Positions 1-36,253 of a stretch of DNA of 36,253 bases are shown piece after piece. The DNA comes from Alphaproteobacteria bacterium (GTDB lineage Bacteria; Pseudomonadota; Alphaproteobacteria; Micavibrionales; Micavibrionaceae): contig JAESRE010000024.1 of NCBI GenBank assembly GCA_016764775.1, forward strand, positions 1-36,253, in the 5' to 3' direction. Under the pieces are notes generated by a model. That model was not told the origin of the DNA. It saw nothing but the letters and a program-made list of their open reading frames with translations, and did no database searches. The stretch's first letter is position 1, and every line of letters starts with the position of its first letter. Made by a program: the position numbers and the translations under genes.

Positions 1-1
1 T

Positions 2-337
2 CGCACATATTTCGAAGTGGGCGAACATTTCCACATGGATTGGTTACGCCAGCAGGCACAACATCTGCATACGGACGATCACTGGCAGGCAGAAGCCACA
101 AACGGCCTCATCAACCAGCTATTCGGCTGTCAGGCCTCCTTGGCAGGACGCATTCTGCAGGACACCAAAGGTCAAAAAGGCAAGAGCGATAAAATCACGG
201 AAGAATGGCTGGAAAAACACAAAGACCAGTTTGAGCAACTCCGTACATTGTTCGAGAAACTCCGTCGTGTCGGCACCATCGAATTGCCGATGCTGGTAAT
301 CGCCGAACAGCGCCTGCGCAATCTCGCGGACACCTAA
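2..337 (+). CDS. NAD-specific glutamate dehydrogenase, C-terminal end (5' truncated by window)
   Basis: The reading frame is open from base 2 to a TAA at 335-337, so only the last ~111 residues of a longer protein are present. The tail has the pattern I associate with the C-terminus of the large (~1600 residue) bacterial NAD-dependent glutamate dehydrogenases: an aromatic 'YFEVGEHFHMDWLR' segment, a helical region, then 'LVIAEQRLRNL' close to the stop. The enzyme oxidises glutamate to 2-oxoglutarate and ammonia in the cytoplasm. No catalytic domain is visible, so the call rests on tail similarity alone. A GTG at 17 could be misread as a start, but the frame continues upstream of it. The stop overlaps the ubiA stop on the other strand by four bases. 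Confidence 0.72.
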   Translation, partial: RTYFEVGEHFHMDWLRQQAQHLHTDDHWQAEATNGLINQLFGCQASLAGRILQDTKGQKGKSDKITEEWLEKHKDQFEQLRTLFEKLRRVGTIELPMLVIAEQRLRNLADT

Positions 338-1245
338 AAGCCGATATACCCCGACAGGATTACTGCCAGCATCACAAATCCCAGATCACGGTTGGATTTG
401 AACATTCTGAGCGCACTGGAATTGCTATCCAGATGCCACTGCTTGATCTGCCAGAAAAAATGCCCCCCGACAGCGCCGAGCATCAACAGCCCGACAAAAC
501 CGACCCCTGCCAGGTAAAAGGCCAACAGGAAAAACAAAAATGCCGCCGCATAAAAACCGCTGACCCATTTTTTACTGTCATCACCGAATTTCAAAGCGGT
601 TGATTTGACCCCGACAATCGCATCATCCTCGCGGTCCTGATGCGCATAAATCGTGTCATAGCCCATAGTCCAGAAGAAGCAACCGACATACATTGCGAAA
701 GGCGCCCACGCCAAACCGCCCGTAATGGCGGTCCACCCCATCAAAGCACCGAAATTAAATGTCAGGCCCAGCGCGGCCTGCGGCCAATAGGTAAAGCGTT
801 TGAACAGCGGATAGCTGATAATCATCGGGATCGTCAGAATACCGAGCACGATCGTCGTACCGCTCAGGGTGATCAAAATCGTAAAGCCCGCAAATAAAAG
901 ACCGACCAAAAGCTGTATCGCCTGAATACTCGTCAACGCCCCTGACGCCAGCGGCCTTCCCGCCGTCCGTTCAACCTTCAGGTCTATGTTTTTATCCCAT
1001 AAATCATTGATAATGCATCCCGCACCGCGCATCACCACGGCCCCGATAAAAAACACAACCAGCGCATAGATGATTGAACCCATTGAAACCATGCTGGAGT
1101 GGCTTGCCAAAAGAATTGACCACCACCCTGGAAACAACAGCAACCAAATGCCGATTGGCCTGTCGAGCCGCATCAGATATATATAAGGCTGCACGGTATC
1201 GGGCAGCTTCTCTATCCAGTCCTGTTTGCGAATATCGGTATGCAT
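334..1245 (-). CDS. ubiA: 4-hydroxybenzoate polyprenyltransferase (ubiquinone biosynthesis)
   Basis: Integral membrane prenyltransferase that attaches the polyprenyl tail to 4-hydroxybenzoate in ubiquinone synthesis. Both Asp-rich motifs of the UbiA family are present: NDLWDKNID at residues 80-88 followed by RTAGRPLASG, and YDTIYAHQDREDD at 196-208. Multiple hydrophobic helices fill the 303 residues, the usual length. I chose the ATG at 1245 because the protein then begins a short distance before the conserved 'YIYLMRLDRPIG' segment. The upstream in-frame start at 1356 would add 37 unrelated residues and overlap rsmE. No clear Shine-Dalgarno is seen. The gene is divergent from rsmE and convergent with the glutamate dehydrogenase gene. 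Its quinone product fits an aerobic respiratory chain like the one encoded next door. Confidence 0.95.
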   Translation of the reverse strand: MHTDIRKQDWIEKLPDTVQPYIYLMRLDRPIGIWLLLFPGWWSILLASHSSMVSMGSIIYALVVFFIGAVVMRGAGCIINDLWDKNIDLKVERTAGRPLASGALTSIQAIQLLVGLLFAGFTILITLSGTTIVLGILTIPMIISYPLFKRFTYWPQAALGLTFNFGALMGWTAITGGLAWAPFAMYVGCFFWTMGYDTIYAHQDREDDAIVGVKSTALKFGDDSKKWVSGFYAAAFLFFLLAFYLAGVGFVGLLMLGAVGGHFFWQIKQWHLDSNSSALRMFKSNRDLGFVMLAVILSGYIGF

Positions 1246-1297
1246 GACATTAAGACTAGGCCTAAATAACTCTGAACAAAACCAAAAATCCAAATCT

Positions 1298-2017
1298 ATG
1301 AACGAACACTTTAAATATCCGCGATTATACGTGCCTGCGCTGACCGATAATGGCAAAACAGCGCCTTTGAACAGCGGACAGGCCCATTACCTGAAATCCG
1401 TTTTGAGAATGAATGAAGGTGACCATATCCGCGTATTCAACGACTCGGGCGGTGAGTGGATCGCCGATATTGAAAAACTGGGTAAAAAAGAAGGGATTGC
1501 CACCGTCAAAGAACAGATACGTACAGGGGCAAACCCCGCCAAAGCCCTGCACTTACTGTTCCCACCCCTAAAAAAACACCGCATGGACTTCCTGATCGAA
1601 AAATCCGTAGAGCTGGGCGTAACGGACCTTCACCCTGTCCTCACGACACGTACACAGGTGCGCAAAATCAACGCAGACCGCATTGAAGCACAAATCATCG
1701 AAGCATCCGAACAATGCGAGCGACTCGACATTCCCCGTTTGCACAAATTACAAGACATGGACAAAAAACTGGCCGGATGGGACGCCACTCCTCAAATTAT
1801 CTGCGCATTGGAACGGGACAGCGAAATTCAGTCCGCCCAAAACGGCGGGGAGGCGTTTTTGATCGGACCGGAAGGCGGCTTCGATGATCGGGAACGGGGG
1901 CTGCTGCTGGATTCCGGCAAAATTCAGGCCGTTTCTTTGGGGGATCGCATCTTGCGCGCAGAAACAGCAGCGCTATATTGCTTGTCACTGGCCGGGGCCG
2001 CAAAAAATCCGGAATGA
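1298..2017 (+). CDS. rsmE: 16S rRNA (uracil-1498-N3)-methyltransferase
   Basis: SPOUT-class methyltransferase of 239 residues that methylates N3 of U1498 in 16S rRNA. Supporting motifs are an N-terminal PUA-like region ('HYLKSVLRMNEGDHIRVF'), 'LIEKSVELGVTDLHPV' in the middle, and the AdoMet-binding knot motifs 'LIGPEGGF' and 'SLGDRILRAETAALY' near the C-terminus. The start is the ATG at 1298. An earlier ATG at 1226 is in frame but would add 24 residues that overlap ubiA and are not family-like. The gene precedes the cytochrome oxidase cluster; a short hairpin lies just downstream. Confidence 0.95.
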   Translation: MNEHFKYPRLYVPALTDNGKTAPLNSGQAHYLKSVLRMNEGDHIRVFNDSGGEWIADIEKLGKKEGIATVKEQIRTGANPAKALHLLFPPLKKHRMDFLIEKSVELGVTDLHPVLTTRTQVRKINADRIEAQIIEASEQCERLDIPRLHKLQDMDKKLAGWDATPQIICALERDSEIQSAQNGGEAFLIGPEGGFDDRERGLLLDSGKIQAVSLGDRILRAETAALYCLSLAGAAKNPE

Positions 2018-2033
2018 ATTTTTTCGCTTAAAA

Positions 2034-2049
2034 AAGAGCATTTGCTCTT
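2034..2049. repeat. Perfect inverted repeat downstream of rsmE
   Basis: AAGAGC-ATTT-GCTCTT forms a 6-bp perfect stem 16 bases after the rsmE stop. On the plus strand no real U-tract follows (TGCCTTTAG), so it is a poor intrinsic terminator. An A-run precedes it, which would give a U-tract only for minus-strand transcription. It may separate rsmE from the coxB promoter region. Confidence 0.35.
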
Positions 2050-2142
2050 GCCTTTAGCTGGATATATTTTTATGTGTAACGCGAAACTAATATAGGCTAC
2101 ATTGCTTTGGGCCTAAGCATTCGAATAAAAACGAAAAAAACC

Positions 2143-2982
2143 ATGAAAACTTTGAAGAATTTTGGATATCTCCTGGCCGCTCTTGTCACTGTTTGGGCAA
2201 TGCCGGCCACGGCACAAGCCCCTCAGCCTTGGCAATTGAACCTACAGGAAGCCGCAACTCCGATGGCCAAACGTATGGGTGACTTCCATGACATGCTGCT
2301 CTGGATCATCGCCGCCATCGCACTGTTCGTCCTCGTATTACTGGTGTGGGTTGTGATCCGTTACAACTCCAAAGTTAATCCCGAGCCGTCACAATTTACA
2401 CACAACGTCTTGATCGAAGTCCTGTGGACCGTCATTCCCGTTGCCATTCTGGTGGTTATCGCCATTCCGTCTTTCCAGCTTCTCTACTACCAAGACCGTA
2501 TCGAAGAGCCGGACATGACATTGAAAGTCACAGGACGCCAATGGTACTGGGACTATGAATATCCCGACCACGAAGGCATCGCTTTCTCATCGTACGCTTT
2601 GGCCGAAGACGAAATTGATCCGGCCAAAAACCAAATCCGCCTGCTCTCTACCGACAATGTCGTTGTTCTGCCTGTTGATACAAACATCCAGATTTTGATG
2701 ACGGGTGGCGATGTTATCCACTCTTGGACAGTTCCGGCCTTTGGCGTGAAAATCGACGCTATCCCCGGCCGACTGAACGAAACATGGGTCCGCATCGAAA
2801 AACCGGGCACATATTACGGACAATGTTCCGAAATCTGCGGTAAAGACCACGCATTCATGCCGATTGAGGTCCGCGCCGTAACCAAAGAAGAATTCGAGCA
2901 ATGGCTCGTAACCGCGAAGGAAGAATTCGCCAGCATTGACGCAGGCTTCCAGCCAATAAGAACAGCATTTTTACAGGAGTAA
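2143..2982 (+). CDS. coxB: Cytochrome c oxidase subunit II (CuA subunit)
   Basis: Subunit II of an aa3-type oxidase, which takes electrons from cytochrome c at the periplasmic binuclear CuA centre. A signal peptide (residues 1-26, ending ATAQA) is followed by two membrane helices at about 51-73 and 91-112. The aromatic cluster WYWDYEYPD sits at 134-142. The CuA ligands are all visible: His193 in GGDVIHSW, then Cys228, Glu230, Cys232, His236 and Met239 in GQCSEICGKDHAFM. The length (279) is normal. I chose the ATG at 2143, directly before the signal peptide; a TTG at 2107 is in frame but implausible. No clear ribosome-binding site precedes it. coxA follows after 3 bases. Confidence 0.97.
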   Translation: MKTLKNFGYLLAALVTVWAMPATAQAPQPWQLNLQEAATPMAKRMGDFHDMLLWIIAAIALFVLVLLVWVVIRYNSKVNPEPSQFTHNVLIEVLWTVIPVAILVVIAIPSFQLLYYQDRIEEPDMTLKVTGRQWYWDYEYPDHEGIAFSSYALAEDEIDPAKNQIRLLSTDNVVVLPVDTNIQILMTGGDVIHSWTVPAFGVKIDAIPGRLNETWVRIEKPGTYYGQCSEICGKDHAFMPIEVRAVTKEEFEQWLVTAKEEFASIDAGFQPIRTAFLQE

Positions 2983-4632
<1,650 letters not shown>

Positions 4633-4647
4633 GTAATCTCATTCAAC

Positions 4648-4677
4648 AAAAACCCCGCCCTCAAGCGGGGTTTTTTA
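4648..4677 (+). terminator. Rho-independent terminator after coxA
   Basis: A GC-rich stem (AACCCCGC / GCGGGGTT, extended by flanking A/T pairs) with a 6-base loop is followed directly by a run of six T. It lies 16 bases after the coxA stop and separates coxBA from the downstream assembly genes. Confidence 0.9.
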
Positions 4678-4740
4678 GTTTGCTCAGCCTATTTCTTACC
4701 GCAACTGCTCTGGCTTATAACGCCTGAGAATCAACTAAAT

Positions 4741-4770
4741 TTGCATGCGTATCTTCAAATGTGCTAATGC
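4741..4770 (+). promoter_or_regulatory. Putative promoter placing transcription start at the ATG of the 4777 gene
   Basis: TTGCAT, an 18-base spacer, then TAATGC, which ends 6 bases before the ATG at 4777. The predicted start site falls on or next to the ATG, and no Shine-Dalgarno is present. The same geometry recurs at four other genes in the window. Confidence 0.5.
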
Positions 4771-4776
4771 TCAAGC

Positions 4777-5277
4777 ATGGGTGACACAGCGGCAACACTT
4801 TTCGATATAGACAGAGGACAGGCACGTGCAGAAACGGACGCAAATCTGCTCGACCGTTTTATGGGTGCCCACAACGATGATCGTCCGCTTATTCTCGTCG
4901 ACAATACCCGCATCACCGCTGCAACCGAAGACGCTGCACAGAGCGAAGATTCACACGATACATTGATAAACGATCCTTACGCCGTTACGACACGCAAGCT
5001 GTTCTATGAGAAGCTTCAAGACGGCAAATGGGGCGAAGCCATAGACATGCTGGCGAAACGTCTGGAAAATGCGGATGAAGACTACGCCCGTGAATTACTG
5101 ACGGAATTCAGAGACGAATTCGAAGCACTGGGCCTACAGGATGCCGCCGATCAACTCACAGCCATATTGGCCTTTAACGACATAAATGCTGGCTTTGCTT
5201 TCTTTAGTAACAACACCGGACATGACTACACCGAAAAAGAATACACGGCGGAACAGCCTGTAGCCGCATACGGCTAA
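4777..5277 (+). CDS. Uncharacterised 166-residue protein within the cox cluster
   Basis: I do not recognise this protein. It has no signal peptide or membrane helix, so it is probably cytoplasmic. It is acidic, with an N-terminal part rich in Asp/Ala/Thr, a helical segment around residues 70-120 (FYEKLQDGKWGEAIDMLAKR and onward) that could be a small helical-repeat or TPR-like fold, and a polar C-terminus. It lies between the coxA terminator and ctaB, on the same strand and with its own plausible promoter whose predicted start coincides with the ATG. Its position suggests, but does not show, a link to oxidase biogenesis or regulation. Codon use looks like that of its neighbours. Confidence 0.72.
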   Translation: MGDTAATLFDIDRGQARAETDANLLDRFMGAHNDDRPLILVDNTRITAATEDAAQSEDSHDTLINDPYAVTTRKLFYEKLQDGKWGEAIDMLAKRLENADEDYARELLTEFRDEFEALGLQDAADQLTAILAFNDINAGFAFFSNNTGHDYTEKEYTAEQPVAAYG

Positions 5278-5305
5278 AAATACCAAGGCAAACCCAAGAC
5301 AACGC

Positions 5306-5334
5306 TTGCCGCACACGGCATTTCGCAGTATATG
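5306..5334 (+). promoter_or_regulatory. Putative leaderless promoter of ctaB
   Basis: TTGCCG, a 17-base spacer, then TATATG, ending 7 bases before the ctaB ATG. The -35 begins exactly 36 bases before the start codon, and ctaB has no Shine-Dalgarno. Confidence 0.5.
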
Positions 5335-5341
5335 ACTGGCT

Positions 5342-6247
5342 ATGACAAATTCAGCCCTCTATGAAAACACGACGCAGGCCCTGCCCGAAATTTCGGATGC
5401 GGGGATCAACGACTACTTCACCCTGCTGAAACCGCGCGTGATGAGCCTCGTGGTCTTCACGGGCTTTGCTGGGATGTGGGTCGCACCGGGCATTGAGAAC
5501 ATTCATCCGTTCCTGCTGATCATTGCCATGGTCTGTCTGGCGATCAACGCCGGGGCCGCCGGGGCCATTAACATGTGGTACGACCGCGACATCGACGCCA
5601 TGATGAACCGCACAAAGGAACGCCCCCTGCCGACAGGGCGCGTACATGCGGACGAGGCGCTGGCTTTTGGCATCGTTCTGTCCGTTTTCTCGGTAATGAT
5701 GATGGCCTTGGCCACAAACTGGCTGGCTGCGGGGTTGTTGGCCGGCGCTAACCTGTTCTATGTCTTCATTTACACGGTTTGGCTTAAAAGACGTACACCC
5801 CAGAACATCGTCATCGGCGGGGCTGCCGGTGCGTTTCCGCCAATGATCGGTTGGGCGGCTGTGACGGGGAACATCACCCTTTACCCGCTGATCCTGTTTG
5901 CGATCATCTTCATGTGGACGCCACCGCACTTCTGGGCATTGTCACTCTTTGCCAATTCGGATTACAAGCGCGCAAACATCCCCATGATGACCGTTAGCGC
6001 GGGCGCACGCTCCACCAAAATCCAAATGCTGGTCTACACCTTGCTGCTCGTGCCGTTGACATTACTGCCATACGCGCTTGGGTACGCGGGCCTGCAATAC
6101 GGTATTGCCGCCGCCGTTCTGGGTGCAGGGTTTATCCTGTCCTCGATAAAAGTTTTGAACAGCGACGACCTTAAATATGCGCGCATCATGTTCGGCTACT
6201 CGGTCTTCTACCTCTTCGCCCTCTTCTTGGCTGTAATTTTCGGGTGA
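5342..6247 (+). CDS. ctaB: Protohaem IX farnesyltransferase (haem O synthase)
   Basis: UbiA-family membrane enzyme that adds a farnesyl group to haem b, giving haem O, the precursor of haem A for the oxidase. The first Asp-rich motif NMWYDRDID (Asn77, Asp81, Asp85) is followed by RTKERPLPTG. The family signature TPPHFWALSL lies near residue 197, and about nine hydrophobic helices fill 301 residues, the normal length. The start at 5342 is supported by the promoter spacing noted above rather than by a ribosome-binding site. A CoxF-like peptide follows after 4 bases. No haem A synthase (ctaA/cox15) gene is in the window. Confidence 0.96.
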   Translation: MTNSALYENTTQALPEISDAGINDYFTLLKPRVMSLVVFTGFAGMWVAPGIENIHPFLLIIAMVCLAINAGAAGAINMWYDRDIDAMMNRTKERPLPTGRVHADEALAFGIVLSVFSVMMMALATNWLAAGLLAGANLFYVFIYTVWLKRRTPQNIVIGGAAGAFPPMIGWAAVTGNITLYPLILFAIIFMWTPPHFWALSLFANSDYKRANIPMMTVSAGARSTKIQMLVYTLLLVPLTLLPYALGYAGLQYGIAAAVLGAGFILSSIKVLNSDDLKYARIMFGYSVFYLFALFLAVIFG

Positions 6248-6251
6248 TCGC

Positions 6252-6383
6252 ATGGCAAAATCATTTCACAGATCAGACGTCCACAAGAAAAAGCTGAAAA
6301 AGAATCTCGCCGTGCTGGCGATGATTGCGGGCTTTTGCGCCGTCATCTGGATCGTAACCATGATCAAAATCGTGGGAAGCTGA
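6252..6383 (+). CDS. Short CoxF-like membrane peptide
   Basis: A 43-codon reading frame begins 4 bases after the ctaB stop. It has a basic N-terminus (HKKKLKKN) followed by one hydrophobic helix (residues 19-39) and ends IVGS. Small single-helix peptides called CoxF occupy this position in many alphaproteobacterial ctaB-ctaG clusters. Size, topology and location fit, but sequence alone is too short for a firm call. The N-terminus should stay in the cytoplasm by the positive-inside rule. Too short for most gene-length cut-offs, so easily missed. Confidence 0.72.
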   Translation: MAKSFHRSDVHKKKLKKNLAVLAMIAGFCAVIWIVTMIKIVGS

Positions 6384-6405
6384 CCTCCGACACGGTTATG
6401 AGGCT

Positions 6406-6434
6406 TTGCCCGACACCCAAGAATGCGCTACACT
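6406..6434 (+). promoter_or_regulatory. Putative sigma-70 promoter of the 6466 gene
   Basis: TTGCCC, a 17-base spacer, then TACACT. Transcription would start near 6441, leaving about 25 bases of leader with a good ribosome-binding site (TAAGGA, 6455-6460) 5 bases before the ATG at 6466. Confidence 0.5.
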
Positions 6435-6465
6435 TTAAGGACGTAAAGTTTTTCTAAGGATCGAT

Positions 6466-6861
6466 ATGCGCATTGTTCTTCTTCTGTCATTTCTGGTTGT
6501 CATTCCGTTCATAGGCACCGCCCATGCGGGTGATCCTTATGAATGCGGTGTTCCTCTCGTAACCGATGAGGATCCGGACGCCAAAATGCCGACTGAAACG
6601 GGCGGACGTTGTAATATCCATGACAGACGTTTCACCTATCGCGAAGAAGCGATGAAAATGAAGCAATTGATCAAGGAGCGTCAGGAAAACTACATGGAAC
6701 CGCACCGCCAGATCAAAGAGCAATACAGAGAAAAGCTTGAAGCGCTTAATCAGGAACGCGGCACGCCGTCCGACATCGACTCATATGATGATGCCGAGCC
6801 AAGCCCCGATGACTCTTACCTTGTCGAAGATGACGAGGAAGACTGGAACCTCGCCGAATAA
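6466..6861 (+). CDS. Uncharacterised secreted protein within the cox cluster
   Basis: I do not recognise this 131-residue protein. Residues 1-21 form a clear signal peptide ending AHA, so it is predicted to be periplasmic. The mature part has two cysteines (in YECGV and GGRCN) separated by an acidic stretch, then a charged, probably coiled-coil helix (about residues 58-98), then a strongly acidic tail (VEDDEEDW). It lies between the CoxF-like peptide and ctaG with its own promoter and ribosome-binding site. A role in metal delivery or assembly is conceivable from the cysteines and location, but there is no recognised copper motif. It could be an unrelated insertion. Confidence 0.75.
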   Translation: MRIVLLLSFLVVIPFIGTAHAGDPYECGVPLVTDEDPDAKMPTETGGRCNIHDRRFTYREEAMKMKQLIKERQENYMEPHRQIKEQYREKLEALNQERGTPSDIDSYDDAEPSPDDSYLVEDDEEDWNLAE

Positions 6862-6923
6862 ACTATCCCACATTCCTCTTTTCAAATGCTGTGCAAAGGC
6901 GTAAAACGCTCTACCTGTAAGGT

Positions 6924-7517
6924 ATGAGTAATCAAAACGACAAACATGCTGAAGTTTCGCGCAAAAACGCACGCACCGGAATAATCGTTCTGGGCGTGAT
7001 CATTGCGATGGCCGGGCTCTCCTATGCGTCCGTGCCGCTTTATAATGCCTTTTGCCGCATAACGGGCTTCGGCGGCACCACACAGACTGCGGACGCTCTG
7101 CCAGATACAGTTCTGGACAGAACCGTCACCGTCCAGTTCAACGCCGACACCCATCGTGACCTGCCATGGTATTTCAGACCCGAAATGCGGGAAATCGAAG
7201 TGCAACTGGGACAAAAGGGCGTTACCGCCTTCACAGCGCGCAATAAAACCGAAAAACCCGTCACGGGAACCGCGATTTACAACGTTACGCCGCTGAAAGT
7301 GGGTAAATATTTTCACAAAATCCAGTGTTTCTGCTTTGATGAACAGACTTTGGGACCGCTGGAAGAAGCCCATATGCCGGTTTTATTCTATGTAGACCCG
7401 AAAATGAACGAAGATCCCGACATGGATGATGTCAAAACCATCACTTTGTCGTATAGTTTCTTTAAAGCAGAAACCCAAGAGCTGGATAATGCTTTAGAAG
7501 GGTTTTACAATCAGTAA
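6924..7517 (+). CDS. ctaG: Cytochrome c oxidase assembly protein CtaG (Cox11 family)
   Basis: Membrane-anchored copper chaperone that delivers copper to the CuB site of subunit I. One N-terminal helix (about residues 18-37) is followed by a periplasmic beta domain. Cys44 (NAFCRITG) and the copper-binding CFC pair Cys135/Cys137 (KIQCFCFDEQTL) are present, and PLYNAFCRITGFGG is the family signature. Length 197 is normal. The ATG at 6924 has an AAGG-type ribosome-binding site very close upstream. It lies directly before coxC, as in typical alphaproteobacterial clusters. Confidence 0.97.
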   Translation: MSNQNDKHAEVSRKNARTGIIVLGVIIAMAGLSYASVPLYNAFCRITGFGGTTQTADALPDTVLDRTVTVQFNADTHRDLPWYFRPEMREIEVQLGQKGVTAFTARNKTEKPVTGTAIYNVTPLKVGKYFHKIQCFCFDEQTLGPLEEAHMPVLFYVDPKMNEDPDMDDVKTITLSYSFFKAETQELDNALEGFYNQ

Positions 7518-7565
7518 AAAGGCGTTATAACGCATCTCAGAATTTTAAACAGGACATCAAGAACC

Positions 7566-8480
7566 ATGGGTCAAAATCTAGAATATACAACAACAGGCAA
7601 GCCGCACCCTTACCACCTCGTCAGACCGAATATCTGGCCGTTGGTCAGTTCATTTGCTGGCGGTTTTTTCTGCGTAATGATGCTGATGTATTTCCCCGAT
7701 TACCGCGCAGCACTGCAAGCGGGTGGCGAAGACCTTCCATTCCCGACCGGACCGTTGTTCGGCGTGCTGGCAATCATGATCTGCATGTTCTTCTGGTGGA
7801 AAGACGTGATCTATGAATCCGTCGTCGAAAAAGCACACACCAAAATCGCGGAAGTCGGCTTCCGCTTTGGTATGGCCCTGTTCATCGCCTCCGAGGTGAT
7901 GTTCTTCGTCGCGTTCTTCTGGGCATTTTTCGCCGCATCCCTGTTCCCTGTTGAAAGCATCGGCTTTGTATGGCCGCCTGCGGACATCCATACCATTCCG
8001 GCATTCGACCTGCCGTTTATGATGACCATGATCCTGCTGCTTTCCGGCTGCACAGTCACGTGGGCACACCACGCCATCATCGAAGGCGATAACGAAAACG
8101 CAGTAAAAGCGCTCGGCCTGTCCGTTCTGCTTGGTACAGCGTTCCTTGGCTTTCAGGTCTACGAATACGCCCATGCGCATTTCGGCTTCACGGAAGGCAT
8201 CTTCCCCTCGACATTCTTCATGGCTACAGGGTTCCACGGCTTCCACGTCTTCGTGGGTACGGTCTTCCTGTATGTCTGCTACCGTCGCGCACAGCTCGGC
8301 CATTTCACTCCTGAAAAACATTTCGGGTTCGAAGCGGCCGCATGGTACTGGCACTTTGTGGACGTTGTCTGGCTGTTCCTGTTCGTCGCCGTTTACTGGT
8401 GGGGCAGCGAAATCGGCATGGACCACACAGCACTGCACGGTGTTGACGCAAGCGCAGCAGCAGAAGCCGCCGCCCATTAA
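7566..8480 (+). CDS. coxC: Cytochrome c oxidase subunit III
   Basis: Seven-helix subunit III of the aa3 oxidase, which stabilises the complex. Family features are the N-terminal 'KPHPYHLVRPNIWPL', the segment 'FGMALFIASEVMFFVAFFWAFF' with its conserved Glu, 'TGFHGFHVFVGTVFL', and the C-terminal 'AAAWYWHFVDVVWLFLF'. Length 304 is slightly long because of an alanine-rich tail (DASAAAEAAAH). AGGA lies about a dozen bases before the ATG at 7566. DUF983 follows after 13 bases. Confidence 0.97.
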   Translation: MGQNLEYTTTGKPHPYHLVRPNIWPLVSSFAGGFFCVMMLMYFPDYRAALQAGGEDLPFPTGPLFGVLAIMICMFFWWKDVIYESVVEKAHTKIAEVGFRFGMALFIASEVMFFVAFFWAFFAASLFPVESIGFVWPPADIHTIPAFDLPFMMTMILLLSGCTVTWAHHAIIEGDNENAVKALGLSVLLGTAFLGFQVYEYAHAHFGFTEGIFPSTFFMATGFHGFHVFVGTVFLYVCYRRAQLGHFTPEKHFGFEAAAWYWHFVDVVWLFLFVAVYWWGSEIGMDHTALHGVDASAAAEAAAH

Positions 8481-8493
8481 TTAAGCGCCTATC

Positions 8494-8862
8494 ATGAACC
8501 CGCTAAGCCCTGATATCGAAATGATCAAGCTGGGCTTGGCGTGTAAATGCCCTAAATGCAAGCAAGGCCATATTTTCAAAGAAGGCCTGACTTTAGAACT
8601 GCGCGAACATTGCCCCGCATGTAATCTGGATTTAAGCAAGAATGACAGCGCCGACGGCCCTGCCGTCTTTCTTATCTTTATTCTCGGCTTTGCCATTGTC
8701 CCGTTGGCTTTAATCGCGGATGCGTTTTTTGAAATCCCGCTGTGGCTGCACGCCATCATCTGGACAACGCTCATTCTGGTTTTAACAGTTGGATCATTAC
8801 GCCCGCTCAAAGCCTATATCATCGCGCTCCAATACAAACACAGACCTAGAGACTGGGAATGA
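8494..8862 (+). CDS. DUF983 family membrane protein
   Basis: A 122-residue protein with an N-terminal zinc-ribbon-like region containing CKCPKC and CPAC cysteine pairs (about residues 17-46), followed by two membrane helices (about 54-77 and 82-105). DUF983 proteins of this shape are regular members of alphaproteobacterial cox clusters between coxC and SURF1. Their biochemical role is not established, though oxidase assembly is assumed from context. The stop overlaps the SURF1 ATG (ATGA), indicating translational coupling. Confidence 0.9.
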   Translation: MNPLSPDIEMIKLGLACKCPKCKQGHIFKEGLTLELREHCPACNLDLSKNDSADGPAVFLIFILGFAIVPLALIADAFFEIPLWLHAIIWTTLILVLTVGSLRPLKAYIIALQYKHRPRDWE

Positions 8863-9566
8863 GCACAGTACGCAAGCCACCATTCTGGGCTACAACGCTC
8901 ACCATCGCGGGTGTCGGGGTTCTGTGCACGCTCGGCACATGGCAGCTGCACCGTCTGGAATGGAAGGAAAACCTTCTGGAACGTATCAACGCCTACGACA
9001 GCGGTGAATTAAAACAAATTTCCACGCGTGACCTCACACCTGAAAATGAATTCCTTAAAGGCCAGCTCAAGGGGCGGTTCATATTCGAACAAGAGATCGC
9101 ATTAAAACCCCGCACACGCGAGGGTGAGCCTGGCGTGCATGTAATCACCCCTTTTCTACTGGATGATGGCAGCACAATCCTGATTAATCGCGGCTGGGCT
9201 CCCTTGGATTATAGATTAGGAGGAGGCTCCTCGGTAATTCTGCGAACACGCGATGTAATTCTACGCGTACCTGATGAGCCAAATATGTTCGTGCCGGAAA
9301 ATATACCCGCGCAAAACGAATGGTATGCGCTGAATATTAAAGAAATTTCTGAAGCTAAAAATCTTGAAAGCCCAAGGCCTGTGATCGGAAATCTGTTACC
9401 TGCAGAAGAAGAGGCTAATAACGACTCCTACCCCGATCCGAAGGCGTTGAAAATTCACCTGAATAACAACCATCTGCAATACGCCATGTTCTGGTACACG
9501 ATGGCGTTGGTTATGATTGCTGTCTTTGTATTGAGATTTATAAAGCCGCTACGTAAAGCCGATTAG
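8859..9566 (+). CDS. SURF1 family cytochrome oxidase assembly protein
   Basis: A 235-residue protein with one membrane helix at each end (about residues 8-28 and 207-228) and a periplasmic domain between, the SURF1 arrangement. Motifs include 'LGTWQLHRLEWKENLL' near the N-terminus, 'INRGWAPLDYR', and 'NNHLQYAMFWYTMAL' before the last helix. In bacteria SURF1 (Shy1) proteins bind haem A and help insert it into subunit I. The start overlaps the DUF983 stop by four bases. The stop shares the tetramer TTAG with the stop of the convergent peptidase gene. Confidence 0.94.
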   Translation: MSTVRKPPFWATTLTIAGVGVLCTLGTWQLHRLEWKENLLERINAYDSGELKQISTRDLTPENEFLKGQLKGRFIFEQEIALKPRTREGEPGVHVITPFLLDDGSTILINRGWAPLDYRLGGGSSVILRTRDVILRVPDEPNMFVPENIPAQNEWYALNIKEISEAKNLESPRPVIGNLLPAEEEANNDSYPDPKALKIHLNNNHLQYAMFWYTMALVMIAVFVLRFIKPLRKAD

Positions 9567-11155
9567 GATTCATCATCCGCGCCGCCAAGGGCCGCGAACT
9601 TCAGGCCTTCGCTCAAAGATACGTATTGCTGGTAAACCGTTCCGACCAATGCTTTGAAGCGGTCCATATCCTTACCCTTAAGCTGCTCACCTGTCGGCAG
9701 GTTCACGCTACGCGGATTAACCTGCTTGCCGCTGAGGAGGACTTCATAATGAAGGTGAGGACCTGTAGAACGTCCTGTCGTACCGACCTGACCGATCACC
9801 TGCCCCTGCTTCACGCGGGAGCCGGGCTTAACACTGGATTTGATGCGGTGCAGGTGGGCATAGGCCGTCTTCAGCTTGGAATTGTGACGAATACGAACAT
9901 AGTTACCGTAGCCACCGTTACGTCCGGCTTTTTCAACAACACCGTCACCGGCAGCATAAATCGGCGTACCTGTCGGTGCCGCAAAATCCATGCCTTTGTG
10001 CATTTTGTTGTAACCAAGAACAGGGTGATGACGCATACCGAAACCGGATGAAATGCGCGCGCCGTCTACAGGCGTCTTCATCAGTGTTTTACGGATGCTC
10101 ATGCCATCGGGTTCGAAATAATCAATATCGCCGTCGGATGTTTCGAAACGGTAAATCGGATACTGGCGACCGCCGACACTCAGATTCGCATACAAAACCT
10201 CACCGTAACGGGCGAACTCGCCGTCTTCGGTTTCAAATGCTTCATACAGAACTTCGATCTCGTCACCTTTTCTGATGTCACGCTGGAAATCGATATTCCA
10301 TGAATAAATACGAATCATCTTGGCAATAACGGAGGACGGGATGCTGGCTCGCGCCGCTGACCCGTACAAAGATGTCTGGATTTTGGCTTTACGCCCATAT
10401 CTACGGGCAAACAGCTCTTTTTCGTCGATTTTCGCGCTGTAACCATCTTCGGTCGGCGTCACATTGATTTCTTTGACCGGATCGATCTTCATCGTCAGTC
10501 TGGCAAATTCGAGAGAATCATCAGGCGTATCTTTAAAGTAAACATCGATCTTCTGGCCGGATTTAACTTTACGGACATCGTAATACTCACCCAGCGCTTT
10601 AACCGCGTTATAGGCTTCGTTACCGTCCAGACCTGCATTCTGTAGCACGCCTGCTACTGTATCGCCGGATTTAACTTCCAGTTGTTTGAACAAAGGACGC
10701 TCGGGCTTCTTAATCGCCAGAGACGCTTTACGGATACCGCTGGACACGATGGTGTTAACGGCCTCGGACGCTTCGCTCAAAGGCTCATCCAGTTTAGTCA
10801 GGCTCGCGACATCGACAGACTCATCATGCGCGGCAGGCTCGATAGCCGCCAGCATGACGCTGCTGTTCATTTTCAAAGCCAGAGAAGAAGATGGTGTACC
10901 GATAAGAGCTGCAAAGCCCGTAATAATCATTGCCGAGAGACCGGCTACATAGCGAAAGCGGAGTTTGTTATTGCGAGTCATCCAATAACGCTGTCGAAAC
11001 GGCGCAATTCTATGCAAAGCCAATTGTTTTTTAATTGCCGTATGTACTCGCACGCAGGCTTTCTCCAAAGACACCATAAGTGAGTCAACTGAAAGCCAGT
11101 CATTTCCAGGCCGCGCGACTCTTCTAAATTTTGATTTCAATTTCGTGATTAGCAT
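9563..11155 (-). CDS. M23 family metallopeptidase with LysM-like region
   Basis: Membrane-anchored murein endopeptidase-like protein of 530 residues. A cytoplasmic N-terminal part (1-67) is followed by one helix (about 68-88), a LysM/OapA-like region around 160-205 (EVKSGDTVAGVLQNAGL), a mixed domain, and a C-terminal peptidase M23 (LytM) domain around 350-495. Zinc ligands are visible: His386 and Asp390 (HKGMDF), and the HxH pair His467/His469 (GPHLHYEV), with a further AHLH near 436. It therefore looks catalytically competent and likely cuts peptidoglycan crosslinks during growth or division. The start is uncertain: ATGs at 11077 and 10981 are in frame and no candidate has a good ribosome-binding site. 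Confidence 0.93.
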   Translation of the reverse strand: MLITKLKSKFRRVARPGNDWLSVDSLMVSLEKACVRVHTAIKKQLALHRIAPFRQRYWMTRNNKLRFRYVAGLSAMIITGFAALIGTPSSSLALKMNSSVMLAAIEPAAHDESVDVASLTKLDEPLSEASEAVNTIVSSGIRKASLAIKKPERPLFKQLEVKSGDTVAGVLQNAGLDGNEAYNAVKALGEYYDVRKVKSGQKIDVYFKDTPDDSLEFARLTMKIDPVKEINVTPTEDGYSAKIDEKELFARRYGRKAKIQTSLYGSAARASIPSSVIAKMIRIYSWNIDFQRDIRKGDEIEVLYEAFETEDGEFARYGEVLYANLSVGGRQYPIYRFETSDGDIDYFEPDGMSIRKTLMKTPVDGARISSGFGMRHHPVLGYNKMHKGMDFAAPTGTPIYAAGDGVVEKAGRNGGYGNYVRIRHNSKLKTAYAHLHRIKSSVKPGSRVKQGQVIGQVGTTGRSTGPHLHYEVLLSGKQVNPRSVNLPTGEQLKGKDMDRFKALVGTVYQQYVSLSEGLKFAALGGADDES

Positions 11156-11194
11156 AGTCTTTTGCGAAAACCAATATCCTGTGAACTGTCGTGT

Positions 11195-11223
11195 AACAAA
11201 GACTTCTGGATAAAAACTGTCAA
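11195..11223 (-). promoter_or_regulatory. Possible promoter of the M23 peptidase gene
   Basis: On the minus strand a consensus TTGACA (11223-11218) is followed after 17 bases by TTTGTT. The -10 match is poor, but the -35 is perfect and the site is 40 bases before the gene. Confidence 0.35.
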
Positions 11224-11332
11224 GGACAAAATCAGAAAAATTAAGACATAAAGACGAAAATCTTTACTTTCTAATATTATAAGTTTGAAAACGCCTATAA
11301 TGCAAGGAAACGGCCTTTTCTATCCCCGCCAA

Positions 11333-11354
11333 AATGCCGGTTTTTATCGGCATT
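11333..11354 (-). terminator. Hairpin overlapping the stop codon of the IalB-like gene
   Basis: On the minus strand AATGCCG and CGGCATT pair around an 8-base A-rich loop, and the stem's first arm lies inside the last codons of the gene. Only four T follow, so termination is plausible but weak. Confidence 0.4.
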
Positions 11355-11850
11355 CCTGATTCATGCGCTCATACGCCTTGCTTGATCCGGAAAGGCTGAA
11401 AGTATCCGTAGTCAGTGTACCGCGTGATGACGTGCCCTTAACAACCATTTTGCTACCGTTTTTGATAGCATTCGCAAGCTTGGAATCCGTTTCTGAGTCT
11501 GGGGTCCAGGCCGTTTCGTCCTGTGTGAACAGGCTGAATTCCTCGCCATCGATAATGACGGTGGCTTCGCTACCGGCCTTATAGGTATAACCGGTAATGT
11601 AGCTGAAAACATCACGAGTACTGTCCGCCGGACGCTGCGTAATCAAGGCGAAAATTTCACCTCTGCGCGTATAATCGCCTTCACTGGCCTTTGGCTGCGA
11701 TGCGATATAGCAAACTTTGTTGTTATCCTCGAAAAACACATAGACTTCCCAGTCCCCGTGAGAGGCCATCAAGCGTGGCTGACCGGCAAATGCCGCCATA
11801 GGGATTGATACAAAAGCTAATAAAATCAAAGCTATACAGGTTTTTTTCAT
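11344..11850 (-). CDS. Invasion-associated locus B (IalB) family protein
   Basis: A 168-residue periplasmic protein with a clear signal peptide (1-22, ending AFA). The mature part follows the IalB family plan common in alphaproteobacteria: 'HGDWEVYVF' with an early cysteine (NNKVCYIAS), 'PKASEGDYTRRGEIFALIT', a central beta region, and a C-terminal 'MVVKGTSSRGTLTTDTFSLSGSSKAYERM' region (key residues only) with a final Cys near the end. Despite the name, most members occur in non-invasive bacteria and have no defined biochemical function. A good ribosome-binding site (AGGAAG) lies 6 bases before the ATG. It is divergent from the sigma factor gene. Confidence 0.87.
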   Translation of the reverse strand: MKKTCIALILLAFVSIPMAAFAGQPRLMASHGDWEVYVFFEDNNKVCYIASQPKASEGDYTRRGEIFALITQRPADSTRDVFSYITGYTYKAGSEATVIIDGEEFSLFTQDETAWTPDSETDSKLANAIKNGSKMVVKGTSSRGTLTTDTFSLSGSSKAYERMNQECR

Positions 11851-11944
11851 GGGTGCTTCCTGATGGATATTGTGATACTTACGTCCTCTTCAACTGTCAT
11901 AGCATACTGCAGAACAAAAAAAACATAAATCCTGCATCAAAAAT

Positions 11945-11974
11945 CAATCCAGTTTTATCCAATATGCGTAAGAA
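11945..11974 (+). promoter_or_regulatory. Candidate RpoE-type (ECF) promoter upstream of the sigma factor gene
   Basis: CAATCC, an 18-base spacer, then TAAGAA. The RpoE/ChrR system of Rhodobacter uses a TGATCC-N18-TAAGA type promoter and autoregulates its own operon. The match here is 4 of 6 in the -35, exact in the spacer length and full in the -10. It lies about 65 bases before the sigma factor start, so autoregulation is a reasonable inference. Confidence 0.45.
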
Positions 11975-12039
11975 GAACAGAATGTTGGGGCAAAACTGGC
12001 AAGTTTTTTAACTTTACGGCATTTCAGGAATGCTTTTAT

Positions 12040-12675
12040 ATGACTTGTATGGCCCACAAACGTTCCCAAAATAGTGTTAACGACGGCGACAAGAGCGCCG
12101 TAAAGAGCACGATTGACTATAGCGGTGATGATTTCAACGCAATGATCTGCGCTATAGCCGAAAACGAGGATAAAGAGGCGTTTATCGCCCTTTTCGAGCA
12201 TTTTGCGCCGCGTATTAAGTCATTTCTGATGAAAGGCGGAGCAAATCCGGAACTGGCGGACGAATTGGCACAGGAAACAATGTTAACGATTTGGAACAAG
12301 GCAGAGAGGTACAATCCAAAGCAGGCAGCAGCCAGCACGTGGATTTTTACGATTGCCAGAAACAAACGGATAGATTCAATCCGCAAAACAAAACGGTACG
12401 ATCCCGATCCGTCCGATCCGATATTGCTGGCCGATGACGGCCCCAGCCCACGTCAACACGCGCTACACAAAGAAGAAATGGATGTTTTGGCCAAGGCCCT
12501 TGAGACCCTGCCCGAAGAGCAGGCGGAGCTGGTCAAAAAATCATTCTTTGAAGATAAATCCCACGCAGTTATTGCGGAGGAAACGGGCATTCCGTTGGGC
12601 ACAGTTAAATCAAGAATCCGCCTCGCGCTCGAGCGCCTGAGAGGCGACAGTAAAGTACAGGATATTTGGCAATGA
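12040..12675 (+). CDS. rpoE: ECF RNA polymerase sigma factor, RpoE/ECF11-like
   Basis: Sigma-70 family, ECF type, 211 residues. Region 2 spans about 45-110 (AFIALFEHFAPRIKSFL; DELAQETMLTIWNKAERY; ASTWIFTIARNKRIDSIRK) and region 4 about 150-203 (LETLPEEQAELV; HAVIAEETGIPLGTVKSRI). This resembles the RpoE sigma factor of Rhodobacter, which answers singlet oxygen and is held inactive by ChrR, and the next gene is a ChrR-type anti-sigma factor with a 4-base ATGA overlap. The ATG at 12040 has AGGA about 10 bases upstream; the ATG at 12049 is an alternative. The N-terminal 30 residues are poorly conserved. Confidence 0.93.
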   Translation: MTCMAHKRSQNSVNDGDKSAVKSTIDYSGDDFNAMICAIAENEDKEAFIALFEHFAPRIKSFLMKGGANPELADELAQETMLTIWNKAERYNPKQAAASTWIFTIARNKRIDSIRKTKRYDPDPSDPILLADDGPSPRQHALHKEEMDVLAKALETLPEEQAELVKKSFFEDKSHAVIAEETGIPLGTVKSRIRLALERLRGDSKVQDIWQ

Positions 12676-13343
12676 CGACTGAAAAAACGGAATTGTTATT
12701 GAGCGGATACGACGCACTGCTTTTCAGCTATGCCGCAGGCAATCTGGATGAAGCACAAAGCCTTGCCGTCGCCACGCACCTCACCTTCTCTGAAAAAGCA
12801 CGCTCCATCGTTCGCCAATGCGAAGACCTCGGCGGCGCGCTAATCGAAAAAGAATGCGAACCCGTATCGATGTGTGATCAAGCGTTGCACAACGTACTAA
12901 GCCGCATAGAAAAAAGTCCGCATACCGAAGCCTGTGCCGAAAAATGTGCTGAAAAACATCAGCTCGGATTCGACATCCCCAAACCTTTGGAAGAAACAAT
13001 TGCGGGACATTCCGTGAAATGGACAACGCTTTTCCCCGGCATGAAAGCATACGACCTGCCATTAAACTGCAAACAAAGTGTTGCGCGTTTTATGAAAGCC
13101 GACCCCGGCAATGTCAGCCCTCACCACCACCATGGCGGCACGGAAATTACACTCGTTCTGGACGGGGCGTTTTCTGATGAAATGGGGCAATACCGTCGTG
13201 GCGACCTGATCGTCGCGGACGAAGAATGTGACCACACGCCAAAAGCGTGCCCGGAACGCGGATGTGTTTGCCTCGTCGTCACGTCGGGGCCGATCAAACT
13301 CACAGGCATCGCAAGCCTGCTCAATCCTTTCCTGAAACCTTAA
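12672..13343 (+). CDS. chrR: ChrR-family anti-sigma factor with altered zinc site
   Basis: A 223-residue protein with the two-domain ChrR plan. The N-terminal helical anti-sigma part (about 1-80) is recognised by 'DALLFSYAAGNLDEAQSLAVATHL', quoted here only by its ends. The C-terminal cupin-like domain (about 115-223) keeps the metal residues: His152, His154, Glu158 and His188, and the CVC pair 198/200. In ChrR the anti-sigma domain binds zinc through two His and a CxxC. Here only His36 remains: the CxxC positions are Ser40 and Ala43, and the N-terminal His position is Ser11 (alignment to Rhodobacter ChrR from memory). The linker has an unusual Cys88-x3-Cys92-x3-His96. I chose the ATG at 12672, which overlaps the sigma factor stop. 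Confidence 0.9.
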   Translation: MTTEKTELLLSGYDALLFSYAAGNLDEAQSLAVATHLTFSEKARSIVRQCEDLGGALIEKECEPVSMCDQALHNVLSRIEKSPHTEACAEKCAEKHQLGFDIPKPLEETIAGHSVKWTTLFPGMKAYDLPLNCKQSVARFMKADPGNVSPHHHHGGTEITLVLDGAFSDEMGQYRRGDLIVADEECDHTPKACPERGCVCLVVTSGPIKLTGIASLLNPFLKP

Positions 13344-13876
13344 GTCTTTTTACGGCGCTGCCGCCGGCGATGCACCAGCGGATGCTCGGGAAGAGCTTCG
13401 GTCGGTCCGCCCGCTTTAACGGGACGATTTGCAAAACGCCCCATCGATAAAAGCCGGTCATACATCACCAAAGCGCCCGCAACACCGACATTCACGCAAA
13501 ATTTCATCGGAATTTTTATGATGTGATCACATTGTTCGACCAATTCGGGCGATAAACTGCCCATTTCCGGCCCTAACACATAGGCGGCGCGTGTTGGATG
13601 GCGAAAACTCGGTAAATCTATCGAATCCGCCATCAATTCCACGCCGACCAGTGAACATTTATCGGGAAGCTCCATAGCGTCCACGCTTTTATATTCGTAA
13701 TAGGGAACATGATCGAATGCATCGGACGTATCGGAAACCTTCAACAAATCCACATCAACCTGCGGGTCGATGGTGAAAAAGAAGTTGGCGCCGAATGAAT
13801 GCGCAGTGCGGGCAATGGTGCCCACATTCTGCTCCTTACTGATTCCCTGTACGCCTATGCCGAAATAGCCTCTCAT
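13340..13876 (-). CDS. TrmH/SpoU family RNA 2'-O-methyltransferase
   Basis: SPOUT-class methyltransferase of 178 residues. The three family motifs are present: motif 1 around 'KEQNVGTIARTAHSFGA' (residues 14-30), motif 2 'YVLGPEMGSLSPELVE', and motif 3 'IKIPMKFCVNVGVAGALVMY'. The tail is highly basic (HRRRQRRKKT), which could help RNA binding. There is no N-terminal substrate-binding domain, so it resembles stand-alone tRNA or rRNA methylases; the target base cannot be told from sequence. Its ATG directly abuts the TAA of the upstream aminotransferase gene (TAAATG), so the two are probably translated together. Its stop overlaps the chrR stop. Confidence 0.93.
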   Translation of the reverse strand: MRGYFGIGVQGISKEQNVGTIARTAHSFGANFFFTIDPQVDVDLLKVSDTSDAFDHVPYYEYKSVDAMELPDKCSLVGVELMADSIDLPSFRHPTRAAYVLGPEMGSLSPELVEQCDHIIKIPMKFCVNVGVAGALVMYDRLLSMGRFANRPVKAGGPTEALPEHPLVHRRRQRRKKT

Positions 13877-15118
13877 TTAGTTATTCTGCAAAACGGTATC
13901 CATTCTGTCCAGCGCTTCCAGCAACCTGCGCTCGGAAACGGCAAAACACATACGGACATAGCCCTTGGCGGTATCACCGAACGCACAACCCGGCGAAAGC
14001 AGTACGCCTGCCTCGTCAATAAAGCGTTTGGTCATCAACTTGCAGTCATCCTGCCCGTGCACCTTGAAGAAACCATAGAATGTCGCATGCGGATAAGACA
14101 TATCGACATTGCCCAATGATTTGAAACGGTCAACCAGCAAATCACGGTTCGAACGCCATAAATCAACCTGACTCTTCAGGAATGGTTCGCCTTCTTCCAG
14201 CGCGGCAATCGCACCATATTGGGTAAAGGTCGGCGGGCACAAATTGTTATAAAGCGCCACATCGCGAATTTTATCCTCGGCGATCTTGGGACCGACTATC
14301 CAGCCCAATCGCCAGCCTGTCATCGACCATGTTTTTGAAAAACTGTTCACGACCAGCAGTAAATCATCATCCTGCGCGACATCCAGAAAACTGTCCGCAC
14401 GCATGTGCTCATGATCACTTTCGTAAACAATACGGCCATAAACCTCATCGGCCAGCACCCAGATATTCCGCTCACGCGCAAAATCGAGGATCGCTTTCAT
14501 TTCTTCGTGATTTGCACTCCAGCCTGTCGGGTTGGACGGCGTAACCACCAGAATAACTTTTGTTTTCGGCGTAACGGCACCGAACAATTTATCCAGATCA
14601 AGACTCCATCCCTGCTCTTTATCAAAGTCGAGGGAGACCTGTACGTTCTCTGCCTGCGTCAATTCAATCGCCCCGATCAGGTTTTTCCAAATCGGTGTAA
14701 TCGCGACAACTTCGTCACCCTTATCCAGCAAGGATGCAAGCGACAGGTGCATGGCTGTTGACCCCGAAGACGTCACGAAAATACGTTTTTCGGGAATATC
14801 GAGGCCATAGATATTCTGGTAATAATTGGACAATGTTTCGCGCAGCGGCCATTGGCCGAGTGTCGGACCGTAAGTCGTATGGCCTTCCCGCATGGCATCA
14901 TAAGCTGCACGGGCAATAAAATCAGGTGTGGGAGAATCACCCTCGCCTTGGGCCAAAGTGATCATATCTTTTTTACCTTCGGCATAGTTCATCATTTCCA
15001 CGCCGGGGTTAGAGGTCAGTGCATGCAAAACCGGCCTGAATTTCGGGCCTTTTCTGATCTCATCTACGGTTTCTTGGCCGCGGAGCTCCTCTGTATTTGT
15101 CTGTTTGACAGTCATCAT
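13877..15118 (-). CDS. PLP-dependent class I aminotransferase
   Basis: Fold-type I aminotransferase of 413 residues, related to aspartate/aromatic/alanine transaminases. Visible features are TPSNPTG (Asn196), DEVYGR (Asp224, Tyr227) and the PLP-binding Lys262 in SFSKTWSMTGWRLG; a conserved Arg in YVRMCFA near 396 should bind the substrate carboxylate. Substrate cannot be assigned from sequence. The ATG at 15118 has AGGA about 7 bases upstream; a second ATG follows directly. The 5' region carries a possible alanine-rich leader peptide and hairpins, which would fit an enzyme making or using alanine (inference). The TrmH-type gene follows without a gap. Confidence 0.94.
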   Translation of the reverse strand: MMTVKQTNTEELRGQETVDEIRKGPKFRPVLHALTSNPGVEMMNYAEGKKDMITLAQGEGDSPTPDFIARAAYDAMREGHTTYGPTLGQWPLRETLSNYYQNIYGLDIPEKRIFVTSSGSTAMHLSLASLLDKGDEVVAITPIWKNLIGAIELTQAENVQVSLDFDKEQGWSLDLDKLFGAVTPKTKVILVVTPSNPTGWSANHEEMKAILDFARERNIWVLADEVYGRIVYESDHEHMRADSFLDVAQDDDLLLVVNSFSKTWSMTGWRLGWIVGPKIAEDKIRDVALYNNLCPPTFTQYGAIAALEEGEPFLKSQVDLWRSNRDLLVDRFKSLGNVDMSYPHATFYGFFKVHGQDDCKLMTKRFIDEAGVLLSPGCAFGDTAKGYVRMCFAVSERRLLEALDRMDTVLQNN

Positions 15119-15140
15119 GTGTATTCCTGGTTATTGTCTA

Positions 15141-15161
15141 CCGCACATACGTCTAGTGCGG
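15141..15161 (-). promoter_or_regulatory. Hairpin before the aminotransferase ribosome-binding site
   Basis: On the minus strand CCGCAC-(9)-GTGCGG forms a perfect 6-bp stem about 20 bases before the ATG. A second CCGCAC at 15227-15232 could compete for the same GTGCGG arm, giving two mutually exclusive structures. Confidence 0.45.
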
Positions 15162-15228
15162 AGGATTGTTTCGTTTTAGTTTTTTGGAAAATCGGGCGTG
15201 CGCTACTGCACTATGGGCTTATATGCGT

Positions 15229-15243
15229 GCGGGACTAGCCCGC
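15229..15243 (-). promoter_or_regulatory. Hairpin containing the leader-peptide stop codon
   Basis: GCGGG-CTAGT-CCCGC forms a perfect 5-bp stem whose loop holds the TAG stop of the alanine-rich leader reading frame. A ribosome stalled on the last alanine codons would block it. Confidence 0.4.
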
Positions 15244-15306
15244 CGCTGCTCTCGCTGCGGCCGCTGCTGCTGAAGTGCTCAAAACTGTGCGGCTCAAGAT
15301 GTTCAT
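15235..15306 (-). CDS. Possible alanine-rich leader peptide
   Basis: A 23-codon reading frame (ATG at 15306, TAG at 15237-15235) encodes MNILSRTVLSTS, then six consecutive Ala, Arg (AGA), three Ala and Gly. The architecture resembles amino-acid biosynthesis leader peptides, where a run of one codon senses charged tRNA. A -10/-35 pair with the spacing seen at four other leaderless starts in this window places transcription at the ATG. The aminotransferase gene begins 116 bases downstream on the same strand. No canonical terminator with a long U-tract is evident. It could instead be a chance GC-rich repeat. Confidence 0.45.
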   Translation of the reverse strand: MNILSRTVLSTSAAAAAARAAAG

Positions 15307-15312
15307 ATACCT

Positions 15313-15342
15313 ATTAAAAGCATTATGTATGAAAAATGGCAA
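15313..15342 (-). promoter_or_regulatory. Putative leaderless promoter of the leader peptide/aminotransferase transcript
   Basis: On the minus strand TTGCCA (15342-15337), an 18-base spacer, then TTTAAT (15318-15313), ending 6 bases before the leader ATG. The -35 starts exactly 36 bases before the ATG. It lies just after the aacS stop codon. Confidence 0.45.
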
Positions 15343-15349
15343 ACTTTTT

Positions 15350-17407
15350 TTACGCAGCCTCAACAAAACCGTATGCGGGATTCTCTTTCAGCTTCTTGCC
15401 AATCCCTTTATATATCTCGGCTTTCAGCTCTCCGCTGTCCGCCTTGCCATAGGTTTCGGGCGCTTTCACATCCTCGCCCTTCAACAGTTTCGTTGTCGGC
15501 TTTTCGGCTTTCTTTCCGTTTGGTGTCTTCAACACGTACGGCACGGCAATCACCTCATGCGGGCAGGATAAACGCCCGACGGAATCCGAAATCACCGTCT
15601 TGATGGCTTTTTTCAAATCGTCATCCAATGCACGACCGTCCTTCAAAACAACGAACAACGCCGTATGGTCACCGCTTTGTGCATCTTTAAACGATGCCGC
15701 CAGCGAGTCCTCGATTACACCATCGAAATCTTCATGAAGAAGGGCATCATACAGCTGCTGTGTGCCGATACGTACACCCCCTTGGTTAAGCGTAGTGTCC
15801 GATCGCCCTTCAATCACCAATTGGCCGAGCGGCATTTTCTTGACCGCATCACCGTGCCGCCATACGGGTGGATCGCAATCGAAATATTCGAAATACTCGG
15901 CGCGGAAACGCTCTTTGCCGGGATCGTTCCAGAATTTAATCGGGCGGGATGCAAACGGTTTTTTCACGACCAGCTCCCCTGTCTCGCCTTCTTTTTGGGG
16001 CTTACCGTCATCGGTCCAGACATCGACATCCATACCCAGAACGGGGCCTTTTAACTGTCCCGCAATCGTGGGCGAAAACGCATTTCCCATCGCATAGCAG
16101 CCGACGAAATCCGTCCCGCCGCACACACCTTCAATGCTCAGATTGTCTTTGATATGTGCGTTCACATACAAGTAACCGGCTTCTGATAAAACCGAACCCG
16201 TATACATGATCGCGCGCAAGTCCGACAAATCAAATCCTTCGCCCTTAACGCCCGCACGCATCCACAAATCCTGAATGATCGCCGCCGCTGTCCCCAAATG
16301 CGTACACTTATAGTGAGTCGTAAATTGTAGCTGCGCATCCATGCTCGGGTAAGCAGGGTTCCCGTCATACAACAAAATCGTCGCGTCATTCGCGAGACCA
16401 CTGGCCAGCCAATTAAACATCATCCAGCTGGTGGTGGAGTGGAAAAACACGCGATCACCCGCACGTACATCACCCTGAAGCTGATGCTCAACGGCATGTT
16501 TCAACAACGTGCCACCGACACCATGCACGAAACATTTCGGCTTACCCGTGCTGCCCGATGAAAACAAAATCGCCAGCGGTTGATTGAATTCACGGCGGAT
16601 AAAGGCAATCTCTCGCGCCTCTATATCGGCCATCAAGGCCGTTGAAAGCTTGGCCTTTTTACCAAGGCTGCTAATGTCGGGCGTATCTTCAAGATTGGGC
16701 ACAACCACAGCATGTTCGAAGCTCGGCACCGCATCCAGAAGCTCTTTGATCAAATCAATACGCGGCTCCGGTTTACCGGGCTGGTCGGGCGCTTTCATAT
16801 GCATGTAGCCATCCGCCGCAATCAAAACTTTCGGCTCTATCTGGGCAAAGCGTGCAGCTGTGGCCTGCGCGCCCATTTCCGTACCGACCGAAGAAAAAAT
16901 CGCCCCGCGATTGGCCACCGCCATCATCAGGATATAAGCCTCGGGACCGTGCGGAAGATATGTCGCAACGCGGTCACCGTCTCCAACATCGAGCTTTTCC
17001 AACAACTGCGACCAGCGGCTGACCTCGTTATACAAGTCCTGCCAACTTAAGATACGGTCCTCATCCCGCCCTGCTGTTCGGGCAATAATCGCGGGGTCAT
17101 CGGGATGTGACTTCACACGCTTCAACATATTTTCGGCAAAACTGATTTTGGTATCGGGGAAAAATTCGGCATTCAGAATATCGTCTATATTCTCGATTCC
17201 CTTTTGTCCCTGTTCATAGATCAGCCCCGAAAAATTCAGCACTTCGCTGTAAAACTGCTCCAGATTCTCCACCGACCAGCTGTGCATCTTAGCATAGGCG
17301 TCGGGACCCAATTCGCCGAATTCTATGCCCGTTTCCTCACGGATGTAGTTTAAAAACGCGGCCAGCCGCGATTCCTGCATGTCGTTTAGTGATGGTTTTT
17401 GAAGCAC
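15350..17407 (-). CDS. aacS: Acetoacetyl-CoA synthetase
   Basis: ANL-superfamily ligase of 685 residues that activates acetoacetate to acetoacetyl-CoA, used to recover ketone bodies or PHB breakdown products. Family evidence: the N-terminal 'FGELGPDAYAKMHSWSVENL' type region, the AMP-binding P-loop 'ILFSSGSTGKPKCFVHG' near residue 285, 'TSWMMFNWLASGLA', 'CGGTDFVGCYAMGN' and 'RSDTTLNQGGVRIGTQQLY', then the C-terminal 'TPNGKKAEKPTTKLLKG' with the catalytic Lys region. The length is slightly above the usual ~650. The start appears to be GTG at 17407; an ATG at 17380 (MQESRLAAF) is an alternative. It is divergent from the DsbD-like gene, with 122 bases between. Confidence 0.93.
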   Translation of the reverse strand: MLQKPSLNDMQESRLAAFLNYIREETGIEFGELGPDAYAKMHSWSVENLEQFYSEVLNFSGLIYEQGQKGIENIDDILNAEFFPDTKISFAENMLKRVKSHPDDPAIIARTAGRDEDRILSWQDLYNEVSRWSQLLEKLDVGDGDRVATYLPHGPEAYILMMAVANRGAIFSSVGTEMGAQATAARFAQIEPKVLIAADGYMHMKAPDQPGKPEPRIDLIKELLDAVPSFEHAVVVPNLEDTPDISSLGKKAKLSTALMADIEAREIAFIRREFNQPLAILFSSGSTGKPKCFVHGVGGTLLKHAVEHQLQGDVRAGDRVFFHSTTSWMMFNWLASGLANDATILLYDGNPAYPSMDAQLQFTTHYKCTHLGTAAAIIQDLWMRAGVKGEGFDLSDLRAIMYTGSVLSEAGYLYVNAHIKDNLSIEGVCGGTDFVGCYAMGNAFSPTIAGQLKGPVLGMDVDVWTDDGKPQKEGETGELVVKKPFASRPIKFWNDPGKERFRAEYFEYFDCDPPVWRHGDAVKKMPLGQLVIEGRSDTTLNQGGVRIGTQQLYDALLHEDFDGVIEDSLAASFKDAQSGDHTALFVVLKDGRALDDDLKKAIKTVISDSVGRLSCPHEVIAVPYVLKTPNGKKAEKPTTKLLKGEDVKAPETYGKADSGELKAEIYKGIGKKLKENPAYGFVEAA

Positions 17408-17529
17408 TTAAAACACCAATTCCGTTTGATAATAAAACAATGTGGCCTATAGTTTATACGGTTGGCCACAGAACGCAAAAACTGAAAAACATCTATTTTG
17501 CTGTAACGTTTTAGGGGGAATAAACGAAT

Positions 17530-19689
17530 ATGGAATCAATGCGTTATATGAAACGGGATGCTATTTTGAAACCGCTGAACCGCTGCTTGTTATTACTTCT
17601 GGCCACGCTCGCAATTTTCGCGGGCAACCCGGCACACGCCCAGCCCGGCAACCAAGAAGACAACAAGGTCGCCATCCGCCTGCTCGCAGAGCGCGGCGCC
17701 GTAACTGGCGGCGAGGAAATATGGATCGGAACCGAACAGGTTATCGCCGACCATTGGCACACCTATTGGAAAAACCCCGGCGACTCCGGAACACCGCCAT
17801 TCGTAGAATGGGATTTACCCGACGGTTTCGAAGTCGGTGAAATTGTCTGGCCGACGCCAAGCAAACTGCCTTTCGACCCCCTAATGAATTACGGCTATGA
17901 AGACCGTGTCCTGCTCTTACAAAAACTCAGCCTGCCCGATGAATTACCCGACGGCCCGATCGAGTTAACCGCCGATATCGAACTGCTGGTCTGTAAGGTT
18001 GAATGCATCCCCGAATACGGCACATACACCCTGACCCTGAATGGGACAGACGCGCAGAACGAAGATAACAGCGCCTATTTCCAACAAACACTGAGCACCA
18101 TTCCACAACAAGCCAGTTGGAAAAGCGAATTTTCTGAGGACGAGGACAGCTTTGTTCTCAATATCGAGCTTCCCGCTGAAACAGCCGAAAACATCGATAC
18201 AGACACCGTAGAATTTTTTCCCGCCGACTGGGGCATGGTTGATAATGCCGCGCCCGCCCAAGCCGTCATTGAAGACGGCGTTCTGAAAATCACGCAAAAC
18301 CGTGGCGAGCGGAACATCAACGCACTGAAAGAAATGACGGGCGTCGTAACATTCGAAAACGCAGACGGTGAAAAACAATCCCATGAATTGACCATGACGG
18401 CGGCACCGGTATCGATAGCGGAAGCCATGACAGAGCCTGTAAACTCGTCCGTAAAAATCGGATTTTTAGGTGCCATCCTGTTCGCATTGCTCGGTGGCAT
18501 TATTCTGAACCTGATGCCGTGCGTTTTTCCTGTGCTCTCCATCAAGGCTTTGAGCCTTGTAAAGATCGCGCAAAAGCACCCTGAACTGGCCAGAAGTCAC
18601 GGCATCGCCTACACGCTCGGCGTTATTTTAAGCTTCCTGATTATCGCAGGCATTTTGATAGCCTTGCAGGCTGCGGGAGCTGAAATCGGTTGGGGCTTCC
18701 AGCTGCAAAATCCATGGGTGGTCGGGGCATTGGCCTACCTGCTCTTCATCATTGGATTAAACCTGATGGGCTTTTTCGAATTCGCCACACCCTTTGGTAA
18801 TCTCGGCGGAAAATTCACCCAGAAAGAAGGCCCAAGCGGTTCATTCTTCACGGGTATCCTTGCTACGCTGGTCGCTACACCATGTACCGCACCATTCATG
18901 GCCGGCGCCTTGGGATATGCCCTCGTACAACCACCCATTGTCGCACTCATGGTGTTTGTCGCACTAGGTTTGGGCCTGGCCCTGCCGTATCTGGTTTTAT
19001 CCTTCGCACCGTCCCTGCAACGGGCTTTACCGAAACCGGGCCCGTGGATGGACATTTTCAAACAGCTTCTGGCCTTCCCGATGTTCGTGGCGTCCTTATG
19101 GCTGTTCTGGGTCTTGTCCCAACAAACAACCATCGACAACTTAAGCGCGGCCCTGCTCGGGGCATTGCTGATCACCTTCGGCATCTGGTTGTTTAAACAC
19201 CTGCCGACAGAACGTTTTTACAAAAACCTGCTCATGGTGATCGCAGTTTTGAGCTTTATTCTGGCGCTCGGCTTTTTACCAATGTATGCCAGCGCACCGG
19301 TCTCAACGAATAACGGAACCACAAAAACTTTCAGCGTTTCATACAGTGACTCTGCGCTTAAAAAAGCACTGGCCTCGGGAAATCCCGTCTTTACCGAAAT
19401 GACGGCAGCATGGTGCATTACATGTAAGGTCAATGCCAAAGTCGCTCTGGATGTACCATCGACCAGAAAGCTTTTTGCGCGCAACGATGTTGAATATCTC
19501 GTCGGAGACTGGACCAACGAAGATCCTGAAATCACAAAATATCTGCAAAGCTATGGACGCAACGGGGTCCCGCTCTATGTATTTTACGGGGCACCGAATG
19601 AGGATACGGGCGAACGTCCTGAACCCGTCATCCTGCCGCAACTATTAACACCCGGAATTGTCGCCAACACAATCGAAGGGTCGCAATGA
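17530..19689 (+). CDS. DsbD/ScsB-like thiol:disulfide interchange protein
   Basis: A 719-residue membrane reductase that carries electrons from cytoplasmic thioredoxin to the periplasm. A signal peptide (cleavage near AHAQP, residue 37) is followed by a periplasmic N-terminal domain with a Cys155-x3-Cys159 pair (LLVCKVECIPE), eight or so membrane helices holding Cys331 (LMPCVFP) and Cys452 (TPCTAPF), and a C-terminal thioredoxin-like domain with Cys629-x2-Cys632 (AWCITCK). All three redox pairs are intact. The long N-terminal domain resembles ScsB rather than classical DsbD. A purine-rich GGGGG lies 11 bases before the ATG at 17530; ATGs at 17539 and 17548 are alternatives. The redoxin gene follows after 41 bases. 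Confidence 0.93.
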   Translation: MESMRYMKRDAILKPLNRCLLLLLATLAIFAGNPAHAQPGNQEDNKVAIRLLAERGAVTGGEEIWIGTEQVIADHWHTYWKNPGDSGTPPFVEWDLPDGFEVGEIVWPTPSKLPFDPLMNYGYEDRVLLLQKLSLPDELPDGPIELTADIELLVCKVECIPEYGTYTLTLNGTDAQNEDNSAYFQQTLSTIPQQASWKSEFSEDEDSFVLNIELPAETAENIDTDTVEFFPADWGMVDNAAPAQAVIEDGVLKITQNRGERNINALKEMTGVVTFENADGEKQSHELTMTAAPVSIAEAMTEPVNSSVKIGFLGAILFALLGGIILNLMPCVFPVLSIKALSLVKIAQKHPELARSHGIAYTLGVILSFLIIAGILIALQAAGAEIGWGFQLQNPWVVGALAYLLFIIGLNLMGFFEFATPFGNLGGKFTQKEGPSGSFFTGILATLVATPCTAPFMAGALGYALVQPPIVALMVFVALGLGLALPYLVLSFAPSLQRALPKPGPWMDIFKQLLAFPMFVASLWLFWVLSQQTTIDNLSAALLGALLITFGIWLFKHLPTERFYKNLLMVIAVLSFILALGFLPMYASAPVSTNNGTTKTFSVSYSDSALKKALASGNPVFTEMTAAWCITCKVNAKVALDVPSTRKLFARNDVEYLVGDWTNEDPEITKYLQSYGRNGVPLYVFYGAPNEDTGERPEPVILPQLLTPGIVANTIEGSQ

Positions 19690-19730
19690 TTTATTCGCAA
19701 CTGATTTAGATGGCAAAAAAGGAGAGACCT

Positions 19731-20366
19731 ATGAAAAATCGCTTACATTATGTTCTGGGAAGTCTGGCAATATTCGCGCTCGGCTTACTGGTTTTCAGCA
19801 ACCAATACATTATGCCTGCGCATGCGAATGTCGATGTCGGTGCCGCCGCCCCTGACTTCGAAGCCACCGATACAAACGGTAATGCATTCAAGCTCAGTGA
19901 TCACAAAGGCAAAGTCGTTGTCCTTGAGTGGACGAACCACCAATGCCCGTTCGTATGGAAACATTACAGCGAAGGCAACATGCAGGCGACACAGAAGAAA
20001 GCCAAAGAACTGGGCGCTGAGTGGGTCACCATCGTATCCTCTGCACCTGGTCGTCAGGGCAACGTAAGCGTTGAAGAAGCCAATAAGATCGTTGCCGATG
20101 AAGGCGCGGAAATCACAGCTAAAATCCTCGATGAAAGCGGCGAAATCGGCCAAATGTACGGTGCGAAAACAACACCGCATATGTTCATTATCGATGAAGA
20201 AGGCAAGATCGTGTACGCAGGCGCTATCGACAGCAATTCCAGCCCGAACCCGAAAACAATTGCCGATGCAACCAATTACGTTACTGCTGCGTTGGAAAGC
20301 ATGAGTGCGGACGAGGAAATCGCGGTTTCTGAATCCAAACCATATGGCTGCGCAGTCAAATACTAG
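19731..20366 (+). CDS. Peroxiredoxin-like (PRX_like1) redoxin, exported
   Basis: A 211-residue thioredoxin-fold protein of the AhpC/TSA superfamily. A membrane helix or signal peptide (about residues 7-31, ending AHA) directs it to the periplasm. The active-site segment is 'LEWTNHQCPFVWKHY' with a single Cys, followed by 'IVSSAPGRQGNV', 'TPHMFIID' and the C-terminal 'KPYGCAVKY', whose Cys may be the resolving partner. This is the layout of PRX_like1 proteins. The start is the ATG at 19731, 6 bases after a strong AAAGGAGAG; an in-frame ATG at 19710 would lie before that site. It is probably co-transcribed with, and may be reduced by, the DsbD-like protein. Confidence 0.9.
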   Translation: MKNRLHYVLGSLAIFALGLLVFSNQYIMPAHANVDVGAAAPDFEATDTNGNAFKLSDHKGKVVVLEWTNHQCPFVWKHYSEGNMQATQKKAKELGAEWVTIVSSAPGRQGNVSVEEANKIVADEGAEITAKILDESGEIGQMYGAKTTPHMFIIDEEGKIVYAGAIDSNSSPNPKTIADATNYVTAALESMSADEEIAVSESKPYGCAVKY

Positions 20367-20391
20367 AGTAAGTCAGTTTGAAAATTTTAAG

Positions 20392-20421
20392 GGCTGCCCA
20401 CATTAAATGGGCAGCCTTTTT
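20392..20421 (+). terminator. Rho-independent terminator after the redoxin gene
   Basis: A perfect 9-bp stem GGCTGCCCA / TGGGCAGCC with a 7-base loop is followed by a run of six T. It ends the dsbD-redoxin transcription unit. Confidence 0.93.
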
Positions 20422-20430
20422 TATGTTTAC

Positions 20431-20459
20431 TTGTCACGATTCGCACTTTGCCTTATCGT
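20431..20459 (+). promoter_or_regulatory. Possible promoter of the histidine kinase gene
   Basis: TTGTCA, a 17-base spacer, then TATCGT. Transcription would start near 20466, about 50 bases before the kinase ATG. Confidence 0.4.
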
Positions 20460-20514
20460 GAAAGATGTAGTGTTTCGCTACGTCTTGTTTTGAGTTTTTT
20501 CATTGCCAAATTTC

Positions 20515-22428
20515 ATGTCTGTAAAAAAGCACCGCGTCACGCGCAAAAAAACTGATTCCCTTACGAATCCCGAACAAGAGCTGGCCCGCATCGCCATCTC
20601 AGAAGACGGGATGATTGCGTATGTCAGCCCTGCTTTTTCGGATTTGACCCAACAAAAACCGGAGACCCTTCGCGGTATCGAAGCCGAGAGCATGATCAGC
20701 TTTTCCGAATTGCTTATGCAGGGTCCGTCCATTACTGAAATCGAAGCCGGCCTGCACAAGGTCTATATCAACGGCCACAGCGAACCGCGTAATTTCCATT
20801 TCGACTGGCTACAGGCGCCCGACAAAAAACGGTATCTGATCGGCTCTGAAACGACAGAAAACAAGAAGCCGACAAAGACCGAGATGAAAGCCTTTGTCGA
20901 GCAACTCAAAAACATTGAAACCAAAAAATCGTCCGCAGGCTTCAGCGTCAATGAAAGCCGCGCATTCATGGACATGTCCCTTGAGGTCATGCTGATCGTC
21001 TCCGATCTGGGAGAGATCGTACGCGCCAATGAACAATTCTTCAGGCTGACGGGATACTCACACGAAGATCTGCACCGCCTGCATATTCTCGACCTGTTCG
21101 ACGAAGCCGACAAACCCTATATCCGCAACACCATTCAGGCATTCGAGACCGAAACCGCCAACGTACAGGCTTTCGAAGCCCGCATCCTGACAAAAGCCGG
21201 TGAAAGCCGCTGGATGGAATGGCGCCAACGTTTGAAAGGCTGCGAACTCTATTGTTCCGGCCATGACATTACGGAGATCAAGGCCCATGACGAAGCCCTG
21301 ACCGAACGCGAGCGCGAACTGCTACAAGCTGAAAGCATCGGCCGCATGGGACGATGGCGCTGGACCATCGGCGACGAACGCATGAACTGGACACCGCAAA
21401 TCTACTCCATCTTCGGTGTTGAAGACGGGCAATTTGCCCCTACCCTCGACAATATGAACGCCATGGTCCACCGCGAGGATATCGCCCGCGTGAATCAAGC
21501 CTTCCAGCGCGCCATCATGACCGAAAATGATTACGACATGGAATTCCGCATCAACCGTCCCGACGGTGAGGTCCGCTTCATCCGTTGCGAAGGGCGCTGC
21601 GCATTTGACGATGAAGGCGATGTTATTGCCCTGTACGGCATTATGCAGGATATGACCGAGCGCATGGCGCATGAACATGACCTGCGTGTTGCCAAAGAAG
21701 CCGCCGAAAAAGCGTACGCCTCCAAGACACAGTTTCTGGCCAATATGTCGCACGAGCTGCGTACGCCTTTGAATGCCATTATCGGATTTTCAGAAATGGT
21801 TGAGCGCCAGCTTCTCGGCCCGATCGGCACCGAAAAATACCTCGAATACATCGCAGGCATCCGTGAAAGCGGCGAACACCTGCTCGATTTGATTAGCGAC
21901 ATTCTGGATATGTCCAAAATCGAAGCGGGCAAATACGAATTGATGATCGAAGAGCTCAGCATCCTGAAAGTTCTTCAACTTGGCCTGCATATGATGGAAG
22001 GCCGTGCCCACGAAGCAGGCGTGAAGTTGAGCCTTAAGCAGGAATTCGATGAAAACCTGAAAATGATCGCCGACCGCCGCGCAGTGCTCCAGATTCTCTT
22101 GAACTTGCTGTCCAATGCCGTGAAATTCACCCCCGAAGGCGGTCTGATCACGGTTAAAGGCATCGCCCGCGAAGAATATTTCTCTCTGAAGGTGATAGAT
22201 AACGGTATCGGCATTCCGGCCAACAAACTGGCCAGCGTGACAAAGCCATTCGAACAAGCCTCCTCATCCTATGCCCGTGACCACGAAGGCTCAGGCCTCG
22301 GTCTGGCCATCAGCAAAGAACTCGCTGAAATGCATGGCGGTACGTTATTTGTGGAATCCACTGTGGGTGAAGGCACGACTGTGACTGTACGTCTGCCCTA
22401 TGACGGCAGCAAAGCCGCATCTTCTTAA
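20515..22428 (+). CDS. PAS-domain sensor histidine kinase
   Basis: A 637-residue kinase with no membrane helix, so probably a cytoplasmic sensor. Three PAS-like domains lie at about 20-105, 145-250 and 268-390; the last resembles the PAS_3/PAC type (MGRWRWTIGDERMNWTPQ; RFIRCEGRCAFDDEG). HisKA carries the phosphorylated His413 in MSHELRTPLNAIIGF. The ATPase domain has the N box NLLSNAVKF (~530), G1 DNGIGIP (~562) and G2 GSGLGLAIS (~592). No receiver domain is fused and no response regulator gene is adjacent, so it is an orphan kinase. Such PAS-HisKA proteins in alphaproteobacteria are often of the PleC/DivJ kind, but I cannot assign one. I chose the ATG at 20515 over a TTG at 20503. Confidence 0.93.
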   Translation: MSVKKHRVTRKKTDSLTNPEQELARIAISEDGMIAYVSPAFSDLTQQKPETLRGIEAESMISFSELLMQGPSITEIEAGLHKVYINGHSEPRNFHFDWLQAPDKKRYLIGSETTENKKPTKTEMKAFVEQLKNIETKKSSAGFSVNESRAFMDMSLEVMLIVSDLGEIVRANEQFFRLTGYSHEDLHRLHILDLFDEADKPYIRNTIQAFETETANVQAFEARILTKAGESRWMEWRQRLKGCELYCSGHDITEIKAHDEALTERERELLQAESIGRMGRWRWTIGDERMNWTPQIYSIFGVEDGQFAPTLDNMNAMVHREDIARVNQAFQRAIMTENDYDMEFRINRPDGEVRFIRCEGRCAFDDEGDVIALYGIMQDMTERMAHEHDLRVAKEAAEKAYASKTQFLANMSHELRTPLNAIIGFSEMVERQLLGPIGTEKYLEYIAGIRESGEHLLDLISDILDMSKIEAGKYELMIEELSILKVLQLGLHMMEGRAHEAGVKLSLKQEFDENLKMIADRRAVLQILLNLLSNAVKFTPEGGLITVKGIAREEYFSLKVIDNGIGIPANKLASVTKPFEQASSSYARDHEGSGLGLAISKELAEMHGGTLFVESTVGEGTTVTVRLPYDGSKAASS

Positions 22429-22442
22429 AAACGCAAACAAGC

Positions 22443-23348
22443 CTAACCCATCGATTTAAAAATCGACAACGCGTAATCTTCCGCTTCCTGACAGGCTTTC
22501 AAACCTTCCTTATAAGTCGGATATTTCAGCTTTACACCCAGCTCGTTTTTAATCTTGTCATTATGGAGACGCTTGTTGTCGCTGTAAAAGCTGCGCGCCA
22601 TGGGTGAAAGGTCAGCCTGATCGAACGGAATAAGCGGCGGCGGCGGACGCCCGATCAACTCACAGGCATAGGCTATAATCTCGTGGCTCGGTGCGGCCTG
22701 ATCGTCACAAACATTATAGGCCGTGCCTTCTTGCGGTTTGGCCATAGACGCCAGCAACACATTCACAATGTCTTCAACATGAATACGGCTGAACGCATGG
22801 CCGGGTTTTTCAATGCGTCGCGCCATACCGGCACGAATGGAATCAAGCGCACTGCGCCCTGGTCCGTATATGCCCGCTAAGCGGAAAACATGAACGGGTA
22901 ACTTCTCCGAGCTAATCGATAACCACTGATCTTCCGCTTTCTTGCGGCGGGACCCTCTCTGACTCGACGGGCGCAATTCCGAAGTCTCATCAACCCACTC
23001 GCCGTCACGGTCACCGTAAACACTGGTGGTCGATAAATAACCGATCCATTTCAAATTTTTAAGCTGGTGTATTTCTTCAGAATGCAGGAGAAAAGTGGGG
23101 TCGCCATCATCATTAGGCGGCGTGGAGATCAGAAGATGCGTAACATCCTGTAAAATCAGTCTCGGATCGGGTAACGGCGTTTCCCAATCGAACAAATGGC
23201 CTTCAATGCCTCTTTTCTTTAATAGATCGCGCTTTTCCAGATCACGGGTCGTACCCGCTACGTCCCAGCCTCCGCGTTGTAACAGGTCGTGGCCTAGATA
23301 ATCGCAGGTATAGCCATACCCAAAGCAAAAAAGTTTATTCTTACTCAT
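22443..23348 (-). CDS. NAD(P)-dependent epimerase-like protein (YeeZ type)
   Basis: Extended/atypical short-chain dehydrogenase fold of 301 residues. The N-terminal nucleotide-binding segment is 'LFCFGYGYTCDYLGHDLL', a GxGxxx variant. 'LLISTPPNDDGDP', 'IGYLSTTSVYGDRDGEWVDE' and 'LAGIYGPGRSALDSIRAG' are typical of the SDR group around YeeZ. The classical YxxxK catalytic pair is not evident after STTSVYG, as usual in this group, so activity and substrate are unknown. An ATG at 23348 has TTAGGG 7 bases upstream and is preferred over the GTG at 23354. It converges on the kinase gene with 14 bases between stops. Confidence 0.87.
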   Translation of the reverse strand: MSKNKLFCFGYGYTCDYLGHDLLQRGGWDVAGTTRDLEKRDLLKKRGIEGHLFDWETPLPDPRLILQDVTHLLISTPPNDDGDPTFLLHSEEIHQLKNLKWIGYLSTTSVYGDRDGEWVDETSELRPSSQRGSRRKKAEDQWLSISSEKLPVHVFRLAGIYGPGRSALDSIRAGMARRIEKPGHAFSRIHVEDIVNVLLASMAKPQEGTAYNVCDDQAAPSHEIIAYACELIGRPPPPLIPFDQADLSPMARSFYSDNKRLHNDKIKNELGVKLKYPTYKEGLKACQEAEDYALSIFKSMG

Positions 23349-23406
23349 CGACACACCCTAAAGAATTTTTCGAATTTAGTGAACTGGTGAAAGTGAAATT
23401 TCCTTG

Positions 23407-24075
23407 CTAGCTACCGACATCCTCATAGACAGCCACAGGGGCAAAGCCCGGAATACGGTCTTCCAACAACGGTGCGAAGCTTTTACGCTCCTTAATCTTT
23501 TCATACCATGTACGTGCCGCGCGGTGCTCTTCCCACGGTACATCTCCGATATAATCAATCGCGGACAAGTGCGCAGCGGCGGCGATATCGGCCAGAGAAA
23601 ATACATCACCGGCCAGCCATTTACGTTTTTCGGTCAAAAACCCGATATAATCCAGATGATAGTGAATGTTCGCATGTCCTGCCCGAATAGCGGGACCATG
23701 TGGCTCACCAAGTTTGAGAAAACGCTTCATCAGCTTCTCACCGACGATATTTTCCGACACCTCACGGTTGAACTTCACATCGAACCAACTCACCAGTCGG
23801 CGGGTTTCCGAGCGTTGCACAGGGTCTTTACCCAGCAAGTTCACTTCCGGATAGACTTCCTCAAGATATTCACAAATCACTTGCGAGTTCGCCAGGGTGG
23901 TTCCGTCTTTCTCGATTAATACCGGCACATCACCTGCGGGATTAAGCGCAAGAAATTCTGTGCGGCGTTCCCACACTTTTTCAATCTGTAAGTTAAAATC
24001 GAGATTTTTTTCGGCGAGAGCCAAACGGACTTTCCGCGAGAAAGGATGCAGCCATAGGTGAAACAATGTTCTCAT
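23407..24075 (-). CDS. Glutathione S-transferase family protein
   Basis: A 222-residue cytoplasmic GST. The N-terminal thioredoxin fold begins 'LFHLWLHPFSRKVRLALAEK', with Ser in the likely catalytic position, and includes 'NPAGDVPVLIEKDG' (cis-Pro loop) and 'LANSQVICEYLEE' (glutathione gamma-glutamyl contact). The C-terminal helical domain contains 'FSLADIAAAAHLSAIDYIGD' with the conserved N-cap Asp. The substrate cannot be told; stringent starvation-like or maleylacetoacetate isomerase-like roles are possible. The ATG at 24075 has no well-placed Shine-Dalgarno but a promoter positioned for leaderless transcription. Confidence 0.92.
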   Translation of the reverse strand: MRTLFHLWLHPFSRKVRLALAEKNLDFNLQIEKVWERRTEFLALNPAGDVPVLIEKDGTTLANSQVICEYLEEVYPEVNLLGKDPVQRSETRRLVSWFDVKFNREVSENIVGEKLMKRFLKLGEPHGPAIRAGHANIHYHLDYIGFLTEKRKWLAGDVFSLADIAAAAHLSAIDYIGDVPWEEHRAARTWYEKIKERKSFAPLLEDRIPGFAPVAVYEDVGS

Positions 24076-24081
24076 GACCCT

Positions 24082-24111
24082 AGATTAGATCAGATTTTTT
24101 ATAGGACGCAA
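24082..24111 (-). promoter_or_regulatory. Putative leaderless promoter of the GST gene
   Basis: On the minus strand TTGCGT (24111-24106), an 18-base spacer, then TAATCT (24087-24082), ending 6 bases before the ATG at 24075. The -35 begins 36 bases before the ATG. Confidence 0.5.
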
Positions 24112-24172
24112 TCGCTTTGGTTAAATAAATACGGAAACAGTGAAATAGATTCGCACGCAAAACACATTGCGC

Positions 24173-25405
24173 TTACCGCTTGAAGGCCTCATTGGCATGA
24201 ACATTGATGCTGACCGTTACGTCATTCCCTATGGCATCCGTGCTTTCCCATTGATTCTGCCCCACCCCGAATGCCAGCCTTTTCAAATCCAGCTCCGCCT
24301 GCATAAGGGCCGATCTCGATCCGTCGCCATCCCTGGCAATTTCCAGTGAGAACGGAAAAGAGACATCTTTTTCCACGCCGCGTAGCGTTAAGGTCCCGTC
24401 AACAGCGAATCGATTCGGTTCAATTTCGGAAAAACTGCGGCTTTCAAAGACCGCTTGCGGGTATTCTTCAACAGCGAACCAGTCCTGACCCTTGGCCTGT
24501 TCATTTCGGTCCGCACTGCCCGTATCAATACCGGCAATATCGATGACAACTTTTACCGCACTTTGCTCCAGCGCTTGCGGGTCAAAATATATATCGGCGG
24601 TCCAGTTTTCAAAACGGCCTGAAATTTCTTTACCGTATTGAATGAACGTAAAATCGATTGAACTGTTGTGCGGGTCAACGATCCATTCCTGCGCTAAGGC
24701 ATCCTGATTATCAGTAACGGCCTGCTCGGACGTTTCAACCGGTTCTGACGTTACCGAACCATCGGCGCCCTGCACTTCGACCTGTCCGCGTTTTGAAAAA
24801 TCCTCGAGCAAATCCATACCCGCAAAATATGTCGGCACCGCCAGAAGAACGAGTCCGACAACTGCAATTGCAGGGCTCGCACCCATGCGTTTCAGAGTCG
24901 GGTCACGGTCAATCAGGTGATGCTTCAGACCACCCGCAATATGTAGCCCGATAGCGACGATTAAAGCGAGTGCAAAGAGCTCATGGACCTGCTTGGACAG
25001 CTCGAACATCTGTTCATCTTTAGCCGTCAGAGCAGGCATTTCAAACAAACCGAAAAAGCTGTTCGGAAAATCACCTGCAGAGGACATAACCCAGCCTGAA
25101 AGCGGCATACCGATCATCGAAATATAAAAAACGATACGCACGGTTTTGGACAAAAACCGTTCCCAAACCGCATGGGTTTCCAGTTCTGGCGGGATAGGTT
25201 TGACCACCCGCCAGAGTATCCGCAAACCCACCAGAAACAAAACCAGCAACCCGAAAGATTTATGCCAGAAATACAGATCCAGTTTGAACTCACTGAACGG
25301 TATCGAGACCATCCAGAAGCCCAAAGGCAGCATAAACAAAATCACCAAAGCCATACTCCAGTGGAAGGCTTTGGTGACCGGATTAAAGTTTTGTGACTGA
25401 TCCAT
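24173..25405 (-). CDS. Cytochrome b561-YceI fusion protein
   Basis: A 410-residue two-domain protein. Residues 1-175 are a four-helix cytochrome b561-type domain with haem-ligand candidates His15, His48, His141 and His155. A fifth helix follows at about 178-196, then a polar linker rich in Glu/Val/Thr (200-238), then a YceI-like lipocalin domain (240-410) beginning WIVDPHNSSIDFTFIQYGKEISGRF and ending with the usual VSINVHA strand. YceI domains bind isoprenoid quinone-like lipids in a beta barrel, so the fusion may couple a periplasmic isoprenoid carrier to a membrane haem protein (inference). A stand-alone yceI gene lies 23 bases upstream on the same strand. No good ribosome-binding site is seen. 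Confidence 0.93.
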   Translation of the reverse strand: MDQSQNFNPVTKAFHWSMALVILFMLPLGFWMVSIPFSEFKLDLYFWHKSFGLLVLFLVGLRILWRVVKPIPPELETHAVWERFLSKTVRIVFYISMIGMPLSGWVMSSAGDFPNSFFGLFEMPALTAKDEQMFELSKQVHELFALALIVAIGLHIAGGLKHHLIDRDPTLKRMGASPAIAVVGLVLLAVPTYFAGMDLLEDFSKRGQVEVQGADGSVTSEPVETSEQAVTDNQDALAQEWIVDPHNSSIDFTFIQYGKEISGRFENWTADIYFDPQALEQSAVKVVIDIAGIDTGSADRNEQAKGQDWFAVEEYPQAVFESRSFSEIEPNRFAVDGTLTLRGVEKDVSFPFSLEIARDGDGSRSALMQAELDLKRLAFGVGQNQWESTDAIGNDVTVSINVHANEAFKR

Positions 25406-25428
25406 ATGAGTACAGTTCGTCGATATGC

Positions 25429-26025
25429 TTATTCAGCCGCTTCGCCATCTTCGCGAAAGCCTTCAACTTCGATACGAACCTGAACCTCGTCTGAGACTGC
25501 AGGTAAACCGTAATTCATTCCGAACTCTGAACGTTTAATCGTCGTTGTTCCTGAAAAACCGGCAACGTATTTTCCGCCATACGGGTGCACGCCTGATTTG
25601 TTATGCGTCATTTGCAGAGTCACTGGCTTGGTCACACCAAGCAATGTCAGCTCGCCCGCCACATTCGCTGTATTCTCGCCTGTAAGTTCTACATCGGTGC
25701 TTTTGAATGTCATCGTCGGGAATTTCTCAACATGGAAAAAATCCTCGTTCTTCATGTGGTCGTCCCACTCCTCGTCATCCATATCGATACTGGCTGTCTG
25801 GATTGTGACCTCTACAGATGAGTTTTCAGGCGCTTCACGGTCAATCATGAAATGCCCGTCATAGTCCAGAAACTCGCCTTGTGAATTCGAAAAACCGAGA
25901 TGGTTTACAAAAAACAGAATTTGGGTGTGTGCTTTGTCGAATGAGTATTTCTCAACATCGGCATGCGCCTGTCCCGGCAGTATAAACGAGCCGATCACGG
26001 CCGCTGTCAGCATAAACTTCTTCAT
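25429..26025 (-). CDS. YceI family periplasmic protein
   Basis: A 198-residue exported protein with a signal peptide (1-22, ending AHA) and a complete YceI lipocalin-like domain: 'KYSFDKAHTQILFFVNHLGF', 'FMIDREAPENSSVEVTI', 'KFPTMTFKSTDVELTG', 'LTLLGVTKPVTLQM' and 'FGMNYGLPAVSDEVQVRIEV'. YceI proteins bind long polyprenyl lipids. Two adjacent ATGs (26028 and 26025) compete as start; GGAG lies 3 bases from the first and 6 from the second, so I prefer 26025. The cytochrome b561-YceI fusion follows, and the pair probably acts together in lipid or electron transport at the inner membrane. Confidence 0.94.
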   Translation of the reverse strand: MKKFMLTAAVIGSFILPGQAHADVEKYSFDKAHTQILFFVNHLGFSNSQGEFLDYDGHFMIDREAPENSSVEVTIQTASIDMDDEEWDDHMKNEDFFHVEKFPTMTFKSTDVELTGENTANVAGELTLLGVTKPVTLQMTHNKSGVHPYGGKYVAGFSGTTTIKRSEFGMNYGLPAVSDEVQVRIEVEGFREDGEAAE

Positions 26026-26127
26026 CATAATCTCCTTTTATGCGTTACGAGGTCCCCTTGAAACGATTACCCCTAATCAAGTCATTGAGATTAAGTCACT
26101 TTAAAGGGAAATCAAGAAGGATGAATT

Positions 26128-26334
26128 TTATGAGGGAAAATAGAGATTATACATCGAAACAAAGGAATAGGCGCCGAGAGCAGCCATCGCCCAGCACAAA
26201 AGCCCGTAAGTGTATTTAAGACCTTTGTCATTCAGCAATTCCTCCGTGCTTTTGTGACGAAGCAAAAAATGAAGCACCATCTGCCCCAGAATAAAACCGC
26301 CGATAAAGCCCAATATGCCAGCTACATAAACCAT
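26128..26334 (-). CDS. Small membrane protein of unknown function
   Basis: A 68-residue protein with two hydrophobic helices (about 3-22 and 42-60) joined by a charged loop (RHKSTEELLNDKGLKYT). I do not recognise the family. A glycine-rich first helix (GILGFIGGFILGQ) resembles small helical-hairpin proteins. No clear ribosome-binding site is visible. It is divergent from uppP and lies upstream of yceI on the same strand, separated by about 100 bases. Confidence 0.6.
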   Translation of the reverse strand: MVYVAGILGFIGGFILGQMVLHFLLRHKSTEELLNDKGLKYTYGLLCWAMAALGAYSFVSMYNLYFPS

Positions 26335-26382
26335 TCGACTATTTTGCTTTATCGATCTGAAAAATCAAGTTAAGCCTTATAC

Positions 26383-27198
26383 ATGGCATTGTTTCCACTG
26401 ATCATACTTGCCCTTGTCCAAGGCATTACAGAATTCCTCCCCATAAGCTCCAGCGGCCATTTGATTCTGGTCCATACCTTGTTTGGCGAAGACCAAAGCT
26501 GGGACAACACAAAGATTATGGATGTAGCGGTCCATGTGGGGACGCTGTTGTCGGTGCTTTTATATTTCCGCAAAGATGTACGGGTCATGGGTCAGGGCAT
26601 CGTCCCGCTTTTGACTTTACGTTTCGAAGAAAAGCCTGCACGGCTGAACCTGCATATCCTGATAGCCTCAATCCCAGTGCTCGCCGTTGGACTGGCTTTA
26701 CACATATTACAGCCAAGCTGGCTACTGCTCACTGAAATTGTCGCATGGACCACACTGATCTTTGGTATCGTGCTCTGGATTGCAGACCGTAAGGAGGAAA
26801 AGAGCAAAACTCTGGATGACTTGAACGTTAAGGAAGCGCTCCTAATCGGTCTGGCACAGATGCTCGCCCTCATCCCCGGAACAAGCCGTTCGGGTATCAC
26901 CATGACGGCCAGCCGCTTTCTGGGCTATACCCGCACCGAAAGCGCACGCTTTTCCCTGCTCCTTTCCATTATCGCCATTACGGGTGCAGGCGCTCTGGGC
27001 GTAAAGGATGTCATTCAAAGCGGCGATGCCGTTCTGGGAATGCATGTTCTGATCGCTGTTATTTTATCATTTGTTTCAGGGTGGGTCGCCATCGCCCTAA
27101 TGATGAAATGGCTTCAAAAATCGACATTCACGCCATTCGCCATTTACCGGATTATTCTGGGTGCTGCCCTGCTCGTCATTCTGTACGGTTTTGTATAA
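26383..27198 (+). CDS. uppP: Undecaprenyl-diphosphatase
   Basis: BacA/UppP membrane phosphatase of 271 residues, which recycles undecaprenyl diphosphate to the monophosphate carrier for peptidoglycan synthesis. Both active-site motifs are present: 'QGITEFLPISSSGHLIL' near residue 14 and 'PGTSRSGITMTASRFLGY' near residue 165. Multiple hydrophobic helices cover the rest, and the length is normal. The ATG at 26383 has no strong ribosome-binding site. Its 3' end overlaps the convergent rsmD gene by 23 bases. Confidence 0.97.
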   Translation: MALFPLIILALVQGITEFLPISSSGHLILVHTLFGEDQSWDNTKIMDVAVHVGTLLSVLLYFRKDVRVMGQGIVPLLTLRFEEKPARLNLHILIASIPVLAVGLALHILQPSWLLLTEIVAWTTLIFGIVLWIADRKEEKSKTLDDLNVKEALLIGLAQMLALIPGTSRSGITMTASRFLGYTRTESARFSLLLSIIAITGAGALGVKDVIQSGDAVLGMHVLIAVILSFVSGWVAIALMMKWLQKSTFTPFAIYRIILGAALLVILYGFV

Positions 27199-27730
27199 TC
27201 ATCACCCGCGTATCACCGTAGGTTTTATCAAACAGTGTCCCGAATGAAGACCCGATGATCGGGTCATGACCCTTTTCCATCTCCAGCACACAAACAGCAT
27301 CGCCAGCCAACGCCGAAGCATCGCTAAGATTTTGAATCAAATCCTGAATCATATTTTTTCGATACGGCGGGTCCATAAAAACAAGATCAAACACTTCGCC
27401 CGGTTTCGGGTCAGGTGACTTCAGCGCATCACGTTTTTGAAACACACAATCGGAAACAACACCCAACGAAGCGGCATTCTCTTTCGCCAAAGCCAAAGAG
27501 CGGGAGTCATTATCCCAAAAAGTGACATGCGCAGCACCACGCGACAGGGCTTCCAGCCCCAAAGCACCGCTTCCGCAAAATGCATCTAACACCCGTGCCC
27601 CGTTCACGGCACCGCGTGCATCCAGCGCGTTAAAAATCGCCCCGCGTACCTTGTCACTGGTCGGGCGGATATCATTGCTCTTCGGAACAGACAGTTTTCG
27701 TCCGCTATGCGCGCCGCCGACTATTCTCAT
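27176..27730 (-). CDS. rsmD: 16S rRNA (guanine-966-N2)-methyltransferase
   Basis: Rossmann-fold methyltransferase of 184 residues. It begins with the family N-terminus 'MRIVGGAHSGRKL' and 'IRPTSDKVRGAIFNAL', carries the AdoMet motif 'VLDAFCGSGALGLEALSRGA' and the catalytic DPPY at residues 120-123. Product: m2G966 in 16S rRNA. The ATG overlaps the stop of the upstream pseudouridine synthase gene by four bases, so the two RNA-modification genes form an operon. Confidence 0.95.
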   Translation of the reverse strand: MRIVGGAHSGRKLSVPKSNDIRPTSDKVRGAIFNALDARGAVNGARVLDAFCGSGALGLEALSRGAAHVTFWDNDSRSLALAKENAASLGVVSDCVFQKRDALKSPDPKPGEVFDLVFMDPPYRKNMIQDLIQNLSDASALAGDAVCVLEMEKGHDPIIGSSFGTLFDKTYGDTRVMIIQNRTE

Positions 27731-28476
27731 TTCCGGCCCTCGAAGAACGGCTTTACCTGCTGACGCAACACCTCGTCTTCCATTTCGATCAAAGCGCCTT
27801 TGGGCATTTTACCAAGTTCAAACGGACCGTAGCCGATACGGATCAGGCGGTTCACCTGCAAATTCAAATACTCCATAACCCGACGGATTTCGCGGTTTTT
27901 ACCTTCATGCAATGTGACATGCAGCCACTGGTTCGCTTTATCTTTTTGCGTCTCCAGTACGGCTTTGATCGGTTTGTATTTTACCCCCTCGACGGTCACA
28001 CCTTTCTTGAGCTTATCCAGTTTGTCTTGCGAAGCATCGCCCAACACCCGCACACGGTAACGGCGGCTCCAGCCTGTGGCGGGTAACTCCAGATGCCGCG
28101 ACAATTCCCCGTCATTAGTCAGTAGCAACAACCCTTCGGTATTCAAATCCAGCCGCCCGACGCTCAAAAGACGCGGCAACTCTTTGGGCAGGGCATCAAA
28201 CACAGTCTGTCGCCCCTGCTCATCCCTATGCGTTGTCACCAAGCCTGCCGGCTTATGATAGAGGAACAGCCGTGTCGCCTCTTTACGCGGTAATGGCTTT
28301 TTATCGACCACAATTTCGTCATCCAGCCTCACATTCAACGCAGGTGATTCCAACACTTTCCCGTTCACTTTCACGCGACCGGCCTCAATCCAACGCTCTG
28401 CATCGCGCCGTGAGCATAGCCCCGCGCGTGCGATTACTTTTGCAATTCTTTCACCCTTGTGATCTTCTGATGTCAT
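27727..28476 (-). CDS. rluB: RluB/RsuA-type ribosomal large-subunit pseudouridine synthase
   Basis: A 249-residue RsuA/RluB family enzyme that makes pseudouridine in 23S rRNA. It has an N-terminal S4 RNA-binding domain (about 8-55, AGLCSRRDAERWIEAGRV), the catalytic Asp110 in 'SVGRLDLNTEGLLLLTNDG', and 'LHEGKNREIRRVMEYL' near the end. RluB and RluE/RsuA are hard to separate by sequence, so the symbol is provisional. The ATG shares two bases with the tadA ATG on the other strand. No Shine-Dalgarno is evident. Confidence 0.9.
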   Translation of the reverse strand: MTSEDHKGERIAKVIARAGLCSRRDAERWIEAGRVKVNGKVLESPALNVRLDDEIVVDKKPLPRKEATRLFLYHKPAGLVTTHRDEQGRQTVFDALPKELPRLLSVGRLDLNTEGLLLLTNDGELSRHLELPATGWSRRYRVRVLGDASQDKLDKLKKGVTVEGVKYKPIKAVLETQKDKANQWLHVTLHEGKNREIRRVMEYLNLQVNRLIRIGYGPFELGKMPKGALIEMEDEVLRQQVKPFFEGRK

Positions 28477-28957
28477 GGATCAAGACACTATATTCATGCA
28501 GGCCGCATTGGAAGAGGCAAAAAAGGCACAAGAGATTGACGAAGTGCCGATCGGTGCCGTTTTGGTTGATCCGAAAGAGAATAAAATCGTAGCAGCAAGC
28601 GGCAACCGCACCCGCGAACAATGCGACCCGACCGCCCATGCGGAAATTTTATGTATTCGTGAATTATGCAGTTGGCAAGAGGTGCAACGCATCCCCGGAT
28701 ATGATCTGTATGTCACGCTAGAACCCTGCGCCATGTGCGCTGCCGCTATTTCATTTGCACGCCTGAACCGTGTCATATTCGGTGCATCTGATCCGAAAGG
28801 CGGAGGCATATTACACGGCGGAAAGTTTTTTGAACAACCGACATGCCATCACAAGCCTGAAATCACGCATGGTGTTTTGGCCGATGAATGCGGCGAACTC
28901 CTGACAGATTTTTTCAAAAATAAACGCGACGAAAAAAAAGCGGCTAAGCAGACTTAG
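28475..28957 (+). CDS. tadA: tRNA-specific adenosine deaminase
   Basis: A 160-residue zinc deaminase that converts A34 to inosine in tRNA-Arg(ACG). The catalytic and zinc-binding residues are His55 and Glu57 (TAHAE) with Cys85 and Cys88 (LEPCAMC). 'VPIGAVLV', '[17 protein letters not shown]' and the late '[10 protein letters not shown]' fit the family. The ATG at 28475 overlaps the divergent rluB ATG; an alternative ATG at 28496 ([12 protein letters not shown]) gives the usual TadA beginning and would relieve the overlap. Neither has a clear ribosome-binding site. The stop overlaps the purD stop by four bases. Confidence 0.95.
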
Positions 28958-30243
28958 GCTGCTTTCTCTGCGGCCAATGCGCGCCAACCGATATCACGGC
29001 GGCAAAATCCATCCGGCCATTCAATCTTATCGACACCCATATAGGCACGGCGCTGTGCGTCCGCGATCGTATCACCCAACGCAGTAACACCCAGAACACG
29101 GCCACCCGTGCTGACCAGTTGCCCGTCTTTGAGCGCGGTACCCGCATGGAAAACGGTTAAATCCTTAACTTCATTCGCATCTTCTATGTTCGAAATCGGG
29201 GTCCCTTTCGGGTAACTGCCCGGATAACCTTTCGCGGCCATCACGACGCACAGGGCGGTTTTGTCACTCCATGTCACTGTGCCGAGAATTTCGTTCAAAC
29301 GTCCTTGGGCACCTGCCTGCAGAATTTCCAGCAAATCACCCTGCAAACGCATCATCATCGGCTGGCACTCCGGATCACCAAAACGAACGTTGTATTCAAT
29401 CAATTTCGGTTCACCGTTCACAATCATCAGCCCCGCATACAGCACCCCTGTAAACGGACAGCCTTCAGCTGCCATCGCTTCAATGGTCGGACGAATGATT
29501 TTATGAATAATCTTTTCTTCCAGTTCGGCCGTAATCAAATGCGCGGGCGAATACGCGCCCATACCGCCCGTGTTCGGGCCTTCGTCACCGTCAAACACGC
29601 GCTTGTGATCCTGTGCGGATGTCAGCGGCAAAATAGTCTTACCGTCAGCCAAGGCAAAATAGCTGAGCTCCTCACCATCCATAAACTCTTCAATAACGAT
29701 TTCGCTGCCAGCATCGCCGAACGCTTCACCCGAGAGCATTTCCTCGGCCGCATCAATGGCTTCCTGCTTGTTCTGACAAATAATCACGCCTTTACCGGCG
29801 GCCAGGCCGTCGGCCTTAACGACCACATTGCCGGGCTGCTTTTCAATGAAGGCTTTGGCTTGTTCGAAATCACTGAAACGGCCATAAGCCGCAGTCGGAA
29901 TGGCATATTTCGCGCATAAGTCTTTCATGAATCCTTTCGAACCTTCAAGACGGGCCGCATCGGCCTTCGGTCCGAACACATCAATACCGGCTTCAATCAA
30001 CGCATCGGCCAAACCCGCCACCAGCGGCGCTTCAGGCCCGACAACAACCAGATCGATATCTTTGTCTTTTGCGAATTGCACAACGGCCTGTACGTCTTCG
30101 CCTTTAATGTCCACACACTCGGCACAGCTCTCTATGCCTGCATTCCCCGGAGCGCAATATAACGCTTCACAATTTTCAGAAGCGGCCAAAGCCCACGCCA
30201 GCGCATGTTCACGCCCGCCTGATCCAACTAGTAAAACTTTCAT
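28954..30243 (-). CDS. purD: Phosphoribosylamine-glycine ligase (GAR synthetase)
   Basis: ATP-grasp enzyme of 429 residues catalysing the second step of de novo purine synthesis. The N-terminal '[17 protein letters not shown]' is diagnostic, followed by '[15 protein letters not shown]', '[16 protein letters not shown]', '[18 protein letters not shown]', '[15 protein letters not shown]' and '[13 protein letters not shown]'. Length is normal. I chose the ATG at 30243, which gives the conserved beginning; an in-frame start at 30261 adds six unrelated residues. It follows putA on the same strand after 42 bases. No terminator separates them, so partial co-transcription is possible. Confidence 0.97.
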
Positions 30244-30285
30244 AAACTCAAATCTTCCCAAATTTGTGTGGATTTAAACTATAAC

Positions 30286-33200
30286 TTATTCGTCTAATGA
30301 GACAAGACTGGCGTTTCCGCCGGCTGCCGTCGTATCAATGCTGATGACCCGTTCACTTGCAAAGCGTTGCAGGTAGTTGGGGCCGCCTGCTTTCGGACCT
30401 GTACCCGAAAGTCCGCGACCGCCGAACGGTTGTGAGCCTACGATTGCACCTGTCATACCGCGATTAACATAAACATTACCGACAGGCAAGGCTAGTGATA
30501 GGCGGCTCTGTGTGCTCTCAAGACGGCTGTGCACGCCGAAGGTCAGCCCGTATTCTGTGGCTTTTAAATCGTCCAGCAAATCATCCAGCTTATTCTTATC
30601 GAACCGTATGACATGCAGAACGGGACCGAAGACTTCCTTTTTCAGATCCGAAATGCTTTGAATTTCATAGGCACACGGGCCGAAATAATGCCCTTCCCGC
30701 ACAAGCTCGATATCCAGCGGAACCTCGTATATCAATTCGGCAAAACCGCCCAGAGCCTCGCGGTGACGCAGCAGCGCCGATTTTGCATCCTCGTCGATAA
30801 CAGGGCCGAGATCGGACGATAAATCCATCGGGTCACCGACATTCAATTCCTTCATCGCCCCTTGCAACATGTTGATCACCTGCTGGGCGATATCGGCCTG
30901 AACACACAGAATACGCAGCGCCGAGCATCTCTGCCCCGCTGAACCGAAGGCGCTGTGAATGACGTCATCAATAACCTGCTCGGGCAAAGCGGAGCTATCG
31001 ACAATCATCGCGTTTTGCCCGCCTGTCTCCGCAATCAGCGGCACAATCGGCCCTTCTTTTTTGGCCAGCGTCATATTGATTTCGCGCGCGACATCCGTTG
31101 AGCCTGTAAAAGCCACACCGGCAACATCGCGATGCGCAACCAGCTGCGCACCAATGCGCCCGTCCCCCGTGATCAGGTTTAACGCTTCGGGCAAAACACC
31201 CGCATCATGTAAAAGATCCACCATCCATGCGCCGATCAACGGTGTTTGTTCGGCGGGCTTGGCCAACACGGCATTACCGGCCATTAATGCTGCGGCAATT
31301 TGTCCTGTAAAAATCGCGAGCGGAAAATTCCACGGACTGATACACACGAACACCCCGCGCCCCTGCATCAGGAAGTGGTTCGACTCGCCTGTAGGTCCCG
31401 GCAACGCACGCCCTTCGGGCGCAAATAAAACCTCGCCTTGCTGCGCATAATACCGCAGGAAATCGACAGCTTCGCGCACTTCCGCCAAAGCATCGGGAAT
31501 GCTCTTACCCGCTTCGCGCACGAGCAAAGCCATACATTCCGCATGCCGTTCCTCCAGCAATTCGGACGCCTTCAACAACGCCTCCGAACGCTGAACAGGA
31601 TGCGTATTCGACCATTTTTTATACCCGTCATTCGCAACTTCAAAAGCGCGGTCCACATGACGCAGATCGAGTGTATAAACATGACCGACCACGTCATTAA
31701 AATCAGCAGGGTTCTTGATATCTTCGCCTGCACCCTGACGAACCCCTTCCCCTCCGATCATGGAGGACGCATAATACATGCGAGGCGCATCGCGCATTTT
31801 TTCATAAAGCTCTTCCACCTCTTCAGGTGCATGCAGGTCCATCCCGCGCGAGTTGATACGACCCTGCGGTGGTTCATCGACAAACAGGTCTTTCGGCAAG
31901 CTGATTTTCGGATGTTTGAAACTCTTATACGATTTTGATTTATCCACAGGACAAGCCACAAGCTCTTCAACCGACACATCATGGTCCAGTATGCGGTTCA
32001 CAAAGGAGCTATTGGCACCATTCTCGAGAAGTCGGCGAACCAGATAGGGCAATAAATCCTTGTGCGGTCCGACGGGCGCATAGATGCTCGCGCCGTGCCC
32101 TTGTTCCAGCATTTGGTCGAACAATGCCTGCCCCATGCCGAAAAGTTTCTGGAACTCAAACGCACCTTTTTTGTCCTCGCCCATTTCCATGACCGCGGCA
32201 ACGCTATGCGCATTATGCGTCCCGAACATGGGGTAAAGAATGTCCGTTTCCTTAAGCAGCCGTGCCGCGCATGATAGATAAGCAATATCCGTATGTGCCT
32301 TGCGTGTGTATACGGGGAAACTCTCCAGCCCTTCAACCTGTGCGTTTTTGATCTCGCTGTCCCAATACGCCCCTTTGATCAAACGGACCTGCAAACGACG
32401 TTCATGGCTTTCGGCCAGTTCCACAACATGGTCGATCACATGCGGCGCGGATTTCATATACGCCTGAATCGCAAGGCCGAACCCTTCCCAGTCACCCAAT
32501 CCTTTATCCTGCAAAACCGCTTCAAATATCTGCAAGGATGTATTCAGCCGTTCGCTTTCTTCCGCATCGACCGTCAGGGCCATGTTATAGCCCGCCGCCT
32601 TGCGCGCCAGCGCGATTAAGCGTTCAGACATTTGGGGTACACATCGTGATTCTTGTGCGTACTCGTAACGCGGATGTAACGCCGAAAGCTTCACCGAAAT
32701 ACCGGGACGTTTTTCGGCACGCGGATCTGCCCGTTCGCCGATATATTCAATTGCCTTGGCATATCCTTCGAAATAATCTTCCGCATCAATTGCCGTTCGA
32801 GCGCCTTCGCCCAGAATGTCATACGACATACGGTAACCGCTTTTCTTGAACTTCTCCGCATTTTGATAGGCGGCCTCGATATCGTGCCCCAGTACAAATT
32901 GCTTACCCAGAATCTGCATCGCGTGCACCATCGCCTCGCGTACAATCGGCTCACCGACGCGGCGCATAACACTGTTCAGGGTTTTGGAGGTCATAAACAA
33001 ACCGACACCGGCGGCCTTCACCATCCAGTCATCGGAATTGCCGATATTCTTTAACCAGTCCGAGGCCGCAACCTTATCGTTGATCAGCGCTTGAGCAGTT
33101 TTTTTGTCAGGAATACGCAAAAGCGCCTCGGCCAGCGTCATCAACGCCAACCCTTCCTCGCTATTCAACGAGTAATCACGCATAAAGGTCTCGAGCTGCC

Positions 33201-33357
33201 CCGGCGATCTTTTCTGCGCACGTACTTCTTCGACCAAGGCCTTTGCCCTGTCATACACGGCGGATGATAAATCATCGTTCCACGAAAGCTCCTTAAGCAG
33301 AGCTTTAACGGCCTGCTCTTCGGTTTGTGTGAAATACGACGAAAAAGATCGCGACAT
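30286..33357 (-). CDS. putA: Bifunctional proline dehydrogenase / glutamate semialdehyde dehydrogenase
   Basis: A 1023-residue PutA that oxidises proline to glutamate in two steps using FAD and NAD+. The N-terminal helical arm leads to the FAD-dependent PRODH barrel, with 'RLIKGAYWDSEI' near 325 and 'PVYTRKAHTDIAYLSCA' after it. The aldehyde dehydrogenase half has 'CISPWNFPLAIF', the catalytic Glu777 (ETGGQNAM) and Cys811 (GQRCSALRIL), and 'PFGGRGLSGTGPKAGGP' near the end. There is no N-terminal ribbon-helix-helix DNA-binding domain, so this is a short type A PutA that cannot repress its own gene. The ATG at 33357 has GAAGG 5 bases upstream, lying inside a small palindrome. It is divergent from xseA. 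Confidence 0.97.
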   Translation of the reverse strand: MSRSFSSYFTQTEEQAVKALLKELSWNDDLSSAVYDRAKALVEEVRAQKRSPGQLETFMRDYSLNSEEGLALMTLAEALLRIPDKKTAQALINDKVAASDWLKNIGNSDDWMVKAAGVGLFMTSKTLNSVMRRVGEPIVREAMVHAMQILGKQFVLGHDIEAAYQNAEKFKKSGYRMSYDILGEGARTAIDAEDYFEGYAKAIEYIGERADPRAEKRPGISVKLSALHPRYEYAQESRCVPQMSERLIALARKAAGYNMALTVDAEESERLNTSLQIFEAVLQDKGLGDWEGFGLAIQAYMKSAPHVIDHVVELAESHERRLQVRLIKGAYWDSEIKNAQVEGLESFPVYTRKAHTDIAYLSCAARLLKETDILYPMFGTHNAHSVAAVMEMGEDKKGAFEFQKLFGMGQALFDQMLEQGHGASIYAPVGPHKDLLPYLVRRLLENGANSSFVNRILDHDVSVEELVACPVDKSKSYKSFKHPKISLPKDLFVDEPPQGRINSRGMDLHAPEEVEELYEKMRDAPRMYYASSMIGGEGVRQGAGEDIKNPADFNDVVGHVYTLDLRHVDRAFEVANDGYKKWSNTHPVQRSEALLKASELLEERHAECMALLVREAGKSIPDALAEVREAVDFLRYYAQQGEVLFAPEGRALPGPTGESNHFLMQGRGVFVCISPWNFPLAIFTGQIAAALMAGNAVLAKPAEQTPLIGAWMVDLLHDAGVLPEALNLITGDGRIGAQLVAHRDVAGVAFTGSTDVAREINMTLAKKEGPIVPLIAETGGQNAMIVDSSALPEQVIDDVIHSAFGSAGQRCSALRILCVQADIAQQVINMLQGAMKELNVGDPMDLSSDLGPVIDEDAKSALLRHREALGGFAELIYEVPLDIELVREGHYFGPCAYEIQSISDLKKEVFGPVLHVIRFDKNKLDDLLDDLKATEYGLTFGVHSRLESTQSRLSLALPVGNVYVNRGMTGAIVGSQPFGGRGLSGTGPKAGGPNYLQRFASERVISIDTTAAGGNASLVSLDE

Positions 33358-33359
33358 AG

Positions 33360-33372
33360 AACCTTCGAGGTT
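33360..33372. repeat. Palindrome in the putA-xseA intergenic region
   Basis: A 5-bp inverted repeat with a 3-base centre (AACCT-TCG-AGGTT) covers the putA ribosome-binding site and touches the -35 of the proposed xseA promoter. It could be an RNA hairpin masking the putA site or an operator. Confidence 0.4.
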
Positions 33373-33400
33373 GTTTTTCCTTAAATAAGAATTCTATCAT
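33371..33400 (+). promoter_or_regulatory. Putative leaderless promoter of xseA
   Basis: TTGTTT, an 18-base spacer, then TATCAT, ending 6 bases before the ATG at 33407. No Shine-Dalgarno precedes the gene. The -35 begins 36 bases before the ATG. Confidence 0.55.
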
Positions 33401-33406
33401 AAAATT

Positions 33407-34831
33407 ATGACTGAAAATGAATCAAAGAAGTCAAACGTCCCCGAATTTTCGGTGCAGGAATTGGCATTCTCTCTCAAACGCACTTTAGAAGAGAATTTTG
33501 GCCGCGTACGAGTGCGTGGAGAACTGTCCCGTGTATCCATTGCCGCCTCCGGTCACATGTATTCGTCATTGAAAGACGATCAGGCCGTCATCGACGCCGT
33601 CTGCTGGAAAGGTGTGATGTCCAAGCTTTCCGTCAAACCCGAAGAAGGGCTGGAAGTTATATGTACGGGCCGCATTTCAACATACCCGCAACGCTCGAAT
33701 TATCAGCTCATCATCGAATCTATGGAACTGGCGGGCGAAGGCGCATTGCTCAAAATGCTGGAGGAGCGAAAGAAAAAGCTCGCCGCCGAAGGGCTGTTTG
33801 CGCCCGAACGCAAAAAAGACGTCCCCTTCCTCCCTAAAACCATCGGCGTTGTCACATCTCCGACAGGCGCGGTTATCCGCGATATCCTGCATCGTCTGAC
33901 CGACCGGTTCCCGCGTGATGTGCTCGTCTGGCCCGTTCTTGTCCAAGGAGACGGTGCCGCCAAACAGGTCGCCGCAGCCGTCCGCGGATTTCAAACCATC
34001 CATGAACACGGCTTCCCGAAACCCGATGTTTTGATCGTCGCCCGTGGCGGCGGCTCACTCGAAGACCTCATGCCGTTTAACGAAGAAGAGGTCGTACGCG
34101 CAGTGGCGGACAGTGAAATCCCCGTCATATCCGCCGTGGGACATGAGACCGATACAACATTATGTGACTTTGCCGCTGACTTACGCGCACCAACGCCGAC
34201 AGGTGCTGCGGAAATGGCTGTCCCTGTGCGCGCACAACTCGCCGCACAGGTACTGGATGATGAAAAGCGTCTTGTGTCCGCGGCCAACCGCATCATCAGC
34301 GAACACCGCCAGCGTATTGAAAACCTCACCGCCCGTCTGGGCGATCCGAAACGCTTGATGGAATCACAAACCCAGCGCCTAGATCATCTAGGTGATAAAC
34401 TCGGGAGCATTTTCAAAAGCTATCTCGATGTGAAAAATAACCGTCTGGTAACGGCGGGCGCACAACTGCGCAGTCCGAAAGAAAGACTTGAACGCAGCAT
34501 CCGCGATCTCGACGTCGTTACAAAAGCGCTGCTGTCTCATAAAGACAAGCTCACCGAAAAACCCGCACAAAATGTCGAACATCTCGGCAAAATGCTTGAA
34601 GCATACAGCTTTAAAAACGTTCTGAAGCGCGGCTTTACGGTTATCCGCAATGACAAGGGAAAGATTGTTAGCGACGGCCAGAACCTGCAAGACGGTCAGA
34701 ATTTGGAAATCGAATTCCGCAACGACAATTTCGTGAATGTATCCGTAGGCGAAGGCAGCGCGTCGCCAAAACCCAAATCAAAACCGAAGAAGAAGACCGC
34801 AAACGCGGATCAGAAAAGCCTGTTCGATTAG
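33407..34831 (+). CDS. xseA: Exodeoxyribonuclease VII large subunit
   Basis: A 474-residue nuclease subunit for single-stranded DNA in mismatch and damage repair. An N-terminal OB fold (about 13-110; 'VRVRGELSRVSIAASGHMYSSLKD' by its ends) is followed by the catalytic region with 'IGVVTSPTGAVIRDILHRL', 'VARGGGSLEDLMPFNEEEVV', 'VISAVGHETDTTLCDFAADLRAPTPTGAAE' (quoted by its ends), then a long coiled-coil region (about 275-380) and a lysine-rich tail (KPKSKPKKKT). The length fits the family. The small subunit gene xseB is not adjacent. The start is supported by promoter spacing. Confidence 0.96.
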   Translation: MTENESKKSNVPEFSVQELAFSLKRTLEENFGRVRVRGELSRVSIAASGHMYSSLKDDQAVIDAVCWKGVMSKLSVKPEEGLEVICTGRISTYPQRSNYQLIIESMELAGEGALLKMLEERKKKLAAEGLFAPERKKDVPFLPKTIGVVTSPTGAVIRDILHRLTDRFPRDVLVWPVLVQGDGAAKQVAAAVRGFQTIHEHGFPKPDVLIVARGGGSLEDLMPFNEEEVVRAVADSEIPVISAVGHETDTTLCDFAADLRAPTPTGAAEMAVPVRAQLAAQVLDDEKRLVSAANRIISEHRQRIENLTARLGDPKRLMESQTQRLDHLGDKLGSIFKSYLDVKNNRLVTAGAQLRSPKERLERSIRDLDVVTKALLSHKDKLTEKPAQNVEHLGKMLEAYSFKNVLKRGFTVIRNDKGKIVSDGQNLQDGQNLEIEFRNDNFVNVSVGEGSASPKPKSKPKKKTANADQKSLFD

Positions 34832-35898
34832 ATATTTTCGGAGGAATGTCCGCCCTGCGAGAACAAATCGATCAACCTGTCTGAAATCTGGTCCAGACGT
34901 ACGGCATTGTCATAGGCTTTTTGCACAATACCCAACGCTTCTTCCAGCTCCATCTCTGGCTCCAGATTGATGTAGTCGGGTTTGTTCTTAACACGGGCGT
35001 AAAAGTGCACAACATCCGAAGACAGCTTGTCACCCAAAATATCCAGCTTGTCGGTATTGTGGTCGAACACTGAACGGTCAAGCGACGGCTGGGCCTGTAC
35101 GATGTCACCGGCGATTTTATATTTCGGCGGCTTTTCCGTATCTTTCAGATCGCGCAGCATCTCGTCATACACAATCAAATAGGCTTCGATCTTGGATTTA
35201 TTCGATTTGATTTCCGAATCCAGCATCGTGGCGAAAATTTTGCGCTCTTTTTCACGCAGCTCGCGCTCACGTGCGATCATATCCGTGTTCTGGGTTTGCG
35301 CCTCTTTAACACTATTAAAGCCGCGTATGATGAAATAGGCCAAACCGGTAAAAACACCCAGAATTAGAAACAGACCCAAACTGCCGAGAACAATATAAAG
35401 GCGCGTAGCGCTGCCGTCGGCATCATCGGTGGCTTCCTGCTCCCAAACACCCAGATTTTGCAGACGCGCATCCTTTTCGGCATTGAGATAGGATTGCTCG
35501 AACGGCGTGTCGTAAATGACGTCACGATTCACAGTGGCATAGCCTTGCTGAAGCATGTGCAAACCCAGATCGATTTGCGACGCGTTCGTACATTGGGCCA
35601 GCACGCGGTTGTCTGTCTTGCCTTTAAACTCGCAACGAACAGTGTTGGTCTCCAGCATCCGTTCGATTTCAGCCAGAGCATTCAAATTGAATTTTGCGGG
35701 CATGCCTTCAATCGCATCCACACCCCATAGCTGTACGGTCGACTTGCCCGCCTTCAAGGTGACAGCGTCCGAAGGCCTGACTTTCGCCTCGAAAAATCGT
35801 GGCTTGGCCGCCCCGTCACTCTGCGCATGCGCAAATGAAAAACCTCCTGAAATCAGAAGGAGGATCAGCATGATAAAATGTAGTTTTTTTGAAATCAT
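34828..35898 (-). CDS. Membrane protein with degenerate staphylococcal nuclease-like domain
   Basis: A 356-residue protein: signal peptide (1-26, ending AHA), an SNase-like OB domain (about 35-153), one membrane helix (167-191), and a cytoplasmic part that starts with a charged coiled coil (195-240, ARERELREKERK). In the SNase domain the segment 'VQLWGVDAIE' keeps the Asp61 and Glu64 equivalents of Asp40 and Glu43, and Arg98 ('NRVLAQC') fits Arg87, but the catalytic Arg35 position is Gln56, so nuclease activity is doubtful. The function is unknown; a role in linking the periplasm to the cytoplasm is possible. The ATG at 35898 gives a proper signal peptide; one at 35925 would extend it. The stop overlaps the xseA stop. 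Confidence 0.8.
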   Translation of the reverse strand: MISKKLHFIMLILLLISGGFSFAHAQSDGAAKPRFFEAKVRPSDAVTLKAGKSTVQLWGVDAIEGMPAKFNLNALAEIERMLETNTVRCEFKGKTDNRVLAQCTNASQIDLGLHMLQQGYATVNRDVIYDTPFEQSYLNAEKDARLQNLGVWEQEATDDADGSATRLYIVLGSLGLFLILGVFTGLAYFIIRGFNSVKEAQTQNTDMIARERELREKERKIFATMLDSEIKSNKSKIEAYLIVYDEMLRDLKDTEKPPKYKIAGDIVQAQPSLDRSVFDHNTDKLDILGDKLSSDVVHFYARVKNKPDYINLEPEMELEEALGIVQKAYDNAVRLDQISDRLIDLFSQGGHSSENI

Positions 35899-36089
35899 AG
35901 GCGCTATTCTTAAACCGTACACCATAACAGGCTTTAAATTATAGCATTGTTAGCATGAATGATTGAGTGCTTTCTTGAGGAAAAATGCCAGAATCACTCT
36001 TTGAAGCATTTAAAATACAATTCTGCTATGATGATAGGATGTTGAAAACCATTGTTTTAACGGCGATAACGAAGCATATTTGACAACTT

Positions 36090-36253
36090 ATGCGCGTTCC
36101 TTTGAACAAATTGTTGGAAAGTCTCGGTGTGAGTTATGTCCTCGCCCCGTACGAAACACGACCGTGGCTCGTCTATAACGAGGAGCGCGGCATTACCTGC
36201 AGCGCAGAAGTACGCATGGGTCCCACCTCCGAAGATGTCGAAGCCGAAATCCA
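36090..36253 (+). CDS. Uncharacterised protein, N-terminal fragment (runs off the window)
   Basis: The frame is open from the ATG at 36090 to the window end, giving 54 codons. The beginning 'MRVPLNKLLESLGVSYVLAPYE' (by its ends) is followed by 'RPWLVYNEERGITCSAEVRMG'-type sequence, with no signal peptide. I do not recognise it. A weak promoter (TTGTTT at 36052, 17-base spacer, CATATT) sits so that transcription would begin a few bases before the ATG. The 164 bases between this gene and the SNase-like gene otherwise hold only a 14-codon reading frame of doubtful meaning. Confidence 0.55.
   Translation, partial: MRVPLNKLLESLGVSYVLAPYETRPWLVYNEERGITCSAEVRMGPTSEDVEAEI

Follow-up and report, generated by a model that had tools for sequence, protein, structure and literature searches.

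Alanine-run leader ORFs and a two-hairpin RNA element upstream of a PRK06108 aminotransferase gene in the Micavibrionaceae: a probable attenuator sensing charged tRNA-Ala

We analysed a stretch of 36,253 nt of DNA (the window; contig JAESRE010000024.1 of assembly GCA_016764775.1) from a genome of 2.38 Mb belonging to the family Micavibrionaceae. A region between an acetoacetate-CoA ligase-like gene and an aminotransferase gene holds the following features, listed with the kind of evidence in brackets.

Stop at 15350, minus strand: end of the acetoacetate-CoA ligase-like gene, the upstream neighbour of the leader region
15313..15342, minus strand: candidate promoter, with a probably leaderless transcript (-35 box TTGCCA at 15342-15337, -10 box TTTAAT at 15318-15313)
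At or adjoining 15306, minus strand: predicted transcript start
15235..15306, minus strand: leader ORF of 23 codons with an Ala run at its 3′ end (translation and upstream regions of orthologues)
15229..15243, minus strand: hairpin A, GCGGG-CTAGT-CCCGC, with the last Ala codons as 5′ arm and the stop codon in the loop (compensatory changes)
15198..15215, minus strand: hairpin B, CATA and then GTGC-AGTAGC-GCAC (RNAalifold and arm pairing across loci)
15162..15197, minus strand: spacer, G-poor in most relatives, possibly a Rho loading region
15141..15161, minus strand: hairpin C, CCGCAC-n9-GTGCGG (minimum-energy fold)
13877..15118, minus strand: PLP-dependent class I/II aminotransferase of the NCBIfam PRK06108 subfamily (NF004770, PF00155)

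Elsewhere in the window, an ECF-type sigma factor gene adjoins a gene for a ChrR-like cupin protein (12040-13343), the two probably making a sigma/anti-sigma pair, and 30286-33357 encodes a PutA-like fusion of proline dehydrogenase and aldehyde dehydrogenase with a DNA-binding-type domain.

The minus-strand frame 15306-15235 reads MNILSRTVLSTSAAAAAARAAAG followed by a stop codon, and its final stretch, AAAAAARAAAG, has nine Ala among eleven residues; translation thus confirmed the 23-codon Ala-rich frame of the original prediction. The -35 box TTGCCA begins at 15342, exactly 36 bases 5′ of the leader ATG, as had been claimed. A consensus promoter scan of 14900-15600 listed no promoter; the window promoter was passed over because the scan demands A at the second position of the -10 box, which TTTAAT does not have. 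Both hairpins described originally were recovered, the first (15229-15243) with the stop codon in its loop and the second (15141-15161) in the minimum-energy fold, while the conserved hairpin B (15215-15198) had been missed. The CCGCAC motifs named as pairing partners are present as well, in three copies on the transcript (at 15292, 15232 and 15161) and not the two that were counted. The fold energy of the region is unremarkable (z −1.23, with 22 of 200 shuffles folding equally well), so the case for more than chance rests on comparison.

The protein encoded downstream scored 436.2 bits against NF004770 (cut-off 422) and matched PF00155, which places it in the PRK06108 aminotransferase subfamily. 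Its own genome has seven PF00155 matches. Partial sequences of five of the six other proteins were scanned: one aspartate transaminase-like and one BioF-like protein fell below their cut-offs, a HisC-like protein fell just below, a 5-aminolevulinate synthase exceeded its cut-off, and one protein had no family at E ≤ 1e-70. Across the class, 85 of 289 genomes have a PRK06108 match over the cut-off.

Aminotransferase orthologues (E ≤ 1e-90) were found in 75 of the 104 genomes of the family, which includes Micavibrio aeruginosavorus, and the upstream DNA of all 75 was inspected. An Ala-run ORF was scored upstream of 52 of them, in 20 of the 27 genera carrying the gene; the orthologous upstream regions mostly carry the Ala-rich frame, in cis to the aminotransferase, as the original prediction required. 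These 52 leaders are ATG ORFs with at least four Ala in 10 codons, minus three that satisfied this rule and were dropped by hand (L038 and L048, which resemble the end of the upstream ligase, and L054, which was not leader-like by eye), and they include five weak members with four or five Ala in 10 (L013, L022, L037, L041 and L055). For comparison with controls we used a fixed rule (ATG, 8-60 codons, at least six Ala in 10 codons), which selected 47 of 75 sense upstream regions versus 6 of 75 antisense ones, 0.15% of 7500 shuffles and 4 of 710 control windows. Against the earlier reservation that the Ala run may be chance, these counts are evidence that it is more than that. Judged by comparison of genomes, the Ala-run leader is a real observation, and a stronger one than the sequence of the window alone could make it. 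Beyond the family, 30 of the 94 listed class-level PRK06108 matches (three of them in the family) were read as loci, and none of these 30 has hairpin B or more than six Ala in 10 codons; L126 has six, apparently within the terminal part of a protein encoded upstream.

The 52 leaders are 17-44 residues long. Ala makes up 584 of their 1613 codons (36%), versus 9.2% in the parts of the aminotransferase genes that were read, and is concentrated toward the 3′ end (a median of eight in the last 15 residues and one in the first 10). The codon run adjoins the stop codon, a feature tested as one of poly-Cys-type leaders. Each of the four GCN codons occurs (196 GCA, 190 GCG, 122 GCC and 76 GCT), with GCA over-used (196/584 versus 209/1130). 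At codons with Ala in either sequence, 12 close pairs of leaders differ 20, 27 and 54 times at the first, second and third positions, respectively; Ala is kept through synonymous changes, and here too the proposed check came out in favour of the leader. Such a pattern is what would be expected for codons read for their tRNA and not for a functional peptide. Cys is raised too, at 3.7% of leader codons versus 1.4% in the enzymes, and is present in the last 15 residues of 29 of the 52 leaders; this enrichment is not accounted for by plain alanine sensing. By eye, several UGY codons immediately precede GCGG, where they could lengthen hairpin A.

Loci of two genera stand out among the 23 of 75 orthologues scored as having no Ala leader: all nine in genus g45 and all four in the genus Micavibrio (L018, L061, L068 and L070). 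The Micavibrio aeruginosavorus genome has been reported, in the available part of PMC3189940, to be without nearly all of the alanine pathway, and strain ARL-13 to need external alanine. Genome G078, which is probably that of ARL-13, has the orthologue and no leader; the leader is missing from all four Micavibrio-genus genomes that carry the orthologue, although dependence on external alanine is reported for ARL-13. At four loci (L035, L036, L038 and L065) an upstream coding sequence, ligase-like by eye, reaches or nearly reaches the gene. Two g45 genomes (L044 and L046) do have a correctly spaced ORF of leaderless type, in which Cys replaces most Ala; these ORFs end in MACFVCCARAQG and SFVCFPVCCACEHI and lie ∼150-170 nt 5′ of the aminotransferase match. 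Six loci of genus g3 (L074, L078, L079, L080, L081 and L082) have no hairpin B and instead a C-rich tract 3′ of hairpin A, and share a conserved ATAATCAGGGT near the gene start.

The promoter spacing seen in the window recurs in its relatives. A -35-like box (TTG-type, score of at least 4) lies 35-36 nt 5′ of the leader ATG in 40 of 49 loci, a count favoured by the choice of start codon with the box in view; the three remaining loci have no scored box. A further internal Met is present in 24 of the 52 leaders. Two properties that played no part in the start choice are that the −1 base is a pyrimidine in 47 of 52 loci and that AGGA, GGAG or GAGG precedes the leader ATG in 0 of 52. With the -35 box usually 35-36 bases before the ATG, the leader transcript is probably leaderless.

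Hairpin A starts within the last Ala codons and, where found, has the stop codon in its loop or shortly after; in L020 and L063 its arms are GCCCGC/GCGGGC, the reversed arrangement. RNAalifold alone, run on 32 aligned loci, predicted hairpin B and not hairpin A, which we drew by hand on the consensus of this 32-sequence alignment (L041 being excluded from alignment A2). For the two helices together, 93.4% of cells in the 32 sequences are paired, with 15 double changes versus 5.0 in shuffled alignments; a slide control with the partner shifted by +2 still gave 10 double changes versus 15, and two of the five counts are weak (25 of 500 shuffles for the number of pairs showing a double change, 167 of 500 for additional pair types). 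A refitted alignment (A3) of 44 matches gave 94.0% paired cells and 19 double changes versus 7.3, A3 being fitted to the model and containing, among its 44 rows, weak matches as well as an opposite-strand match in L039. By these compensatory changes a hairpin overlapping the regulatory codons, the feature tested as typical of trp and his attenuators, is present, and the hairpin of the original prediction is borne out in relatives. Hairpin B (CATA and a 4-bp stem) occurs in 33 of 52 loci and is absent from 19. Its stem is perfect in 32 of the 33, versus 147 of 636 exchanges of arms between differing loci and 5.4% of shuffles, and its loop varies in length, which speaks for an RNA structure and not a DNA operator. 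Overall, the comparison supports hairpin B and, less strongly, hairpin A as conserved structures.

A loose sequence pattern for hairpin B, with matches in 102 of 104 genomes, was too unspecific and was replaced by a covariance model, R2. At E ≤ 1e-3 the model has matches in 35 of the 104 family genomes, every one before this aminotransferase gene, 32 of them having built the model and three (G105, G082 and G096) being independent. Four further held-out loci before the gene (G087, G091, G089 and G088) matched at E of 0.008 to 0.041, and 13 other matches at 0.003-0.05, probably chance ones, are located elsewhere in the family genomes; when 142 genomes of the order were searched, the top match from beyond the family had an E of 0.0024. 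The window had no match to Rfam covariance models at gathering. Among 20 loci searched at E ≤ 5, Rfam gave four matches, all below gathering, of which the one in L060 (344-435; 16.6 bits of 100) overlaps the start of the leader element (modelled at 417-478).

Comparison across loci establishes the in-frame Ala codons, the promoter spacing and the place before the gene as conserved properties of these sequences. Taken together, they make it probable that a ribosome-mediated attenuator sensing charged tRNA-Ala precedes the aminotransferase gene. Transcription would begin at the leader ATG, with the resulting leaderless ORF translated co-transcriptionally. With alanyl-tRNA scarce, the ribosome would slow, and presumably stall, in the Ala run; with alanyl-tRNA plentiful, it would get to the stop codon. 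The end of the Ala run makes up the 5′ arm of hairpin A, and the position of the ribosome would then allow or prevent formation of this hairpin; the state of the hairpin would in turn control the transcription or translation that reaches the aminotransferase. Alanine shortage would most likely raise the enzyme. For the leader-associated enzyme a role as an alanine transaminase is possible, and alanine is a plausible controlled product. Among the findings that count against the attenuator reading, alanine dehydrogenase is over cut-off in six of the seven genomes of the window's genus, and nearly a third of the orthologues are without the Ala leader; the raised Cys, the leaders that have no hairpin B, the slide control and the results on the output step given below weigh on the same side.

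As to the output step, the original prediction contained a switch in which GTGCGG pairs alternatively with copies of CCGCAC. Complementarity of the hairpin A 3′ arm to downstream sequence is indeed strong in the window and in its nearest relative, G006 (z of −2.7 and −3.3). As a general mechanism this switch was rejected, being conserved in few loci: over 32 loci the aligned 3′ arm had a mean z of −0.31 (se 0.20), with six below −1.5 (L001, L002, L005, L009, L019 and L064), and over the 30 loci left when L001 and L002 are set aside the mean was −0.13 (se 0.16), with four below −1.5. Stems chosen by script in 52 loci, which in several (e.g. L003, L005, L007, L042, L078 and L079) are not hairpin A, gave a mean z of 0.08 and five below −1.5. 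A mutually exclusive antiterminator pairing is thus not general. The original prediction noted the lack of a long U-tract terminator; terminator-like sites occur in only 7 of 52 loci, and there is none on the minus strand of this stretch of the window. Between hairpin B or the Ala run and the spacer or start region, 10 comparisons over 33 loci gave mean z of −0.58 to 0.02, the weak excess being with the spacer (−0.58, se 0.25, for the hairpin B 5′ arm and −0.44, se 0.15, for the final stretch of the Ala run); between the Ala run and hairpin B, z was positive (0.86 and 0.58).

Since intrinsic terminators are few and a G-poor stretch lies before the gene, Rho-dependent termination is our first guess for the output step, held with low confidence. 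In 45 of 52 loci the 45 nt that follow the hairpin region hold more C than G; this is so for 16 of 52 upstream of the promoter, for 29 of 52 immediately upstream of the gene and for only 25 of 52 in a fixed window 40-100 nt past the stop codon. This bias would suit Rho and is no proof of it. A fuller description, to which we give slightly less than even weight, is a dedicated alanine-tRNA sensor consisting of leaderless poly-Ala leaders and the two-hairpin RNA element, with no intrinsic terminator, in which hairpin B would be a factor site or part of Rho control and the regulatory codons would be able to drift, as in the two Cys-rich g45 genomes.

Alternatively, the output may be translational, a stalled ribosome unmasking the start site of the aminotransferase, as proposed for mycobacterial Cys-codon leaders. 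The anatomy here is similar to that of mycobacterial Cys-rich uORFs as far as the accessible parts of the sources describe them (probably leaderless, a codon run near the stop, few terminators), and the gap from leader stop to gene start is short, with a median of 98 nt for starts picked by script. Against this, neither the Ala run nor what follows it showed excess complementarity with the start region (mean z of 0.29, 0.02 and 0.37 over 49 loci; the other three of the 52, in which the gap is shorter than 75 nt, were excluded). Sequestration of the start site by these sequences was rejected on that ground, and we consider a translational output unlikely.

The sign of the control could also be the reverse of the one we propose, if the enzyme consumes alanine and its synthesis is confined to times of ample alanyl-tRNA. 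With a ribosome positioned over the first Ala codons of the window's leader, hairpin A would stay free to form, and the aligned genus g3 loci have T-rich or C-rich sequence after that hairpin, both of which would fit. Leaders with such codon runs are, however, described as guarding biosynthesis in the part of PMC1183508 available, and the reversed sign seems to us rather improbable.

It is very doubtful that function resides in the hairpins and that the Ala codons are a by-product of a GC-rich stem. The last Ala codons do make up one arm of hairpin A, and the three genus g6 loci show no variation in them, not even of the synonymous kind; yet the Ala run exceeds the stem and shares its frame with an ATG that lies at promoter spacing, and elsewhere its variation falls chiefly at third positions, with every GCN codon in use. 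Least credible of all is a small trans-acting protein whose Ala-rich end might be, for instance, a degradation tag: action in trans is described for leader peptides (peTrpL, in the portion of PMC7298713 available), but leader residues 2-12 are mostly unrelated (median gapless identity 9%) and all 35 strong model matches precede one gene.

We return to the attenuator sensing charged tRNA-Ala, which we prefer. Alanine is abundant in proteins and lies a single step from pyruvate. A poly-Ala leader conserved in the predator Micavibrio's family would be a natural sensor for this amino acid, would allow terminator-free attenuation to be tested, and would hint at the substrate of the widespread PRK06108 aminotransferases. 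According to the original prediction, no alanine-run leader is known to control a transaminase; likewise, our searches of the open-licence literature, as far as the texts were accessible, found no natural leader peptide dedicated to alanine. A study by Poulton (2024) is reportedly concerned, by its title, with the whiB7 uORF and alanine starvation, and poly-Cys leader ORFs are said to be leaderless in the title of a study by Canestrari (2020).

Several known systems share parts of this arrangement, and the comparisons that follow hold for the parts of each source that were available. In trp and his attenuators (PMC1183508) several codons of one amino acid are likewise present and the first hairpin overlaps the regulatory codons, whereas here the antiterminator is not general and terminators are rare; the words alanine and Ala are absent from the main text of PMC1183508. 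The rhizobial trpL (PMC7298713) is, as our leaders probably are too, an alphaproteobacterial transcript starting at the leader ATG before an amino acid metabolism gene, but it is a Trp leader with known transcription attenuation. The uORFC-8-2 motif before cysS in Rhodobacterales (PMC8632094), an alphaproteobacterial uORF with tandem codons and two stems, differs in its Cys codons, in the tRNA synthetase gene that follows and in a U run at its 3′ end. An engineered trpL (PMC5039519), in which Ala codons replaced two Trp codons, shares the Ala codons in an attenuator leader; it is an artificial, tryptophan-independent antibiotic reporter and not a natural alanine sensor. The mycobacterial whiB7 uORF (PMC13236596) is linked to alanine starvation, its stalling leading to expression of the alanine biosynthesis gene aspC, but it acts in trans through a transcription factor. 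The nearest natural systems, on the sources seen, are the leaderless poly-cysteine leaders of mycobacteria and related cys leaders (PMC1262725, PMC4633059). Those, too, are short ORFs with a run of one amino acid adjoining the stop codon and have no conserved terminator, and Rho is weakly suggested for the actinobacterial case; they differ in that the codons are Cys and not Ala, the genes controlled are mostly those of cysteine and sulphur metabolism, the phylum is another one, and a two-hairpin element accompanies the leaders described here.
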